From: Actinocatenispora sera
GTDB lineage: Bacteria > Actinomycetota > Actinomycetes > Mycobacteriales > Micromonosporaceae
DNA: 64,000 nucleotides
Direction of reading: 5' to 3'
NCBI RefSeq assembly: GCF_018324685.1
Contig: NZ_AP023354.1
Coordinates: 1,240,001 to 1,304,000, forward strand
The notes under the pieces are model-generated. The model did not search any database. It saw only the letters and a list, made by a program, of their open reading frames with translations, and was not told the DNA's origin. Below, in pieces: positions 1 through 64,000 of this stretch. Positions within the stretch are counted from its first letter, which is position 1; each line of letters starts with the position of its first letter. A program made the position numbers and the translations under genes.

Positions 1-418
1 CCGGGAGCTGGAGGGCGCGCTGATCCGGGTCACCGCGTTCGCGAGCCTGAACCGGGCGGCGGTCGACATCGCGCTGGCCGAGGAGGTGCTGCGCGACCTG
101 ATCCCGGACGGCGCCGGGCCGGAGATCAACTCCGAGCAGATCATGGAACTGACCTGCGACTACTTCGGCGTCAGCATGGAGGACCTGCGCGGTCACTCCC
201 GTACCCGGGTGCTGTCGAACGCCCGGCAGGTGGCCATGTACCTGTGCCGGGAGCTCACCGACCTGTCGCTGCCGCGGATCGGCCAGGCGTTCGGCGGCCG
301 GGACCACACCACGGTGATGCATGCGGATCGCAAGATTCGCCGGCAGATGGCCGAACGGCGCACGCTGTACAACCAGATCGCCGAGCTGACCAACCGCATC
401 AAGCAGCAGGAGCCGTAG
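1..418 (+). CDS. dnaA: Chromosomal replication initiator DnaA, C-terminal part
   Basis: Only the last 138 residues lie in the window; the frame is open from base 2 and the start is upstream of base 1. DnaA binds DnaA boxes in oriC and melts the origin. The visible part begins at the end of the AAA+ domain ([17 protein letters not shown], the sensor-2 helix region) and continues through all of DNA-binding domain IV. That domain includes the helix-turn-helix and the signature [10 protein letters not shown], which contacts the DnaA box. The stop is a TAG at 416-418. The next 840 bases are the origin and then dnaN, the usual actinobacterial order. Identification is secure; the N-terminal domains cannot be judged. 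Confidence 0.98.
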
Positions 419-1260
419 GCCGGTTCCGCGCGTGCCGGGCGTCGTACCCGGCCTGCCCTCTCGCCACGGAGTCGCCCCACTGTGCCGGCAGCGCCGTGCT
501 CGGCGAGCGGATCCTGCCGCGGCAAGCGGTTTCCGGGTATCGGCGGTGGTGTCCACACCCCCGAACGGGGCTCTCCAATCGAAAGCGACGAGCCTCACAC
601 GGGCTCGATCCACAGCGTCATCCACAGGTGTATCAACATGCTGTGCACAAGCCCTGTGGACAGATCGGTGGATTGCCTGTGGTGAACCCGGCGTGTCCTG
701 GGGACAGCGTGTGGACGACCGGTGGACAGAGATTTCCACCGGTCGTTGATCATGATCTGGGCTGGGGACAACCCTGGGGAAGACCTGGGGACAGCGCGGT
801 GGATAAGCCCGCGAACCTTGGGACAACGGGTGGACAACGCGGCGGCGATCGGCCGCCTGTGGACGACGCGCCGAGTCATCAACCGCTGCGCACACAGCTT
901 TCCCACACCCCTCAACCGGTCCGGATCAGGGAAAACGTCGATTCTCCACAGTTTCCACAGCCCCTATGACGTTGATGGTTGAGTTCTTCTAAGAGAGCAA
1001 AAAGCCAATCGTCTGGGTGCCGGGCTGCAGGAAGGGCCCCGGGCCATCCCTGGCGGGGAGAACCGTCCGCAACGACTCGGCCGGGCCCTTAGAATCGAGA
1101 CCCGCAGCGCACGCCCCGGACGGTCCGGGCATTCGTCGAGTTGTCGGTGGGTGCCCGTATGGTCCTCCGGACGGGCCTGCGCCACGACCAGCCGACCCGC
1201 GACGCCGATGCGTGACGGACGCCGTCGGCGCCCGACCGATGCTCTCCCAGGAGGGACCGC
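419..1260. other. oriC: Chromosomal replication origin (oriC), dnaA-dnaN intergenic region
   Basis: An 842-base gene-free stretch between dnaA and dnaN is rich in DnaA boxes on both strands. Near matches (8 of 9) to TTRTCCACA lie at 549-557, 618-626, 655-663 (reverse), 710-718 (reverse), 798-806 (reverse), 829-837 (reverse), 859-867 (reverse) and 942-950. Weaker ones lie at 721-729 and 951-959. I found no perfect nine-base consensus box here. A short A/T-richer stretch at about 960-1012 just after the last boxes is the best candidate for the unwinding element. The remaining 250 bases before dnaN hold no clear gene; open frames there are high-GC shadows. The dnaN promoter must lie in this part, but I cannot place it with confidence. 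Confidence 0.92.
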
Positions 1261-2397
1261 ATGAAATTCCGGGTTGAGCGGGACGCGCTCGCCGACGCCG
1301 TCGCCTGGACCGCGAAGAGCCTGCCGAACCGGCCGCCGGTGCCGGTGCTGGCCGGCGTGCTGCTCGCCGTCGGCGACGGGCGGCTGACCGTGTCCGGATT
1401 CGACTACGAGGTCTCCAGCCAGGTGCAGGTCGACGTCCAGCCGGACGAGGAGGGCACCGTGCTGGTCTCCGGCCGCCTGCTGGCCGAGATCACCCGGGCG
1501 CTGCCGGCGAAACCGGTCGACGTCGCCACCGAGGGCTCCCGGGTCGAGATCACCTGCGGCAGCGCCCGGTTCACGTTGCCGACGATGCCGGTCGAGGACT
1601 ACCCGGCACTGCCGGCGATGCCGCGTTCCGCCGGCCGGATCGACGCCGCACTGTTCGCCACCGCGGTGGCGCAGGTCGCGATCGCCGCCGGCCGGGACGA
1701 GACGCTGCCGATGATCACCGGCGTCAAGTTCGAGCTGGAGCGCAACACGCTGACGCTGCTCGCCACCGACCGCTACCGGGCCGCCATGCGCGAGCTGGAG
1801 TGGCAGCCGGACGAGGCGGACACCAGCCTGTCCGCGCTGGTGCCGGCGCGCACCCTGAGCGAGACCGCGCGGGCCCTCGGCCCGCTCGGCGGCACCGTCG
1901 GGATCGCGCTGTCCGCGCCGGGCGCCGGCGAGGGCATGATCGGCTTCGCCGGCGGTGAGCGGCGCACCACCAGCCGCCTGCTGGAAGGCGACAACTACCC
2001 GCCGCTGCGGTCGATCTTCCCGGCCGAGTTCACCTCGCACGCTCGGGTGCCGGCCGCCGCGCTGGCCGAGGTGGTCAAGCGCGTCGCCCTGGTCGCCGAG
2101 CGGAACAACCCGGTCCGGCTGTCGTTCTCGTCCGACGGGCTGGTCGTCGAGGCCGGCGCCACCGAGGACGCCCGTGCCTCCGAGGCGCTGGAGTGCGAGT
2201 ACAACGGGGAGCCGATGACCACCGCGTTCAACCCGCAGTACCTGCTCGACGGGCTGGCGCAGCTGGGGCGGCCGATCGCCAAGCTGACGTTCGTCGACCC
2301 GATGAAGCCGGCGGTCGTGTCCGGCAGCACCGAGGACAACGACGACGACACGTCCTACCGGTACCTGATCATGCCGGTGCGGTTCGCCAACCAGTAG
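1261..2397 (+). CDS. dnaN: DNA polymerase III subunit beta (sliding clamp)
   Basis: 378 residues, the normal length for a bacterial beta clamp, which dimerises into a ring tethering DNA polymerase III and repair polymerases to DNA. It starts MKFRVERDALADAV with an ATG preceded by the Shine-Dalgarno-like GGAGGGA about 8 bases upstream. The three repeated clamp domains of about 120 residues fill the whole length. The C-terminus YLIMPVRFANQ has the conserved MPxR segment that forms part of the groove bound by client proteins. The gene follows oriC and is read away from it, as in nearly all actinobacteria. Nothing looks unusual. Confidence 0.98.
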   Translation: MKFRVERDALADAVAWTAKSLPNRPPVPVLAGVLLAVGDGRLTVSGFDYEVSSQVQVDVQPDEEGTVLVSGRLLAEITRALPAKPVDVATEGSRVEITCGSARFTLPTMPVEDYPALPAMPRSAGRIDAALFATAVAQVAIAAGRDETLPMITGVKFELERNTLTLLATDRYRAAMRELEWQPDEADTSLSALVPARTLSETARALGPLGGTVGIALSAPGAGEGMIGFAGGERRTTSRLLEGDNYPPLRSIFPAEFTSHARVPAAALAEVVKRVALVAERNNPVRLSFSSDGLVVEAGATEDARASEALECEYNGEPMTTAFNPQYLLDGLAQLGRPIAKLTFVDPMKPAVVSGSTEDNDDDTSYRYLIMPVRFANQ

Positions 2398-2521
2398 CAC
2401 ACCACAGCCGCGGTGCCGGGTCGCGGCGTCGGCGCGGCACCCGCGTACCGTCGTCGCGGGGCGATCGGCACCGACATCCCGGTGTGCACGCGTCGCCGGC
2501 GGAGCGGAATCTGGAGGGGAC

Positions 2522-3406
2522 ATGCAACTCGGGCTCATCGGTCTCGGCAAGATGGGCGGCAACATGCGGGAGCGGCTGCGTCGTGCCGGGCACGACGTGG
2601 TCGGATACGACCGGAACCCGGACGTTGCCGATGTGGCCAGCCTCGCCGAGTTGGTGGAGCGGTTGGACGCGCCGCGCGTCGTGTGGGTGATGGTGCCCGC
2701 CGGCGATGCGACCCGGCAGACCGTCGAGGAGCTGGGTGAGCTGCTGTCCGAGGGTGACGTCGTCGTCGACGGCGGCAACTCCCGGTTCACCGACGACAAG
2801 GTGCACGCCGAGAAGCTGGCCCCCAAGGGCATCGGTTACGTCGACTGCGGCGTGTCCGGCGGCGTCTGGGGCCTGCAGAACGGGTACGCGCTGATGGTCG
2901 GCGGCAGCGCGGAGCACGTCGCCAAGGCACAGCCGATCTTCGATGCACTGAAGCCGGAGGGCGAGTTCGGGTTCGTGCATGCCGGTGGCGTCGGCGCCGG
3001 GCACTACACCAAGATGGTGCACAACGGCATCGAATACGGGATGATGCAGGCGTACGCGGAGGGTTTCGAGCTGCTCGAAGCCTCCGAGATCGTGGACGAC
3101 GTGCCAGGCGCGATCAAGTCCTGGCGCAAGGGCACCGTCATCCAGTCCTGGCTGCTCGACCTGCTCGACCGGGCGCTCGACGACGACCCGAAGCTGGCCA
3201 AGATCGCCGGCTACGCGGCCGACTCCGGTGAGGGCCGGTGGACGGTGGAGGAGGCGATCCGGCTCGGCGTCCCGCTGAACGTCATCTCCGCCTCGCTGTT
3301 CGCCCGGTTCGGCTCCCGGCAGGAGGAGTCGCCGACGATGAAGGCGGTCGCCGCGTTGCGCCACCAGTTCGGTGGGCACGCGGTCAAGGAGGACGCGGAC
3401 GGCTGA
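2522..3406 (+). CDS. gnd: 6-phosphogluconate dehydrogenase, short decarboxylating type
   Basis: 294 residues; oxidises and decarboxylates 6-phosphogluconate to ribulose 5-phosphate in the pentose phosphate pathway. The N-terminus carries the Rossmann dinucleotide motif GLIGLGKMGGNM (residues 4-15). DGGNSRFTDD (about 80-89) and the catalytic segment GHYTKMVHNGIEYGMMQAYAEG (about 160-181), with the expected Lys and Asn, follow. It belongs to the short GntZ-like class of about 300 residues rather than the 470-residue Gnd. An AG-rich ribosome site (GGAGGGG) precedes the ATG. Its position between dnaN and recF is characteristic of many actinomycetes. Cofactor preference (NAD or NADP) cannot be read with certainty. 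Confidence 0.95.
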   Translation: MQLGLIGLGKMGGNMRERLRRAGHDVVGYDRNPDVADVASLAELVERLDAPRVVWVMVPAGDATRQTVEELGELLSEGDVVVDGGNSRFTDDKVHAEKLAPKGIGYVDCGVSGGVWGLQNGYALMVGGSAEHVAKAQPIFDALKPEGEFGFVHAGGVGAGHYTKMVHNGIEYGMMQAYAEGFELLEASEIVDDVPGAIKSWRKGTVIQSWLLDLLDRALDDDPKLAKIAGYAADSGEGRWTVEEAIRLGVPLNVISASLFARFGSRQEESPTMKAVAALRHQFGGHAVKEDADG

Positions 3407-3441
3407 GCCGTCCACCGAGGCTGCGGACGGCTCTGCCGTCC
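3397..3441. terminator. Two tandem hairpins between gnd and recF
   Basis: A near-perfect palindrome GGACGGCT-G-AGCCGTCC (3397-3413) overlaps the gnd stop codon. A second hairpin, GGACGGC-TCT-GCCGTCC (3425-3441), follows 12 bases later. The two share the same stem sequence, so they could also pair with each other. There is no T-tract, so they may attenuate or process the transcript rather than end it. Confidence 0.4.
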
Positions 3442-3472
3442 ACGGCCGGCGGCGACACCTGGGGGATCGAGG

Positions 3473-4642
3473 ATGTACGTCCGAGCGGTCGAGCTTGTCG
3501 ACTTCCGCAGTTATCCACAGGTGTCGGTGTCGTTGTCCCCAGGTCCGAGCGTGTTCGTCGGGCCGAACGGGCAGGGCAAGACGAACCTGATGGAGGCCCT
3601 CGGCTACCTGGCCACGCTGGGCAGCCATCGGGTCTCGTCCGACGCCCCGCTGGTGCGTTCCGGCGCCGCCCGGGCGGTGATCCGGGCGGTCGTCGTCCAC
3701 GACGGCCGCGAGCTGGTGCTGGAGCTGGAACTGGTGCCCGGCAAGGCGAACCGGGCCCGGCTGAACCGGTCGCCGGTGCCGCGGGCCCGCGAGATCCTGG
3801 GCGCCCTGCGTACCGTGCTGTTCGCGCCGGAGGATCTCGCGCTGGTGCGCGGCGACCCGGCCGAGCGGCGCCGGTACCTGGACGAGCTGCTGGTGTCGCG
3901 CTTCCCCCGCTACGCCGGCGTGCGGGCCGACTACGACCGGGTTCTCAAGCAGCGCAACGCCTTGCTGCGCACCTCGTACCTGGCCCGGCGGGCCGGGCGG
4001 CGCGGCCACGGCGCGGACGGCGAGTCGAGCGCCGCGGCCGATCTGCGCACCCTGGACGTGTGGGACAGCCATCTGGCCCGGCACGGCGCCGACCTCGTCG
4101 CCGGCCGGCTGGAGCTCGTCGCCGCGCTCGGCCCGCACCTGGAGAAGGCGTACGACGCGGTCAGCCAGGGCGGGGGCCGGGTGCACGCGGCATACCGGTC
4201 GACGCTGTCGGCCGACGGCGACGCGGAGTTGACCGCCGACCGGGACGTGCTCGCCGCCCGGCTGTCGGCCGCGCTGGCCAAGGCCCGCCCGCAGGAGGTC
4301 GAACGCGGTACCACCCTGCACGGGCCGCACCGCGACGAGCTGTTGCTGCGCCTCGGCGACCTGCCGGTCAAGGGGTACGCGAGCCACGGCGAGAGCTGGT
4401 CGGTCGCGCTGGCGTTGCGGCTGGCCAGCTTCGAGCTGCTGCGTAGTACCGGGGCCGAGCCGGTGCTGATCCTCGACGACGTGTTCGCCGAGCTGGACGC
4501 CGGCCGCCGGGAGCGGCTCGCCGATCTGGTCGGCGGCGCCGACCAGGTGCTCGTCACCTGCGCGGTCGCCGCGGACGTGCCGACCGCATTGCAGGGCGGC
4601 CGGTACGACGTGGCGGCCGGGGAGGTGCGCCGTGTCCTCTGA
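3473..4642 (+). CDS. recF: DNA replication and repair protein RecF
   Basis: 389 residues; an SMC-like ATPase that loads RecA at gapped DNA together with RecO and RecR. It starts [16 protein letters not shown] and has Walker [10 protein letters not shown] (residues 30-38). The ABC-type signature region LHGPHRDEL lies at about residue 282 and Walker [13 protein letters not shown] at about residue 332. The stop overlaps the start of the next gene (dciA) by 11 bases, so the two are translationally coupled. The codons for the conserved RSYPQ segment contain a perfect DnaA box at 3511-3519 (separate entry). Start and frame are unambiguous. Confidence 0.97.
3511..3519 (+). promoter_or_regulatory. 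Perfect consensus DnaA box inside the recF reading frame
   Basis: TTATCCACA, an exact match to the consensus TTRTCCACA, lies 38 bases after the recF start and is read as part of the codons for Ser-Tyr-Pro-Gln. It is a better match than any box found in the dnaA-dnaN region. It could regulate recF, titrate DnaA, or be a coincidence of conserved codons. Confidence 0.6.
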
Positions 4643-5468
4643 CCGCACCGGGTCTTCTGACCGCACCGGATTCGGTGGCCGGGGCGCCGGCCGCGACGCC
4701 GGCCGAGGCGACAGCCTGGATGACGGCCGAGGCGCGGGCCGAGGCGCCGGTCTGGATGGCGACCGGGGTGCGGGCCGCGGCGCCAGTCGAGGCGCCGACT
4801 TGGATGGCGACCGCGGCGCCGGCCGAAGCGGCGAGCCGGTCGGCGGGCGGAACGATCGCCGGGGCGCCGGTCGAGACGGCAAGGACGCCCGACCCGAGGC
4901 GCCGGCGGGAGATCGGACCGGTGGGCCGGGCGAGGAACGCGAGGGCGCAGCGGACAACGCGGGGACACCCGACGGGCTGGCCGGTCCAGACCTCGCGCGG
5001 GCGGTACTGGCCGCGGCGAAGGCGAAACGGGAGCGCGGCCGATCGACCCGGTCGCGCGGCGGCGACCCCCGGCGGTACCGCAAGCGTGGCTACTCCGGCC
5101 CCGGGCCCGATCCGCGTGACCCGCAGCCGTTCGGCGCGTTGCTGGGCAAGCTGGTCCGAGACCGGGGGTGGCAGCAGCCCGCCGCCGAGGCGACCGTGTT
5201 CGGCGCCTGGGAACGCGTCGTCGGGACGGACGTCGCCGCGCACTGCCGACCGGTGAAGCTGGTCGACGGTGAGCTGACGATCGAGGCGGAGTCGACGGCC
5301 TGGGCGACCCAGTTGCGGCTGTTGAGCGGCAAGATCCTCGCCAAGATCGCGCAGGAGGTGCGGCCCAGCCCGGTGAAGCGGCTGCGCATCCACGGCCCGG
5401 CGGCACCGTCCTGGCGGCACGGCTCGCTCCGGGTGCCCGGCCCGGGCCCGGGCGACACGTACGGCTGA
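4632..5468 (+). CDS. dciA: DciA (DUF721) replicative helicase loader with long low-complexity N-terminus
   Basis: 278 residues. The C-terminal part (about residues 160-262, from [12 protein letters not shown] to [11 protein letters not shown]) is a DUF721/DciA domain, the ancestral loader of the DnaB helicase. The first 120 or so residues are almost entirely Gly, Arg, Asp and Ala, with repeats of the type [17 protein letters not shown], and look disordered. Actinobacterial DciA proteins usually have a shorter linker, so the gene has grown by internal repetition; the Arg-rich tail could bind DNA. The GTG start at 4632 overlaps the recF stop. A later start would remove the low-complexity part and cannot be excluded. 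Confidence 0.88.
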
Positions 5469-5719
5469 GCCGGCACGCGCCGCCGCCGATCGGCGCGCGA
5501 TGCTGTTGCCCGAGGCGGCGACCTCCCGCGCTGCTGCGGCTCGAAACGGCGACCTCCCGCGCCAACGTGCGAGGCGGCGACCGGCGTGCGATGTCGCCGA
5601 CAGCGATGCGATGCCGACACGCGCTGCCGTCGACGGCGGGGCGATGCCGCCGGCCGGTGGCATGCGGGCCGGCGGCATCCGTTGTGGCGCAGGCGAAGCA
5701 GCGCGATCGCCGGGTGCTG
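5469..5719. other. Gene-free spacer with a 16-bp direct repeat
   Basis: This spacer lies between dciA and the convergent truncated paralogue. A 16-base sequence, CGGCGACCTCCCGCGC, occurs at 5516-5531 and again at 5547-5562 (period 31). Related pieces of it recur further on. I see no credible gene, RNA or promoter. The region marks where the accessory sigma-factor block interrupts the usual dciA-gyrB neighbourhood. Confidence 0.5.
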
Positions 5720-6517
5720 TCAGCGCGGCATCGCCGCCCAGGTGGTGCGGTCGGTCGGGTCGGACACCGGCCGGATCCGCTTCGCGTACCGGGTGGTGGC
5801 GCCGACGTCGCCGAGTTGCTCGGTGCCGTGCTCGTCCCAGGTGTCGACCTTGATCAGGTTGCCGGACACGTCGAACAGCCACGTGCTCTCCGCCCCGGCC
5901 TGCCGCGAGTACCAGGCCGGGTGTCCGTCGAGGGTGGTGTTCGGGTCGGGGATCTTGTGGCTGCCGTTGCTGCCCCGCCGGTCGTCGGCGAGCAGCGGGA
6001 ACGCCACCATCCGGACCGCACGCGTGGGCCCGAGCATCGAGGCTCGCTCGGCACAGGTCACCGTCGCGCCGTAGTCGCTGCTGGCGAGGTAGGCGTGCAC
6101 CGCGCGCAGCGGCAACGTCCTCGGCGGTGCGGCCATCCGGAACGGCAACCGCACCGCCTCCTGCCGCACCGTGATCGCCCGCACCGGGCGCAGCGCCGTC
6201 GCGCGGTTGTCGGCGCCGCCGAGCCGGTCCACCGCGACGATCGCGTACGCGCCCGGCGCCCACTGCCAGGCCAGCTCGGCCCCGGCGAACCGGGATTCCA
6301 GCCAGTACGAGGGCGTGCCGTCGCTGGTGGGGCCGGCGGTGCCGGGTGGCGGCTCGCGATGGGTCGGGCGATCGTCCAGCCCGGCGCTGGTCCCGTCGTT
6401 CAGCGGGTCGTCCCAGCCGGCGCCGCCGGCGAACAGCTCGACCGCGACGGAGCCGGCGGCGGGCTCGTCGCCGGGATCGCCGCCGAGGTGGCGGGCACGG
6501 CGCTGCCGCCGGGTCAC
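5720..6517 (-). pseudogene. Truncated tandem paralogue of the neighbouring anti-sigma-like protein
   Basis: The frame is open for 265 residues. From about residue 22 it aligns with the extracytoplasmic half of the protein encoded at 6548-7603: AVELFAGGAG against [28 protein letters not shown] against [18 protein letters not shown], and the ends DPTDRTTWAAMPR against [15 protein letters not shown]. The cytoplasmic region and the membrane helix present in the neighbour (its first 100 or so residues) are missing, and a GTG start only 30 bases past the neighbour's stop is weak. The simplest reading is an unequal tandem duplication that left a 3' fragment. It could still be translated as a soluble protein if coupled to the gene before it. 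Confidence 0.55.
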
Positions 6518-6547
6518 GGACCCGGCGGCAGCGAAACGAGGCGGCGC

Positions 6548-7603
6548 TCAGTCGAGGACGGGGTCGGCCCGCCAGGTGCTCACATCGGTCGGCGACCCGA
6601 AGATCTGTACCTGCTCGGCCAGCTTCTTGCTGTCGCCGTGCCGGGCCGACGCCTGCAGGGTGAATCCGTGCGTGTTCGGGATGAAGTAGACGCCGCTGGT
6701 GAACATCTCCGGCTTGCCCTTCCGCGCCGGTGAGGACACGTCCACCGTCGACCAGGTCTTCATCCCCGCGCTGGTACCCCAGGTGAGCAGGGCGTCGGTG
6801 GTCAGCTTGCCGTCGTTCCCCCGCATCGTCCGGGAGCTGGCCGCCACCACGTGCTGGCCGGCGGGCAGGTGCAGCGCGAACGGGAACGTGAGCGGCGTGT
6901 GGCCGTCGATCCGCAGGTTCGCGGCGATCCTGCGGGCAACGGCCGTGGTCTGATCGCCGAAACCGGTGTGGTAGCCCTTCGGACTGTCACCGGCCTTGAC
7001 GAACGTGCCGGTGGCATCGATCTGCACGATGGCGTGCGCGCCGGACGGGTACCGCCACGCGAGCTCGTACGCGGGCCCGTCGCCCAACAACTCGGCCGGC
7101 ATCCCCTGAACGGGGGCCGTCTTGGTGCCGTGACCGAACCGCTGGTGCTCGTGCGGACCGTCCGACGCCTGCTTGACCCCCGGCGGGTACAGGAAGAGCT
7201 CGATCGCCCAGTCGGTCTTCTGGATCCGCTTGGCGTCGCCTTCCCACTTCTCGACGCGCAACGACTGCACCCGGTTCTCGACCGACCGTTCGTGCAGGTT
7301 CGCCCCACTCGGAAGCCACCCGGGGGCGAGCCGCGAGATCAGCGGGTCGTAGCTGCCGCCGCCAGCGGACGCGGCGGAGACGCGTGCGGTCGTCGTACCC
7401 GGCAGCTGGGGTTGGACGACCAGGCCGGTGATCGCCAGTGCCGCCACCGCGGCGACACCGCCGACGGTGAATCGTCGTAGTCTGCGACGCCGTGCCGCTC
7501 TGTCGGCAGCGGCTGTGGTCGAGGCGAGGTACCCGGGGGCGAGCGGCGGCTCGTCGACCGGATCGGCGTCGATGAACAGCTCACGCAGCTTCTCGTCGTT
7601 CAT
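6548..7603 (-). CDS. Membrane-anchored anti-sigma-factor-like protein
   Basis: 351 residues; partner of the SigE-family sigma factor just upstream, whose stop overlaps this ATG (bases 7600-7603). The N-terminus [15 protein letters not shown] is short and cytoplasmic. A basic stretch RRRRLRR precedes a single membrane helix (about residues 46-64). The rest, about 285 residues, would lie outside the membrane and has no catalytic motif that I recognise. This topology and the ATGA overlap are typical of sigma/anti-sigma pairs in actinomycetes. No zinc-binding HxxxCxxC motif is present, so it is not a ZAS-type anti-sigma. The outer domain is duplicated downstream as a truncated copy. What it senses is unknown. 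Confidence 0.75.
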
Positions 7604-8127
7604 GCCCTGCTCCTGTCTGTGCCGACCGGCTCCACCACGCCTGCGTACTCGGGCAGCAGGCGGCGGAGCCGGCCGATGGCGGCGGAGGTCTGGCTCTTGA
7701 CCGTGCCCTCGGAACACCCGAGCGTGTCGGCGGTCTCGGCCACGTCCAGGCCCTCCCAGTACCGCAGGATCAGGACGGCCCGCTGGCCGGCGGCGAGCCG
7801 GCCGAGCGCGGCGCGCAGGTCGAGCGCGCCGTCGTGGTCGACCGGCCGGATCGGCCGGTCGGGTGGCGTGTCGAACGACAGCACGCGTCGGTACCACGGC
7901 CGGCGCACCTGTTCCAGGAAGGTGTTGACGAGGATGCGCCGGCTGTACGCGTCGATCGACCGCGCCGCCGTCGCCTTCGCCCAGTGCAGGTACAGCTTGA
8001 CGAAGGTGTCCTGCACCAGGTCGTCGGCGCCGTCCCAGCTACCGGCGAGCCGGTACGCCGTGCGGCGCAGCGACGTCAGTCGGCCCTCGATGTAGGACTC
8101 GTAGTCCCGCCGTTGTCGTGGGTTCAT
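7600..8127 (-). CDS. RNA polymerase sigma factor, SigE family (ECF type)
   Basis: 175 residues. Region 2 (about residues 10-80) contains [17 protein letters not shown], the core-binding and -10 recognition segment. Region 4 (about 105-160) contains [32 protein letters not shown], the -35-binding helix-turn-helix. It matches the SigE subfamily of ECF factors that is numerous in Micromonosporaceae and Streptomyces. The ATG at 8125-8127 (reverse strand) has a good ribosome site (GGGAGGG). It forms a two-gene operon with the membrane protein that follows, which probably holds it inactive. The pair interrupts the normally tight dciA-gyrB interval. Target genes cannot be inferred from the sequence. 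Confidence 0.9.
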
Positions 8128-8827
8128 CCGCCCTCCCGATCCTGCTACCCGTATCGATGGAGCAGGCCGCCGCTCGGTTGGGTATCGAGCCGAAACTTTC
8201 CCGACCCGGCAGACGGGGTACGGGTGGGCCGCGGTGGGTGATCGGCCACCGATGGTAGCGGCCCGCGGCCGCACGAGCGTCCGGACAGGGCCGGTCGGCC
8301 GTCCGGTTCGACCCATTCGCGCCGAGGCCGCCGGCTATCGTGGCGGAGGCTCGCCGAGGCGGCTCCGCCCGGCGCGTCGGAGCGGTTGCGCCGGAGGTTC
8401 CGGCTCGGCCGACCGGGCCTGCCGCACCGAGGCCGCACGGGTCCCCCATCCTGGTAGGGGGGTGCGTCCACCCGCTTTTTCTGGTCTTCTCGGCCACGTC
8501 AGGGGTGCCGCATCGCGGTTATGTCGGCAGAGCCAAGTAATATTGACGCGGAGTTCAGCCGTTCGACCCGCAAGCGCGGGGATCGATCGGCACGCGTGGG
8601 AGGCCGCGGGGCCTCGGCCGCTGGCCGGCGACCCCGACGACCTTCGTGCTGAGGGGGCGTGGGCCGACATCCGGCCGACGGCGGGATGTCCGGTTCGATG
8701 CACCAGGCCCGGAATCCCTTCCCGACCCGCCGTGGCGGGTGCGCGTGCCGTTCGCTGCCCGCGTTCGCCCGACCCTCGCGGCCCGGCACCCGGCTCCACT
8801 GCCGGCTCGCGGAGAAAGTGACAGAGG
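8128..8827. other. Divergent intergenic region sigma factor / gyrB
   Basis: 700 gene-free bases between two divergently read genes. Long open frames here are shadows of high GC with no protein-like composition. A TAATAT hexamer at 8538-8543 is the best -10 candidate for gyrB, with a weak GCGGTT 17 bases upstream; that would give a leader of about 280 nt. The sigma operon promoter should lie near 8130-8250 but no motif stands out. No riboswitch-like structure was recognised. Confidence 0.4.
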
Positions 8828-10777
<1,950 letters not shown>

Positions 10778-10809
10778 CCGGTGACCTTGCGGCCACGCTG
10801 AGTGGCTGA

Positions 10810-10839
10810 TCATCCACACTGTCCACAGCGATATCCACA
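10810..10839 (+). promoter_or_regulatory. Three DnaA-box-like sequences between gyrB and gyrA
   Basis: TCATCCACA (10810-10818), CTGTCCACA (10819-10827) and ATATCCACA (10831-10839) each differ from the consensus TTRTCCACA at one position. They lie in the same orientation, two directly abutting, within a 77-base gap just before the gyrA start. Such a cluster could let DnaA bind cooperatively and influence gyrA expression or serve as a titration site. Confidence 0.5.
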
Positions 10840-10854
10840 GCGAAGAGGTAATTC

Positions 10855-13335
10855 GTGACCGAGACGACGGTGCCGCCGGGCGGCGGAGACCGGATCGAGC
10901 CGGTCGGGCTCGAAGTCGAGATGCAGCGGTCGTACCTCGATTACGCGATGAGCGTGATCGTCGGCCGCGCGCTGCCCGAGGTGCGGGACGGCCTCAAGCC
11001 GGTCCACCGCAAGATTCTGTACGGCATGTTCGACGACGGCGTGCGCCCCGACCGGGGGTACGTCAAGTGCGCCAAGGTCGTCGGCGCCGTGATGGGTAAC
11101 TACCACCCGCACGGCGACTCGGCGATCTACGACTCGCTGGTCCGGATGGCCCAGCCGTGGTCGATGCGGGCGCCGCTGATCGACGGCAACGGCAACTTCG
11201 GCTCCCCGGGCAACGACCCGGCCGCCGCCATGCGGTACACCGAGTGCCGGCTCGACCCGCTGGCCATGGAGATGCTGCGGGACATCGACGAGGACACCGT
11301 CGACTTCTCGCCGAACTACGACGGCACCACCCAGGAACCCGACGTCCTGCCGGCCCGCTTCCCGAACCTGCTGGTCAACGGCTCGGAGGGGATCGCGGTC
11401 GGGATGGCGACCCGCATCCCGCCGCACAACCTGCGCGAGGTCGCGGACGGCGTGCAGTGGTGCCTGGCGCACCCCGACGCGACCGAGGAAGAGGCGCTCG
11501 AAGCGCTGATCGGCATCGTCAAGGGCCCCGACTTCCCGACCAAGGGCCTGGTCGTCGGCACCCAGGGCATCCTCGACGCGTACCGGACCGGGCGTGGTTC
11601 GATCCGGATGCGCGCGGTGGTGGACGTCGAGGAGGACGCCAAGGGCCGCGCCATGCTCGTGGTGTCCGAGCTGCCCTACCAGGTCAACCCGGACAACCTG
11701 GCCGAGCGGATCGCCGAGCTGGTCAAGGAAGGCAAGATCAGCGGCATCGCGGACATCCGCGAGGAGTCCTCCGGCCGTACCGGCATGCGCCTGGTGCTGG
11801 TGCTCAAGCGCGACGCGGTCGCCAAGATCGTGCTCAACAACCTGTACAAGCACACCCAGCTGCAGGAGACGTTCGGCGCGAACATGCTGGCGCTGGTCGA
11901 CGGCGTGCCGCGCACCCTCAACCTGGCGCAGTTCCTGCTGCTCTACGTCAAGCACCAGATCGAGGTCATCGTCCGGCGCACCCGGTACCGGCTGCGCAAG
12001 GCCGAGGAGCGGGCCCACATCCTGCGCGGTCTGGTCAAGGCGCTCGACCAGCTGGACGAGGTCATCGCGCTGATCCGCCGCTCGCCGAGCGCGGACGCGG
12101 CCCGGACCGGCCTGATCGAGCTGCTGGACGTGGACGAGGTGCAGGCCACCGCGATCCTCGACATGCAGCTGCGCCGGCTGGCCGCCCTGGAACGGCAGAA
12201 GATCATCCAGGAACTGTCCGACATCGAGGCCACCATCGCCGACCTGCAGGACATCCTGGCCAGGCCGGAGCGGCAGCGGAAGATCGTCTCCGAGGAGCTC
12301 GCGGAGATCGTCCGGAAGCACGGCGACGAGCGGCGCACCAAGATCGTTCCGTTCGACGGCGACGTGTCGATCGAGGACCTGATCGCCCGCGAGGACGTCG
12401 TCGTGACGATCACCCGCGGCGGCTACGCCAAGCGCACCAAGGTCGACCTGTACCGCTCGCAGCGGCGCGGCGGCAAGGGCGTGCAGGGCGCCCAGCTGCG
12501 CCAGGACGACCTGGTCGATCACTTCTTCGTCTGCTCGACGCACGACTGGATCCTGTTCTTCACCAACAAGGGCCGGGTCTACCGGGCGAAGGCGTACGAG
12601 CTGCCCGAGGCGAGCCGCGCGGCCAAGGGCCAGCACGTGGCGAACCTGCTCGCCTTCCAGCCGGACGAGCACATCGCGCAGGTCATCGAGATCGCCGACT
12701 ACGAGGTCGCGCCGTACCTGGTGCTCGCCACCAAGAGCGGTGTGGTCAAGAAGACCAAGCTGTCCGATTTCGATTCGAACCGGTCCGGCGGGGTCATCGC
12801 GATCAACCTGCGCGACGAGGACGAGGTGGTCAAGGCCGCGCTCATCGGGCCGGAGGACGACCTGCTGCTGGTCAGCGCGAACGCCCAGGCCATCCGGTTC
12901 AAGGCGACCGACGAGTCGCTGCGGCCGATGGGGCGGGCCACCGCCGGGGTGATCGGCATGCGGTTCACCAACGGAGACGTGCTGCTGACGATGGAGGTGG
13001 TCAAGGAGGGTATGGACATCCTCGTGGCCACCGACGGCGGGTACGCGAAGCGGACTCCGGTGGAGGAATACCCCACCCAGAACAGGGGCGGCAAGGGGGT
13101 ACTGACCGCCAAGATCACCACCAGGCGTGGTCAACTTGTCGGTGCACTCGCGGTGTCGCCCGAGGACGAGTTGTTCGCTATCACGTCCAACGGTGGAGTA
13201 ATCCGGACTCCGGTGAAGCCTGTACGGCGGACCCGGGACCGGAACACAATGGGGGTCAAGTTGATGGACCTTCCCGCGGGCGTGACGCTGGTGGCGATCA
13301 CCCGCAACGCGGACGAGCCCGAGGAACAGGACTGA
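10855..13335 (+). CDS. gyrA: DNA gyrase subunit A
   Basis: 826 residues; the DNA-cleaving and DNA-wrapping half of gyrase. The breakage-reunion domain includes [17 protein letters not shown] (the quinolone-resistance region) and the catalytic tyrosine, residue 128, in AMRYTECRL. The C-terminal beta-pinwheel carries the GyrA box QRRGGKG at about residue 535, which distinguishes it from topoisomerase IV ParC. Serine and aspartate are present at the positions usually mutated in quinolone resistance, so the sequence looks wild type. It starts at GTG 10855. The gene for a DUF3566 membrane protein begins three bases after its stop, forming one operon. Confidence 0.98.
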
Positions 13336-13338
13336 CGT

Positions 13339-13968
13339 ATGACTGAGGCCAAGACGCACGAGACCGCCGCGGCGCGCTCCGGCCCCTCGGCCAACGGGCA
13401 GGGCAACAGGACCGTCGGGCGCGCCACCGTGCCCTCGGCCGACCCGTCGGCCACGAGCAAGTTCGTGCGGCCGCCGGGCATGAACCCGCCGCCGACCGGG
13501 CCGGTGTCCGCGCCACCGGACGGCGGCCCGGCCAAGGCTCAGGTCGCCGACGCGGTCCGGGCGGCACGGGCGACCGTGTCGGCGGCCGCATCGCGCGGAC
13601 CACGGCGGGCGCGTCTGCACCTCAAGCGCATCGACCCGTGGTCGGTGATGAAGTTCGCCTTCGCGGTGTCGCTGGTGCTGTTCATCGTGATGGTCGTGGC
13701 CACCTCGGTGCTGTACCTGGCGCTGGACACGATGGGCGTGTTCGAGAGCATCAACAAGACGCTCACCTCGCTGATCGGGTCCGCCGGTTCCGACGGCAAG
13801 GGCTTCAACCTGCAGATCACCGCCAAGGGTGTGATCGGCGTCGCAGCCCTGCTCGGTGTGGTCAACATGGTGCTGTTCACCGCGCTGTCCACGCTCGGCG
13901 CGTTCATCTACAACGTGTGCTCCGACCTGGTCGGCGGCATCGAGGTGACGCTGTCCGAGAAGGACTGA
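13339..13968 (+). CDS. DUF3566 two-helix membrane protein
   Basis: 209 residues. The first 95 or so are Pro/Gly/Ala/Ser-rich and probably cytoplasmic and disordered. The DUF3566 domain follows (from RARLHLKRIDPWSVMKFAFAVS) with two membrane helices at about residues 108-130 and 163-190. Genes of this family sit directly after gyrA across actinobacteria; the function is not established, though the position suggests expression with gyrase. The ATG lies three bases after the gyrA stop, so translation is probably coupled. A strong hairpin at 13983-14015 closes the operon. Confidence 0.92.
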   Translation: MTEAKTHETAAARSGPSANGQGNRTVGRATVPSADPSATSKFVRPPGMNPPPTGPVSAPPDGGPAKAQVADAVRAARATVSAAASRGPRRARLHLKRIDPWSVMKFAFAVSLVLFIVMVVATSVLYLALDTMGVFESINKTLTSLIGSAGSDGKGFNLQITAKGVIGVAALLGVVNMVLFTALSTLGAFIYNVCSDLVGGIEVTLSEKD

Positions 13969-13982
13969 CCCAGGTCCACCGA

Positions 13983-14015
13983 TCCGGCCCGGTACCCGTG
14001 CGGTGCCGGGCCGGA
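13983..14015 (+). terminator. Terminator-like hairpin after the gyrA operon
   Basis: Arms of 13 bases (TCCGGCCCGGTAC and GTGCCGGGCCGGA, one G-T pair) with a 7-base loop lie 14 bases after the DUF3566 stop. No T-tract follows, which is usual for terminators in very GC-rich genomes. Confidence 0.6.
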
Positions 14016-14176
14016 ATCGTCTCTGTGGAGCCCGATTCGGGCGACCGGTGCGCGGTTCGCTGGTACCGTCGGCGATGCCGCCGGGTCGACACCCGGCGGT
14101 GGGTGCACTGCGTCGCCACGCCGACCCCGGGTGGCGCCGACCGGGCAGCCATGGGGTAATCTTCAGGCTCGCGCAG

Positions 14177-14250
14177 GGGGCTATAGCTCAGTCGGTTAGA
14201 GCGCATCGCTGATAACGATGAGGTCGCTGGTTCGATTCCAGCTAGCCCCA
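14177..14250 (+). tRNA. tRNA-Ile (GAT anticodon)
   Basis: 74 nt. The acceptor stem GGGGCTA pairs with TAGCCCC, with discriminator A. The D-arm TAGCTCAGTCGGTTAGAGC, the anticodon loop CTGATAA (anticodon GAT) and the T-arm with GGTTCGATTCC are all canonical. The 3' CCA is not encoded. tRNA-Ile followed by tRNA-Ala after gyrA is the standard actinobacterial arrangement. Confidence 0.98.
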
Positions 14251-14307
14251 CTCCCGAGCCGTTGCGTCGACCGTCCGCGGCCGGCGAGATTCGCAACTAG
14301 GGGACAG

Positions 14308-14436
14308 ATGGTGAAGAAGCTTTTGATCGTCGCCGCGGTTGTCGGCGTCGCTGCGCTGGTGGCGAAGAAGGTCAAGGACGCGAACGACGAGCGTGCGCTC
14401 TGGCACGAGGCCACCACGTCTCCTGACCTTCGCTAA
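14308..14436 (+). CDS. DLW-39 family small protein
   Basis: 42 residues: a hydrophobic N-terminal helix (VKKLLIVAAVVGVAALVAKKV) followed by an acidic-basic tail ending ERALWHEATTSPDLR. The ATG at 14308 is preceded by AGGGGA. Small DLW-motif proteins between the tRNA-Ile and tRNA-Ala genes are conserved through actinomycetes, and the LW of that motif is visible in RALWHEAT. Function is unknown; a single membrane anchor is likely. An upstream in-frame GTG would begin inside the tRNA gene and is not credible. Confidence 0.88.
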   Translation: MVKKLLIVAAVVGVAALVAKKVKDANDERALWHEATTSPDLR

Positions 14437-14446
14437 TAGCATCGGG

Positions 14447-14463
14447 CCGGGTCCCCGACCCGG
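14447..14463 (+). terminator. Short hairpin after the DLW-39 gene
   Basis: CCGGGTC-CCC-GACCCGG is a perfect 7-bp stem with a 3-base loop, 10 bases past the stop codon. It is a plausible weak terminator. Confidence 0.4.
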
Positions 14464-14555
14464 TCCGGAACACACACCGGCCCGGCGGCGATCCCAGCCG
14501 TCGGGCTACGGTGCTGTTTCTTGGGCAGTGCTGTTCTTCGACAGTGCCGTTTCCC

Positions 14556-14628
14556 GGGGCTGTAGCTCAACTGGCAGAGCATCGCCTTTGCAAGGCGGGG
14601 GTTAGGGGTTCAAGTCCCCTCAGCTCCA
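14556..14628 (+). tRNA. tRNA-Ala (TGC anticodon)
   Basis: 73 nt. The acceptor GGGGCTG pairs with CAGCTCC (one G-T pair), with discriminator A. The D-arm TAGCTCAACTGGCAGAGC, the anticodon loop TTTGCAA (anticodon TGC) and the T-arm GGTTCAAGTCC are standard. CCA is not encoded. Confidence 0.98.
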
Positions 14629-14658
14629 CCCGGAGTTTCCCAGGTCAACGCGACAGAA

Positions 14659-14698
14659 GCGGGCCAGCGGACCGCAGTAGCGGTCGGCACTGGCCCGC
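14659..14698 (+). terminator. Hairpin downstream of tRNA-Ala
   Basis: The outer arms GCGGGCCAG (14659-14667) and CTGGCCCGC (14690-14698) are perfectly complementary, and an inner ACCG/CGGT pair lies between them. It sits 30 bases after the tRNA and is a likely transcription stop. Confidence 0.5.
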
Positions 14699-14763
14699 GA
14701 AAGTCAGCAGAACTCAGCAAGCGGCAGCGCTAGGCAGGGATAAGCGCCGGGGCCCCGTCATCC

Positions 14764-15035
14764 TCAGCGCGTCCGGAACCGGAAGGCCGGCCACCGAGAC
14801 CTCCTGGGCACGTCCGCTGGATGCGACGAGCTGCACCGCGGCGTCGCGGACACCAGTTCGTCCGGCGTGGGCCACTCGCGACCGAAGGCGGGTCCGAAGT
14901 AGACGACCTCGGTGCGCAGCGCGTGCTTGACGATGCCCAGCAGGTTGGCTCCGGTCGGCGTACGGGCAGCCGCAGGTCGCGTTCGGAGAGGCCGTTCAGC
15001 GTCCACAGCAGTACGTCTTTCGGTGCGGTCGCCAT
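14764..15035 (-). pseudogene. DinB/DUF664-type protein gene, frameshifted and truncated
   Basis: The first 26 codons (from ATG at 15035) read MATAPKDVLLWTLNGLSERDLRL, and the neighbouring frame continues TPTGANLLGIVKHALRTEVVYFGPAFGRE. Together these match the start of DUF664 (DinB-like four-helix, thiol-S-transferase superfamily) proteins, where TPTGTNLLGLVKH directly follows the first helix. The join needs a one-base change at about 14955-14965. After PDELV the similarity stops, while intact relatives continue for another 80-100 residues, so the 3' half is lost. It is probably a remnant unless the frameshift is a sequence error. Confidence 0.6.
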
Positions 15036-15097
15036 ACGGGCAGCCTGGCACGCCGGGCGCTCGCGGTGCCGTCGGCGGGCTGGCTACCGGGTTCGTG

Positions 15098-15844
15098 CTA
15101 CTGGGATCGCAGCACCTCGAACTCGCAGCCCGGTGAATCCGGGTCGAAGCCGTGTTCGATCAACCAGCGGGCGGCGCTCAGGCTGCGCACCGACCACCAG
15201 GCGCGGACCACATCGAGGTCGACGCCGGTACCGTAGCCGGCCACGACGTCGGTGAGGTGTTCCTCGTGCCCCAGCGTCAGGATGGCGAGGTCGTACAGTG
15301 CGTCGCCCGGTGCGGCCTCGGACCAGTCGAGTACCCCGGTGACCTCGTCACCGTCCACGAACACGTGGGTGAGCTGCAGGTCGCCGTGGATGAACACCGG
15401 CGTGAACGGTCGGAACGCGGCCTCGGCGATCCGCCGGTTGCGGGCGACCAGGTCGGCGGGCAGGACATCGTTCGCCGCCAGCCAGTCGCATTCGGTGTCG
15501 AGATGCGCGGCGATCGCGTCCTGGTTCTTACCCGGCCAGGGCGGAAGCGGCGCGTCGTGCAGCCTCCGTACGGCGGTGCCGGCCGCGGCCCATGCCGCCG
15601 GTGACGCGGGCGACGGCTCACCGAGGATGCCGAGCGCCGTACCGGGCAGGGCGGCGAGCGCGAGTACCGACGGCTTGTGCCAGAGCACTTCCGCGGTCGG
15701 GATCGGTGCCCTGGCCATCGCTTCGACCTCGACGTCGAGCCGGGCCGGGTCGGAGTCGACCTTCAGGAACATGTCGCCGACCCGCAGCGTCGTGCGCTCC
15801 CGATGCCCGACGACGACCTCGATCTCGTCCACGCCGATCATCAT
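15098..15844 (-). CDS. Aminoglycoside phosphotransferase-family protein
   Basis: 248 residues from the ATG at 15844; an in-frame start 24 bases earlier is possible. The kinase-like fold is shown by HGDLQLTHVFVDG (about residues 158-170, the HxD catalytic loop) and GVLDWSEAAPGDALYDLA (about 176-193, metal-binding Asp and the usual DxA ending). The N-terminal part MIGVDEIEVVVGHRERTTLRVGDMFLKV resembles the beta-strand lobe that positions ATP. The catalytic loop has Thr-His where many relatives have an Asn, so activity is likely but not certain. Family members phosphorylate aminoglycosides, homoserine, choline or other small alcohols; nothing nearby identifies the substrate. Confidence 0.8.
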   Translation of the reverse strand: MMIGVDEIEVVVGHRERTTLRVGDMFLKVDSDPARLDVEVEAMARAPIPTAEVLWHKPSVLALAALPGTALGILGEPSPASPAAWAAAGTAVRRLHDAPLPPWPGKNQDAIAAHLDTECDWLAANDVLPADLVARNRRIAEAAFRPFTPVFIHGDLQLTHVFVDGDEVTGVLDWSEAAPGDALYDLAILTLGHEEHLTDVVAGYGTGVDLDVVRAWWSVRSLSAARWLIEHGFDPDSPGCEFEVLRSQ

Positions 15845-16051
15845 CGCGGCTGGCCCCCAACCCGCCAACGGGTTTGTCGCCCGCGGCCGGGGTACGGCCT
15901 GGGCGCGACCGGGCGCGTCGAGCCAATCCGCGTCGCGCGGTACGGCCGGGTGTTACGACCGGGTGGATTGCGCGCGATCGGACGCCGGGGTCGACAGGGA
16001 CGCTGCGGGTTGGAACTCTGTCGGTGCGTTGGTGGAGCGGGCGGGAGTGCG

Positions 16052-16549
16052 ATGCGCGTCGAGTTCACGGCACGTCGGGACGAGCAGTACTGGCGGCAGC
16101 TGATGCGGGATCGACTGAGGTCGGATTCGCGGTGGACCGTCTACCTGTTCTGGCTTCTGGTGGTGGCGGTCGGGTTGTGTTTCGCGACGGGCAGCCGCGG
16201 TGCTGTCGTCGCCGGGGTGGCCGTGCTGCTCGTGCTCGTCCTGCTGGTGCAGTCGATGCTGTTCCCGGTGCGCCGAGCCCTCAGGCGGCTGCCGTCGTAC
16301 GCGTCGGACCCGCGCCGGATCGTCTGCGACGCGGACGGGCTGACGGTCGAGTCCGACATCTTCTGCGGCCGTTACGGCTGGGGCGCCTTCACCCGGGCCC
16401 GGCAGAAGCCGTACGCGTACCTGCTGTTCGTCGGTTCGCAACAGTACGTCGATCTGCCCCGAGCCGGCCTCACCGGTGACCAGGACGAGCAGCTCCGCGA
16501 ACTCCTGACCGAGCGCGGTCTGCTGACCTACGGCCCATCGACCAGTTGA
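16052..16549 (+). CDS. YcxB-like membrane protein
   Basis: 165 residues. Two adjacent membrane helices (about residues 30-50 and 52-72) follow a short charged N-terminus. The C-terminal half (VCDADGLTVESDIFCGRYGWGAF ... LLFVGSQQYVDLPRAGL) resembles the YcxB-like domain, a small PH-like soluble fold. The ATG at 16052 has GCGGGAG upstream. The 3' end overlaps the convergent amidohydrolase gene by 22 bases. Function of this family is unknown. Confidence 0.75.
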   Translation: MRVEFTARRDEQYWRQLMRDRLRSDSRWTVYLFWLLVVAVGLCFATGSRGAVVAGVAVLLVLVLLVQSMLFPVRRALRRLPSYASDPRRIVCDADGLTVESDIFCGRYGWGAFTRARQKPYAYLLFVGSQQYVDLPRAGLTGDQDEQLRELLTERGLLTYGPSTS

Positions 16550-17613
16550 CCGCCTGCGCCGGTGCGGTCAGCGTGGTGCCGGACCGTGCCGCGGAGCACG
16601 ACGGCGAGCGGTCGGTCCAGTGTGGACAGATCGGTGCGCGGGTCGGCGTCGTAGACGACGGCGTCGGCCGGTGCGCCGTCGACCAGGCCGTCCAACCCGA
16701 GGTACGAGCGGGCCGTCCAGGACGCGGCGCCGAGCGCGGCGTCGGCCGGCACCCCCGCGGCGACCAGGGCGCGTACCTCGTCGGCGACCCGGCCGTGCGG
16801 TCGCGAGTCGGTACCGGCGAGCAGCGTGACGCCCGCCTCGGCCGCGGCGGCGGCCAGTGCGGCGTGCACACCGGCACCGGACAGGTACCAGCGGCGTCGG
16901 GGGCTGTCCGGCTGCTGCTCGACCCGGTGCAGCGAGTCGGTGATGGTCGCGAGGGTGGGGGTCAGCGCCGTGCCCTGCGCCGCCATCTGGCTCAACAGTG
17001 CGGGATCCAGGCACATGCCGTGTTCCAGCGAGTCGACCCCGGCGGCGACCGCGGCGGCGCCGCCGGCGGCGTGCTGGGAGTGCACCGCGAGCCGGCCGCC
17101 GACCTCGTGCACCCGGCGCACCGTCTCGCGCAGCACCTCGGCCGGCACCGGTTCGTCGCCGGGGTGCCAGTCGGTGATGATCTTCGCCCAGCCGGTACGG
17201 CGGGCCTGCTCGGCCGCGACGCCGGGCAGGTCGGCGAGGTCGGCGCGCCGGCCCCAGCCGTCGAAGAAGGTGTCGTGCTGGGCGATCCACGGCCCGGCGT
17301 GCACGGCGCGGGGTACGTCGGGATCGGCGCCGAACCAGGCGGGCGGTTCGCCGGCGATGCCCGGCGCGCGGATCATCGTCACCCCGGCGGCGACATGATC
17401 GTGCAGGTCGGCCCGGAGCATGTCGGGATCGAGCGGCTGGCCCGGGCTTTCGGCGCCGGGGTGGGTGTGCGCGTCGACGAGACCGGGCAGCAGCCAGCCC
17501 TCGGCGACGAGGTCCGCCCCCGGCACCGGGTCGGTCGCCCACCGGTCGCCGTCGGCGTACAGATCGAGCCAGCGACCGTCGGGCAGAGCGCGCCCGCGTA
17601 CCCGTAGCACCAT
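16528..17613 (-). CDS. Amidohydrolase family protein
   Basis: 361 residues with the metal-dependent hydrolase (TIM barrel) pattern. DAHTHPG at about residue 47 gives the HxH motif, HSQHA (about 178) and EHGMCLD (about 196) follow, and GTDSRPHG (about 268) gives the active-site Asp. The end LSTLDRPLAVVLRGTVRHH is the typical return to the small beta-sandwich domain. The single VTMIRAPG strand and the Lys in WAKIITDW (about residue 144) are where relatives place a metal-bridging carboxylated lysine. Related enzymes are imidazolonepropionase or prolidase-like hydrolases; the substrate cannot be assigned. The start is ATG 17613. Confidence 0.8.
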   Translation of the reverse strand: MVLRVRGRALPDGRWLDLYADGDRWATDPVPGADLVAEGWLLPGLVDAHTHPGAESPGQPLDPDMLRADLHDHVAAGVTMIRAPGIAGEPPAWFGADPDVPRAVHAGPWIAQHDTFFDGWGRRADLADLPGVAAEQARRTGWAKIITDWHPGDEPVPAEVLRETVRRVHEVGGRLAVHSQHAAGGAAAVAAGVDSLEHGMCLDPALLSQMAAQGTALTPTLATITDSLHRVEQQPDSPRRRWYLSGAGVHAALAAAAAEAGVTLLAGTDSRPHGRVADEVRALVAAGVPADAALGAASWTARSYLGLDGLVDGAPADAVVYDADPRTDLSTLDRPLAVVLRGTVRHHADRTGAGGQLVDGP

Positions 17614-17701
17614 CGGCTCTCCCTGTCCGTACTCGAAGATCCCCGCGGAACGGCGTGCGGCCCCCTTCCACGAGGACCCTCACGGTACGCGGGCGAGCAG
17701 G

Positions 17702-18145
17702 TCAGACGTGCTTCGGCGGCTGCGTCCGGTTGGTGATGCTGACCCGGTTCCACACGTTGATCACGGCGATCGCGAGGATCAGGTCGGCGAGCTCCTGGTC
17801 GCTGAAGTGCTTGGTGGCGGGCTCCCACACCTCGTCCGGCACCCCGTCCGGGCCGAGCTTGGTCACCGCGTCGGTCAGCGCCAGGACCGAGCGCTCCCGG
17901 TCGTCGAAGAACGGGCCCTCCTGCCAGGCCGCCACCGCGAACAGCCGGCGGCTGTCCTCGCCCGCGGCGGCCGCCTCGCGGCTGTGCATGTCGATGCAGA
18001 ACGCGCACCCGTTCAGGATGGAGGCGCGCAGCTGGATCAGGTGCAGCAGGCTGCCGTCGACCCGCTCGTTGACGAAGTTCTGCAGCCCCATCACCTGCTG
18101 GAAACCGGCCTGCAGGCTGGTCATGGCGAGCCGTTGGTTGCTCAT
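17702..18145 (-). CDS. Carboxymuconolactone decarboxylase / AhpD-like protein
   Basis: 147 residues from ATG 18145 (GGGGAGAA upstream). The motif GCAFCIDMHSREA (about residues 47-59) gives the CxxC followed by His that forms the redox centre in AhpD-type alkylhydroperoxidases. The rest is the all-helical CMD fold, ending QELADLILAIAVINVWNRVSI. It probably acts as a thiol peroxidase-like enzyme in oxidative defence. It is preceded by the broken SDR gene on the same strand, which may once have been its operon partner. Confidence 0.88.
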   Translation of the reverse strand: MSNQRLAMTSLQAGFQQVMGLQNFVNERVDGSLLHLIQLRASILNGCAFCIDMHSREAAAAGEDSRRLFAVAAWQEGPFFDDRERSVLALTDAVTKLGPDGVPDEVWEPATKHFSDQELADLILAIAVINVWNRVSITNRTQPPKHV

Positions 18146-18244
18146 CGTCGTTCTCCCCTCGTACGGATGCGTCTCACCAGGTAGACGCGACCGTGCCGCG
18201 AGCTGTGACGTGAAGCGCGTCACGGCCGGACCGGGCCACCGCGG

Positions 18245-19008
18245 TCAGGGGGTGCGGTCGGGCAGCCGGGTGAACAGGTGGCGCGGGCCGGCCGAGGCAC
18301 CCCCGTCGACCGGCAGCGTCACCCCGGTGATCCAGGACGCGTCGGGCGAGCACAGGAAGGCGAGCGCGTTGGCGACGTCCGCCGGCTCGCCGATCCGACC
18401 GAGCGGGTACAGCACCGACATCTGGTCCGGCCGACCCGGCTGGTCGTCCCAGACCCGGGTACGGATGGTGCCCGGCGCCACCAGGTTCACCCGGATGCCG
18501 CGCGGCCCGAACTCCGCCGCGAGCTGTTGGGTGAGGTTCACCAGTCCGGCCTTCGCCGCCGAGTACGGGGCACCGCCCCAGGCGGCGAGCCCGTTCACCG
18601 ACCCGACGAGGGCGATCGCGCCGCCGGCCGTCATCCGCGGTACCGCCGCCCGGATGCACCGGACCACGCCGTACAGGTTGAGCTCGACCAGCCGGCGCCA
18701 GTCGTCGTCGGTCTCGTCCAGGAAGCTCGGCGGGCTGTCCTTGTCGCCGCCGGCGGTACAGACCAGGTCGTCCACCGGCCGAACCGGGCGATGCACTCGG
18801 CGACGCAGGCGTCGACGGATGCCGGGTCGGTCACGTCCAGGTGCGCGGCGAGTACGCCGGGGTCGGTGGCGAGTTGCTGCGCGGCGGTGAGGTCGACGTC
18901 GGCGGCGAGCACACGCGCCCCGGTGGCGCGGAACTTTCGTACGGTCGCGCGGCCGATGCCGTGCCCGGCGCCGGTGACGAGAACGACCGGGCTGGTCGAA
19001 TGGCTCAT
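18245..19008 (-). pseudogene. Short-chain dehydrogenase/reductase with a one-base frameshift
   Basis: The first frame (ATG 19008) gives VVLVTGAGHGIGRATVRKF, the Rossmann TGxxxGIG motif, and runs to CIARFGR. The second frame picks up at about 18785 with VDDLVCTAGGDKDSP, the usual NAG region, and runs through the catalytic Ser (GSVNGLAAWGG), YSAAKAG (YxxxK), a PG-type cofactor loop and the C-terminal GVTLPVDGGAS. The two halves join perfectly if one base is restored at about 18775-18785 (RFG followed by PVDDLV). So it is either a very recent loss of function or a sequence error. The intact product would be a classical SDR of about 254 residues; its substrate is unknown. Confidence 0.8.
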
Positions 19009-19356
19009 CCCAGCAGGTTAGGGCCCGTCGGTCAGCAGGTGAGGGCCTGCCGGGTGAGCCACGGAGGCAACGCCGTGGCGTGCCGGCAGGCGCGAGCACG
19101 CTGCCCCCGCTCGTGAACGCCGGGTGGGCCCGGGTCGCAGCGGCGGCGGCGCGGCCGGGGCCCTGGTACGACGCGGCGATCTCGGGCACGGCGGGCCGGT
19201 CGATGAGCCGGTTCGGTGGCGGCCTCGGGCGCGGAACCGCGGACGGTCGATGTGCCGGGTCGACGCCGTGACCGGTACCTGCCCGGTCGGTTCGAGGATT
19301 CGACGCTGGGTCTTGCGCGGCGTGGTGGTTCCGGCGCGGCGTGCAAGGATGGGCGC
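19009..19356. other. Gene-free region upstream of a small membrane protein
   Basis: 348 bases. Open frames here have shadow-like Arg/Pro composition and no recognisable domain. It contains the divergent promoters for the SDR gene and the membrane protein gene at 19357, but I cannot place hexamers with confidence. Confidence 0.4.
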
Positions 19357-19740
19357 GTGGTCGTGGCGGGCGTGGTCGGGCTGGTGCTCGGCGTGGCGTC
19401 GGCGGTCGTGGTCGTGCTGGCGGCGGTCGGGGTGCTGGCCGGCTCGGCCGGCGGCTATGTGTGCCTGTCGCTGTGCGCGGTCGGGTTCGGCGCGGCGGGC
19501 GTGGCGCTGCTCGCCGCGAGCCGGGTGATGCCCCGCGGTTGGCCGCCGCGCGAGCAGGATCCCAGCGCCGCGTCCGGTGGCGTCCACAGGGACGAGGGGC
19601 CGGCGTCTGGTGGCGACGATGGGGACGGTGGGCCGGCGTCTGGTGGCGACGGTGGGCCGGCGTCCGGTGGCGACGGCGCGGGCCGTGGGCCGGGATCCGG
19701 TGGGCCGACAGGCGGACCGGCCGACGAGGAGAACCTCTGA
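19357..19740 (+). CDS. Small two-helix membrane protein with Gly/Asp-rich repeat tail
   Basis: 127 residues from GTG 19357. Two hydrophobic helices (VVAGVVGLVLGVASAVVVVLA and YVCLSLCAVGFGAAGVALLAA) form the first half. The second half is a repetitive tail of GGPASGGDG units encoded by near-identical DNA repeats at about 19600-19690. Nothing similar is known to me, so function is unassigned. An earlier in-frame start at 19216 would add an Arg-rich segment with no support. The repeats probably vary in number between strains. Confidence 0.6.
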   Translation: MVVAGVVGLVLGVASAVVVVLAAVGVLAGSAGGYVCLSLCAVGFGAAGVALLAASRVMPRGWPPREQDPSAASGGVHRDEGPASGGDDGDGGPASGGDGGPASGGDGAGRGPGSGGPTGGPADEENL

Positions 19741-19930
19741 GACGCGCGTGACGGCTGCGGCCAACGTGGGCCCTGAGCTGTTCGCCCCCGGCGGCGGCGA
19801 CCTCCGGTGCGGTACCGGATCTCCCCCGGGCGGGGGAGCGGTCTCCCTCGTCGAGGGAAGGGGCGACGGCGCGCGCGAGGCCAGTATCGAGCCATGACAG
19901 CCGCTTCGCTTCTGCCCGCCCGCCCGCCCG

Positions 19931-20436
19931 GTGTCGAATTCGGCAGCTCGTCGACCGCGCCGCTGGGTCGTGTGGGCGGCGCACGCCGCGGCGCTGACCG
20001 CCCTGCCGTCGGGGCTGTGGCGCATCATCGTCGCGTGTGGCGGCCCGTCCGGGTACACGCCGGCCGGGCTGCTGGAGATCTGCCCGCCTGGTTTCGCCGG
20101 CCCGGCGTACCTGCTCATCTTGAGCGTGCTGACCGAACTGGCGGCGGTGGCGACGCTCGGGCTGGTACGCCCGTGGGGCGAGCGGGTGCCGCGGTGGGTG
20201 CCGGTGCTCGGCGGACGGTCGTTGCCGTACCTCACGGTGGTCGCCATCGCGGGCGCCGGCGCAGCGGTGCTCGCGGCGTTGTGGACGCCGATGCTGTTCT
20301 GGTGGATGCTGCCGCATTCGGGCATGACCGAGATGGCTGGCTGCTGGTCGGGCTGCTCTATCAGCCGCTGGTGGCCTGGGCGCCGCTGCTCGCCGTGGTC
20401 ACGGTCGACTACTGGCGCCGCCGGCGGCACGGATGA
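19931..20436 (+). pseudogene. Four-helix membrane protein gene with a frameshift near its end
   Basis: From GTG 19931 the frame gives RRWVVWAAHAAALTALPSGLWR, then membrane helices around PAYLLILSVLTELAAVATLGLV and YLTVVAIAGAGAAVLAALW, and MLFWWMLPHSGMTE. At about 20325-20340 the sensible reading moves to another frame, DGWLLVGLLYQPLVAWAPLLAVVTVDYW, ending at 20436. The joined product would be about 167 residues with four helices. Upstream, an ATG at 19894 with its own ribosome site is out of frame but separated from the body by a (CCCG)4 tract (19915-19930). Loss of one unit would bring that ATG into frame. Function unknown. Confidence 0.6.
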
Positions 20437-20457
20437 CGGCGATGCCGGCCCGCCCCA

Positions 20458-20575
20458 GGCCCGAGCCGCCGAGCCTAGGCCTGAGCCGCCGGCCTACGGC
20501 CTGAGCCGCTGGCCTACGGCCTGAGCGCTGGGCCTGAGCGGCTGGGCCTGAGCGCTGGGCCTGGGCGGGCGCTGG
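20458..20575. repeat. Degenerate GGCCTGAGC tandem repeat
   Basis: Six to seven imperfect copies of GGCCTGAGC(C)GCTG, with spacing of 13-21 bases, fill the gap between the broken membrane-protein gene and the amidohydrolase gene. The copies drift in length, so it is a minisatellite-like stretch and not an array of protein sites with fixed spacing. Confidence 0.6.
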
Positions 20576-20616
20576 GCCGGCGAATTGGTGCGCGGGCGGA
20601 CGGCGGCCCGGTTACG

Positions 20617-21870
20617 GTGGCCGGCGTGTGGTTGACGCGTGCGCGGTACCTGGGTCCGGACGGAACCTTCGTCGAGGCCGACATCGAGATCGAGGACGGG
20701 GTGATCGGCCGGATCGAGCCGGCCGGCAGTCGACCGTCCGATGTGGACTGCACCGGCCTGGTGGTGCTGCCCGGGCTCGTCAACGGGCACTTCCACAGCC
20801 AGTCGACGGCCGTCCGCGGGCTGGAGTTCGGGTACGAGATCTTCGACTGGTTCGGTGACTCCCCGGCCGGGCGGGCCCAGCAGCGGGTCGGCGCCTGGAT
20901 GGACGACCCGGCGAACGCCGACCGGGTCGCCGCCGTCATCCGGTACGAGTACCTCACCCTGCTGCGGCAGGGCGTGACGATGGTGGCGGACTGCGGCTTC
21001 GGTGAGCACTCGCCACGGCTGCTGGCCGATGCCGGTACCGCGGTGGGCATCCGGTCGCTGCCGCAGGCGTACGACGACTGGATCGAGAAGGTGGCCGATC
21101 CGGCCGGCTGCACCGTCAACATCGAGTCGGAGGAGGACCTCACCGCCGAGGCCGTGGCGCTCGCCGAACGCTACCGGGACGAGTACCAGCCGATCTTCGC
21201 GCTGCACTGCCTGGAGACGGTGCGCCGGCGGGAACTCGTGCTGGAGCGGTGGGGCGCCTCGACGATCGAGGTGCTCCGGCAGCATGGCCTGCTCGGCCCC
21301 CGTACGGTGCTCTTCCACGGCTGCGAGATGGACGCTGCCGACGTTGCGCTGGTGGCCGAGGCGGGTGCCGCGGTGGTGCACTGCCCGGTGTCGAACCTGG
21401 CGCTGCACGGGCGGATCCCGCCGGCGGTCGAGTGGCGGCGGGCGGGCGTCACGCTCGGGCTGGGCACCGACTGGGGTGACACGGACATGTGGGGCACCAT
21501 GCGCGCCGCCTGGCTGCTGCAGCAGCGCGAGCCGGACCGGTCGCGGCGGGCGAGCCCGGCCGACGTGCTGCGGATGGCCGGCCGCGGCGGTGCGCTCGGC
21601 TACTCGCGCGACGATCTCGGGGAGATCGCCCCCGGCCGGGCCGCCGACCTGGTGCTGCTGGACGCCGACCGGCTCGGCCCGGTGCACCGCGACCCGGACA
21701 CGCTGGCCTGGTCGGTACTGACCGACGGGTGTGCCGCGCTGGTCCGGCACGTGCTGGTCGGCGGCGAGTGGGTGCTGCGGGACGGCACGCCGACCCGGGT
21801 GGACGCCGCCGCGGTCACCGCCGAGTACCGCCGGATCGTCGCCGAACTGACCGGGTCGACACCGGCCTGA
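20617..21870 (+). CDS. Chlorohydrolase/deaminase-type amidohydrolase (TRZ/ATZ group)
   Basis: 417 residues from GTG 20617 (GTG 20626 is an alternative). The layout is that of cytosine deaminase/atrazine chlorohydrolase relatives: PGLVNGHFHSQ (HxH, about residue 53), FALHCLET (third His, about 195) and HGCEMD (about 231). It continues with HCPVSNLALHGRIPP (about 252) and GTDWGDTDMW (active-site Asp, about 281), ending APGRAADLVLLDADR. The family hydrolyses C-N or C-Cl bonds on purines, pyrimidines, guanidines or s-triazines. The neighbours give no pathway context, so the substrate remains open. Confidence 0.82.
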   Translation: MAGVWLTRARYLGPDGTFVEADIEIEDGVIGRIEPAGSRPSDVDCTGLVVLPGLVNGHFHSQSTAVRGLEFGYEIFDWFGDSPAGRAQQRVGAWMDDPANADRVAAVIRYEYLTLLRQGVTMVADCGFGEHSPRLLADAGTAVGIRSLPQAYDDWIEKVADPAGCTVNIESEEDLTAEAVALAERYRDEYQPIFALHCLETVRRRELVLERWGASTIEVLRQHGLLGPRTVLFHGCEMDAADVALVAEAGAAVVHCPVSNLALHGRIPPAVEWRRAGVTLGLGTDWGDTDMWGTMRAAWLLQQREPDRSRRASPADVLRMAGRGGALGYSRDDLGEIAPGRAADLVLLDADRLGPVHRDPDTLAWSVLTDGCAALVRHVLVGGEWVLRDGTPTRVDAAAVTAEYRRIVAELTGSTPA

Positions 21871-22032
21871 CCACCGAGCCCGCGCCGACGTCGGCGGCGC
21901 GGTCGGTTGGGGCAGTGACGTGCCGCGGTCTCGGGTTGGCACGACCGCGCGGTGTCGGGCCGCGGTTGGTTGCGGCGGTCCGCGGTCCCGGATGGCGCGA
22001 CCGGGCGGGGGCGGCGCCTCGGTCCACCGAGG

Positions 22033-23868
22033 TCACGGCTCATCGGGGCGCGGGTCGGCGGGGGCGAGGGTGCGGGCGCAGCGGGCGACCAGGGTGGCGG
22101 CGGCCGCGGCGGCGAGGATCGGGAGCAGGAACCCGGCGCGCGGGCCGTACGTGTCGACGAGCCGGCCGGCCGCCGCCGCACCCACCGCGACGCCGAGCGA
22201 GCACGCCCCGCCCAGCCAGGCGAACGCCTCGGCCAAATGCCGGGTACCGACCCGCTGCTGCACCACGGTGTTGCCGGCGATCACCGTCGGCGCGACGGCG
22301 AGCCCGGGCACCGCGACCGCCGCGGCGAGCGGGGCGAGTCCGGGGGCGAACGGCAGCAGGGCGCAGCCGGCGGCGAGGCAGCCGAACCCGACGGCGACCC
22401 GGCGGTGCGGCGCGGACCGGGCGCGGATCGCGCCGTAGCCGAGGCCGGCGCACATGCTGGCGACGCCGAAGCAGCCGTACACCGGCCCGGCCGCGGCGGC
22501 CTGACCGTACCCGCTGGCGACCGCGGCGATGCTCACCTGGACGCCGCTGAACACGACGCCGGTCGCGACGAACGCCCCGGCCATGACCCGCAACGCTGGC
22601 GCGGCCAGCGGGCCGGCGATCACCCGCAACGCCGGGGCGGCCAGCGCACCGGTCCTCACCCGCAACGCCAGCGCGCGGGCCGCGCCGCGCCGGAGAGTGC
22701 GGCGCCGAGCCGCTCCCGGTCCGCCTGCACTGGCCGCGGCTGGCCTGGCGTTCTCGGCGACACTCGGCGGTACGCGGGCTTCACCCGCCGCTGGCCGCGC
22801 ACTGGCTGTCGCCCGGGCCTCGCGCGGACTGCCTGTGGCCCAGGCTTTGCGCGGACTGCCGGTGGCCCGGGCTTCGCGCGCGCTGGCTGTCGACTGTGGC
22901 TCGCGCGCGGCAGCCGGCACCGACGACTCGCCGGCACGCGGCGTCGTCGGTGCCGGGCCGGCGTCGGTCGCGGCCGGCGTGTCGCCTGCCGCGGGCGGCG
23001 TCGCGGGTTCGTGCGCACGGCTCGCCGTCGACGGTTCACCGGGGACGGCCGAGTCCGGCCGACGGAGAGCCGGTGCTGGGCGTCGCTGGGTCGCCATCGC
23101 GATGCCGCCCACCAGTACCAGTAGCGCGGCGAGCAGCGGTGCGACTACCGGCTGGACGAGGCTGCCGAGGACGGTGGCGAGCACCGGACCGACCACGAAG
23201 GTGAGGTCGTCGGTCAGCGATTCGAGCGCGAACCCGGTGGAGAGCACCGCCCGGTCCGGCGCCAGCGCCGACCAGCGGGCCCGGGTCAGCGAGCCGGCGG
23301 CGGGCGTGCAGAGCCCGGCGACGACGGCCGCGGCATACCAGAGGGGTACCGGTGCGGCGGCGGTGACCGCGGCGACGAGGCCGAGCATGCCGAGCGTTTT
23401 GCCGGCGGTCAGCGCCGGCAAGACCCGCCGCGGGCCGTACCGGTTGGTGATCCGGGCGGTGAGCGGCGCGCCGACGGTACCGGCGACGGCGAGGGTGCCG
23501 ACCACCGCGCCGGCGGTGGCGTACCCGCCGGTCGCGTGCCGGATCAGCACGAGCACGCCGAGGCTGAGCATGGCGGCGCCGAGCCGGATCGGCAGCGACG
23601 CGGCGTAGTACCGCACGGCCCCGGCGACGTGGATCGCCGCGGCATACCGGCCGATGCCGTCGCGCAGCATGACCGGGATTCGGCCGACGCCGGTACGCAG
23701 CATCGCTGGGCATCGGCCGATGCCGGTACGCAGCATGGCCGGGATTCGGCGGATGCCGGTACGCAGCATCGCTGGGCATCGGCCGATGGCGGTGCGCACG
23801 GGGTGGTGTCGGGGAGGGGTGGACAGGGTGGAGGCGGGCGCGGATCGCCGGCCGAGACGCGTCGGCAC
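22033..23868 (-). CDS. MFS transporter with repeat-coded N-terminus and long central loop
   Basis: Up to 611 residues; a drug/solute exporter-like MFS protein related to the one at 54390-55631. The GTG start at 23868 has a good ribosome site (GGAAAGG, 8 bases upstream). The first 75 residues contain four copies of an 11-residue unit (AMLRTGIGRCP and variants), each with an in-frame ATG (23769, 23736, 23703, 23670). The last, MLRDGIGRYAAAIHVAG, fits the usual N-terminus of this family best. Twelve or so membrane helices are split by a central loop of about 130 residues rich in Ala, Pro, Arg and Thr with PREARATGS repeats; most relatives have 20-40 there. Substrate unknown. Confidence 0.75.
   Translation of the reverse strand: MPTRLGRRSAPASTLSTPPRHHPVRTAIGRCPAMLRTGIRRIPAMLRTGIGRCPAMLRTGVGRIPVMLRDGIGRYAAAIHVAGAVRYYAASLPIRLGAAMLSLGVLVLIRHATGGYATAGAVVGTLAVAGTVGAPLTARITNRYGPRRVLPALTAGKTLGMLGLVAAVTAAAPVPLWYAAAVVAGLCTPAAGSLTRARWSALAPDRAVLSTGFALESLTDDLTFVVGPVLATVLGSLVQPVVAPLLAALLVLVGGIAMATQRRPAPALRRPDSAVPGEPSTASRAHEPATPPAAGDTPAATDAGPAPTTPRAGESSVPAAAREPQSTASAREARATGSPRKAWATGSPREARATASARPAAGEARVPPSVAENARPAAASAGGPGAARRRTLRRGAARALALRVRTGALAAPALRVIAGPLAAPALRVMAGAFVATGVVFSGVQVSIAAVASGYGQAAAAGPVYGCFGVASMCAGLGYGAIRARSAPHRRVAVGFGCLAAGCALLPFAPGLAPLAAAVAVPGLAVAPTVIAGNTVVQQRVGTRHLAEAFAWLGGACSLGVAVGAAAAGRLVDTYGPRAGFLLPILAAAAAATLVARCARTLAPADPRPDEP
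23650..23795 (-). repeat. 33-bp tandem repeat in the 5' end of the MFS gene
   Basis: Four copies of a 33-base unit encode (A/V)MLR(T/D)G(I/V)(G/R)R(C/I/Y)P(A). Each carries the same CGCAGCAT box (the reverse strand reads ATGCTGCG), so each unit contains an in-frame ATG. The high identity between copies suggests recent expansion and possible length variation. Confidence 0.7.
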
Positions 23869-24182
23869 GGTGGTTTGCCTTTCCGCTGCCGACGGGTCCA
23901 GTTCCGCGGGCGGGGTTCGTGCCCGTGCGGAACCGGCGAGGCGCCGGACCGCGGGCGTCCGCGTGACTCGGTCCGTACCCCGAAGACCGGTAGCCGTCCA
24001 TGGTGACGCGGGGCGGGACGCGGCCCCGGACGTCGGCTACACCCGGCAGGAGATGTCGGTGTCCTGGTACGACGACCATACGCCAGGTGGTCGGCGGTGT
24101 GATCCGTGGCGCCGCGGTACCGGGGACGGGCGGGCCGATGCGACGCTGAACGGTGACGCAGGCAGGACATCGAGGAGTGCAG
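23869..24182. other. Gene-free divergent region
   Basis: 314 bases between the divergently read MFS gene and the maltokinase-cap-like gene. Apart from the GGAAAGG ribosome site for the MFS gene at about 23877-23883 I see no structure, repeat or clear promoter hexamer. Confidence 0.4.
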
Positions 24183-24821
24183 ATGGCCGTCATTCACCAG
24201 ACGACGCTGGTACCGAGCAAGCTCGAGTTGCTGACCGACTGGCTGCCGAAGCAGCCCTGGTACCGGTCGCGGCCGGGCGGGCCGGACCTGGAACGCGTGG
24301 GTGGCTTCCGGCTGGACGATCCGGCCGATGCCGTCGGGGTGGAGTTCATGGCGGTCGCCGACGGCCCGACCACCTACCTGGTCCCGATGACGTACCGTGG
24401 CGCCCCGCTGGACGGCGCCGACGCCGCGCTGCTCGGTACCGCCGAGCACGGTGTGCTGGGGCAGCGCTGGATCTACGACGGCGGCCACGACCCGGTCCTG
24501 GTGGCGCAGCTGGTGGCGCTGATTCAGGGCGTCGCCGAGCCGCAGGCGCAGAGCACGAGCAACGTCCCGGATCCCACGGTCGCGACGCGCCCGGCGACCG
24601 AGGGTCCGCTCACCGTGACCGGCTTCGAGACGGTCGACGCCGGCAGCGGCACCGAGGTACGGGTGGCCACCGAGGGCGGCGCCCTGACGGTACGGCTGAA
24701 CCGGGTGCTCAGCGACGCCCCGGCGGACGAGTCGGTGCCGGGCGTGCTGGCGAACCGGCGACGACCGGACGGCACCCCGGTGCGCGCCACCTACGCGACG
24801 GCAACGTTCCGGCCGGCCTGA
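24183..24821 (+). CDS. Maltokinase N-terminal cap-like domain protein
   Basis: 212 residues from ATG 24183 (GGAGTGCAG before it). The N-terminal half MAVIHQTTLVPSKLELLTDWLPKQPWY ... FMAVADGPTTYLVPMTYRGAPL matches the cap domain that precedes the kinase core in actinobacterial maltokinases. Here it stands alone, followed by a region without a kinase HxD motif. Stand-alone versions are common in actinomycetes and are often labelled branching-enzyme-like. No trehalose or glycogen genes lie nearby, so a role in glycan metabolism is only a guess from the domain. Confidence 0.7.
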   Translation: MAVIHQTTLVPSKLELLTDWLPKQPWYRSRPGGPDLERVGGFRLDDPADAVGVEFMAVADGPTTYLVPMTYRGAPLDGADAALLGTAEHGVLGQRWIYDGGHDPVLVAQLVALIQGVAEPQAQSTSNVPDPTVATRPATEGPLTVTGFETVDAGSGTEVRVATEGGALTVRLNRVLSDAPADESVPGVLANRRRPDGTPVRATYATATFRPA

Positions 24822-24929
24822 CCGTCCCCGCGGCATTGACCGCGGGATCCGGGCACGTCCTGCCAGGAACGGACGCCACGATCCCTTGATCAACGGGAGC
24901 CGCTCCGATCCCGGTCCGGGAGACGCTTG

Positions 24930-25060
24930 GGTCCGGTGCGGAGCAGCGCCCGGTCCGGCGCCGGAGGTGTTCCGTCCGGTGCGGTGGAGGCGTCCGGTCC
25001 GGTGCGGGGATGCGCTCCGGTCCGGCGGCGAGGCGCTCCGGCCCGGGGCGGGGGTGTGTG
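24930..25060. repeat. Degenerate TCCGGTGCGG repeats
   Basis: Between the cap-domain gene and the convergent phosphotransferase gene the motif TCCGGTGCGG and variants (TCCGGTCCGG, TCCGGCGCC) recur about eight times at irregular spacing. This looks like a simple-sequence expansion in a convergent intergenic gap; no gene is seen here. Confidence 0.5.
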
Positions 25061-25070
25061 CGCGGCGGGC

Positions 25071-25829
25071 TCAGGCGAGCAGGGCGGTACGCCAGCGGTC
25101 CCGGCGCTGCTCGATGAACTCGGCGTCGTCGTGCCACACCGTGCCGTGTCCGGCGGACCAGAGCCGCGCCCACGGCTGCTCGCCGGTGTCGGCGCCGCGC
25201 GCGAGCAGGTCGTACATCGCCCGCGCCGGCACCGCCAGCAGCTCGGCCAGCTCGTACCGGTCGGTCTCGGCCAGCCCGTAGCCGTCGGCGAGGGTACGCA
25301 GCCGGGCCGCGGCACCGTCCGCCCCGGTGCGCGGCGCGAGCGGGACGAACCCGTGCGCCGCGTACGCGAGATCCCACAGCCGGCTGCCCGGGCCGGCGCC
25401 GTCCCAGTCGATGAACGCCGGCCGGTCGCCGAGGACCAGGTTCCACGGCGCGAGGTCGTGGTGCGCGATGATCTCGTCGCCGTGCGGCGGCCACAGCGCC
25501 TGCCAGCGGGCGTCGGCGGGCGGCCGGAACCCGGCGACCGCGTCGTGGTACTCGCGGATCAGCCGGCCGACCGCGGCCAGCGCGGCACTGTCCTCCAGCG
25601 CGTCGAAGTGGTCCGGCCAGGCCACGTTCCCGGGCAGGTACTCCAGCACCTCCCGGCCGCGCTCGTCCAGCCCGTACGGCCGGGGCGCGCCGCGGAAGCC
25701 GACGCTCGCGAGGTGGCCGAGCAGCGCCTGCACCGCCGGGGTCCACGGCCCGGCCGGCCGCCGTACCGTGTCGCCGATGCGTACCACCCCGGCGTTGACG
25801 TTGCCCCCGGTCAACGGTTCCTCGATCAT
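25071..25829 (-). CDS. Phosphotransferase of the APH/choline-kinase fold
   Basis: 252 residues from ATG 25829. IIAHHDLAPWNLVLGD (about residues 138-153) is a full HxDxxxxN catalytic loop, and AFIDWDGAGPGSRLWDLAYAA (about 156-176) supplies the metal-binding Asp and the closing DLA. The N-terminal lobe shows GGNVNAGVVRIGDTVRRPAGPW, which is typical of a large actinobacterial group of phosphotransferases with unknown substrates. All catalytic residues are present, so it should be active. It is distinct from the protein at 15098-15844. Longer upstream frames are shadows. Confidence 0.85.
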   Translation of the reverse strand: MIEEPLTGGNVNAGVVRIGDTVRRPAGPWTPAVQALLGHLASVGFRGAPRPYGLDERGREVLEYLPGNVAWPDHFDALEDSAALAAVGRLIREYHDAVAGFRPPADARWQALWPPHGDEIIAHHDLAPWNLVLGDRPAFIDWDGAGPGSRLWDLAYAAHGFVPLAPRTGADGAAARLRTLADGYGLAETDRYELAELLAVPARAMYDLLARGADTGEQPWARLWSAGHGTVWHDDAEFIEQRRDRWRTALLA

Positions 25830-26027
25830 CCGCGTACGGCTCCCTTCGAGGTCCGGACGGAACGGCGGCGACGGCCGGGTACGGACCTCTCGATCGGCTC
25901 GGGTCATCCTCACCCGCCGGCCCGCCCTTGCCGTACCGATATCGAGCCGCGTGGGTGGTCGGTGCGGCGGGGATCCGGTGTCCGACGCCTGCCGCGGTCG
26001 GGACCGCGCCGTGGGCATACTCGGCGG

Positions 26028-26504
26028 GTGATCGAGATTCGGCAGCTGACCGGCGACGACTGGGCGATCTACCGGGACGTGCGGCTCGCCGCGCTCACCG
26101 ATGCGCCGTACGCGTTCGCATCGACGGTCGAGCGGGAAGCGGCGTTCGACGAATGGCAGTGGCGGGCTCAGCTCGACCGCGCCACCTGGTTCGTCGCGCT
26201 CGACGGTGCGCCGGTCGGTCTGGTCGGCGGGTTCGCCGAGGAGGACTCCGCCGACCTGCACCTGATCGGCATGTGGGTGCGCGGTGAGGTCCGCGGGCGG
26301 GGTGTCGCCGCCGGCTTGGTCGACGGGTTCCTGACCTGGGCCAAGGGCCAGCGACCGGCCGGCGTGGTGCTGTGGGTCGCCGACGGCAACGATCGCGCGC
26401 AGGCGTTCTACCGCCGGTACGGCTTCGGCCCGACGGGGCACCGGCAGCCGCTACCGTCGAACCCGAACGTCGGCGAGGAGAAGTGGCGCCTACCGCTGGG
26501 GTGA
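26028..26504 (+). CDS. GNAT family N-acetyltransferase
   Basis: 158 residues from GTG 26028. The acetyl-CoA-binding segment MWVRGEVRGRGVAAGLVDGFLTWA (R/Q-x-x-G-x-G/A motif, about residues 83-106) and the C-terminal NDRAQAFYRRYGFGPTGHRQPL are classic for GNAT proteins. The N-terminal part RLAALTDAPYAFASTVEREAAFDEWQW is characteristic of a group that acetylates small molecules or peptides, including some antibiotic-modifying members. The substrate is not evident. Confidence 0.9.
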   Translation: MIEIRQLTGDDWAIYRDVRLAALTDAPYAFASTVEREAAFDEWQWRAQLDRATWFVALDGAPVGLVGGFAEEDSADLHLIGMWVRGEVRGRGVAAGLVDGFLTWAKGQRPAGVVLWVADGNDRAQAFYRRYGFGPTGHRQPLPSNPNVGEEKWRLPLG

Positions 26505-26560
26505 TCATCGACCGCACGCCGGGACGCCCGGCCGCGGCGAGCGATGTGCTGGGGTGAGCG

Positions 26561-26914
26561 ATGCACGTGGTGACGGTGCTGGACTGCCGCGATCTCGGGC
26601 GGGTGGCGCGATTCTGGGCGGCGGCGCTCGGTTACCGGGTCGAGGGGGAGCCGGTCGGCCGCTACCTGAGTCTGGTGCCGCACACCGATGACGGGCCCGA
26701 CCTGCTGCTGCAGCGGGTGCCGGAGGCCAAGGTCGGCAAGAACCGGATGCACCTGGACCTGCGGGTGGCCGACCTGGACGCCGAGGTCGACCGGCTGGTG
26801 GCACTCGGCGCGCGCCGGCGCACCACCGACCCGATCGAGGAGGCCGGCTGGAGCTGGCACGTGCTGACGGACCCGGAGGACAACGAGTTCTGCGTGCTGC
26901 GCCCGCCGTCCTGA
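26561..26914 (+). CDS. VOC family (glyoxalase-like) protein
   Basis: 117 residues. Two beta-alpha-beta-beta-beta modules typical of the vicinal-oxygen-chelate fold are seen: VTVLDCRDLGRVARFWAAALGY and MHLDLRVADLDAEVDRLVALGA. The C-terminal VLTDPEDNEFCVL carries the conserved Glu. Two metal-ligand candidates (His in KNRMHLDL and Glu in NEFCVL) are present. Members act as glyoxalase-like isomerases, dioxygenases or bleomycin-type resistance binders; this short single-domain form is common and unassigned. It lies 56 bases after the GNAT gene, so the two may share a transcript. Confidence 0.88.
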   Translation: MHVVTVLDCRDLGRVARFWAAALGYRVEGEPVGRYLSLVPHTDDGPDLLLQRVPEAKVGKNRMHLDLRVADLDAEVDRLVALGARRRTTDPIEEAGWSWHVLTDPEDNEFCVLRPPS

Positions 26915-27203
26915 CGCCGCGCCCAGCCCGCGATCCGGTTCGGGTACGTCCCCGCCCGGCGCGGTGTCCCGGCCCGGTTCGCCGCCCCCCTCCGGCCCGC
27001 GTCCCGGCTGGCGCGAGCCCTTCGCCCGGCCCGCGTCCCGGTTGGCCCGCCCCCTCGCCCGTCCCTGACCCGCGCCCCGGCTGGCGCGATGGGCCCGACG
27101 TGCCTCGCCCGGTATGCGCTTTCCCGGGACGCACCGTCCCGGTACGTGGCCGCGCCGGTGCGGCTGTGCCGGGCGCCCCGGCGGCCGGTGTGAGGATGGC
27201 CGG
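26915..27203. other. Low-complexity gene-free region
   Basis: 289 bases with repeated fragments of the type GCCCGCGTCCCGGCTGGCGC (about 26996-27090). All frames are shadow-like. A GGTGTGAGGA site just before 27204 is the ribosome site of the next gene. Confidence 0.4.
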
Positions 27204-27761
27204 ATGACGACGACGTTGCAGACTTCACCGGCGCTGGAGCGGCCGGACCTGCTGGCCGCGCCGGTACTGGCCGCGTTGCGGTCCTGGTCGGTGCCGAGCG
27301 TGCCGGTGACCGAGGTACTGGTCGCGGAGATCGATCCGGAGCTGGCCGACACCGCCGAGTTCTGCGCTGCCTACGGCACCACCCTGGACACCTCGGCGAA
27401 CTGCGTCGTGGTGGCCGGTCGCCGCGGCGACGAGACCCGGTACGCGGCCTGTGTCGTGCTGGCGACCACCCGGGCCGATGTGAACGGGCTGGTGCGCCGC
27501 CGGCTGTCCGCCCGCAAGGCGAGTTTCGCGCCGATGGACGCCGCGGTGGAGTCGACCGGGATGGAGTACGGCGGGATCACGCCGGTCGGGCTGCCGGCGG
27601 ACTGGCCGGTACTGGTCGATCCGGCGGTGCTGGCGGCGGGACGCGTCGTGATCGGTTCGGGGCTGCGCCGGAGCAAGTTGTTGGTTCCCGGTGAAGTGCT
27701 CGCGATGCTGCCGAACGCCGAGGTCAGCGAGGGTTTGGGCCGGCCGGTTTCCACGGACTGA
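27204..27761 (+). CDS. YbaK/EbsC-type aminoacyl-tRNA deacylase-like protein
   Basis: 185 residues from ATG 27204. The YbaK/ProX-type editing fold is indicated by TSANCVVVAGRRGDETRYAAC, RADVNGLVRRRLSARKASFAP (the conserved Lys in SARKASFA), GMEYGGITPVGLP and the final RVVIGSGLRRSKLLVPGEVLAML. These proteins hydrolyse mischarged aminoacyl-tRNA (YbaK removes Cys from tRNA-Pro). The Lys and the Gly-rich GGITPVG loop needed for activity are present. It is flanked downstream by the parS/DnaA-box island. Confidence 0.88.
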   Translation: MTTTLQTSPALERPDLLAAPVLAALRSWSVPSVPVTEVLVAEIDPELADTAEFCAAYGTTLDTSANCVVVAGRRGDETRYAACVVLATTRADVNGLVRRRLSARKASFAPMDAAVESTGMEYGGITPVGLPADWPVLVDPAVLAAGRVVIGSGLRRSKLLVPGEVLAMLPNAEVSEGLGRPVSTD

Positions 27762-27960
27762 GCCGAGTTGTCCACAGCTTGCCCGGTTATCAACAGTCCG
27801 CCGACATCGCCTGTGTACAAACCTGTGGATAACTCACGGCAAGCCATCTGACCTCGAAAAACGATCCACTCTCGATCCTGAAGCCATCGATCGCGGCGAT
27901 GTTGCACGTGAAACATCGATCCGCCCGGCGCCCTACCTGTGGATAACGCGGTGGATAACT
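27762..27960. other. Orphan DnaA-box cluster with an embedded parS site
   Basis: Three perfect consensus DnaA boxes lie here: TTGTCCACA at 27768-27776, and TTATCCACA on the reverse strand at 27824-27832 and 27938-27946. One-mismatch boxes lie at 27787-27795 (TTATCAACA), 27812-27820 (reverse TTGTACACA) and 27950-27958 (reverse TTATCCACC). A parS-like site sits at 27900-27915. No gene is present. The boxes match the consensus better than those in the dnaA-dnaN region 27 kb away. It could be a DnaA titration or reactivation element, or the partition locus of the origin domain. Confidence 0.75.
27900..27915. promoter_or_regulatory. parS: parS centromere site (ParB-binding), one mismatch
   Basis: TGTTGCACGTGAAACA matches the bacterial parS consensus TGTTTCACGTGAAACA at 15 of 16 positions, including the invariant CACGTG centre. 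Actinomycete parS sites cluster near oriC, and this one lies 27 kb from it inside a DnaA-box island. parA and parB are not in this window. Confidence 0.85.
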
Positions 27961-27994
27961 CGACGGCCCGGCTCGTCATCGAGCCGGGCCGTCG
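27961..27994. terminator. Bidirectional terminator hairpin
   Basis: A perfect 15-bp stem (CGACGGCCCGGCTCG and its complement, 27961-27975 and 27980-27994) with a TCAT loop lies between the convergent YbaK-like and DsbA-like genes. It abuts the DnaA-box island. Confidence 0.75.
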
Positions 27995-28003
27995 GGAGTG
28001 GGT

Positions 28004-28708
28004 TCAGATGGCGCAAGACTCGTCGGTACAGGTACCTGCCTGAGTGTCCGTTGTGTCACCCAGAGTGGTTAGCGGGGTGATCGCCGACTCCCGTTGCTGC
28101 ACCTCTTTGAGCACCTCCAGCAGGGTGTCGGGCTCCTGGGCCCCGGACACCGCGTACTTACCGGCCAGCACGTACGTCGGGACCCCGGTGATGCCGAGCT
28201 GCTGCGCCTCGGCCAGCTCGGCCGCCACCTCGGCGCTGCCCTCGTCGGAGTCGAGGAACGCGGAAAGCGCTTCCCGCTCCAGTCCTGCCGCAACGCCCAC
28301 CTCCAGCAGTACGGCCGGATCGGCCACGTTGCGGCCTTCGGTGAAGTACGCCCGGAACAACCCGTCGGTGACCGCGATGCCGTACCCCTCCCGCTCCGCG
28401 TACCAGGCGAGCCGGTGCGCCGGGAAGGTGTTGACGTGCTGCGCGTCGCCGAAGCGGTAGTCCAGCCCGACCGCCCGGCCCAGCTCGGCCATCTGGTCGT
28501 TCATCTGTTGCACGCGATCGAGCCCGCCGAACTTCGCCGCGAGCGCGGGCTGCAGCGGGGTCGGCTCGGTCGGCGCGGACGGGTCCAGCTGGAACGGCCG
28601 CCACCGCACGGTGACGTCGCCGTCGAAACGTTCCAGGGCCAGCTCGAGTCGACGCTTGCCCAGGTAGCACCACGGGCAGGCCACGTCGGAGTAGATATCG
28701 ATGTCCAC
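28004..28708 (-). CDS. DsbA-family oxidoreductase (FrnE-like)
   Basis: 234 residues, cytoplasmic (no signal peptide). DIDIYSDVACPWCYLGKRRLE places a CPWC redox motif at residues 11-14, and the thioredoxin-fold C-terminal half GITGVPTYVLAGKYAVSGAQ carries the cis-Pro loop. This is the FrnE/HCCA-isomerase-like branch, implicated in polyketide isomerisation in frenolicin synthesis and in oxidative stress elsewhere. The C-terminus has an extra CTDESCAI. The GTG start at 28708 is firm from alignment of the first strand, yet it has no Shine-Dalgarno sequence; it is abutted directly by a perfect inverted repeat. The transcript may be leaderless or nearly so. Confidence 0.92.
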   Translation of the reverse strand: MDIDIYSDVACPWCYLGKRRLELALERFDGDVTVRWRPFQLDPSAPTEPTPLQPALAAKFGGLDRVQQMNDQMAELGRAVGLDYRFGDAQHVNTFPAHRLAWYAEREGYGIAVTDGLFRAYFTEGRNVADPAVLLEVGVAAGLEREALSAFLDSDEGSAEVAAELAEAQQLGITGVPTYVLAGKYAVSGAQEPDTLLEVLKEVQQRESAITPLTTLGDTTDTQAGTCTDESCAI

Positions 28709-28730
28709 GGTTGTTGCAACAGCAACAACC
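28709..28730 (-). promoter_or_regulatory. Perfect 9-bp inverted repeat abutting the dsbA-like start
   Basis: GGTTGTTGC-AACA-GCAACAACC ends at the base before the GTG start codon. It replaces the ribosome site and is markedly A/T-richer than its surroundings. It could be a repressor operator covering the transcription start, or a hairpin sequestering translation. Confidence 0.55.
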
Positions 28731-29054
28731 GCCTCGCGATTCCATCGATGTCATCCTCGCGCCGTGGGGCCGGCGAGGCGGCGGTGGGGGAGATCACGGT
28801 GCCAGTGGTCGGCCGGTGCAGCGCCTCGGAGCCGGTGCCCGTCCGGCGCCCGTCCGGCGCCCGTCCGGTGCCTGCCCGGCGCCTGCTTCGGTGCCCGTGC
28901 GGCGCCTTGGAGCCGGCGCCAGCCCGGCATGGGCGCGGGCGAACCTGCCCCGGAACCGCAGCCGTACCTGCGGGTAACCTGACACCGTTCGGGAACGGGG
29001 CCCGGCGGGGATTCGACAGCGTCCCGCCGGACGGAGGTAAGGGGGCGGACCGCC
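28731..29054. other. Gene-free region with GCCCGTCCGG repeats
   Basis: Between about 28833 and 28915 the unit GCCCGTCCGGC/GCCTGCCCGGC repeats six to seven times. Frames across it give only Pro/Ala/Arg-rich shadows. A strong Shine-Dalgarno GGAGGTAAGGGGG (from 29033) belongs to the SGNH hydrolase gene. Confidence 0.5.
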
Positions 29055-29861
29055 GTGCCGCGGCAGTTCAACAGCTTCGTCGCACTGGGGGACAGCTTCA
29101 CCGAGGGGATGGTCGACCCGCGCCCCGACGGTACCTTCCGCGGTTGGGCGGACCGGGTTGCCGAGGTGCTGGCCGCGCAGAACCCCGACTTCCGGTACGC
29201 GAACCTCGCCGTCCGGGGCCGGCTGTTCAAGGGCATCGTGAACGAGCAGGTGCCGCTGGCGATCGCGATGCGGCCGGAGCTGGTCAGCTTCGTCGCCGGC
29301 GGCAACGACGCGCTGCGGCCCGGCTTCGACCTGCCGAAGATCAGCCGTCGGCTCGACTGGGTGGTCGGCCGGCTGTCCGACACCGGCGCCACCGTGCTGC
29401 TGCTCACCGCCGCGGACGTGACGTTCCTGCTGCCGGCGCGGCGGGTGATCGAGGAGCGCGCCGAGGCGTACAACGACGTGATCCGGCAGACCGCGGCACG
29501 GCATGGCGCGGTGCTGGCGGATCTGTGGCGGGACCGGGGCTTCGTGGACCGCCGGATGTGGGCGCCGGACCGGTTGCACCTGTCGCCGGTCGGTCACCGG
29601 CGGGCAGCCGGCCGGGTGCTCGCGGCGCTGGGCGTCCCGGTCGACGAGACGTGGTGCGCGGATCTGCCGCCGGCGACGGCCCGTCCGTGGCTGCGGGCCC
29701 GCAGCGAGGACGTGCGCTGGGCCGGCCGCTACTTCGCCCCGTGGGTACGCCGCCGGCTGACCGGCCGGTCGTCCGGCGACGGCATCACCGCCAAGCGCCC
29801 CGCCCTGGACCGGATGGTCGAGGCGACCGCCGAACCGCTGGACGACGGCGCCACCGGGTAG
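29055..29861 (+). CDS. SGNH/GDSL hydrolase
   Basis: 268 residues. Block I FVALGDSFTEGM places the nucleophilic Ser at residue 14. Block III appears as FVAGGNDAL (Gly-x-Asn-Asp, about residues 78-86), and block V DRLHLSPVGHRRAAG holds the catalytic Asp and His (about 174-188). There is no signal peptide, so it is likely a cytoplasmic esterase or deacylase. The 70 residues after the hydrolase fold end in an Arg-rich stretch. It starts at GTG 29055 with a strong ribosome site. A 25-bp direct repeat lies just after the stop. Confidence 0.92.
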   Translation: MPRQFNSFVALGDSFTEGMVDPRPDGTFRGWADRVAEVLAAQNPDFRYANLAVRGRLFKGIVNEQVPLAIAMRPELVSFVAGGNDALRPGFDLPKISRRLDWVVGRLSDTGATVLLLTAADVTFLLPARRVIEERAEAYNDVIRQTAARHGAVLADLWRDRGFVDRRMWAPDRLHLSPVGHRRAAGRVLAALGVPVDETWCADLPPATARPWLRARSEDVRWAGRYFAPWVRRRLTGRSSGDGITAKRPALDRMVEATAEPLDDGATG

Positions 29862-29869
29862 CGCGGGCT

Positions 29870-29938
29870 GCGGCTCGGCATGCAGGCGACGGCGCTACCC
29901 GGTAGCGCCGGCCGCGGCTCGGCATGCAGGCGACGGCG
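29870..29938. repeat. 25-bp perfect direct repeat with a hairpin between copies
   Basis: The sequence starting GCGGCTCGGCATGCAGGCGA is present at 29870-29894 and again at 29914-29938, with 19 bases between. The spacer is almost wholly a hairpin (GGCGCTA / TAGCGCC, 29891-29909). This could be a terminator region duplicated with its flanks. Confidence 0.7.
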
Positions 29939-30001
29939 GTTCGCTCGAACCGCCGTCGCGGTCCAGGTCGCCGGGCTGCGCCCGGCTCGCTGGGTCGCGG
30001 T

Positions 30002-30214
30002 TCAGCGCAGCTGGCGTCGGCTCGAGCCGCCGACCGACTTGCGCACCTTGCCGGCGATGAACACCACGCCGCCCACGATCAGCGCGCCGACGAGCACGTA
30101 GAACAGGACGCCGATGAATGCCTTCACGGCCCACACGACGAGCGATCCGGCGACGAACAGGCCGATCACCACGAGTGCGGCCATCAGAAGCGCCTTCACT
30201 GTCTGACCTCTCAT
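30002..30214 (-). CDS. Small two-helix membrane protein
   Basis: 70 residues: two hydrophobic helices (VKALLMAALVVIGLFVAGSLVVWA and IGVLFYVLVGALIVGGVVFIAG) and a basic tail KVRKSVGGSSRRQLR. The ATG at 30214 is used; the second Met gives a nearly identical product. It has no recognisable domain and no obvious partner. Composition and the clean reading frame make it a likely real gene. Confidence 0.65.
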   Translation of the reverse strand: MRGQTVKALLMAALVVIGLFVAGSLVVWAVKAFIGVLFYVLVGALIVGGVVFIAGKVRKSVGGSSRRQLR

Positions 30215-30305
30215 CCTCGGCGGTCACCCCGACCGCCTCACCATCCATGGTGCTGCGTGCGCGGCGCCGCCGCCATGGGGTGAATCCCTGAGACCCGGAA
30301 CCGGC

Positions 30306-31907
30306 TCACCTGCCCAGGATGGCATCGATCGCGCTGGTCAGGGCGCGGATCGGGTCGTCCGATGTGGTAGGAGACCGCCACCCCACGATCCGGTCCGGCC
30401 GTACCAGCAGGGCGCCGTCGCCGGCCAGCCCGGCCGCGGCGGGCCACCCGGGGCCGGCGTCCGCGACCGGTACGGACAGCTTCTCGGCCGCGGCGCGCCA
30501 GCCGGCGGCGTCCGGCGCGGGCAGCAGGACCGGTTCGGCGCCGGCCAGGTCGAGGGTGGACCGGCCGCCGGCGAGCGGCAGGTGCGGCAGCCGGGTGCCG
30601 GGGCGGCCGGACAGTTCCAGCCGGTCGGTCGGCTGCGGGCCGCTGCCGTCGTCGAGGACCGCACCCGCGGTGTACTGTGCGCCCGCGACCAGCGCGAACG
30701 GGTGGTCCAGGGTGGGTGGTGCGAGGTCGCGCAGGCCACCGGTGCGCAGCGCGGACTGCTCGGCGACGTGGTAGGCGACCGGGTGCCGTTCGTCGTGGTA
30801 GCTGTCGAGCAGCGCGGCGCCGCCGGTGCCGGAGCGGATCGCGGCGATCTTCCAGGCGAGGTTGTCGGCGTCCTGGATGCCGGTGTTGGCGCCGGCCGCC
30901 GCGTACGGCGTCATCACGTGCGCGGCGTCGCCGGCGAGCAGCACCCGGCCGGCGGAGAACCGGTCCGCCACGCGCATCGTCGGCTGCCACGCCAGCGCGG
31001 ACAGCACCTCGACGGGCACGTCCGGCGCCCCGATGGCGGTACGCACCACATCGGCCCACCGTGGGTCGGCCGGCGCGGTGGGATCGTCGGCCACCGGCAG
31101 CAGCGGCCCGGTCATGAACATCCACCGGTACCGCCCGTCGACGGAGGCGAGCGCCCCGGGTGCCGCGGGATGCTCGGTCTGGCAGATGTTGAACTCGCGG
31201 CCGGCGGTGAGCGCGCCGAGGTCGGCGCGGAAGTACACGGTGACCGCGTCGCCGAGCGCCCCCAGCCCGCTGCGCTCGATGCCGAGCAGCGACCGCACGG
31301 TGCTGTGCGCCCCGTCGGCCCCGACCAGGTACGACGCCCGCACCACGGTGGCGTCGCCAGGCGTGCCGACCCCGGTGGCCTCGACCGCGGACCCGGCACC
31401 GAACGACGCGGCGAGGGCGCCGTCGGTCGCCGCGGCGCCGGTGAGGGTGGCGGTGACCCCGGTGCCGTCGTCGGCCAGGTCGGTGAGCGTGGTCGCGAAG
31501 TGCACCCGGATGCCGCGGTCGCGCGCCTCGCGCAGCAGGACGGGTTCGAGCAGGTCCTGGGCGACCAGGCAGGACCGTTCGGGGCTCGCGGCGAGCAGGT
31601 CGGCGTAGTCGACGTGCGGGGGCGGCGGCAGCGGCTCGGACTCGACGAGGGTGCGGCCGGCGCGCATGCCCTGGTGGGCGGACAGCCCCTCGGCCGCCGC
31701 GTACACGGCGTCGGCGACGCCGATGGCGCGGAACACCTCCATGGTGCGGAAGTTGAACCGGCGCGCCTTGGGCTGGATGGAGGTACCGGGGTGCTTCTCC
31801 ACCACGACGGCCGGCACGCCGTGGTGGTGGAGGGCGAGCGCGGTGGTCAGGCCGACCAGGCCGGCGCCGACGATCAGGACGGGCTCAGGTTCGTGTACGT
31901 CGTACAT
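30306..31907 (-). CDS. FAD-dependent aromatic monooxygenase (PheA/TfdB type)
   Basis: 533 residues from ATG 31907; the longer form starts within the operator. The FAD Rossmann motif LIVGAGLVGLTTALAL is at residues 11-26, the DG motif YLVGADGAHSTVR at about 200, and the second FAD motif GDAAHVMTPYAAAGANTGIQDADNLAWK at about 320. These put it with flavin aromatic hydroxylases, including those of polyketide tailoring and rifampin monooxygenase. The C-terminal 150 residues form the thioredoxin-like domain of the group. It is divergent from a TetR/VanZ pair with a palindrome-rich 84-base gap, suggesting control by that TetR protein and induction by an aromatic compound. Confidence 0.9.
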   Translation of the reverse strand: MYDVHEPEPVLIVGAGLVGLTTALALHHHGVPAVVVEKHPGTSIQPKARRFNFRTMEVFRAIGVADAVYAAAEGLSAHQGMRAGRTLVESEPLPPPPHVDYADLLAASPERSCLVAQDLLEPVLLREARDRGIRVHFATTLTDLADDGTGVTATLTGAAATDGALAASFGAGSAVEATGVGTPGDATVVRASYLVGADGAHSTVRSLLGIERSGLGALGDAVTVYFRADLGALTAGREFNICQTEHPAAPGALASVDGRYRWMFMTGPLLPVADDPTAPADPRWADVVRTAIGAPDVPVEVLSALAWQPTMRVADRFSAGRVLLAGDAAHVMTPYAAAGANTGIQDADNLAWKIAAIRSGTGGAALLDSYHDERHPVAYHVAEQSALRTGGLRDLAPPTLDHPFALVAGAQYTAGAVLDDGSGPQPTDRLELSGRPGTRLPHLPLAGGRSTLDLAGAEPVLLPAPDAAGWRAAAEKLSVPVADAGPGWPAAAGLAGDGALLVRPDRIVGWRSPTTSDDPIRALTSAIDAILGR

Positions 31908-31926
31908 CACGCGTACAACGTACACG
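31892..31926. promoter_or_regulatory. Palindromic operator in the divergent monooxygenase/TetR promoter
   Basis: Perfectly complementary outer arms CGTGTACG (31892-31899) and CGTACACG (31919-31926) flank a centre containing two more GTAC units (31902-31905 and 31913-31916). The site overlaps the monooxygenase start codon and lies about 65 bases before the TetR gene, the usual place for autoregulation by a TetR repressor. Confidence 0.6.
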
Positions 31927-31991
31927 ACAGGCTAGAGTCACGCCATGAGCAAGTGCTGGCCGCTCCCGGCGGTAGCGACGAGGGTGCGCCC

Positions 31992-32717
31992 GTGAGCCCG
32001 CGCGACGAGCGGCTGGTGTGGGACCTGCCCGAGCCGACCGGCCGCGCCGCCGGCCCGGCGCTGAGCCGGGAGAGCATCGTCCGGGCCGCGCTGACCATCG
32101 CGGACGCCGACGGCGCCGAGGCGGTCACCATGCGCCGGGTCGCCACCGCGCTCGGCTCGTCGACCCCGATGTCGCTGTACCGCTACGTCGGCGGCAAGCA
32201 CGGCATCGTCGACCTGATGCTCGACGCGGTGTACGGCGAGATCGAGCTGCCGGCCGTACCGTCCGGCGACTGGCGTGCCGACCTGACCCTGCTCGCCCAC
32301 CGCGAACGCGACACGCTGCGCCGCCACCCGTGGTTCGTCGCGCTGTCCCACCACCGGCCGATGTTCGGCCCGAACGCCTTGTGGCACAACGAATGGGCGC
32401 TGCGCGCGGTGGACGGGCTCGGCCTCGACGTGACCACCATGATGAGCATCGTCGGGATGGTCCTCGGGCACGCCCAGTCGTACGCGCAGCACGAGGCCGA
32501 GGAGGCCCGGATGCGCAGCCGGATCGGCGTGACCACCGACGCCGAGCTGCGCGCCACGGCGACCGCCCACGTCGACCGCATCACCGCCGACCCGCGCTAC
32601 CCCACCCTGGCCCGCTGGATCGACGAGGCGCACGACGTCGACCCGGACCGGCAGTTCACCCTCGGGCTGGACTGCCTGCTCGACGGCATCGCCGGCCGGC
32701 TGGTCGACCGCCGGTGA
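31992..32717 (+). CDS. TetR family transcriptional regulator
   Basis: 241 residues from GTG 31992; an in-frame GTG at 31953 is possible. The DNA-binding domain reads SRESIVRAALTIADADGAEAVTMRRVATALGSSTPMSLYRYVGGKHGIVDLML (about residues 22-74). The ligand-binding part FRHPW-type RRHPWFVALSHHRPMFGPNALWHNEWALRA resembles the TetR C-terminal domain found in regulators of antibiotic and aromatic-compound genes. It is divergent from the FAD monooxygenase and its stop overlaps the VanZ-like start (GTGA). A 16-codon frame (ATG 31945, stop 31993-31995) ends on the GTG start and could act as a coupled leader. Confidence 0.9.
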   Translation: MSPRDERLVWDLPEPTGRAAGPALSRESIVRAALTIADADGAEAVTMRRVATALGSSTPMSLYRYVGGKHGIVDLMLDAVYGEIELPAVPSGDWRADLTLLAHRERDTLRRHPWFVALSHHRPMFGPNALWHNEWALRAVDGLGLDVTTMMSIVGMVLGHAQSYAQHEAEEARMRSRIGVTTDAELRATATAHVDRITADPRYPTLARWIDEAHDVDPDRQFTLGLDCLLDGIAGRLVDRR

Positions 32718-33349
32718 CCGAGGTCTGGTCGCGCTACCACCTGATCCTGATCGGTTTCGCCGTCGCGCTCCCGGTCGCGGTCCTCGCCGTCCTGCTCCGG
32801 GCCCGCGCGCTGACGACGCCGGCGCACCCGACCGGCCCGACGCCCGCGAGGCCGGTGCAGCCGGCCGGTGCGGCGGCAGCGGCTCCGGTGACCCGGCATG
32901 CCCTCTGGTACGCGGTGTGCGAGGTCGCCGCGGTCTACGGCACCCTGCCGTGGCTGGCGATGACGCTCACCCCGGACCCGGACGCGTCGCGCCGGATCCA
33001 GCCGCTACCGCTGGACGATCTCGCCTCGCTGGTCGGCACGCCGGCGCACACCGTGGAGATACAACTGATCGGGAACCTGTTGGTGTTCGCCGCGGCCGGG
33101 TTCTTCCTGCCGGTGCGGTTCGCCCGGCTGCGCTCGCTGCCGCGCGTCGTGCTGCTCGCTGCGCTCGGTTCGGTGCTGATCGAGACCGTGCAGTACGTGG
33201 CGGATCTCGGCCGGGTGTCCTCGGTGGACGACGTGCTGGTCAACGCGGTCGGCGCCGGCCTGTTCGCGCTGGCCTCCCGCCCGCTCTGGCCCCGACGGTC
33301 CACAGTGGACGACGCGGACCGGTCCGGCCGCGCTCCGGCTCGCCGCTGA
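32714..33349 (+). CDS. VanZ-family membrane protein
   Basis: 211 residues. A first membrane helix (ILIGFAVALPVAVLAVLL) is followed by a Pro/Ala linker. The VanZ-like core then has a helix at about 66-84 (WYAVCEVAAVYGTLPWLAM), NLLVFAAAGFFLPVRF (about 118) and LAALGSVLIETVQYV (about 140). The end GRVSSVDDVLVNAVGAGLFALAS includes the conserved D-x-x-x-N pattern. VanZ of enterococci gives low-level teicoplanin resistance, while most relatives are of unknown function. The GTG start overlaps the TetR stop, so both are one transcriptional and translational unit. Confidence 0.85.
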   Translation: MTEVWSRYHLILIGFAVALPVAVLAVLLRARALTTPAHPTGPTPARPVQPAGAAAAAPVTRHALWYAVCEVAAVYGTLPWLAMTLTPDPDASRRIQPLPLDDLASLVGTPAHTVEIQLIGNLLVFAAAGFFLPVRFARLRSLPRVVLLAALGSVLIETVQYVADLGRVSSVDDVLVNAVGAGLFALASRPLWPRRSTVDDADRSGRAPARR

Positions 33350-33466
33350 TCGACCCGCCGGGTGCGCGATGGCCACCGGCGGGCTCCCGAAGCGCTGCCG
33401 CGGCCGAAGCCGCTGTCGGGAGCCCGGCGGCCGGGCACCTCCTGCCGAAGAGCCCGGCGGCACCGG

Positions 33467-33907
33467 TCAGCCCCGGGTGCGCCCGCGCGGGCAGCAGGCC
33501 GCGAGGGCGAGCGCCGGGCCGCCGAGTAGCGACCACGGTCCGGGCCCGAGTGGCACCCAGATCACCGACGGATGACTGCGGAGCACGCTGACCGCGGTGA
33601 GGCAGAGCAGGGCGGCGGCGACCGCCACGGCGATCCGCGCGGCGCCACCGGCCCGCCGGTCCCGGCGGCCGTACCGCCAGGCGACGGCAGCCAGTGCGAA
33701 GGCGAGCACGCTCACCCCGAGCCCGAACACGAGGAACAGAGGCAGCGAACCGCCGCCGTGCTTCAGGTAGGCGTAGCCGTTGACGGCGGTGTGCGCGATG
33801 CCGATGCCGACCAGCGCGACGGCTCCGGCCCGGCTGGCCCAGCGGCGGACGGTGTCGACCCGGCCGTACCGGGTCGCGGACGAGTGTCGGCGATCGAGGG
33901 TGGTCAT
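33467..33907 (-). CDS. Four-helix membrane protein, unknown function
   Basis: 146 residues from ATG 33907 (GGGTGG before it). Four hydrophobic segments are seen at about residues 26-46, 56-76, 91-110 and 118-136. The sequence has no recognised motif. Charged clusters (WRYGRRDRRAGG) between helices 2 and 3 fit an inside-positive topology. It is convergent with the VanZ-like gene and separated from the GNAT gene upstream by 100 bases. It is a likely real but unassigned gene. Confidence 0.65.
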   Translation of the reverse strand: MTTLDRRHSSATRYGRVDTVRRWASRAGAVALVGIGIAHTAVNGYAYLKHGGGSLPLFLVFGLGVSVLAFALAAVAWRYGRRDRRAGGAARIAVAVAAALLCLTAVSVLRSHPSVIWVPLGPGPWSLLGGPALALAACCPRGRTRG

Positions 33908-34007
33908 GCCGCAAGCCTGTCCGGCCGGCCCGGCCGGCGACTCCCACCAGCGAGGGAGCCGCCTCCCTCGCTGGTCCCGTTCCGCGGACGGTCCACAGTG
34001 GACGGAG

Positions 34008-34565
34008 TCAGGACGGCTCGGCCCACTCCCGGCGCAGCACGCCCATGAGCACCTCGTCGTGGTAGCTGCCGCCGCGGAACGTGGCCTCCCGGCGCCGCCC
34101 CTCCTCCCGGAACCCGGCCCTGCGGTACGCGGCGATCGCCCGCTCGTTGTAGCCGAACGCGAGCAGCTGGATGCGCCGCAGGTTCAGCTCGGTGAACCCG
34201 TACCGCAGCATCACCCGGGTGGTGTCGGTACCGAGGCCACGGTTCTGGAACTCCGGGCCGATCATGATCCCGTACGTGCCGACCCGGTCCTTCGGCCGGA
34301 TCTGGTGCAGCGCGGCGTGCCCGGCCAGTTCGCCGTCGAGCGTGGTCACCGCGAGGCCGACGTCGAGCGACTCGTTCGTGCTCCACGAGCGGAGCATGTC
34401 GATCAGCTGCGCGGCGGGTTTCGGGTGCAGCGGCCCGCCGTCCTGGAACGTGGCCACCGCCGGGTCGGCCCACCACCGCGCCAGCGTCGGCAGATCGTCC
34501 TCGGTCACCGCCCGCAACCGCACCAACCGGCCCGTCAGCGGGTCCTCCCCGATCCCCACACCCAT
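34008..34565 (-). CDS. GNAT family N-acetyltransferase (RimJ/RimL-like)
   Basis: 185 residues. LTGRLVRLRAVTEDDLPTLARWWADP at the start and EFQNRGLGTDTTRVMLRYGFTELNLRRIQLLAFGYNERAIAAYRRAGF at about residues 105-150 are diagnostic of the RimJ/RimL-type acetyltransferase branch, with the acetyl-CoA loop QNRGLGT. Members acetylate ribosomal-protein N-termini or small amines such as antibiotics. The ATG at 34565 lies five bases after the stop of the gene at 34570-34812, so it is the last gene of a three-gene operon. Confidence 0.92.
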   Translation of the reverse strand: MGVGIGEDPLTGRLVRLRAVTEDDLPTLARWWADPAVATFQDGGPLHPKPAAQLIDMLRSWSTNESLDVGLAVTTLDGELAGHAALHQIRPKDRVGTYGIMIGPEFQNRGLGTDTTRVMLRYGFTELNLRRIQLLAFGYNERAIAAYRRAGFREEGRRREATFRGGSYHDEVLMGVLRREWAEPS

Positions 34566-34569
34566 CGGC

Positions 34570-34812
34570 TCACTTTATCCGGCGGGCGCTGTCGTACACC
34601 GGCAGCACCGCGTCGTCGAGCAACCGGAGCTGGTTGGCCGGTACTTCGTAGTCGACCAGCCACTGGGTCAGGTCGGCGCGGATGAGGTAGCCACCGAGGT
34701 GCACCCAGCCGGGGATCATCGAGTCCGCCACCGCGAGCACCCGGTACGGCCGGTCCGACAGGTACCGCGGCAGCGCGACGAGGTCACCGACCGCCGGTCG
34801 GGGCCCGCTCAC
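34570..34812 (-). CDS. Small hypothetical protein (80 residues)
   Basis: 80 residues from GTG 34812, whose first bases overlap the stop of the upstream gene (GTGA). Sequence features: AVGDLVALPRYLSDRPYRVLAVADSMIPGWVHLGGYLIRADLTQW, a compact, evenly charged protein without membrane segments. The motif VGDLVALPRY followed by a value-and-aromatic pattern looks like a small beta-barrel, but I do not recognise a family. Coupled translation at both ends (overlap upstream, five bases to the GNAT start downstream) makes it a credible gene. Confidence 0.6.
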   Translation of the reverse strand: MSGPRPAVGDLVALPRYLSDRPYRVLAVADSMIPGWVHLGGYLIRADLTQWLVDYEVPANQLRLLDDAVLPVYDSARRIK

Positions 34813-35042
34813 CGGCTCGGGCCGAGCGCGGGCAGCGGCGCGGATCCGTGCCGGTGGCGCAGCGCCAGCTGCCGTGCCGCGAGCGCCTGTGCCTGTGCGT
34901 ACGGATCCGTTGCGGCGACGGGTTTCCGCCGCTCCCACCGGATGATCGCCCGGTCGGCGAGGTACAGGATCAGCGCGCAACACAGCGCGGTCGTGATCAT
35001 GATGGCGAGCGAGGCGAGCAGCGCCTCGGTCTGGAAGGTCAT
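34809..35042 (-). CDS. Small single-helix membrane protein (77 residues)
   Basis: 77 residues from ATG 35042. A single membrane helix (LLASLAIMITTALCCALILYLA) precedes a charged cytoplasmic tail (RAIIRWERRKPVAATDPYAQAQALAARQLALRHR). It is the first gene of a three-gene operon running to the GNAT acetyltransferase. Longer upstream frames are Arg-rich shadows. Function unknown. Confidence 0.6.
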   Translation of the reverse strand: MTFQTEALLASLAIMITTALCCALILYLADRAIIRWERRKPVAATDPYAQAQALAARQLALRHRHGSAPLPALGPSR

Positions 35043-35482
35043 CGCCGGCACCCGTTCGGATCGATCGGGCGGGCGGCGATCTCGACGCGCTGGCCGCGAC
35101 AGCGCCGGACGCGCTGGGCGCGACAGCGCCGGAACAGTGTGCGTACCGCGCTCGCGGTACGGTGAACGAGCTCCATCGACTGTCTCCAAGGGTTCGGTTG
35201 ATGGGGCCGGGGGCGCGGCGGTGCCGGCAAGCTTTCGCCGCGCCCCCAACCTTTCCGGCCGGCCCGTCGGGTACGGCGACGAGCCGGATTCGCGCGAGAG
35301 CCACCGCTCCGCGCGCAGCGTCGAACCTCACGCTCCGCGTCACTGACAACCGCCAAGCGTCACATCCGACACACGTGATGTTGACTCAACGTGCCGCTAA
35401 AAGCAAGACGCTATGAGCGATTCGCTCGAAACTAATGGCATAAGGTGGCGGGGGTGTCAACTGCCCAGAGGAGGCCTTCATC
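35043..35482. other. Divergent intergenic region with hairpins
   Basis: 440 bases. It contains a 14-bp direct repeat GCGACAGCGCCGGA (35095-35108 and 35120-35133), a hairpin GTACCGC/GCGGTAC (35143-35160) and a perfect 12-bp stem GGGGGCGCGGCG (35209-35220 with 35236-35247). From 35340 on the composition turns A/T-richer, with TTGACT at 35381-35386 as the best -35 candidate for the XRE gene; I cannot place a matching -10 reliably. Confidence 0.5.
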
Positions 35483-36379
35483 GTGGCGCCAAGGATGAGA
35501 CCGACCAGTCCGACAGTGAAACGCCGGCACATCGCGCTGACACTTCGTCGGCTCCGGGAGGAACGCACCGAGCTGACTGCGGCCGAGGCATCGAGGAGTG
35601 TCGACAAGAACAGCTCATGGCTGTCCAAGGTCGAACTCGCTCAGGTCCGGCCCGGTGTCAACGACGTCGCCGCGCTGCTCAGGCTCTACGGGATGGATGG
35701 GCCGGCCGCGGACGCCGTCCTGCAAGTCACTCGGGAGGCGGGCCAGAAGGGCTGGTGGCGACCGTACGACGAGGTCATGCCCGACTGGTTCGTCAAGTAT
35801 GTCGGACTGGAGTCGGCCGCAGCGACGCTTCGAACCTACGAGTGCCAGATGGTGCCGGGCCTGCTGCAGACCGAGGAGTACGCGCGGGCGGCGATCCGGC
35901 ACGCTCCTGTCTGCGAGACCGGCAGCTCGAACCGGATGGAACAACAGGTGGCGCTGCGTATGGAGCGCCAGCGAATCCTGGACAGTGTCGACCCGCCACA
36001 GCTCATCGTCGTACTGGACGAGGGGGCGCTCCGGCGGTTGGTCGGCGGGCCGGCGACTATGCGTGATCAGTGTGAACGCCTGATCGAGGCGGCTGACCGC
36101 CCCAATGTCGAACTGCAGATCGTCGAGTTTGAACAGGGCGTCGGGTTCGACGGATCGTTCGTGATCCTCGACTTCCCGCCGCCGCCTGACCCTTTCCCGC
36201 TCGGACCGATCGACGATCGGGTGGTCTACGTCGACACTCTGGCTGGCGCCCTCTACCTTGATCTGCCCGGGCAACTCGCTGCGTATGCGGATGTGTTCGA
36301 GAGCCTCCGCGCACAGGCTTTACCGGCGCGGAAGTCGCGCGATCTGCTGCGTAGCATTGCGAAGGCATTGACCTCGTAG
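35483..36379 (+). CDS. XRE-type regulator with DUF5753 domain (WhiJ-like)
   Basis: 298 residues from GTG 35483 (AGAGGAGG upstream). The N-terminal helix-turn-helix (about residues 15-70, RRLREERTELTAAEASRSVDKNSSWLSKVELAQ) is followed by the DUF5753 domain (about 110-285): YECQMVPGLLQTEEYARAAI, LDEGALRRLVGGPATMRDQCERL and VYVDTLAGALYLD. This is the WhiJ/BldB-associated family that is highly expanded in streptomycetes and relatives and linked to development. The DUF397 gene 17 bases downstream is its usual partner. Composition is less GC-rich than the neighbours, suggesting acquisition. Confidence 0.92.
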   Translation: MAPRMRPTSPTVKRRHIALTLRRLREERTELTAAEASRSVDKNSSWLSKVELAQVRPGVNDVAALLRLYGMDGPAADAVLQVTREAGQKGWWRPYDEVMPDWFVKYVGLESAAATLRTYECQMVPGLLQTEEYARAAIRHAPVCETGSSNRMEQQVALRMERQRILDSVDPPQLIVVLDEGALRRLVGGPATMRDQCERLIEAADRPNVELQIVEFEQGVGFDGSFVILDFPPPPDPFPLGPIDDRVVYVDTLAGALYLDLPGQLAAYADVFESLRAQALPARKSRDLLRSIAKALTS

Positions 36380-36396
36380 CGGAAGGGAGGCGCGGG

Positions 36397-36597
36397 ATGT
36401 CCAGAGCAGACCTCGCCCGCGCCCGGTGGCGTAAGAGCAGCCGATCGGGATCGACCGGGAACTGTGTCGAGGTGGCCGACAACCTGGTCGGTGTTGTTGC
36501 CGTGCGGGACAGTAAGGATCCGGAGGGGGCGGCGCTGGTGGTCGCGCCGCGTGCTTTCGGTGCGTTCACCGCAGCCGTCCGGTCCGGCAAGCTGTAA
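36397..36597 (+). CDS. DUF397 small protein
   Basis: 66 residues. RARWRKSSRSGSTGNCVEVADNLVGVVAVRDSKDPEGAALVVAPRAFGAFTAAVRSGKL carries all hallmarks of DUF397: WRKSSRSG, NCVEVA, VRDSKDP, and the F-x-x-F/V-x-x-G ending. Such proteins always accompany WhiJ-like XRE regulators and are proposed to modulate or antagonise them, in some cases like a toxin-antitoxin pair. The ATG at 36397 has GGAAGGGAGG in front. A strong terminator follows nine bases after the stop. Confidence 0.95.
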   Translation: MSRADLARARWRKSSRSGSTGNCVEVADNLVGVVAVRDSKDPEGAALVVAPRAFGAFTAAVRSGKL

Positions 36598-36605
36598 CCA
36601 GGGAA

Positions 36606-36642
36606 CGAAGCGACGCCCCCGCCACCCGGGGGCGTCGCTTCG
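36606..36642 (+). terminator. Strong terminator after the XRE/DUF397 operon
   Basis: A perfect 15-bp stem (CGAAGCGACGCCCCC, 36606-36620, with 36628-36642) and a 7-base loop. A second small palindrome, TGTCCA-TTA-TGGACA (36645-36659), follows directly. Confidence 0.85.
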
Positions 36643-36754
36643 TCTGTCCATTATGGACACTTACGGTGCGGCTCACCGATCGTGCGGGCGGCGCTGACCT
36701 GGTGTGGTTGTGCGGGCTTGGCAGGCTGTGCTGATACGTCCGGCGAGCTGGTAG

Positions 36755-37618
36755 GTGAGCGTGAACGACGACCCGTTGCTGTGGCTGTTCCGGCTGCGCG
36801 CGAAGAACCGCGGGCTGGCGGTGACGGTGGTGTCGGCGGACGAGTTGGAGATCGTCGGCGCCTCGTCCGGTACCCCGTGGACGATCCATCTCGACAACCT
36901 GCGCCGGCGGACCGAGCAGGCGCCGCGGGACCAGTGGCGGGTGCTGATCGACGACTTCCTGGACCAGCTCGGCGACGCCGACCAGGACCAGACGGGGGAG
37001 AGCCTGGACGAGGTGCGCGCGCAGCTGCGCGTCCGGATCTACCCGGTCGAGCGGGAGATCCCGGACGAGTTGGTGCCGGTGCGCCGGCCGGTGGCGCCGG
37101 GCATCGAGGAGTGCCTGGTGATCGACCGGCCCACCGCGGTGATGACGCCGTCGGCCGACCGGGTCGCCGACTGGCCGCTCGGCCCGGACGAGCTGCTCGA
37201 CCTGGGCCGGGCCAACGTCCGGGCCGGCCAGGCGCTGGAGCTGGTGCAGCGCGAGGTGATGGACGGCGCCGACATCGCGGTGCTGGCGGGGGACGAGGAC
37301 TACGCCAGCGGGCACCTGTTCTGGCTCGACCGGTACCCGGTGGTCGGGCCGTACGGGGCGCTGCTGGCGGTGCCGGCGGAGGGCGCGATCTACGTGCACC
37401 CGCTGACCGACGGCACCGTGTACGCGGCGGGTGAGGTGCTCGCGGGCGCCGCGCTCGACAAGTACGCCAAGGCGGAGCGGCCGATCGCCGCGGCGCTGTA
37501 CCACTGGCACGACGGCGCGGTCGACCTCGCCGCCGACCTGCGCACCACCGCCGACGAGGTGTCGATCGTGCTGACCCCGGAGTTCCAGGCGCTGATGGAG
37601 CACCTGGGCCGCGGCTGA
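36755..37618 (+). CDS. Hypothetical protein, possibly DUF1444/YtpQ-like
   Basis: 287 residues from GTG 36755 (36761, GTG, is an alternative). Soluble, acidic, no membrane segment. The middle reads EECLVIDRPTAVMTPSADRVADWPLGPDELLDLGRANVRAGQALELVQREVMDGADIAVLAGDEDYASGHLFWLD, where the order of a 'D.P....' strand, 'W.....EL..LA..N', and a later 'YASG.L.WL' is like proteins of the DUF1444 (YtpQ) family. The likeness is weak and judged by eye. Function is unknown. It stands alone between a terminator and a TetR gene. Confidence 0.7.
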   Translation: MSVNDDPLLWLFRLRAKNRGLAVTVVSADELEIVGASSGTPWTIHLDNLRRRTEQAPRDQWRVLIDDFLDQLGDADQDQTGESLDEVRAQLRVRIYPVEREIPDELVPVRRPVAPGIEECLVIDRPTAVMTPSADRVADWPLGPDELLDLGRANVRAGQALELVQREVMDGADIAVLAGDEDYASGHLFWLDRYPVVGPYGALLAVPAEGAIYVHPLTDGTVYAAGEVLAGAALDKYAKAERPIAAALYHWHDGAVDLAADLRTTADEVSIVLTPEFQALMEHLGRG

Positions 37619-37714
37619 GGATTTCTGGTACCCGCCCTGGCCGGCCGGTCGACCACATCGTGGTAACGGCCGGTGCGCCCCGGCGACCGTTCGGGGTGCG
37701 GCTAGGCTGGCGCG

Positions 37715-38290
37715 ATGACCGCCGGGCAATCGAACGGGCGCCGGTCGCGGCGCGAGGAGATTCTTGACGTCGCGGTCGACCTGTTCGCGCGGCGCGGCTA
37801 CCACGGTGTCTCGATGGACGAGATCGGCAAGGCGGCGGGCGTCACCGGCCCCGCGCTCTACCACCACTTCTCCGGCAAGGAGTCGATGGTGGCGGCGGCG
37901 CTGATCCCGGTCAGCGAACACCTGCTGTCGGCGAGCCAGGAGCGGATCAAGGGCGCGGCCGATCCGGCGACGGCGCTGGACGCGTTGCTCGACTTCCATG
38001 TCGAGTTTGCCCTGGAAAATCCCGCTGTCATCACCCTGCACCTGCACGAACTGGACCGGCTGCCGGACGAGCCGCGGCGGGAGATTCGCCGGCTGCAGCG
38101 GCAGTACGTGGAGGAGTGGGTGCAGGTGCTCACCGAGCTGCGCGCGGAGCTGCCGCGACCGGCTGCCCGGGTGCTCGCGCACGCCGCGTTCGGCCTGATG
38201 AACTCCACCCCGTTCATCGGCGCCGAGCTCGATCGGGACCGCCGCGCGACGCTGTTGCGGGCGGCCACCAAGGCCGCCCTGCTTTCCTGA
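37715..38290 (+). CDS. TetR family regulator, candidate regulator of the acyl-CoA genes
   Basis: 191 residues. The helix-turn-helix RREEILDVAVDLFARRGYHGVSMDEIGKAAGVTGPALYHHFSGKESMV (about residues 12-60) is followed by a ligand domain with HLHELDRLPDEPRREIRRLQRQYVEEW. This resembles actinobacterial regulators of fatty-acid and acyl-CoA metabolism of the SACE_7040/KstR-like type. Such genes usually sit beside carboxylase/acyl-CoA dehydrogenase genes; here those begin 2.9 kb downstream and share an operator. It is the best candidate in this window for binding that operator, though the TetR gene at 63350 is another possibility. Confidence 0.9.
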   Translation: MTAGQSNGRRSRREEILDVAVDLFARRGYHGVSMDEIGKAAGVTGPALYHHFSGKESMVAAALIPVSEHLLSASQERIKGAADPATALDALLDFHVEFALENPAVITLHLHELDRLPDEPRREIRRLQRQYVEEWVQVLTELRAELPRPAARVLAHAAFGLMNSTPFIGAELDRDRRATLLRAATKAALLS

Positions 38291-38408
38291 CCGTATGGCA
38301 ACGCTTGATCACTGAGAGTTCGTTACCGTCAGTGACCTGCGTGAATTCTTGCCGGAAGTCCGACAGAGCTACCGCGTCTGTCGGTGCCGGGGCAAATAAT
38401 CTCACTCC

Positions 38409-40808
38409 GTGGAGCCCGACTCGCCGGCCGAGGCGTCCTTCGCCGAGGTGCTCGCCAGCGCCCGGAACGCGGCCGGCCTCACCCAGGAGGAGCTGGCCGA
38501 ACGCGCCCAGCTCAGCGTCCGGGCGCTCAGCAACCTGGAACGCGGCGAGGCGTCCCGGCCGCGCCGCGGCACCGTCGACCGGCTCGCCGCCGCGCTCGGC
38601 CTGACCGGCCTGGACGCCGAACGGTTCGCCGCGGTCGCCCGCGGCCGCCGGATGTCCGGCGACGCCACCGGGCCGGCCCAGCTACCCACCGACCTGCCCG
38701 ACTTCACCGGCCGGATCGCCGAACTGTCCCGGCTCACCGAGGCGCTCGGCGCCGGTGACGAGAGCGGCGTGCACATCGTCGTGCTCGGCGGCGGCGGTGG
38801 CGCCGGCAAGACCGCCCTCGCCGTGCACGCCGCGCACCTGCTGCGCCACCGGTACCCGGACGGGCAGTTCTACCTCGATCTTGCCGGCAGCCGGTCCGGC
38901 GGCGTCGACCCGGCGTCCGCGCTGTCCGGGTTCCTGACCGCGCTCGGCGCCGAGCCGGGCGAGCGGGGCGAGAACCTGTCCGCCCGGATCGGCCGGTACC
39001 GCACCGCGCTCGCCGGCCGCCGCGTCCTGGTCCTGCTCGACGACGCGCGGGACGCCGCCCAGGTCCGGCCGCTGCTGCCGGCCGGCCCCGGTTCCGCGGT
39101 GCTGGTCACCAGCCGGTACCGGCTGCCCGACCTGGTCGGTGCCCGGCACGTGCCGATCGGCCGGCTCGGCGACGACGAGGCGACGGTGCTGCTGGGCCGG
39201 ATCGCCGGCGCCGAACGCGTGGCGTACGAGCCGGACGCGGCGGCGCGGGTGGTCGCGGCCTGTGACCGGCTGCCGCTCGCGGTGCGCATCGTCGGCGCCC
39301 GGCTGGCCGTACGCCCGGCCTGGACCGTCTCGTCGCTCGCCGACCGGCTCGCCGCGTCCCGCCGCAAGCTGGACGAGCTGCGGGTCGGCGACCTGGCCGT
39401 CCGGGCGTCGTTCCGGGTCAGTTACGACCGGCTGTCGCCGCCGGCGGCCCGGCTGTTCGCGCTGCTCGGGCACTGGCCCGGGCACGACGTCGCCACCGCC
39501 GCCGCGGCGGTACTCGCCGGTGCGAGCGAGGCCGACACCGAGCTGCTGCTGGAGCAGCTCGTCGACGCCTACCTGCTGGAGAGCCCGGAACTCGGCCGGT
39601 ACCGGCAGCACGACCTGCTGCACGCGTTCGCCCGCGAACTGCTCACCGACGAGCTCGACCCGGCCCAGTCCCGGGCCGCACTGGAGCGGCTGGTCGAGCA
39701 CCTGGCGGCGACCGCGTACCAGGCCGACCTGGCGCTGTGGCCGGCGAGCCGGCCGCCGTTCCCGCCGCCGCGCACGCCCGGCCCGACGTTCGGCTCCCGG
39801 GAGCAGGCGGCCACCTGGTACCGCACCGAATGGGCCGCGCTGGACGTGCTGCTGCGTCGGATCGCCACCGAGCCCGGCATCCCCACGCCGGCCCTGACGG
39901 TGGCCCGGCTGGCCAGCCTGATCAACCTGTACCCGTTCCTGCGCGGCGACCTGGTGGCGCTGGAGCGCGGTGCCCGCCGCGCGGTGACGCTGGCCGATCG
40001 GGCCGGCGACCCGTTGCTGGTGGGTACCGAGCAGAAGCGCCTCGGGTTCGCGCTGCTGGAGCAGCGCCGGCCCGACGAGGCGGCCCGGCACCAGGAGCTG
40101 GCGCTCGCCGCGTTCCGCGCCGCCGGCGCCAAGGACGCCGAGGCCGGCATCCTGAACAGCATCGGCCGCCGGCTGATGTACGAGGCGGGCCGCTCGACCG
40201 CGGGCCGGCCGGACCGGATCGCGGCGGCGCGCCGGTCGCTGCTGGACAGCCTGGCCGCCGCCCGCGTCGCCGACGCGCGGTCCGCCCAGGTCACCGCGCT
40301 GGGCAACCTCGGCCAGCTGGAGCACGAGGCCGGCGAGGACGACGCCGCGTACGAGCATCTGACCGAGGCGCTGGGGATCGCCCGCGACCTGGGCGGCGGC
40401 CAGTTCGAGGCGGCGGTGGCGAGCCGGTTGGGCACGGTGCTGGCCGGCCTGGGGCAGCCGGACGCGGCGCTCGCCGAGCACACCCGGGCGGTACGGATCA
40501 CCGAGGAACTGGCCGACCGGCGCGCCGAGGTGAGCGTGCTGGGCGAGTTCGCGGTCACCTGCCTGGTGCTGGGGCGCCCGCGGGTGGCCGCCGAGCACGC
40601 CCGGCGCGCGCTCGCCCTGTACGAGGAGTTGCCGGCCGGGGCGCGTCGGGTCGAGGACGAGGTGGCCGCGCTGACCGCGCTGGGCCGGGCGCTCGCCGCG
40701 ACCGGCTCGGTGGCGACCGCCCGGGAGGTGCTGCGCCGGGCCGCGGCCCGGCTGGACGAGCTGGCGGAGCCGGCCGCGGCCGCCCGGGTGCGCGCGCTGC
40801 TGCGCTGA
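38409..40808 (+). CDS. HTH - NB-ARC - TPR regulatory protein (STAND ATPase)
   Basis: 799 residues from GTG 38409. Domains in order: XRE-type helix-turn-helix (about 10-65, AGLTQEELAERAQLSVRALSNLERGE); NB-ARC ATPase (about 95-400) with Walker A GGGGGAGKTAL (about 134-144), Walker B RVLVLLDDA (about 200) and CDRLPLAVRIVGARL (the GxP/GLPL motif, about 282). A winged-helix region follows (FRVSYDRLSPPAARLFALLGHWPG), then about 300 residues of TPR-like helical repeats to the end. AfsR-type regulators have a SARP domain in place of XRE. Such proteins switch on ATP binding after sensing a ligand; targets here are unknown. Confidence 0.92.
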   Translation: MEPDSPAEASFAEVLASARNAAGLTQEELAERAQLSVRALSNLERGEASRPRRGTVDRLAAALGLTGLDAERFAAVARGRRMSGDATGPAQLPTDLPDFTGRIAELSRLTEALGAGDESGVHIVVLGGGGGAGKTALAVHAAHLLRHRYPDGQFYLDLAGSRSGGVDPASALSGFLTALGAEPGERGENLSARIGRYRTALAGRRVLVLLDDARDAAQVRPLLPAGPGSAVLVTSRYRLPDLVGARHVPIGRLGDDEATVLLGRIAGAERVAYEPDAAARVVAACDRLPLAVRIVGARLAVRPAWTVSSLADRLAASRRKLDELRVGDLAVRASFRVSYDRLSPPAARLFALLGHWPGHDVATAAAAVLAGASEADTELLLEQLVDAYLLESPELGRYRQHDLLHAFARELLTDELDPAQSRAALERLVEHLAATAYQADLALWPASRPPFPPPRTPGPTFGSREQAATWYRTEWAALDVLLRRIATEPGIPTPALTVARLASLINLYPFLRGDLVALERGARRAVTLADRAGDPLLVGTEQKRLGFALLEQRRPDEAARHQELALAAFRAAGAKDAEAGILNSIGRRLMYEAGRSTAGRPDRIAAARRSLLDSLAAARVADARSAQVTALGNLGQLEHEAGEDDAAYEHLTEALGIARDLGGGQFEAAVASRLGTVLAGLGQPDAALAEHTRAVRITEELADRRAEVSVLGEFAVTCLVLGRPRVAAEHARRALALYEELPAGARRVEDEVAALTALGRALAATGSVATAREVLRRAAARLDELAEPAAAARVRALLR

Positions 40809-41213
40809 GCTGGCGTGTCGGCGGCACGGCCGGTGCGGTGGACGGACTGCTGCGGTGCCGGGGAAAGGAGTCAGGCCGCCCCCCGTTCGGCCCGGATCCT
40901 GCACCCGGCACCGGCAGCAACCGCACAACGATCGTGCGGGCCGGTAACGGCCCGGGCCAGGAAGTACGACATGCAGTTTCGTTGCCGTCCGTAGTTTCCC
41001 GCTGGTAACAAGCCCGTTTTGACCTGGATAGTGGCTTCGGTACTGGTGTCCGGTTCGGCGTGCCGCGCCGACGATGCGGCATGCCGGCCACCGGGTTTCG
41101 TCCGGCCGGCGCCGCGAGGCGTCCCGGAACGCGCGGCGCGGGCCGCCCGGTCGGTGGGACACCGGGGTACCCTAACGATCGTTCAAGCCGATACCGGAAC
41201 GGCAGGAGGGCAC
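40809..41213. other. Promoter region of the biotin carboxylase / HMG-CoA lyase operon
   Basis: 405 bases without a gene. It holds the operator at 41168-41185 and the ribosome site AGGAGGG at 41204-41210. TACCCT (41168-41173) fits a -10 TANNNT hexamer, which would place the palindrome at the transcription start. A less GC-rich stretch at about 40970-41030 is otherwise featureless. Confidence 0.5.
41168..41185. promoter_or_regulatory. Operator shared by the two acyl-CoA catabolic operons (copy 1)
   Basis: TACCCTAACGATCGTTCA, with the perfect palindromic core AACGATCGTT (41174-41183), is identical over 18 bases to 48364-48381 upstream of the carboxyltransferase gene. The A/T-edged, CGATCG-centred palindrome is the type of site bound by TetR regulators of fatty-acid and acyl-CoA genes. 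It lies 28 bases before the start codon. Confidence 0.8.
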
Positions 41214-42569
41214 GTGATCGAGTCGCTGCTGATCGCCAACCGCGGGGAGATCGCGCGCCGGGTCATCCGGACCGCGCGCCGGCTCGGGGTGCGCACCATC
41301 GCGGTGCACTCCGAGCTGGACGCCGACCTCCCGTTCGTGGCCGAGGCGGACGAGGCGGTCGACATCGGCGCGCCCCAGGCGTACCGGAACGCCGACGCGA
41401 TCCTTTCCGCGGCCCGGAAGACCAACGCCGTGGCGATCCACCCCGGGTACGGCTTCCTGTCCGAGAACGCGGACTTCGCCCGCGCGGTCGCCGACGCGGG
41501 CCTGGTCTGGGTCGGTCCGCCCGCCGATGCGATCCAGCAGATGGGCGACAAGATCAACGCGCGGAACCTGATGGCCGCGGCCGGCGTCCCGGTCTCGCCG
41601 GGTACCACCACGCCGCTGGCCGGCGTGGACGCCGCGGTCGAGGCGGCCCGGGCGATCGACTACCCGGTGATGGTGAAGGCCGCCGCGGGCGGCGGCGGGA
41701 TGGGCATGGCCGCCGCGGCCGACGAGGCCGAGCTGCGCGCACAGTACGAGAAGGTCACCGCGTTCGCGGAGCGGATGTTCGGCGACGGCAGCGTGCTGAT
41801 CGAGCGGTACTTCCCGCGGGTGCGGCACATCGAGGTGCAGATCCTCGGCCTGGCCGACGGCCGGGTCGTCGCGCTGGGCGAACGCGAGTGCTCGGTGCAG
41901 CGGCGCAACCAGAAGGTCGCCGAGGAGGCGCCGTCGCCGGCGGTGACCCCGGAGCTGCGGGCCCGGCTGCTCGGCGCTGCGCAGCTCGCGGGCGAGACCG
42001 TGGACTACCGCAACGCCGGTACGGTCGAGTGCCTGCTCGACCCCGACTCCGGCGACTTCTTCTTCCTGGAGATGAACACCCGGCTGCAGGTCGAGCATCC
42101 GATCACCGAGGCGACGCTGGGCATCGACCTGGTCGAGGCGCAGCTGCGGATCGCGTCCGGCGAGGACCCCGGCTTCGACCCGGCGGCGCTTTCGATCACC
42201 GGCCACGCGCTGGAACTGCGGGTCAACGCCGAGGATCCGAAGCGGTTCCTGCCCGGCCCCGGCCCGGTGCGCACCTGGGTCGAACCCACCGGCGACGGAG
42301 TCCGCGTCGACGCCGGCTACGCGGCCGGCACCACCGTGACCCCGGCGTACGACTCGCTGCTGGCGAAGTTGATCGTGTCCGGCCCGGACCGCGACACCGT
42401 GCTCGCGCGGGCCCGCCGGGCGGTCGCCGAGTTCCGGATCGAGGGGCCGAAGAACAACCTGCCGTTCTTCGCCGAACTGCTGGACAACGCCGAGTTCGTC
42501 GCCGGGGCGTACGACACCGGCATCATCGGCCGGATGCGCGCACCGTCCACGAAGGAAGGACAGCGATGA
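41214..42569 (+). CDS. Acyl-CoA carboxylase biotin carboxylase subunit (no biotinyl domain)
   Basis: 451 residues from GTG 41214 (AGGAGGG upstream). It catalyses ATP-dependent carboxylation of biotin. SLLIANRGEIARRVIRTARRLG at the start, the ATP-grasp loop MVKAAAGGGGMGMA (about residues 154-167), EVQILGLADGRVVALGERECSVQRRNQKVAEEAPS (about 205-240), FLEMNTRLQVEHPITE (about 284-299) and RVNAEDPKRFLPGPG (about 337) are all intact. Unlike most actinobacterial AccA/MCC alpha chains (about 590-660 residues) it ends right after the biotin carboxylase domain, with no biotinyl Met-Lys-Met motif. The carrier must come from another gene. It overlaps the HMG-CoA lyase start (ATGA). Confidence 0.93.
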   Translation: MIESLLIANRGEIARRVIRTARRLGVRTIAVHSELDADLPFVAEADEAVDIGAPQAYRNADAILSAARKTNAVAIHPGYGFLSENADFARAVADAGLVWVGPPADAIQQMGDKINARNLMAAAGVPVSPGTTTPLAGVDAAVEAARAIDYPVMVKAAAGGGGMGMAAAADEAELRAQYEKVTAFAERMFGDGSVLIERYFPRVRHIEVQILGLADGRVVALGERECSVQRRNQKVAEEAPSPAVTPELRARLLGAAQLAGETVDYRNAGTVECLLDPDSGDFFFLEMNTRLQVEHPITEATLGIDLVEAQLRIASGEDPGFDPAALSITGHALELRVNAEDPKRFLPGPGPVRTWVEPTGDGVRVDAGYAAGTTVTPAYDSLLAKLIVSGPDRDTVLARARRAVAEFRIEGPKNNLPFFAELLDNAEFVAGAYDTGIIGRMRAPSTKEGQR

Positions 42570-43480
42570 CCGAGCTGCCGGCGCGGGTGTCGATCCGCGA
42601 GGTCGGCCCGCGAGACGGGCTGCAGAACGAGGACCCGGTCCCGACCGAGGCCAAGATCCGGCTGCTGGATGCGTTGCCGCGCACCGGAATCCGCCGGATC
42701 GAGGCGGTCAGCTTCGTGCACCCCAAGGCGATCCCGCAGATGGCCGACGCGGACGAGGTGTGGTCGGGCAGCAGCCACGACCCGGCCGTCCGCTACTCCG
42801 CGCTGGTGCCCAACTCGCGCGGCGCGCGGCGGGCGCTGGCCGCCGGGTTCACCGAGATCGAGGTCGTCGTGTCGGCCAGCGACACCCACAACCGGAAGAA
42901 CGTGAACCGGTCCACGGACGAGTCGCTGGACGACATCGCCGAGCTGATCTCGTTGCTGCACGGCGAGAACGCCCGCGTCGAGGTGATCGTCGCGACCAGT
43001 TTCGGCTGCCCGTACGAGGGGGACGTGGCGCCGGCGCGGGTCGCGTCCATCGTGGACCGGGTGGTCGCCGACGGCGCCGACCGGGTCGCGTTCGGCGACA
43101 CCACCGGGATGGCCACACCGCGCCGGGTCACCGAGCTCGTCACCGCGGTACGCGACCGGCAGCCGGACATCCCGATGCTGCTGCACTTCCACAACACCCG
43201 CGGGACGGGGCTGGCGAACATCCTGACCGCGATGCAGCTGGGCGTCACCGAGTTCGATGCGAGCATCGGTGGCCTGGGCGGCTGCCCGTACGCGCCGGGC
43301 GCCACCGGCAACGTGGCCACCGAGGAGGTCGTGCACATGCTGCACGACATGGGCATCGAGACCGGCATCGACCTCGACGCGCTGGTCGAGGTGGCGGCGC
43401 TGGCGCAGGACATCGTCGGCAAGGAACTGCCGTCCGGTGTGCTCCGGGCCGGCCCCCGCTACCGCACCATCCCCGCCTGA
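42566..43480 (+). CDS. Hydroxymethylglutaryl-CoA lyase
   Basis: 304 residues. It cleaves HMG-CoA to acetoacetate and acetyl-CoA, the last step of leucine breakdown. REVGPRDGLQNED (residues 10-22, metal-binding Asp and catalytic Arg) begins the TIM barrel. SASDTHNRKNVNRS, HFHNTRGTGLANILTAMQLG (metal-binding His pair, about residues 206-225) and the signature GGLGGCPYAPGATGNVATEE (about 232-251, active-site Cys) all match HMG-CoA lyase and not the related isopropylmalate synthases. The ATG overlaps the biotin carboxylase stop by four bases. Confidence 0.96.
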   Translation: MTELPARVSIREVGPRDGLQNEDPVPTEAKIRLLDALPRTGIRRIEAVSFVHPKAIPQMADADEVWSGSSHDPAVRYSALVPNSRGARRALAAGFTEIEVVVSASDTHNRKNVNRSTDESLDDIAELISLLHGENARVEVIVATSFGCPYEGDVAPARVASIVDRVVADGADRVAFGDTTGMATPRRVTELVTAVRDRQPDIPMLLHFHNTRGTGLANILTAMQLGVTEFDASIGGLGGCPYAPGATGNVATEEVVHMLHDMGIETGIDLDALVEVAALAQDIVGKELPSGVLRAGPRYRTIPA

Positions 43481-43600
43481 GCCGGCCCGGCCCGCGCCGG
43501 GTATCGACCGGTGTCACGCTTGGTGTTCGTCATCGCGTGGTTCCGTTACCGTCGTCGAGGTCCGTGTACTGGGTAGATTCGGGCCGAGGAGGTGCCGACC

Positions 43601-44200
43601 ATGACCGAAGCAGCTCGCGTCGATTCGCCGAGCCACGCCGGCGACGAGGCCCGCGAGCTCGGCGAGTTGGTGCTCTTCCACGGTGGTGAGTGGACCGAGG
43701 CGGACTACGAGGCACTGCCCCCGGGCGTGCGGGCCGAGCTCCACGACGGGAGATTGATCTTGACCCCCGGTCCCACCGCCCAGCACATGTTCGCCAGCAT
43801 GACGCTGGCCGGGCTGTTTCAGGAAGTGCTCGGCGACCGCAAGCGTGTGCTGATGGAAGTCGACGTGCGGATGGCCGACGGGCGTCGGTACCGGGCGCCG
43901 GACGTGCTGGTGCTGAAGGAGTTCCGCCACGGGCGGCCGATGGAGCCGGCCAACGTGGTACTCGTCGGGGAGGTCGTCTCGCCCGGTGGCGGCGAGGAAC
44001 GCGGCGACAAGATGACCGCGTACCGGGACGCCGGCATCGAGTGGTACCTGATCGTCGAGGAGACGCCGGCCGGCTTCCTCGGCGAGCTGTACCGGCTGGA
44101 CTCCGACAAGTACGAGCTGGTGGCCGACGCGCCGCCGGCCGGCGTGCTGACGCTACCGGCGCCGTTCGACAGCGAGATCCGGCTGCGCGAACTCTCCTGA
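43601..44200 (+). CDS. Uma2 family (DUF820) endonuclease-fold protein
   Basis: 199 residues from ATG 43601, placed 7 bases after GAGGAGGT; the GTG at 43592 overlaps that ribosome site. The restriction-endonuclease-like core is shown by ELHDGRLILTPGPTAQHMFAS, RRYRAPDVLVLKEF (PD), VLVGEVVSPGGGEERGDKMTAYRDAGIEWYLIVE (E and K of a PD-(D/E)xK centre). Uma2 proteins are common in actinomycetes, cyanobacteria and Deinococcus, often in many copies, and their function is unproven. It is a stand-alone gene. Confidence 0.92.
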   Translation: MTEAARVDSPSHAGDEARELGELVLFHGGEWTEADYEALPPGVRAELHDGRLILTPGPTAQHMFASMTLAGLFQEVLGDRKRVLMEVDVRMADGRRYRAPDVLVLKEFRHGRPMEPANVVLVGEVVSPGGGEERGDKMTAYRDAGIEWYLIVEETPAGFLGELYRLDSDKYELVADAPPAGVLTLPAPFDSEIRLRELS

Positions 44201-44262
44201 CGGGCTCGGCCCGGCCCCCGGCCGCCCAGCGGGATATCGGAACGCGTTGCGGTGCAAGGCGA

Positions 44263-45105
44263 TCACGGTGAGTCGGGTGGGCCGGCGAGGATGCGGGACC
44301 ACGCCTCCCGGACGCCGCCGCGCCACCACCCCATCGCCTCCACCCACCAGGTCAGCCCGCCCCGCACGTACGGCGCGATCGTCTCGGTGGCGGTCGCCGG
44401 CTCGGTGCGGCCCTCCAGCGCGATGTCGAAGCCCTGCATGCCGTTCCGGCGGGTGGCGATCAGGTCGCGGATCTCGCCCAGCGTGCTCGCCGGCATGATG
44501 GTGCCGCGGCCGTAGTCGGTGTGGATGGGCATGACGCCGTCCCAGGCCGCGGCGCGGCGGAAGCCCGCGGTGGCGGGCCAGCGGCCGGCGCACCAGATCG
44601 GCGGGCGGGGTCGCTGCACCGGGGTGGGGCGCATGCTGACCTGCTCCACCGGTACCGGCTCGCCGCGGCTGACGGCATCGCCGGCCCACAGGTCGGCCAG
44701 TACCGACAGGGAGGCGTCGAGCCGGCGGGCCCGGGCCCGCAGCGAAGCGTTCTCGCCGAACGCCGCGTACTCCCGGTCCATCGAGCCGAGGCCGGCACCG
44801 AAGATCATCCGACCGCCGGACAGGACGTCCAGGGTGGCGATCTCCCGGGCGACCACCTGGACCCGCCGGCGGGGCAGCGCGGTCATCAGCGGGGCGAGCC
44901 GGATCCGCCGGGTCCGCGCGGCGATCGCGGACAGCGCCACGACCGAGTTGGCGACCGGCCAGTCCGGCTCGTGGTAGAGCACGTGGTCCCAGACGAACAC
45001 GCCGTCCCAGCCGCTCTCTTCGGCGGCGACGGCCAGTTCCAGCAGCGTGCGCGGGTCGCCGAACTCGCCGACGTTCGGCAGTCCGACCGCGTACGAGACA
45101 CCCAT
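44263..45105 (-). CDS. LLM-class flavin-dependent oxidoreductase
   Basis: 280 residues from ATG 45105 (GCAGGAGG before it). The luciferase-like TIM barrel is seen in LELAVAAEESGWDGVFVWDHVLYHEPDWPVANSVVALSAIAARTRRIRLAPLMTALPRRRVQVVAREIATLDVLSGGRMIFGAGLGS, followed by APPIWCAGRW-type cofactor residues (RPPIWCAGRWPATAGFRRAAAWDG). In actinomycetes this group often uses F420 rather than FMN. The position between a Uma2 gene and the surface-protein locus gives no pathway clue. No signal or membrane segments. Confidence 0.9.
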   Translation of the reverse strand: MGVSYAVGLPNVGEFGDPRTLLELAVAAEESGWDGVFVWDHVLYHEPDWPVANSVVALSAIAARTRRIRLAPLMTALPRRRVQVVAREIATLDVLSGGRMIFGAGLGSMDREYAAFGENASLRARARRLDASLSVLADLWAGDAVSRGEPVPVEQVSMRPTPVQRPRPPIWCAGRWPATAGFRRAAAWDGVMPIHTDYGRGTIMPASTLGEIRDLIATRRNGMQGFDIALEGRTEPATATETIAPYVRGGLTWWVEAMGWWRGGVREAWSRILAGPPDSP

Positions 45106-45462
45106 GTGCACCTCCTGCCCGCTCGCCACCCGTCGCCGAACCTCATGATCGGCCGTGCCCACCACTCGCCGGATCGACCGCCCGGTCCGACGTGCCGCCC
45201 GACCTGTCAGTGCGCTGGGCCGATATCAGCACCATCCTCGATCCGTTGTCGTGTCGCAACGGTCAGTGCGGTACCGCACTGCCATCCGGCAATTGCGGAG
45301 CGCTCGATTTTTTCTCGATCTCGGCGTGACCCCGATCGACGGTTCTCGTTGAGTTCTACAGATCGTGCCGCGACTTGCACAATCAGTTGCGACCGAGCTG
45401 CTTTTCGGGCATGATCCCAACCAGGGACGAAAGCCGTAAAGGCCATGAAAGGTGTTGCGTAG
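45106..45462. other. Gene-free region before the surface-protein locus
   Basis: 357 bases, becoming less GC-rich from about 45230. TCGATTTTTTCTCGA (45302-45316) stands out as an interrupted palindrome with a six-T run, unusual in this genome; read on the reverse strand it contains an A-run. A GAAAGG site at about 45448 serves the gene at 45463. No other gene is seen. Confidence 0.4.
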
Positions 45463-46716
45463 ATGGGCGACCGGACGCGAGGCGGAGAGCGCGACCCGCG
45501 CTGCTGCGCACCCGCGACCGCGCGCCGCTCCCGCGCCCTTCGGTACGGCCTGCGGGCCCTCGTCCTCGCCGGCGCCGCGAGTGCCGCCTGGTTCCTGGGC
45601 AGCCAGGTCGCCAGCGCCTCGCCCACGCACGACGACAGCGCCCCGGCGCCGAGCTGCCAGGCCGGTCTGCTCCCGGCCACCACGCACGCCGTCGGTTCGA
45701 CGCTGCACAGCCTGACCGCAGGCGACAACCAGACTTCCGGCGGTACCGCCGCCGGAGACGAGACGTGCGACCGGCCTGCCGCCGGCTCGCACCACGGGAA
45801 CGCCCCGCGCACCGCACCGGTCGCCAACTCCACGTGCTCGGCGGACGCCGCCCAGCACGGTGCGGCTGCGCCGACGAACCCGCAGGCCGGCCCGGCCTGC
45901 ACCCGGCCGACCCGTCCGTCGACGGACTCGGCCACCACCCCGGCCGGCGAACCAGCCGCCGGGGCATCCGGACCGGCGCCGCTCGGCCAACTGGCCGACG
46001 CGACCCGTCCCGTGCTCGGACCGGTGGCGGACGCGACGCGTCCGGTGACCGGGCCTGTGACGACCGCGGTGGGACCGATCGCCGGTGGGCTCAACCAGAG
46101 CCCGGTGATCGGCGCACTGGCGGCCGTCACCCGACCCGTCACCTCGACCGTCGCAGCCACCACGCGGCCCGTTACGGACACCCTGACCGGCCCACTCGTC
46201 TCTGCCACGCGCCCGGTGACCGGCTTGTTGGGCGCCGTCGTGCATCCGCTCCCAGGGATGGCCGACGGCGTTGCGACCCCGGTGACAGGCGTGCTGACGG
46301 GTGGTTCCGATCCGCTGTCCGGATTCGGCGTGCCGATCCTCGCGGCGCCGCACCAGGCGCCGTGGCTGGGTGGGCACCTGCCCGCCGGTGGGCTTGCCCA
46401 CCCGGCGGTACCGGCGTCGCGCTGCGCGTCGCACCCGTTCGCGACCTGGACGGGTACCGAAGCGGCCAGTGCCGGCTTCCGGTCTCCCGGTACCGGCTAC
46501 CCGGCACCGGGAACCCCCGCGCCCGCGCCACTGGGTACGGGGATCACCAGCGGAGGCTCCGCCGTCTCGGCGGCCTCCTCCCCGCACGGCGGTGCCTTCG
46601 CACCGACCGGGGCGTACGCCGCGATCGGAGACCAGGCCCTGCGGGTCCGGCCGGCCGCGGCACAGATCGGGCTGCCTCGCCTTTCCGAGGCCGACCCGGT
46701 CGTCTCACCGGACTGA
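45463..46716 (+). CDS. Exported Ala/Thr/Pro-rich protein with ATRPVT repeats
   Basis: 417 residues. A basic N-terminus followed by LRYGLRALVLAGAASAAWFLGSQVASAS (about residues 26-53) is a signal peptide or membrane anchor. The mature part is poor in hydrophobic core and rich in Ala, Thr, Pro, Gly and Ser. Around residues 175-275 a degenerate repeat recurs about every 10-18 residues: LADATRPVLGPV, VADATRPVTGPV, AAVTRPVTSTV, AATTRPVTDTL and SATRPVTGLL. Six Cys occur in the mature part. No sortase LPxTG or catalytic motif was seen. It precedes the chaplin-like gene by 181 bases on the same strand and probably belongs to the same cell-surface function. Confidence 0.8.
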   Translation: MGDRTRGGERDPRCCAPATARRSRALRYGLRALVLAGAASAAWFLGSQVASASPTHDDSAPAPSCQAGLLPATTHAVGSTLHSLTAGDNQTSGGTAAGDETCDRPAAGSHHGNAPRTAPVANSTCSADAAQHGAAAPTNPQAGPACTRPTRPSTDSATTPAGEPAAGASGPAPLGQLADATRPVLGPVADATRPVTGPVTTAVGPIAGGLNQSPVIGALAAVTRPVTSTVAATTRPVTDTLTGPLVSATRPVTGLLGAVVHPLPGMADGVATPVTGVLTGGSDPLSGFGVPILAAPHQAPWLGGHLPAGGLAHPAVPASRCASHPFATWTGTEAASAGFRSPGTGYPAPGTPAPAPLGTGITSGGSAVSAASSPHGGAFAPTGAYAAIGDQALRVRPAAAQIGLPRLSEADPVVSPD

Positions 46717-46897
46717 GCGGGATCGCCCGCCGAGCGTTTCTGGCAAGGCATTGTTCGTCCGCTCGTCGCAGCCATCACACGGCGGCGAAAACGACCGTCC
46801 CGCTCAATTCAGTAATTGACTGATCGATGTCGGGTGCACGCTGCCCGACGGCAATTCCTGTTGCATTCATTCACGAAATTCGGAAAGGCATTTCCTC
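46717..46897 (+). other. Leader region of the chaplin-like gene
   Basis: This 181-base gap is A/T-rich relative to the surroundings and contains a small hairpin GTCGGG/CCCGAC (46829-46849) and the ribosome site GGAAAGG (about 46881-46887). A separate promoter here is likely, so the chaplin-like gene may be transcribed independently of its neighbour. Confidence 0.45.
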
Positions 46898-48103
46898 ATG
46901 AAGACATGGGTTCGTCGTACCGCTCGGGTCGGGATCCTCTCCGCAGGGTTCCTGCTGGCCGGCGCCAGCATGGCGCACGCCAGCAACGCGGTCTCCGCCG
47001 GCAACGACGGGATCGGCAACGGTACCCAGGTGGTCGCCCCCGTGCAGGTTCCCGCGAACGTGGCCGGCAACGGCGTCGGTGTCGCCGGCGTCGGGCTGGG
47101 CGTGAACGGCAGCAGCACCTCGGTCGCGGACCGCGCCGAGAGCACCAACCTGGTGTCCGCCGACAACAAGGGCATCGTGAACGGCACGCAGGCCAACGTC
47201 CCGGTCCAGGTGCCGGCGAACGTGGCCGGCAACGGGGTCGGCGTGGCCGGCGTCGGCATCGGCGTGAACGGCTCCAGCACCGCGGTGGCGCACCGGGCCG
47301 AGTCGGCGCAGGAGAGCACCGACATGGTGTCGGCCGGCAACATGGGCATCGGCAACGGCACCCAGGTCAACGTGCCGATCCAGGTGCCGCTGAACGTCTG
47401 CGGCAACGGCGTCGGCGTGCTGGGTGCCGGGATCGGCGTCTCCGGCGACTGCACCAGCGTCGCCGCCGCGCAGGAGTCTGCGTACGCGCCGGAGAGCACC
47501 AACATGGGCTCGGTGGGCAACGCCGGGATCCTGAACGGCACCCAGGTCAACGCCCCGATCCAGGTTCCGGTCAACGTCTGCGGCAACGGCGTGGGCGTGC
47601 TCGGCCTGGGCGCCGGCGTGTCCGGCGACTGCACCTCGGTGGCGCACCGTGCCGAGTCGGCGCAGGAGAGCACCAACATGGTGTCCGCCGCCAACAAGGG
47701 CATCCTGAACGGCACCCAGGTGAACATGCCGATCCAGGTTCCGGTGAACGTGTGCGGCAACGGCGTCGGCGTGCTGGGTGCCGGGATCGGCATCTCCGGC
47801 AACTGCGGCGCGGCCGCGCTGTCGGGCGAGGGCGGCCACCAGGGTGGCGGCTACCACTCGATGGCGACCTCGACCGAGGGTGCGGAGGCCGCGAAGCCGG
47901 CCAAGACCGCGAGCACGCTGCCCGCGATCGCCTCGTCGCACGGCACCGACATGGTCTCCGCCGGCAACTCCGGGATCGCCAACGGCACCCAGGTGCACGC
48001 GCCGATCCAGGTTCCGGTGAACGTGGCCGGCAACGGCGTCGGCGTGCTCGGCGTCGGCGTGGGCGTCAACGGCAGCTCGACCGCGGTCGCCGCCCAGCAC
48101 TGA
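46898..48103 (+). CDS. Secreted protein of six tandem chaplin-like domains
   Basis: 401 residues. Residues 1-29 are a signal peptide (RRTARVGILSAGFLLAGASMAHA). The rest is six 47-residue units at 30-76, 84-130, 142-188, 202-248, 260-306 and 351-397, each of the form (V/S)xxGNxGIxNGTQVxxPIQVPVNV(C/A)GNGVGVLGxGxGVSG. Units 3-5 have Cys pairs (168/185, 228/245 and 286/303), the spacing of the disulphide in chaplins. Units 1, 2 and 6 have Ala and Ser instead. Chaplins coat aerial hyphae and spores with amyloid fibrils. Typical chaplins have one or two such domains, and long ones end in a sortase motif; this one ends VAAQH with no anchor. Function as a hydrophobic surface layer is inferred. Confidence 0.85.
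   Translation: MKTWVRRTARVGILSAGFLLAGASMAHASNAVSAGNDGIGNGTQVVAPVQVPANVAGNGVGVAGVGLGVNGSSTSVADRAESTNLVSADNKGIVNGTQANVPVQVPANVAGNGVGVAGVGIGVNGSSTAVAHRAESAQESTDMVSAGNMGIGNGTQVNVPIQVPLNVCGNGVGVLGAGIGVSGDCTSVAAAQESAYAPESTNMGSVGNAGILNGTQVNAPIQVPVNVCGNGVGVLGLGAGVSGDCTSVAHRAESAQESTNMVSAANKGILNGTQVNMPIQVPVNVCGNGVGVLGAGIGISGNCGAAALSGEGGHQGGGYHSMATSTEGAEAAKPAKTASTLPAIASSHGTDMVSAGNSGIANGTQVHAPIQVPVNVAGNGVGVLGVGVGVNGSSTAVAAQH
46985..48088 (+). repeat. Six 141-bp coding repeats (chaplin-like units)
   Basis: The six 47-codon units are highly similar at DNA level. The stretch coding for GTQV..PIQVPVNV is the most conserved. Linkers of 7-44 residues, including two near-identical copies of AHRAESAQES, separate them. 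The pattern indicates growth by internal duplication. Confidence 0.85.
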
Positions 48104-48113
48104 TTCGCTGAAG

Positions 48114-48143
48114 CCCGGCCCCGACCACAGGTTCGGGGCCGGG
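48114..48143 (+). terminator. Terminator after the chaplin-like gene
   Basis: A perfect 11-bp stem CCCGGCCCCGA / TCGGGGCCGGG with an 8-base loop lies 10 bases past the stop codon. Confidence 0.8.
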
Positions 48144-48418
48144 TACCGAACGAACCGGGGTAGCCCCCAACCGACCCCGTCTCACATAACTGCACCTGTC
48201 ACTCACGGCACCACCTCGACGGGCCCTCGCCACGCGGCGGGGGCCCGCCGTCGTGCGCCTCGCCGACCAGCCCCGGTGTCCGTCGTCGTGCGCCCCGGCC
48301 GACCGGCCCGGTGTCCGTCGTCGCAGGTCGGGCGTCCGGATGGTGCCGCGGCGCCGGCTGAGCTACCCTAACGATCGTTCAGCTACGTATTCGTAGGGAC
48401 CACGATCGGAGGCGCCCG
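48144..48418. other. Upstream region of the carboxyltransferase operon
   Basis: This gene-free region holds a two-copy direct repeat of about 32 bases (GTCGTGCGCC..CG.CCGACC.G..CGGTGTC, about 48251-48282 and 48284-48315) and then the operator at 48364-48381. TACCCT at 48364-48369 matches the -10-like hexamer of the other operon. A GATCGGAGGCG ribosome site precedes the GTG start at 48419. Confidence 0.5.
48364..48381. promoter_or_regulatory. Operator shared by the two acyl-CoA catabolic operons (copy 2)
   Basis: TACCCTAACGATCGTTCA, identical to 41168-41185, with palindromic core AACGATCGTT at 48370-48379. It lies 37 bases before the carboxyltransferase start codon, at a similar distance to copy 1. 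Confidence 0.8.
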
Positions 48419-49954
48419 GTGTCGATGCCGGAGGACCCAGCTGCCGAGCTGGCACGACTGCGCAAGCGGATCGCCGCGGGCGGCGCCGAGAAGTACCACG
48501 AGGCGAACCGGGGCCGCGGCAAGTTGTTCGCCCGCGAGCGGGTGGCGCTGCTGGTCGACGACGGCAGCTTCGTCGAGGACGGGATGCTCGCCAACGCCCA
48601 GACCGACGGGCTGCCCGCGGACGGCGTGATCACCGGCCGGGCCACCGTCGACGGGCGCCCGGTGCGGCTGATGGCGAACGACTCGACGGTCAAGGCCGGC
48701 TCCTGGGGCGCCCGTACCGTCGAGAAGATCATCCGGGTCATCGAGCGGGCGTACGCCGAGCGTGTGCCGATGATCTACCTGGTCGACTCGGCCGGTGCCC
48801 GGATCACCGACCAGGTCCAGCTGTTCCCGGGCCGGCGCGGCGCCGGGCGCATCTTCCACGAGCAGGTGCGCGCGTCCGGGTCGATCCCGCAGATCTGCGC
48901 GCTGTTCGGGCCGAGCGCCGCGGGCGGTGCGTACATCCCGGCGTTCTGCGACGTGGTCGTGATGGTCGAGGGCAACGCCTCGATGTACCTCGGGTCGGAC
49001 CGGATGGTCGAGATGGTCACCGGCGAGAAGACCACGCTGGAGGCGATGGGCGGCGCCGCCGTGCACTGCAAGGAGTCCGGCGTCGGGCACTTCCTGGTCT
49101 CCGACGAACCGGCCGCGCTGGACGTGGTCCGCCGCTACCTGAGCTACCTGCCGTCGAACTGGCGGCAGCAGCCACCGAGCGCCGAGCCGGTCGCCGCGCC
49201 GGACGTGGACCTCGCGAAGCTGGTCCCGGTGTCCGAGCGGCAGGCGTTCGACATGCGCCGGTACGTCAAGGGGCTTGTCGACGCCGACTCGTTCTTCGAG
49301 ATCCAGGCGCTGTGGGCGCGCGAGGTGACGATCGGCTTCGGCCGGCTGAACGGCGAGGGGGTCGGCGTCGTCGCGAACAACTCGATGTTCAAGGGCGGCG
49401 TGCTGTTCATCGACTCGGCCGACAAGGCGACCCGGTTCATCGAGCTGTGCGACGCGTTCAACGTGCCGCTGCTGTTCCTGTCCGACGTGCCCGGCTTCAT
49501 GGTCGGTACCGCGGTGGAGAAGGCCGGCATCATCCGGCACGGTGCGAAGATGATCAGCGCGGTCGCCCGCGCCACCGTGCCGAAGATGTGCGTGGTGGTG
49601 CGCAAGGCGTACGGGGCGGGGCTGTATGCGATGGCCGGCCCCGGGTTCGAGCCGGACGCGACGATCGCGCTGCCCACCGCGAAGATCGCGGTGATGGGTG
49701 CGGACGCGGCCGTCAACGCGGTGTACGCGAAGAAGATCGCCGCCCTTCCGGAGGACGAGCGCGCGGACTTCGTCGCGGCCCGGCGCGCCGAGTACGAGGC
49801 GGACATCGACGTGATGCGGTTGGCCGGCGAGCTGGTGGTGGACACCGTGGTCGAGCCGGCCGAGCTACGCGGCGAGCTGATCGCGCGGTACGCGGCGGCC
49901 GCCGGCAAGGGCCGCGACTTCGCCGACCGTCGCCACGGCGTCACCCCGGTCTGA
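48419..49954 (+). CDS. Acyl-CoA carboxylase carboxyltransferase (methylcrotonyl-CoA type)
   Basis: 511 residues from GTG 48419. It transfers the carboxyl group from biotin to the acyl-CoA. Both crotonase-fold halves are present. LVDSAGARITDQVQLFPGRRGAGRIFHEQVRASGSIPQICALFGPSAAGGAYIPAFCDVVVMVEG (about residues 120-185) shows the AGGAYIPAxxD pattern of methylcrotonyl-CoA carboxylase beta. PFLFLSDVPGFMVGTAVEKAGIIRHGAKMI and the RKAYGAGLYAMAGPGFEPD segment follow. The propionyl-CoA type has different oxyanion-loop residues, so a methylcrotonyl or geranyl-type substrate is more likely. Partners: the biotin carboxylase at 41214 and an unlinked carrier. Confidence 0.9.
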   Translation: MSMPEDPAAELARLRKRIAAGGAEKYHEANRGRGKLFARERVALLVDDGSFVEDGMLANAQTDGLPADGVITGRATVDGRPVRLMANDSTVKAGSWGARTVEKIIRVIERAYAERVPMIYLVDSAGARITDQVQLFPGRRGAGRIFHEQVRASGSIPQICALFGPSAAGGAYIPAFCDVVVMVEGNASMYLGSDRMVEMVTGEKTTLEAMGGAAVHCKESGVGHFLVSDEPAALDVVRRYLSYLPSNWRQQPPSAEPVAAPDVDLAKLVPVSERQAFDMRRYVKGLVDADSFFEIQALWAREVTIGFGRLNGEGVGVVANNSMFKGGVLFIDSADKATRFIELCDAFNVPLLFLSDVPGFMVGTAVEKAGIIRHGAKMISAVARATVPKMCVVVRKAYGAGLYAMAGPGFEPDATIALPTAKIAVMGADAAVNAVYAKKIAALPEDERADFVAARRAEYEADIDVMRLAGELVVDTVVEPAELRGELIARYAAAAGKGRDFADRRHGVTPV

Positions 49955-49981
49955 CCGGCCATCCACGAAGGAGCGTCCACA

Positions 49982-51130
49982 ATGGAGTTCAGGCTCAGCG
50001 AGGAGCAGGCGGCACTCCGGGAGTCGGTGCGGGACTTCGCCACCGAGGTCGTCGCGCCGGTGATCGGCGACTGCTACGAGCGCGAGGAGTTCCCCTACCC
50101 AGTGGTGAAGCGGATGGGGGAGATGGGGCTGTTCGGCCTGCCGTTCCCGGAGGAGTACGGCGGGATGGGCGGCGACTACTTCGCGCTGTGCCTGGCGCTG
50201 GAGGAGCTGGCCCGGGTCGACTCGTCGGTGGCGATCACCCTGGAGGCCGGCGTTTCGCTGGGCGCGATGCCCATCTACCGGTTCGGTACCGAGGAGCAGA
50301 AGCGGCGGTGGCTGCCGCGGCTGTGCCGGGGTGAGGCGCTGGCCGGGTTCGGGCTGACCGAGCCGGGCGGCGGTTCGGACGCGGGGGCCACCAGGACCCG
50401 GGCCGAGCTCGACGGTGACAGCTGGGTCATCAACGGCAGCAAGTCGTTCATCACCAACTCCGGTACCGACATCACCGACTTCGTCACGGTCACCGCGGTC
50501 ACCGGCCGGCGGGCCGACGGCAGGCCGGAGATCTCGTCGATCCTGGTTCCCAGCGGTACCAACGGGTTCACCGTCGGCCCGAAGTACTCCAAGGTCGGCT
50601 GGTGCGCCTCCGACACGCACGAACTGTCCTTTGTGGACTGTCGGGTACCGGTGGCGAACCTGGTCGGCGAGCGCGGCCGCGGGTACGCCCAGTTCCTGCG
50701 GATCCTCGACGAGGGGCGGATCGCGATCGCCGCGCTGTCGGTCGGGCTGGCCCAGGGCTGCGTCGACGAGTCGGTGAAGTACGCCAAGCAGCGGTCGGCG
50801 TTCGGCCACGAGATTGGTGCCTACCAGGCGATCCAGTTCAAGATCGCGGACATGAAGCTGCGCGCGCACACCGCCCGGCTGGCCTACTACGACGCCGCCG
50901 CGCGGATGCTCGCGGGCGAGGACTTCAAGACCGAGGCGGCCATCGCCAAGCTCTACGCCTCCGAGTCGGCGGTCACCAACGCCCGCGAGGCGACCCAGAT
51001 CCACGGCGGGTACGGGTTCATGAACGAGTTCCCGGTGGCCCGGATGTGGCGGGACGCCAAGATCCTGGAGATCGGCGAGGGGACCAGCGAGGTGCAGCGG
51101 CTGCTGATCGCCCGCGACCTCGGCCTGTGA
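49982..51130 (+). CDS. Acyl-CoA dehydrogenase
   Basis: 382 residues. It oxidises acyl-CoA to 2-enoyl-CoA with FAD. FRLSEEQAALRESVRDFATEVVAP, LAGFGLTEPGGGSDAGATRTRAELDGD (about residues 118-144, FAD and substrate binding), the YAKQRSAFGHEIGAYQAIQFKIADM segment (about 265) and IHGGYGFMNEFPVARMWRDAKILEIGEGTSEVQRLLIARDL at the end are all typical. The Glu of GEGTSEVQ is present at the position of the catalytic base in short/medium-chain enzymes. Classical isovaleryl-CoA dehydrogenases have Gly or Ala there. It may therefore act on short branched chains other than isovaleryl-CoA. It lies 27 bases after the carboxyltransferase gene. Confidence 0.93.
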   Translation: MEFRLSEEQAALRESVRDFATEVVAPVIGDCYEREEFPYPVVKRMGEMGLFGLPFPEEYGGMGGDYFALCLALEELARVDSSVAITLEAGVSLGAMPIYRFGTEEQKRRWLPRLCRGEALAGFGLTEPGGGSDAGATRTRAELDGDSWVINGSKSFITNSGTDITDFVTVTAVTGRRADGRPEISSILVPSGTNGFTVGPKYSKVGWCASDTHELSFVDCRVPVANLVGERGRGYAQFLRILDEGRIAIAALSVGLAQGCVDESVKYAKQRSAFGHEIGAYQAIQFKIADMKLRAHTARLAYYDAAARMLAGEDFKTEAAIAKLYASESAVTNAREATQIHGGYGFMNEFPVARMWRDAKILEIGEGTSEVQRLLIARDLGL

Positions 51131-51173
51131 CACCCGTGCGCCGGCGGCCGGTTCGGCGTCGATCGACTGCCTA

Positions 51174-51189
51174 TCGGTCGATCGACCGA
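51174..51189. promoter_or_regulatory. Perfect 16-bp palindrome TCGGTCGATCGACCGA
   Basis: Uninterrupted palindrome in the 139-base gap between the acyl-CoA dehydrogenase gene and the Tat-exported peptidase gene, flanked by further GTCGATCGAC-like pieces (51158-51167 and 51191-51198). It is a plausible dimeric-protein binding site for the peptidase gene; the regulator is unknown. Confidence 0.4.
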
Positions 51190-51269
51190 CGGTCGACCGG
51201 CTGCTGGCGCCGTTCTTCGTAATCCTGCACTATTCCGTCATTACCCGCTCTTCCCCTCAAGGAGCGATC

Positions 51270-52031
51270 GTGACGGACAGCTTCTCGTTCTCCCCGAGCC
51301 GCCGGCGACTGCTGCGCAACGCCGCCGTCGGCGCGCTCGCCGTCGGCGCCGGCGCCGTGGCCGGCCCGCTGCTCGCAGCGCCGGCCCAGGCGTACCCGTG
51401 GGGCGGCACCCTGCGGCAGGGCGCGTCCGGTACCGCGGTGCGGGAACTGCAGATCCGGATCGCCGGCTGGCCGACCTCGAGCGCCGCGAAGGTCTACCTC
51501 GCCATCGACGCCCAGTTCGGCCCGGCGACCTTCGCGGCGGTCGAACGGTTCCAGCGCGCGTACGGGTTGGCCGTCGACGGCATCGTCGGCGCGAACACCC
51601 AGTCGAAGCTGAACGCGCTGGCCAAGAGCGACGGCTCGACCGCGCACTTCGCCTGGAGCGAGTTGTGGGACAGCCGCACCGGCAGCTTCGCCGGCGGCGC
51701 GGTCAGCGCGGCGAGCGCGCAGGAGAACGTCCGCCGGCTGATGTACAAGCTGGAGGCGCTGCGGGTCAAGCTCGGCAACCTGCCGATCCACATCAACTCC
51801 GGCTTCCGCAACAAGCAGCACAACGCCGATGTCGGCGGCATCGTCGGCAGCATGCACACCTACGGTGCGGCGGCCGACATGTACGTCTCCGGCATCACCT
51901 ACAAGACGATCTACCAGCACGCCGAGACCTGCGGCTTCTCCGGGCTGGAGCGCTACACGACCGACCACCAGCACGTGGACAGCCAGGCCGAGTTCGGCCG
52001 CGGCTGGTGGTGGGAGTCCGGCACCGTCTGA
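51270..52031 (+). CDS. Tat-exported peptidase M15 (D-Ala-D-Ala carboxypeptidase-like) with peptidoglycan-binding domain
   Basis: 253 residues. The N-terminus SRRRLLRNAAVGALAVGAGAVAGPLLAAPAQA is a twin-arginine signal with cleavage expected after AQA (about residue 41). A peptidoglycan-binding domain (about 45-117, GASGTAVRELQIRIAGW ... FGPATFAAVERFQRAYGLAVDGIVGANTQSKLNAL) follows. The zinc peptidase domain (about 125-250) has INSGFRNKQHNADVGGIVGSMHTYGAAADMY (the H-x6-D zinc motif) and TDHQHVDS (third His and neighbouring residues). It resembles the zinc D-Ala-D-Ala carboxypeptidase of Streptomyces albus. It trims or remodels cell-wall peptides outside the membrane. Confidence 0.92.
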   Translation: MTDSFSFSPSRRRLLRNAAVGALAVGAGAVAGPLLAAPAQAYPWGGTLRQGASGTAVRELQIRIAGWPTSSAAKVYLAIDAQFGPATFAAVERFQRAYGLAVDGIVGANTQSKLNALAKSDGSTAHFAWSELWDSRTGSFAGGAVSAASAQENVRRLMYKLEALRVKLGNLPIHINSGFRNKQHNADVGGIVGSMHTYGAAADMYVSGITYKTIYQHAETCGFSGLERYTTDHQHVDSQAEFGRGWWWESGTV

Positions 52032-52043
52032 CCGCCGCCGGAG

Positions 52044-52071
52044 CCGGGCCGCTCGACCCCGAGCGGCCCGG
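52044..52071 (+). terminator. Terminator after the M15 peptidase gene
   Basis: A perfect 12-bp stem CCGGGCCGCTCG / CGAGCGGCCCGG with the loop ACCC, 13 bases past the stop codon. Degenerate CGGTCAGCCG repeats follow up to 52140. Confidence 0.8.
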
Positions 52072-52132
52072 TCAGCCGTGACCCGGCGGCGGCCCGAGCG
52101 GTCCGGTCAGCCGGTGTCCCGGCGCGACTCGG

Positions 52133-52768
52133 TCAGCCGGTGGCCAGGCCGGCGCCGAGATAGCCGACGGCGCCGAGCGCGGCGAGCGGCACCAGGACGG
52201 CCAGGGCGACCAACCGTTGCCGGGCCGACCGGGCCAGCAGCAGCACCAGCGCCAGGCCGAGCACGGCCAGGATCGCCCCGGTCGGCAGGTTGACGGTCCG
52301 GAACGCGCGAGCGCCCTCGGCGACGAACACCGCGCCCAGCAGCGCGACCGCGACGGTCGCCGGCCACCACCGGCCGGCCCGCCACGCCGCCCCGGCCGGA
52401 CCGAACACCACGCCCGCCAGTACGCCCGCGAACAGCCAGATCAGCGTGGTCGGCGACCACAGGTTGGCCAGGTCGTCGCCGAGCACCAGGGTCGCCGCGA
52501 GGTAGTAGCTCTCGACCGCGACCAGCAGCAGCACGATGCCGGCCGCGATCGCCCGGGCCCGGCCGGCCCGCAGCCCGGCGCCCAGGGCGAACGCGGCGGC
52601 GGCCCACACCGCCGGCGAGTTGGCCAGGTTCGCCCACGGGTACGGCAGCAGCAGCTGGCCGGCGAGGTCGACGGCGCCGAGGGCCAGCCCGGCCAGCACC
52701 GCCACCAGCAGGGTGGCGGCGCCGCCGCGAACCCGGGTCGGTACCGCGGTCGGGGACGAGACGGTCAC
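52133..52768 (-). CDS. Multi-pass membrane protein (DUF6518-like)
   Basis: 211 residues with six or so membrane helices (starting at about residues 17, 52, 75, 105, 136, 165 and 188). The segment YPWANLANSPAVWAAAAFALGAG between helices 1 and 2, and a Y-Y pair in AVESYYLAATLVLGDDL, resemble DUF6518 proteins. The function is unknown. It starts at ATG 52768 and is convergent with the M15 peptidase gene. It is not obviously co-transcribed with the gene behind it (55 bases, same strand). Confidence 0.7.
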   Translation of the reverse strand: MTVSSPTAVPTRVRGGAATLLVAVLAGLALGAVDLAGQLLLPYPWANLANSPAVWAAAAFALGAGLRAGRARAIAAGIVLLLVAVESYYLAATLVLGDDLANLWSPTTLIWLFAGVLAGVVFGPAGAAWRAGRWWPATVAVALLGAVFVAEGARAFRTVNLPTGAILAVLGLALVLLLARSARQRLVALAVLVPLAALGAVGYLGAGLATG

Positions 52769-52823
52769 CCCGTCATCGTCCCGGCGCCGCGGAGCCGTCG
52801 CATCCGGTGAAACCCCGGACGTG

Positions 52824-53363
52824 TCAGCCCTTGTTCTCGTACGTGGCGATCAGCAGGCCGCGACCGAGCGTGTGGCCGTACATGTTGAACCCGACGTACG
52901 CCGGCGGAGCGCCCGCGTCCGGCCCGAGCGTCGGCACGTCCAGCGCGTGCACCGCGAAGATGTACCGGTGCGGGCCGTGTCCCGGCGGCGGCGCGGCACC
53001 GCCGAACCCCTGCTCGTCGTAGTCGTTGCGGCCGTGCTTGGCGCCGACCGGCAGCCCGAGGAAGTCGCCCGAGCCGGCACCGGTGGGCAGTTCCGTCACG
53101 TCGGCCGGGATGTCGAACAGCACCCAGTGCCAGAAGCCGGAGCCGGTCGGCGCGTCCGGGTCGAAGCAGGTCACCGCGTAGCTGCGGGTACCGGCCGGGG
53201 CGCCGCTCCAGGACAGCTGCGGCGACACGCTGCCGTCGTCGTCCTCGACATGGGCCTGCGGCAGCACCTGGCCGTCCGCGATGTCCGTGCTGGACACCGG
53301 GAACGACGGCACCGGCGGCAGGAAGTCGTACGGCACCGGCGGCCGCGGTCGGCTCGTCGTCAT
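52824..53363 (-). CDS. YbhB/YbcL (PEBP, Raf-kinase-inhibitor-like) family protein
   Basis: 179 residues from ATG 53363. VSPQLSWSGAPAGTRSYAVTCFDPDAPTGSGFWHWVLFDIPADVTELP (about residues 46-93) and the later GFGGAAPPPGHGPHRYIFAVHALD contain the conserved ligand-pocket pattern of PEBP proteins (DPDAP, GxxHW, PPxGHGPHRY). The bacterial proteins bind small anions or lipids, and their role is not settled. It is intact and of normal length; no signal peptide. Confidence 0.92.
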   Translation of the reverse strand: MTTSRPRPPVPYDFLPPVPSFPVSSTDIADGQVLPQAHVEDDDGSVSPQLSWSGAPAGTRSYAVTCFDPDAPTGSGFWHWVLFDIPADVTELPTGAGSGDFLGLPVGAKHGRNDYDEQGFGGAAPPPGHGPHRYIFAVHALDVPTLGPDAGAPPAYVGFNMYGHTLGRGLLIATYENKG

Positions 53364-53499
53364 GCCGCCTCCTTTCGGGATCGTCGGGTCTGGCTGGCGC
53401 GCTGGCGCGCCACCAGGCGAACCTACGCCGGATGTGCCAGCGGGGTACCGGCATTCTGCGCCGCGGCCCCTGGGATGATCGGCGGGGGAGGTGGCTGCG

Positions 53500-54339
53500 A
53501 TGCCGACCGAACAGGCGCTGCCCGGCGAACCCACCGGCGTGCTGTGGTTGCCGGACGAGCCGCCACGGGCGGCGGTGCTGGTCGTGGCCGGTTCCAGCGG
53601 CCGGATCGACTCCGACCGGGCCCGGGTGTTCGCCGAGCGCGGTGCGCTCGCCGCGTCGATCCGCTGGTTCGGCGGGCCCGGCCAGCCGCCCGGCATCTGC
53701 GAGGTACCGCTGGAGACGTTCACCGCCGCCCTCGACCTGCTGTGCCGGTACGACCCGCCGAAGCTCGGCATGGTCGGGGTGTCGAAGGGTGCGGAGGCGG
53801 CGCTGCTGACCGGCATCCGGGACGACCGGCTCGACCTGGTCGGTGCGTTCGCGCCGACGTCGGTGGTGTGGGCCAACGTCGGGCCGGGCCGGGACGGGGT
53901 GACGAAGCCGTACCGGTCGTGCTGGACCTGGCGCGGTGAGCCGCTGCCGTTCGTGCCGTACGACGACGGTCCGGACCCCGAGCCGCCGGTGGCGTGCCGC
54001 CCGCTGTACGAGCGGAGCCTCGCCGCGTTCCCGGCCGAGGCGAAGGCGGCGGCGATTCCGGTGGAGCGCATCCGGGGCGAGGTCGTCCTGGTCGCCGGCG
54101 GCGACGACGAGATGTGGCAGTCCACCGAGTTCGCCCGCGAGCTCGCCGCGCGGCGCCGGGCCGCCGGCCGCCGGATCACGGTCGTCGACTCGGACACCGC
54201 CGGGCACCGCGCGTACCTCCCCGGTGAGCCCGAGCCGGCGCCGTCCCAGCAGTTCCGGTACGGCGGGGACGCCGCCGCGGACGCCGAACTCGGCGCCCGT
54301 GCCCTCCCGCACCTGCTCGCCGCCCTCGGCTTGTCCTGA
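53500..54339 (+). CDS. Alpha/beta hydrolase, acyl-CoA thioesterase/BAAT C-terminal-like
   Basis: 279 residues from ATG 53500, placed 9 bases after GGGGGAGG; GTG 53491 is too close to it. The nucleophile elbow GMVGVSKGAEAAL (GxSxG, about residues 89-101), the Asp in VLVAGGDDEMWQS (about 199) and the His in DTAGHRAYLP (about 234) complete a catalytic triad. The pattern VSKGAE and the RPLYERSL insertion resemble the BAAT/acyl-CoA thioesterase C-terminal domain. There is no N-terminal thioesterase domain or signal peptide, so it is a cytoplasmic esterase or thioesterase with unknown substrate. Confidence 0.85.
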   Translation: MPTEQALPGEPTGVLWLPDEPPRAAVLVVAGSSGRIDSDRARVFAERGALAASIRWFGGPGQPPGICEVPLETFTAALDLLCRYDPPKLGMVGVSKGAEAALLTGIRDDRLDLVGAFAPTSVVWANVGPGRDGVTKPYRSCWTWRGEPLPFVPYDDGPDPEPPVACRPLYERSLAAFPAEAKAAAIPVERIRGEVVLVAGGDDEMWQSTEFARELAARRRAAGRRITVVDSDTAGHRAYLPGEPEPAPSQQFRYGGDAAADAELGARALPHLLAALGLS

Positions 54340-54389
54340 CCCTCGCGGTACAGGCGCGACGCCCTGGCGCCACGACCAGCGCCGCGTGC

Positions 54390-55631
54390 TCAGCTGGGCG
54401 AGACCGGGGCGGTGCTGCCGGTCGTGGCCAGCACCGGCGCCGGCGCCTGCGGGACCCGGCGGGCCAGCACCGTACCGAGCAGCACGATCAGACCGCCGAA
54501 CCCGGCCGCGGCGGCCGGACCGAGGTGGTCCAGCAGCGCGCCGACCACCGGCGACAGCACCGCGCCGCCGGCCGTGGTGGCCGTGGTCATCCAGCCGAAC
54601 GCCTCGCCCCGCCGGTCGTCCGGGGCGAGCGCGCCGAGCCGCGAGTTGGCCGCCGCGATCGCCGGCGCGATGGCGGTACCGCCGACCAGCAGCACCGCGG
54701 CGACCAGCAGCGGCGACGGGTGCGCCAGCACCGGCGGCAACACCAGCGCCAGCAACACCAGGCCGCCGGTGACCAGCCCGACCCGCAGCGGCAGCCGCTG
54801 CCCGCCGCGACCGGCGAGGAACAGCCCGCCGACCCCGGAACCGACCGCCCAGACGGCGCCGAGCACGCCGGCCAGCGACGGGGTACCGCGGTCCCGCGCC
54901 CACGCCACCACCACCATGTCGCCGGCCGTCAGCGCGCCCACCAGCAGCGCCATCACCACCAGTACCGACACCAGGCCCGGGGAGCGCAGCACCGCGAACG
55001 GCGACTCGCGCCGGTGCTGCTCCGGCCGCTCCGCCGCCGGCCGGGTCTGCAGCCCGGACCGGTGCACCACCAGCGCGAAGCCGGCCGAACCGAGCAGCGC
55101 CAGTACCGCGCAGGCGCCGACCGCCGCGCGCGCACTGACCAGCGCCACCAGCAGCGCCGCGAGCATCGGTCCGACCACGAACAGCAGCTCCTGCAGCGTC
55201 GCCTCGGCCGCGTAACTCGCCTCCCGGGCGGACGCGTCCGGCAGCCGGGACCACACCGACCGCGCGATCTGCCCGGCCGGCGGCTGCGACAGCCCGGCGA
55301 GGAATGCGAGAACCGGCGCGGCCGGCCACCACGCCGCCGGCAGCAGCGCCATCAGCCCGATGCCCGCCGCGTACCCGAAGCTGGTCAGGACGAGCAGCCG
55401 CGGCGCCGGCTTGCGGTCCACCGACCGGCCGCGCAGCGGGCCGCCGATGCCGCTGCCGATGATCAGCGCCGAGGTCACGACGCCGGCCAGGGTGTACGAG
55501 CCGGTCCAGCCGGCGACGAGGAACGTGATGGCCAGCGCCATGCCCGTCGCGTACAGCCTGGCCAGCAGCGACATCACCAGCAGCAGTGGCAGGTGCGGGG
55601 TGGCGAGGATGCGACGGTAAGGGGCGAGCAC
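54390..55631 (-). CDS. MFS transporter
   Basis: 413 residues with twelve predicted membrane helices. MLAPYRRILATPHLPLLLVMSLLARLYATGMALAITFLV is the typical first helix of this actinobacterial MFS group. AAEATLQELLFVVGPMLAALLVALV (about 140) and AFGWMTTATTAGGAVLSPVVGALLDHLG (about 345) mark helices 5 and 11. It is a clear paralogue of the protein at 22033-23868 but without the repeat-coded N-terminus, and with a short central loop (RSGLQTRPAAERPEQHRRESP). It probably exports a small molecule; substrate unknown. Stand-alone gene. Confidence 0.88.
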   Translation of the reverse strand: MLAPYRRILATPHLPLLLVMSLLARLYATGMALAITFLVAGWTGSYTLAGVVTSALIIGSGIGGPLRGRSVDRKPAPRLLVLTSFGYAAGIGLMALLPAAWWPAAPVLAFLAGLSQPPAGQIARSVWSRLPDASAREASYAAEATLQELLFVVGPMLAALLVALVSARAAVGACAVLALLGSAGFALVVHRSGLQTRPAAERPEQHRRESPFAVLRSPGLVSVLVVMALLVGALTAGDMVVVAWARDRGTPSLAGVLGAVWAVGSGVGGLFLAGRGGQRLPLRVGLVTGGLVLLALVLPPVLAHPSPLLVAAVLLVGGTAIAPAIAAANSRLGALAPDDRRGEAFGWMTTATTAGGAVLSPVVGALLDHLGPAAAAGFGGLIVLLGTVLARRVPQAPAPVLATTGSTAPVSPS

Positions 55632-55747
55632 GCTACTGGTACTAACAGAGCGCGCTCCGCCACCGCTACGAGTTTCCGGTCACAGCGCGCGGGCCCACGC
55701 CTGCGCTGCGTCGCCCGGACCGGCCCCGGGGAGCCCGGTACGGCCGG

Positions 55748-56842
55748 TCAGAGGTCGGCAGCCCAGGCCGACACGGCGTGCCGGGTCGGGTTGACGTCGG
55801 TCTCCCGGGTGGGGTGCACCCGGTTGGTCAGCAGCACCACGGTCAGCTTCCGCGCCTGGTCGACCACCAGCGACGTGCCGGTGAAGCCGGTGTGTCCGAA
55901 CGACCCGGGCAGCGGCGCCATGAAGTTGGCGTCGCCGATCCGCGCCCCGATGCCCTGCCGGTACCGGTTCGGCACGCTCGCCGGCAGCTGGTCGGTGCGC
56001 AACTGCTCGACGCTCTCCGGCTTGAGCACGGTGACGCCGTCGAGAGTGCCGTCGTGCCGCAGCAGCTCGCCGAACCGGGCCAGGTCGGCGGCGGTGGCGA
56101 ACAACCCGGCATGCCCGGCGACGCCGCCCAGCCCGTACGCGTTCTCGTCGTGCACCCGGCCGTGGATGATCCCGGTGGCGAGATCGTCGCGCTCCTCCGC
56201 CGCCGCGATCCGCGGCAGCAGCGCCACCGAGGGGTTGAACCCGGTCCGGGCCAGCCCGAGCGGCCGCAGGATCCGGTCGGCGATCAGCGTCTCCAGCCGC
56301 TGCCCGGTGACCAGTTCGGCCAGGAACCCGGCGGTCTGGTAGCCGATGTCGGAGTACTCGAACGCGGTGCCCGGCTCGCGCACCGGCTCGGCGTCGAGCA
56401 GCAGCTGCCGCCGGGCGGCGATGAAGTCGGCCTCCCGCCAGACCGGCCGCCCGGGACGGTAGCCGCCGACGTGGGTGAGCAGCATCCGCAGCGTGGCGCG
56501 CTGCTTGACCCCGCTGCGGTACTCGGCGAACCACCGGCCGACCGGCTCGTCCAGATCGAGCAGCCCCTCCTCGACCAGCCCGAGCACCACGACCGCGGTG
56601 AACATCTTGGTGATCGAGGCGATGTCGTAGAGGGTGTCGAGGCTGGCCGGGATCCGCCGCTCCGGGGGCAACAGCGAGAAGTCGCGCCCCGCGTACCGCA
56701 CCGCCTCGCCCACCGCGGCCCGCCCGGCGACCTCGCCGTCGCGCAGCACCAGCGCCACCGCCGACGGGTAGACCCCCGGCCCGGACTCGTCCGGCAGACC
56801 CGACTCCAGTACCGCCCGCAGCTCGCTCACGGCACCCGACAC
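55748..56842 (-). CDS. Serine hydrolase (beta-lactamase/DD-peptidase family)
   Basis: 364 residues from GTG 56842 (GTG 56830 is an alternative); no signal peptide. SITKMFTA (about residue 73) is the SxxK nucleophile motif. YSDIGYQTAGFLAELVTGQRLE (about 160) gives the Tyr of YxN, here YSD. HTGFTGTSLVVD (about 313) is the third box (HTG in place of KTG). This is the class C-like esterase/beta-lactamase family (EstB type), used for varied esters and peptides. The YSD and HTG changes point to an esterase more than a true beta-lactamase. It is divergent from the aminotransferase gene. Confidence 0.88.
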   Translation of the reverse strand: MSGAVSELRAVLESGLPDESGPGVYPSAVALVLRDGEVAGRAAVGEAVRYAGRDFSLLPPERRIPASLDTLYDIASITKMFTAVVVLGLVEEGLLDLDEPVGRWFAEYRSGVKQRATLRMLLTHVGGYRPGRPVWREADFIAARRQLLLDAEPVREPGTAFEYSDIGYQTAGFLAELVTGQRLETLIADRILRPLGLARTGFNPSVALLPRIAAAEERDDLATGIIHGRVHDENAYGLGGVAGHAGLFATAADLARFGELLRHDGTLDGVTVLKPESVEQLRTDQLPASVPNRYRQGIGARIGDANFMAPLPGSFGHTGFTGTSLVVDQARKLTVVLLTNRVHPTRETDVNPTRHAVSAWAADL

Positions 56843-57000
56843 TACGGGCACCGCGCCGGTACGCCGGGACCCGGTCGTCGGTGCCCGCAAACCGGGCTCG
56901 TACGGCGGCATCGACCTGCGCCGATGGCCGCCGATCCGCATGGTGAGCGGCAGCCAGGGCGTGCGTTGCGGCCGGCGGCGGGGAGCCTAACCTTGTCCGC

Positions 57001-58083
57001 ATGGCCGACACGATTTCGTTCGCACGTGGAGCCCCGTCCCTGGACATCGTGGATGTCGAGGGCCTGAAGCAGGCAGCGGTCCGAGCCTTCGACAGCGATC
57101 CCGGCGGCCTCACGGCGTACGGGACGTCCGTCGGCTACCTGCCGCTGCGCAAGTGGATCGCCGACAAGCACGGTGTCGCCCCGGAGCAGGTGCTCGTCAC
57201 CAACGGCTCGCTGCAGGCCGACGCGTTCCTGTTCGACCTGCTGGTCCAGCCGGACAGCGACGTCGTGGTGGAGCGGCCCACCTACGACCGGACCCTGCTC
57301 GGGCTGCGCAACCGGCGCGGGAACCTGCACCCGGTGACCGTCGACGACGACGGCATCGACGTCGAGGAGCTGGCCAAGCTGCTCGACGGTGGCCTGCGCC
57401 CGGTGCTCGCGCACATCATCCCGAACTTCCAGAACCCGGCCGGCGTCACGCTGTCCGCGCTGCGCCGGGAGCGGCTGCTGGAGCTGGCCCGGGAGTACGA
57501 CTTCACCATCTTCGAGGACGACCCGTACCTGGACATCCGGTTCGCCGGCGATCCGCTGCCCACGATGCGGGAACTCGATCGCGACGACCGCGTCGTGTAC
57601 GCGTCGTCGTTCACCAAGACGGTCTGCCCGGGGCTGCGGGTCGGCTACCTGGTCGGGCCGGCGGCGACGATCGCGAAGATCGCCAAGGTGGCCACCAACA
57701 CCTACATCTCGCCCAGCATGGTCGCGCAGGGCATCGTCTACCAGTTCGCCACCTCCGGTGCCATCGACGCGTCCATCGCCACCGTGCGTGCGGCGCTGTC
57801 CGAGCGGGTGAACCTGCTGGCCGACGCGCTGGGCAAGCACCTGCCCGAGGCGCGGTTCACGGTGCCGGACGGTGGCTACTTCCTCTGGGTCGAGTTCCCG
57901 GACAGCGTGGACGTGGCCAAGGTGGCGCCGGCCGCGGCCGAGCGCGGGGTCGCCGTCGTCAAGGGCAGTGACTTCCTGCTGGAGGGCGGCGAGCACGCGC
58001 TGCGGCTGGCGTACTCGGCGGTCACCCCGGACCAGATCGACGAGGGCGTGCGGCGGCTCGCCGAGGCGGTGCACGCGGGCTGA
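57001..58083 (+). CDS. PLP-dependent aminotransferase (LysN/2-aminoadipate type)
   Basis: 360 residues from ATG 57001. The large domain shows TNGSLQADAFLFDLLVQPDSDVVVERPTYDRTLLGL (about 61-97), HIIPNFQNPAGVTLSALRRERLLELAREYDFTIFEDDPYLDI (about 138-178, PLP-binding Asp in EDDPY) and the Lys Schiff base in YASSFTKTVCPGLRVGYLVGP (about 200-220). It resembles the LysN/KYAT-like fold-type-I aminotransferases that lack the N-terminal GntR domain of MocR proteins. Likely amino donors are branched-chain or aromatic amino acids or 2-aminoadipate; the substrate is not resolved. It is followed by a large hairpin. Confidence 0.92.
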   Translation: MADTISFARGAPSLDIVDVEGLKQAAVRAFDSDPGGLTAYGTSVGYLPLRKWIADKHGVAPEQVLVTNGSLQADAFLFDLLVQPDSDVVVERPTYDRTLLGLRNRRGNLHPVTVDDDGIDVEELAKLLDGGLRPVLAHIIPNFQNPAGVTLSALRRERLLELAREYDFTIFEDDPYLDIRFAGDPLPTMRELDRDDRVVYASSFTKTVCPGLRVGYLVGPAATIAKIAKVATNTYISPSMVAQGIVYQFATSGAIDASIATVRAALSERVNLLADALGKHLPEARFTVPDGGYFLWVEFPDSVDVAKVAPAAAERGVAVVKGSDFLLEGGEHALRLAYSAVTPDQIDEGVRRLAEAVHAG

Positions 58084-58118
58084 TCACGAGCCCGGGCCCC
58101 ACGCGGGTCCGGGCCGAC

Positions 58119-58179
58119 GCAGGGCGTGTCCCGAGGTCGGTGAGTCGTTCGCGGCCGGCGACCTCGCGACACGCCCTGC
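58119..58179. terminator. Long hairpin after the aminotransferase gene
   Basis: Arms of 21 bases (58119-58139 and 58159-58179), beginning GCAGGGCGTGTC and ending GACACGCCCTGC, are complementary except for one position, with a 19-base loop. A smaller G/C palindrome precedes it (58091-58113). It is longer than normal terminators here, so it could be a remnant of a mobile hairpin element as well as a terminator. Confidence 0.6.
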
Positions 58180-58755
58180 TGTCGTTGGTACAGCCACTGT
58201 CAAACGTCCAGATCGTGGGAGGGTGACGCTCGGAGTGGCGTCGCTTTTGCGACATGGCGCAAACCCGCCAACTGCAAAGCGTTCCCTGGCCGGCGGGGCC
58301 GTCCTAGATTGGCGACGGCCGCCGTCCGTGAGCATCAACTTGCGGAGTGGCGCATAAAGGCTTTACCCCCGCCCCCGGAGGCGCCGGGTGGAGTCACCGG
58401 CTGAACCCCCCGTAGCCGGTGGCCCACCCGGCGCCTCGCTTAATGTCCGGGCCCCGCCACGCCGAGCCACCGCGGCAGCGCTGCGACCCACCGCGCCGGC
58501 CGCTCGGTTCGCCGCCTGCGAGGTATCCTGCCGCCCAGCAGCGCGAGCGGTGACCGGCCACACGGCGCCGCGTCGGTCGGCGATCTGCCCCTGGTAGTAC
58601 AGTTTCCTGCGGACCCGCCGAGAGTGTGCGCGCTCTCCTGGGCATTTCTTGTGAGTTCGTGAGCCGGACGTTTTCGGCGACCAGACTGGGAGGACCCGCG
58701 GCAGCACTGTGCCCGGACATCGGCCGCTGCCGTGCAGGCGGAAAGGGGGCGGACG
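58180..58755. other. Upstream region of corA with a nested hairpin
   Basis: More than 500 bases without a convincing gene. It carries the two-level hairpin at 58379-58436 and a TTGCGACATGGCGCAA inverted repeat (about 58247-58262). The rest shows no repeat or promoter motif I can defend. A leader RNA of several hundred nucleotides before a magnesium-channel gene is possible; no M-box motif was recognised. Confidence 0.45.
58379..58436 (+). other. Two-level stem-loop upstream of corA (structured RNA candidate)
   Basis: The outer stem is 13 bp and perfect: AGGCGCCGGGTGG at 58379-58391 with CCACCCGGCGCCT at 58424-58436. The inner stem is 8 bp and perfect: CACCGGCT at 58395-58402 with AGCCGGTG at 58414-58421. 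They are joined by short bulges AGT and GC, with an 11-base loop GAACCCCCCGT. No T-tract follows. It may be a terminator, an attenuator or a small RNA. Confidence 0.6.
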
Positions 58756-59886
58756 ATGGCATATCAGCACCGAGGAAACGGTCGTGGGCTGAGTCGGGCG
58801 TTCAGCGCTCCCGTCCGCGCCGTGTCGAAGGTCCTGCCTCGCACGGCCGCCAGCGTCGCCGCACCGCGGCCACCGTCCCGGCCCGAGCGCAGCTCCATCG
58901 TCGACTGCGGGCTGTACGTCCAGGGGGTTCGCCAGCCCGGTGAGTGGGACTACCGGGACGCGCTCGCGGCGGCCCTGGAGCGCGACGACGCGTTCGTGTG
59001 GCTCGGCCTGCACGAACCGGACGTGGACGAGTTCGCCGACATCGCGCAGACCTTCGACCTGCACGAACTCGCGGTCGAGGACGCGGTCAAGTCCTACCAG
59101 CGCCCCAAGGTCGAGCGGTACGGGGAGATCACCTTCGTCGCGGTCCGCACCGCGCGGTACGTCGAGCACGCCGAGCTGACCGAGACCAGCGAGGTGGTCG
59201 AGACGGGCGCGGTGATGCTGTTCATCTCCCCGCGCTTCGTCATCACCGTGCGGCACGGTGACGCCTGCCGGCTCAGCCCGGTCCGGCAGGAGCTGGAGAC
59301 CAAGGAGGAGCTGCTCGCGCAGGGTCCGTGGGCGGTGTTCCACGCCGTCGTCGACCGCATCGTCGACCTCTACCTTGACGTCGCGGCCGAGATGGAGCAG
59401 GACATCGACGAGGTCGAGGCGAGCGTGTTCAGCCGCGCCGGCGACGACCGGATCCAGCGCATCTACCAGCTCAAGCGCGAGCTGGTCGAGTTCAAGCGGT
59501 CCGTGGTGCCGCTCGCTCGACCGCTGAACTCGCTGGTCAGCGGCCGGATCCCGGGGGTGCCGAGCGAGATCCGGCGCTACATCCGGGACGTGGCCGACCA
59601 CCTCTCCCGCACGGTCGAGCAGGTGGTCACCTTCGACGACCTGATCAACTCGATCCTGCAGGCGCGGCTGACCCAGCTGTCGGTCGACATGAACAACGAC
59701 ATGCGCAAGATCGCCGCCTGGGCCGCCATCCTGGCGGTGCCGACCGCGATCGCCGGCATCTACGGGATGAACTTCCAGCACATGCCGGAACTCCACTGGA
59801 CGTTCAGCTATCCGGTCGTGGTGGCGCTGATGCTCGGCATCTGCGTCGGGCTGTACCGCATCTTCCGCCGCTCCGGCTGGCTCTGA
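58756..59886 (+). CDS. corA: CorA-like magnesium/cobalt transport protein
   Basis: 376 residues from ATG 58756 (GAAAGGGGGC upstream). The soluble funnel domain includes VWLGLHEPDVDEFADIAQTFDLHELAVEDAVKSYQRPKVERYGEITFVAVRTARY. The C-terminus has two membrane helices with the selectivity motif YGMNF (about residue 339) and the M-P-E-L loop between them. CorA pentamers allow Mg2+ entry down its gradient. The first 50 residues are a non-conserved basic extension with an Arg/Ser/Pro bias. The gene is alone, with an unusually long structured leader. Confidence 0.93.
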   Translation: MAYQHRGNGRGLSRAFSAPVRAVSKVLPRTAASVAAPRPPSRPERSSIVDCGLYVQGVRQPGEWDYRDALAAALERDDAFVWLGLHEPDVDEFADIAQTFDLHELAVEDAVKSYQRPKVERYGEITFVAVRTARYVEHAELTETSEVVETGAVMLFISPRFVITVRHGDACRLSPVRQELETKEELLAQGPWAVFHAVVDRIVDLYLDVAAEMEQDIDEVEASVFSRAGDDRIQRIYQLKRELVEFKRSVVPLARPLNSLVSGRIPGVPSEIRRYIRDVADHLSRTVEQVVTFDDLINSILQARLTQLSVDMNNDMRKIAAWAAILAVPTAIAGIYGMNFQHMPELHWTFSYPVVVALMLGICVGLYRIFRRSGWL

Positions 59887-59989
59887 CGCCGGAGCGGCCG
59901 GCCGGCGGGGTGCGGCGACGCTCCGCGGCCCGATGACACGGCAGCGCTCCGCTCCCGGGTACGAGAGCGGAGCCGCCGTGGTGGCCCGG

Positions 59990-60733
59990 TCAGGCCTTGT
60001 GGCCGTTGCTGCGTGCCTCGGTGGCGCGGCTTGCCTTCGCGCCGTTCTTCGCCGCGTCCGCGGCCGCGGACTTGGCGCCTTCGGCGGCGGCCGCCGGCGT
60101 GTCCTTGCCGGTTCCGGCCTCGCCGGTGGCGGCCTTGCCCGTGTCGGCGTTGCCCGTGTCGGCCTTGCCGGTCTCGGCGCTCTCCGTCGCGCGTTCCCGC
60201 GCTTCGGCGAACACGCTGCTCGGCTCGGCGAACTCGTGCTCCGGCTCGTACTCGTCCCAGTTGGCGGTGGACCGCCGGGACACGACGGCCGCGACCGTAC
60301 CGACCGCGAGGCCGAGCGCCAGCGCGCCCACCACCCACGGCCAGCGGCGCCGCCGGCTCGTACCGGTGGTCGCGGTGCGAGCCTTGTCGAGCTTCTTGCC
60401 GGCCTGCTTGCGGGCCTTGCCGGACCGCTTGCCGGCGGCCTTGCGCGCCTCCTCGGTGGACCGCCGGGCGCTCTCGGCCGCCGCCGTCACCACCGGGGCC
60501 ACCGCCTGGACGGTGGTGTCCCAGGACTTGCCCATCGCGCTGCGGGCCGCCTCGACCCGCGGCGACATGGCGCCCCGGGCCGCGTCCAGCCGCGGCGCCA
60601 GTGCCTCGCGGGCGGCGTCGACCCGGGGGCTGAGCGCCACCCGTGCCGTGTCGACCCGCGGAGCCACCGCTTCCGCCGCACGCTCGGCGGCGATCACGGC
60701 CGCCGACCGCAGGTGCTCGAGCCCGTCCGTCAT
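59990..60733 (-). CDS. Apolipoprotein-like helical repeat membrane protein
   Basis: 247 residues from ATG 60733; a GTG upstream would add about 20 residues. Residues 20-75 hold four to five copies of an 11-residue amphipathic unit of the form PRVDAAREALA (APRVDTARVALS, PRVDAAREALA, PRLDAARGAMS and PRVEAARSAM), as in apolipoproteins and some actinobacterial surface or lipid-binding proteins. A Lys/Arg-rich stretch (KAAGKRSGKARKQAGKKLDKAR) precedes one membrane helix (WPWVVGALALGLAVGTVAAVVS, about 132-153). The tail has ADTGKADTGN-type repeats. It is probably a membrane-tethered helical rod. Function unknown. Confidence 0.75.
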   Translation of the reverse strand: MTDGLEHLRSAAVIAAERAAEAVAPRVDTARVALSPRVDAAREALAPRLDAARGAMSPRVEAARSAMGKSWDTTVQAVAPVVTAAAESARRSTEEARKAAGKRSGKARKQAGKKLDKARTATTGTSRRRRWPWVVGALALGLAVGTVAAVVSRRSTANWDEYEPEHEFAEPSSVFAEARERATESAETGKADTGNADTGKAATGEAGTGKDTPAAAAEGAKSAAADAAKNGAKASRATEARSNGHKA

Positions 60734-60942
60734 TTCGTTCCCGAACTGCTGTGCACGTGTCTTCTCCGCACGACCCAGCGACACTGTGTCCCACCTCCCG
60801 TGAGTATTACCCGCCCATCCTCCCTGTTCCCCTACCCCCGTATCGGCCAAACGACAGCATGCGACGATTGCGTGATTGGCCACCGCCGTGGCCCGCCGCG
60901 GGGGCGACAGGGCCGCCCGGGCAGCACCACAAGGAGATTCAG

Positions 60943-61467
60943 ATGGCTGAGAAGCTGTACGCGACGTTGCAGACCACCGCCGGCCCGATCAAGGTCGAGC
61001 TGTTCCCGAACCACGCGCCGAAGACGGTCAAGAACTTCGTCGGGCTCGCCGACGGTTCGAAGGAGTGGACCGACCCGGCGACCGGGCAGCCCGGTCAGGG
61101 GCCGCTGTACAACGGGACGATCTTCCACCGGGTGATCGACGGGTTCATGATCCAGGGCGGCGACCCGCTGGGTAAGGGGTTCGGCGGCCCGGGCTACCAG
61201 TTCGGCGACGAGTTCCACCCGGAGCTGCAGTTCGACCGCAAGTACCTGCTGGCGATGGCGAACTCGGGGCCGAACACCAACGGCTCGCAGTTCTTCATCA
61301 CCGTCGCGGCGACGAGCTGGCTGAACAACAAGCACACCATCTTCGGTGCGGTCGACGACCCGGCGTCGCAGCAGGTCGTGGACCAGATCGCGAACACCAA
61401 GACCGGCGCGCAGGACAAGCCGGTCGAGGACATCGTGATCGAGCGCATCGACATCACGCAGGAGTAA
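60943..61467 (+). CDS. ppiA: Peptidyl-prolyl cis-trans isomerase (cyclophilin type)
   Basis: 174 residues from ATG 60943 (AAGGAGA upstream). It accelerates proline isomerisation in folding. LYATLQTTAGPIKVELFPNHAPKTVKNFVGLADG is the typical start, FHRVIDGFMIQGGDP (about residues 63-77) holds the catalytic Arg-x-x-x-x-F-M-x-Q core, and NGSQFFITVAATSWLNNKHTIFGAVDD (about 108-134) the substrate groove. In actinobacteria this gene lies just downstream of the gyrA-tRNA block; here about 46 kb intervene. No signal peptide: cytoplasmic. Confidence 0.96.
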   Translation: MAEKLYATLQTTAGPIKVELFPNHAPKTVKNFVGLADGSKEWTDPATGQPGQGPLYNGTIFHRVIDGFMIQGGDPLGKGFGGPGYQFGDEFHPELQFDRKYLLAMANSGPNTNGSQFFITVAATSWLNNKHTIFGAVDDPASQQVVDQIANTKTGAQDKPVEDIVIERIDITQE

Positions 61468-61586
61468 CCGGTACGACGTCCGCACACCGGGCGGCCGAGC
61501 GGTTCGGCCGCCCGGTGCGGCATGCTTGAGGCGCGGCGCCGTCCCCGCGGGTACGGCGCAGTCCAGCAGGCACGGAAGGGCGCTCG

Positions 61587-62480
61587 ATGACCGAACCGCA
61601 GACGACCGGCAGTCCGACCGTCCCGGTCTGCTACCGGCACCCCGGCCGGGAGACGTACGTCCGATGCGTGCGCTGCAACCGCCCGATCTGCCCGGACTGC
61701 ATGAACACCGCCTCGGTCGGCTTCCAGTGCCCGGAATGCGTGACGCAGGGCAAACGTACTGTTCGGCAGCCGCAGGGCGCGTTCGGCGGCAGCCACCGCG
61801 CCGGCGAGCGCGGGTACGCCACGATCACGCTGATCGCCGTCAACGCCCTGGTGTACGTGCTGATCCTGGTCGGCGGTGGGCTCGGCGCGGCGATCGGCAG
61901 CGGCAGCAGCTTCCTCGCCGGCGCCACCACCGGGCTGGAGCTCAAGCTCGGCGTGTTCTCGCCGGCGATCGCGGACGGCCAGTACTACCGCCTGGTCACG
62001 GCGATGTTCGTGCACTTCAGCATCCTGCACATCGCGATGAACATGTACGTGCTGTGGGTGCTCGGGCGCTACCTGGAACGCGCGCTCGGCCCGGCCCGGT
62101 TCGTCGCGCTCTACTTCATCGCCGGCATCGGCGGCAACGTCGCCTGCTACCTGTTCACCGACCGCACCCTGTCCGGCGGCGCCTCGACCGCGGTGTTCGG
62201 CCTGTTCGCGGCGATGTTCTTCGTCAACCGCAAGCTGAACCTGTCCAGCTCCAGCGTGGTCGTGCTGATCGTGATCAACCTGGTCTTCAGCTTCCTGGTG
62301 CCGGGCATCTCGATCATCGGGCACATCGGCGGCCTGGTCACCGGTGGCGTCCTCGGCCTGGGCCTGGCGTACGCACCGAGGTCGGCCCGGACGCCGGTGC
62401 AGATCGCCGTACTCGGCGGCGTCCTGCTGGTGTTGATCCTGCTCACCGTGGGCAGAACGGCCCAACTCCTGGCGACCTGA
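61587..62480 (+). CDS. Rhomboid family intramembrane serine protease
   Basis: 297 residues. Two zinc-finger-like pairs (CVRCNRPICPDCMNTASVGFQCPECV, about 22-53) form a B-box-like N-terminal domain. The rhomboid core has six or more membrane helices. MFVHFSILHIAMNMYVLWVLGRYLE (about 142-166) is the HxxxN part, GGASTAVFGLFAAMFFVN (about 200-217) supplies the nucleophilic Ser, and ISIIGHIGGLVTGG (about 246-259) the catalytic His. All catalytic residues are present, so it should cleave membrane-spanning substrates. It lies 119 bases after ppiA, an arrangement conserved through actinobacteria. Confidence 0.94.
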   Translation: MTEPQTTGSPTVPVCYRHPGRETYVRCVRCNRPICPDCMNTASVGFQCPECVTQGKRTVRQPQGAFGGSHRAGERGYATITLIAVNALVYVLILVGGGLGAAIGSGSSFLAGATTGLELKLGVFSPAIADGQYYRLVTAMFVHFSILHIAMNMYVLWVLGRYLERALGPARFVALYFIAGIGGNVACYLFTDRTLSGGASTAVFGLFAAMFFVNRKLNLSSSSVVVLIVINLVFSFLVPGISIIGHIGGLVTGGVLGLGLAYAPRSARTPVQIAVLGGVLLVLILLTVGRTAQLLAT

Positions 62481-62535
62481 CGCCGGTAGCCGCCTGCCCG
62501 CCGGTAGCTGCCGGTGGCGCGATCTTCCGGAACGT

Positions 62536-63237
62536 TCAGGTGGTCGGACGCATCGCGCCCAGCTGACGGACCACGTCGACGCAGTCGGCGCCGCCGAGCT
62601 GGGTGCGGCTGAACAGGTGCAACTCGGTGTCGCAGTCGATCTCCACCAGCTCGGACCGGATGCCGCGGCGGGACCGGCGGTCGACCCGGATGCGCTCCAC
62701 GTCCGACCACGGGACCCGGTGGTGGCCGAGGATGCCGCGGATGGTCACGCCGTCCCGGTCGGCGGCCAGCGAGACGGCCAGCACCAGATCGCGCAGGGCC
62801 AGCACGGCGAGCACCATGGCCCCCGCCAGCCCGATCGCCAGCCCGACCCGGTCGGTACCCCCGGCCCAGAGCCCGGCGACGACGAACGCCGCCGCCCCGA
62901 CGCCCTTCAGCACGGCGGCGGCGGGGCGGACCCGCCACTCGACCCGCTCCGGTACCGGTCCGGCGGCCGGCGCGGCCGACTCGTCGGCCCAGCCGGTCTC
63001 CGCCGCCCAGTCCGCGGTGCCGGCGGGCGGCGCATCCGGCCAGCCCGCGGCGCCGGCGTCGGGCGCACCGAGCGGGTCCGCGGTGCCTGCGGGCGGTGCA
63101 TCCGGTCGGTCCGCGGCGTCGAAGGGCGGGACAACGGGCCGGAACGGGTCGGCCCGGTCGGTCGGTGTCGTCTCATCCCCGCCCGGGTCGCCCGGCGCCC
63201 CGGGCCGCACCTTGTACGGCTCCGCTCCGCTGTCCAT
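62536..63237 (-). CDS. PH-domain membrane protein (homologue position of mycobacterial Rv0010c)
   Basis: 233 residues from ATG 63237. The first 90 are Pro/Ala/Asp-rich and include two similar DAPPAGTAD pieces. Two membrane helices (about 98-118 and 120-142) are followed by the PH-like strand set VSLAADRDGVTIRGILGHHRVPWSDVERIRVDRRSRRGIRSELVEIDCDTELHLFSRTQLGG. The same gene follows ppiA and the rhomboid gene in many actinomycetes and is a conserved member of the origin-side cluster. Its function is unknown; a role in membrane or cell-envelope stress is only suggested by the domain. Confidence 0.82.
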   Translation of the reverse strand: MDSGAEPYKVRPGAPGDPGGDETTPTDRADPFRPVVPPFDAADRPDAPPAGTADPLGAPDAGAAGWPDAPPAGTADWAAETGWADESAAPAAGPVPERVEWRVRPAAAVLKGVGAAAFVVAGLWAGGTDRVGLAIGLAGAMVLAVLALRDLVLAVSLAADRDGVTIRGILGHHRVPWSDVERIRVDRRSRRGIRSELVEIDCDTELHLFSRTQLGGADCVDVVRQLGAMRPTT

Positions 63238-63318
63238 CCGCCCAGTCTGCCCGCCCGCCGAAACGCCGGCCACACCCCGCGCGCGGCGACACCGGACGGC
63301 ACCGTGCAGCGGCGGGCA

Positions 63319-63365
63319 GGGTCAGGCCGGCAGCGTCAGGCCGGCAGCGTCAGGCCGGCAGGGTG
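63319..63365. repeat. 14-bp tandem repeat at the 3' end of the TetR gene
   Basis: About three copies of CAGGCCGGCAGCGT lie in tandem. The first codon-reading copy encodes the last residues LPA-stop of the TetR gene (on the reverse strand), so the stop-proximal segment has been duplicated into the 3' non-coding region. Confidence 0.7.
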
Positions 63366-63979
63366 GCGGCGACCTGTCGCCGGATCGTGCCGAGGTCGAC
63401 CGTGGTCGACAGCAGCGCCTCGTCCGGCTCGTCCGGGTTCGGCTGATCGACGCCGAGCAGGGTCCGGAACACCCGGGGCAGTACGGTGCGGCCGAGCAGA
63501 TCGGTGGCCAGCGCCGCACCGTCCGCGGTGGCCAGCTCGTACCGGTCGGTCAGGTAGTCGGCGAGCCGCTGGTGCGCGCTCGCGAAGATCGCCTCGAAGT
63601 ACGCGCGGGCGCTGGCCGGCATCCGCTCGGCGGCGCTGATACAGAGCCGGCAGGTGTGTACCTGAGGTTCCCAGACGAGCAGCTGCAGCAGCCGCCCGCA
63701 GTACCGGGTGACCGCCTCGTCGGGCTCGCTGGCGTACGTGTCGGGGGTGCGCAGCCGGCCCAGGTACAGCTCGCGGACCAGCTCCAGCACGGCCAGGAAC
63801 AGCGCGTCCTTGCTCTTGAAGTGGGCGTACAGGGACCGCTTGGAGGTGCCGGCCCGGGCCGCGACGGCGTCCATCGAGGCGCGCTCGTACCCGGTTTCCA
63901 GGAAGACCTCCTTGGCGCTGATCAGGATGTGCCGCCGCAGCTGTTCGCCCCGTCGCTGGGGGGTGCGGTCACCCGTCAT
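63350..63979 (-). CDS. TetR family transcriptional regulator
   Basis: 209 residues from ATG 63979. LRRHILISAKEVFLETGYERASMDAVAARAGTSKRSLYAHFKSKDALFLAVLELV (about residues 13-67) is the helix-turn-helix and dimer-arm start. A C-terminal domain of the AefR/TetR_C_7-like kind follows (VHTCRLCISAAERMPASARAYFEAIFASAHQRLADYLTDR). The upstream partner lies outside the window, so the regulated gene cannot be named. The very end (VAATLPA) lies within a 14-bp tandem repeat. Confidence 0.9.
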   Translation of the reverse strand: MTGDRTPQRRGEQLRRHILISAKEVFLETGYERASMDAVAARAGTSKRSLYAHFKSKDALFLAVLELVRELYLGRLRTPDTYASEPDEAVTRYCGRLLQLLVWEPQVHTCRLCISAAERMPASARAYFEAIFASAHQRLADYLTDRYELATADGAALATDLLGRTVLPRVFRTLLGVDQPNPDEPDEALLSTTVDLGTIRRQVAATLPA

Positions 63980-64000
63980 CGCACGGCCCTCTTCATGTGC

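Follow-up and report, generated by a model that had tools for sequence, protein, structure and literature searches.

The genome of Actinocatenispora sera encodes a secreted protein in which six chaplin units follow one another in a single chain that ends without a sorting signal. Our reading, to which we would give a probability of about 0.65, is that this protein is a tandem subunit of the hydrophobic sheath that covers aerial hyphae and spore chains, and that it is tethered via a separate one-unit anchored chaplin. The gene is found in the window (by which we mean the whole stretch of 64,000 nucleotides that was analysed) as an ORF of 401 aa, from ATG to TGA, located at 46898..48103 on the + strand in the window's ORF list. 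The protein is no one-off: the multi-unit variant of a known family that it represents is real, conserved and widespread.

Over the whole protein, the Pfam model of the chaplin domain (PF03777, ChpA-C) reaches 108.5 bits (cut-off 21; E=1.5e-31), and its match falls into six stretches when each is counted at E<=1, a limit that we set ourselves. Membership of the chaplin domain family is thus supported by a curated model. The first-pass annotation, made from the letters of the DNA, had described a signal peptide followed by six chaplin-like units and had named this HMM search beforehand as one test by which its description could be refuted; the match bears it out. When the genome was searched in six frames, units 2-6 each passed PF03777 on their own (E<=0.001), with scores between 23.3 and 33.3 bits against the cut-off of 21, and unit 1 alone had no match at that limit. 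All six are recovered by a profile that we built from four of the protein's own units and then widened on relatives, and that found no match in 1000 shuffled versions of the protein. Together with the PF03777 E-value, this led us to reject a repeat arisen by chance. No NCBIfam model matched the protein above a cut-off, the plasmid collection gave no match, and the promoter and terminator scans returned 0 each.

The chain opens with a likely export signal of 28 aa (46898..46981), recognised by eye from its basic start, hydrophobic core and AxA motif, with cleavage likely after AHA. Units 1 (46982..47143) and 2 (47144..47305) are Cys-free and read NVAG...NGSS. They are followed by three units with a Cys pair, units 3 (47318..47479) and 4 (47498..47659) reading NVCG...SGDC and unit 5 (47672..47839) reading NVCG...SGNC, and then, across a longer linker (47840..47944) seen as a gap between unit matches, by unit 6 (47945..48100), which is again Cys-free (NVAG...NGSS). 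All of these features lie on the + strand. The matched units are about 52-56 residues long, not 47 as first given, and are spaced by 54, 58, 60, 58 and 91 residues. The order of two free, three Cys-paired and one free unit had been read correctly, and the word "alternating" that headed the earlier description is wrong. The chain stops within unit 6, with no LPxTG or LAxTG pattern in the last 70 residues and no hydrophobic tail, and the claim that it has no sorting signal therefore stands. Three GN motifs per chaplin domain have been described (PMC13251363). By eye, only the middle one is retained in 6/6 units; the first aligns with NGT in 6/6, with the third position occupied by SGD (units 3 and 4), SGN (unit 5) or NGS (units 1, 2 and 6). 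The Cys pair typical of the chaplin domain is present in units 3, 4 and 5 and absent from units 1, 2 and 6.

Streptomyces coelicolor has two-domain chaplins that are anchored and one-domain chaplins that are free (PMC5618241), and long and short forms are described as occurring side by side in, apparently, all sporulating actinomycetes (PMC3079736). With the long chaplins ChpA-C of that species the six-unit protein shares secretion, tandem domains and the Cys pair (present in most ChpA-C domains and in three of the six units here); it has, however, neither their two-domain build nor their sorting signal. The C-terminal domain of ChpB also does without the pair (PMC13251363), like the Cys-free units here, so that the earlier statement that ChpE is the sole Cys-less case was incomplete; an anchored two-unit ORF (L136) from a Streptomyces-like genome shows the same lack in its C-terminal unit. 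The short chaplins ChpD-H resemble the protein in being secreted without a sorting signal, and ChpE in being Cys-free (PMC3079736), but they consist of a single domain after the signal peptide, whereas here six units are covalently linked. With PF03777 the units score 23-33 bits, whereas nearly all listed units of family f4 score 63-105 (one is at 43); the genomes of that family (genus g50) we infer to be Streptomyces-like from their many high-scoring chaplins and LAxTG tails. Since the units reach only these 23-33 bits, they have diverged from the Streptomyces type and shared behaviour is not assured.

Actinocatenispora is placed in the Micromonosporaceae (NCBI), a family in which aerial hyphae are rare, and is reported to produce them, with spore chains about 10 spores long (PMC6113628). 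In 4/4 genomes of the genus the six-unit protein is present and its units follow the order free-free-Cys-Cys-Cys-free; among named genomes, a scan returned two relatives, Actinocatenispora comari (97% identity) and A. rupis (74%). Cys loss by mere decay was considered and rejected, as the same units are Cys-free in 4/4 species of the genus. In the comparison with A. comari and with genome G050, the best match of each unit was the unit at the same position (12/12). Against A. rupis the same-position match was clearly the best in only 3/6 units, with a tie in one and another unit preferred in two, and the Cys class was nevertheless kept in 6/6 best matches. Because some of these matches cross position and none crosses Cys class, it seems that sequence was exchanged between units and that the Cys pattern was not affected. 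The dN/dS values of the six-unit gene against its three congeners were approximately 0.38, 0.25 and 0.40.

To see how common this form is we turned to the sampled genomes of the same family, named f1 in the genome collection used, a grouping that possibly follows another taxonomy than that of NCBI. PF03777 is present in at least 120 of the 200 sampled f1 genomes and in at least 15 of the 396 genomes of the phylum sample (own genome included in both), figures that are lower bounds because only part of the candidates of each genome was scored. Chaplin regions were fetched from 75 of the 120 matching f1 genomes, again with our own; these were the ones with the better listed matches, the other 45 being left unread. 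Mostly one region was taken per genome and the longer ORF was chosen, so the census leans to strong, long ORFs, and at least four short one-unit ORFs of 87 to 99 aa (in G148, G177, G056 and G110) were left out. With this bias, 77 of the 89 fetched ORFs have at least three units: four units are the most frequent number (31 ORFs), followed by five (27), three (14), one (nine), six (five) and two (three). Units with and without the Cys pair are mixed in 59 of these 77, and neither LPxTG nor LAxTG occurs in the last 70 residues of any of the 77. These multi-unit ORFs (L037-L039, L043-L055 and most of L059-L116) resemble ours in their three to six units, their lack of either motif and their frequent mixture of units, but unit number, order and linkers vary by genus, some end in a tail that is not a unit and others, unlike our protein, end in a unit bracketed by Cys. 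Tandem units are also found in three chaplin-domain ORFs of other families (L131, L132 and L133, with 6, 6 and 10 units), which differ from the six-unit protein in that every unit is Cys-free and in that L131 carries LALTG and L132 LASTG. The first-pass annotation had called the protein a form it did not know and had proposed a survey of copy number and Cys pattern in related genomes. The survey recovers the same form throughout the genus, and it also makes clear that the protein is neither unique nor an oddity, multi-unit chaplins being frequent in family f1. As to the literature, that judgement was apt: a search of titles and abstracts in the open literature gave no description of a chaplin with more than two units, though this search was partial and does not establish absence from print, and the available text of PMC4255298 mentions chaplin-like genes in a few other actinomycetes, without unit counts.

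The C-terminal signal of a sortase-anchored chaplin, which the six-unit protein lacks, is found instead on a separate one-unit chaplin of the same genome (L001), where the LPVTG motif, the hydrophobic stretch and the basic end are plain in the sequence. Its tail scores 24.2 bits with TIGR01167 (cut-off 15.9), a value that is weak alone because the same search, at the limit used, also matches 14/14 control genomes, nine of them above the cut-off. Such one-unit LPVTG chaplins are present in 4/4 genomes of the genus (g1 in the collection), and these four, with three of genus g18, are the only fetched ORFs with LPxTG (7/89, all one-unit). The fetched anchored ORFs of the Streptomyces-like type carry mostly LAxTG, and two have LPHTG. 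As far as sequences can tell, the layout is therefore inverted with respect to S. coelicolor, the anchored form having one unit and the free form six. The genome also encodes one sortase of class E (218 bits vs 160) and two of class F. The class E gene lies 20 kb downstream of the six-unit gene, beyond the window. In Actinoplanes missouriensis it was the class E enzyme, and not the four of class F, that mattered for anchoring and development (PMC13251363).

These data bear on the model first proposed for this protein, a self-polymerising, anchor-free coat that needs no covalent attachment and in which the Cys-free units act as flexible or differently folded spacers. It agrees with the absence of sorting motifs from the six-unit chain and from all the fetched ORFs with three or more units, as well as with the restriction of LPxTG, among the 89 fetched ORFs, to one-unit ORFs of two genera, and for the chain itself the lack of a covalent anchor holds. 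However, the one-unit LPVTG chaplin is present in 4/4 genomes of the genus, and since the A. sera genome has genes for both this protein and a class E sortase, it is simpler to suppose that the coat is tethered. Besides, the Cys-free units share a conserved core with the Cys units and so do not look spacer-like, and we consider the model unlikely. Next comes the view of the protein as a released surfactant that lowers the surface tension for the emergence of hyphae without being a lasting part of the coat, a role like that of ChpE. The missing anchor and the three Cys-free units, as in ChpE, would suit it, and lack of Cys has been proposed to favour a monomeric, surface-active ChpE (PMC3079736). 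Yet the Cys pair is kept in half of the units, and six linked units bear little resemblance to a small diffusible peptide, which makes this role improbable.

The distribution of cysteines is all-or-none in most units. Among 346 f1 units, in counts many of which stem from shared descent and are not independent, both Cys were present in 227, neither in 101, the first only in 0 and the later one only in 18. In each of the 18 exceptions, all of them C-terminal units, one Cys precedes the unit by 2-3 residues and another lies at the C-terminus or next to it. This new pair encloses the unit, as though a displaced disulphide now joined its two ends (L053, L071, L077, L079, L087-L089, L092-L096, L098, L104, L106, L107, L112 and L116). 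Apart from these 18, the 77 multi-unit ORFs showed no Cys outside their units over the part counted, which started 15 residues ahead of the first unit. The anchored one-unit proteins are less regular, with two further Cys behind the unit in L001 and a third Cys near the unit in L040. In 53 control units from other families both Cys were present in 30 and neither in 23, of which 22 belong to the three wholly Cys-free ORFs L131-L133. The pattern may also change within a genus. In genus g31, units 1 and 2 have their Cys in four of the five proteins and lack them in the fifth (L043), and two of the seven proteins of genus g44 differ at unit 2; at each difference the unit has two Cys or none. The two Cys-free units of L043 are the same two, 1 and 2, that are Cys-free in Actinocatenispora.

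Because the cysteines come and go in pairs per unit, a disulphide within each Cys unit is favoured over a bond between molecules. The pattern bears in this way on an unsettled point in print, as ChpF and ChpH homodimers in cell-wall extracts have led to the proposal of intermolecular disulphides (PMC3079736), while intramolecular ones are given as suggested elsewhere (PMC5618241). The least probable of the alternatives, a protein that would act as cross-linking hub of the coat through cysteine links between chains, could appeal to those homodimers, but against it stand the unit counts above, shared descent included, and the 18 bracketed C-terminal units, which are as a bond within the unit predicts. 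With three units of each kind, the six-unit chain makes the disulphide question directly testable. Reduction does not keep the chaplins of S. coelicolor from forming amyloid fibrils in vitro, and a Cys-less ChpH severely compromises aerial hyphae (PMC3079736).

Returning to the sheath of tandem subunits tethered by a one-unit chaplin, we infer the following scheme of where the protein is located, how it nucleates and assembles as an amyloid, how it is tethered and what state its disulphides are in. The six-unit chain would be exported and lose its signal peptide, and its covalently linked units, like the short chaplins of Streptomyces, would then become part of a sheath that is hydrophobic, probably amyloid-like, and covers aerial hyphae and spore chains. 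Since one chain brings six units together at once, it could serve as a ready-made nucleus, where Streptomyces uses one-unit proteins. The sheath would be fixed to the wall via the separate LPVTG chaplin, attached by one of the genome's sortases, and each Cys unit would be closed by its own disulphide, the Cys-free units assembling without one. In more general terms we propose, tentatively and with the odds rather against it, a second layout of the chaplin coat outside Streptomyces, in which the anchor, if any, would have one unit and a free chain of three to six would build the coat, the tandem linkage nucleating like separate short chaplins and each unit forming its own disulphide or none in an order kept by selection. 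The chaplin literature that we met concerns one- and two-domain proteins of Streptomyces, and the finding that another layout is frequent in a different actinobacterial family offers a natural comparison for coat nucleation and tethering.

Structure prediction gave an AlphaFold2 model of two units with a mean pLDDT of 30 (12 rows in the alignment) and one of the full mature protein with a mean pLDDT of 45 and a pTM of 0.52 (3 rows), in which the units show a repeated strand pattern. Foldseek of the latter against the PDB returned 39 rows, none at E<=0.001 (best E=0.37), and given this blank and the low pLDDT we claim no fold. Many of the 39 are presumably beta-helix proteins. With phmmer there was no match among PDB sequences at E<=1.

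Downstream of the chaplin gene lie an accD gene (48419-49954) and an acyl-CoA dehydrogenase gene (49982-51130), and homologues of this pair are present in 14 of the 16 long multi-unit chaplin loci, at a distance of about 5 kb in L049. The two loci without it are L052, which stops at the contig edge, and L054, which had no match. These shared neighbours argue for vertical descent of the chaplin gene in the family over a recent transfer. The genes at 41019-43480 and 48419-51130 (+ strand) read, by their sequences, like a biotin carboxylase, an HMG-CoA lyase, a carboxyltransferase and the acyl-CoA dehydrogenase, so that the chaplin gene sits among genes resembling a set for leucine or short-chain acyl-CoA breakdown. 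Directly upstream (45463-46716, + strand) is the gene of a secreted-looking protein of 417 aa with repeats rich in Pro, Val and Thr, for which no Pfam or NCBIfam family was found at E<=1. The other three Actinocatenispora genomes keep it at the same place, with 50 to 93% identity, and it is weakly matched in the chaplin loci L048 (31%) and L049 (28%).
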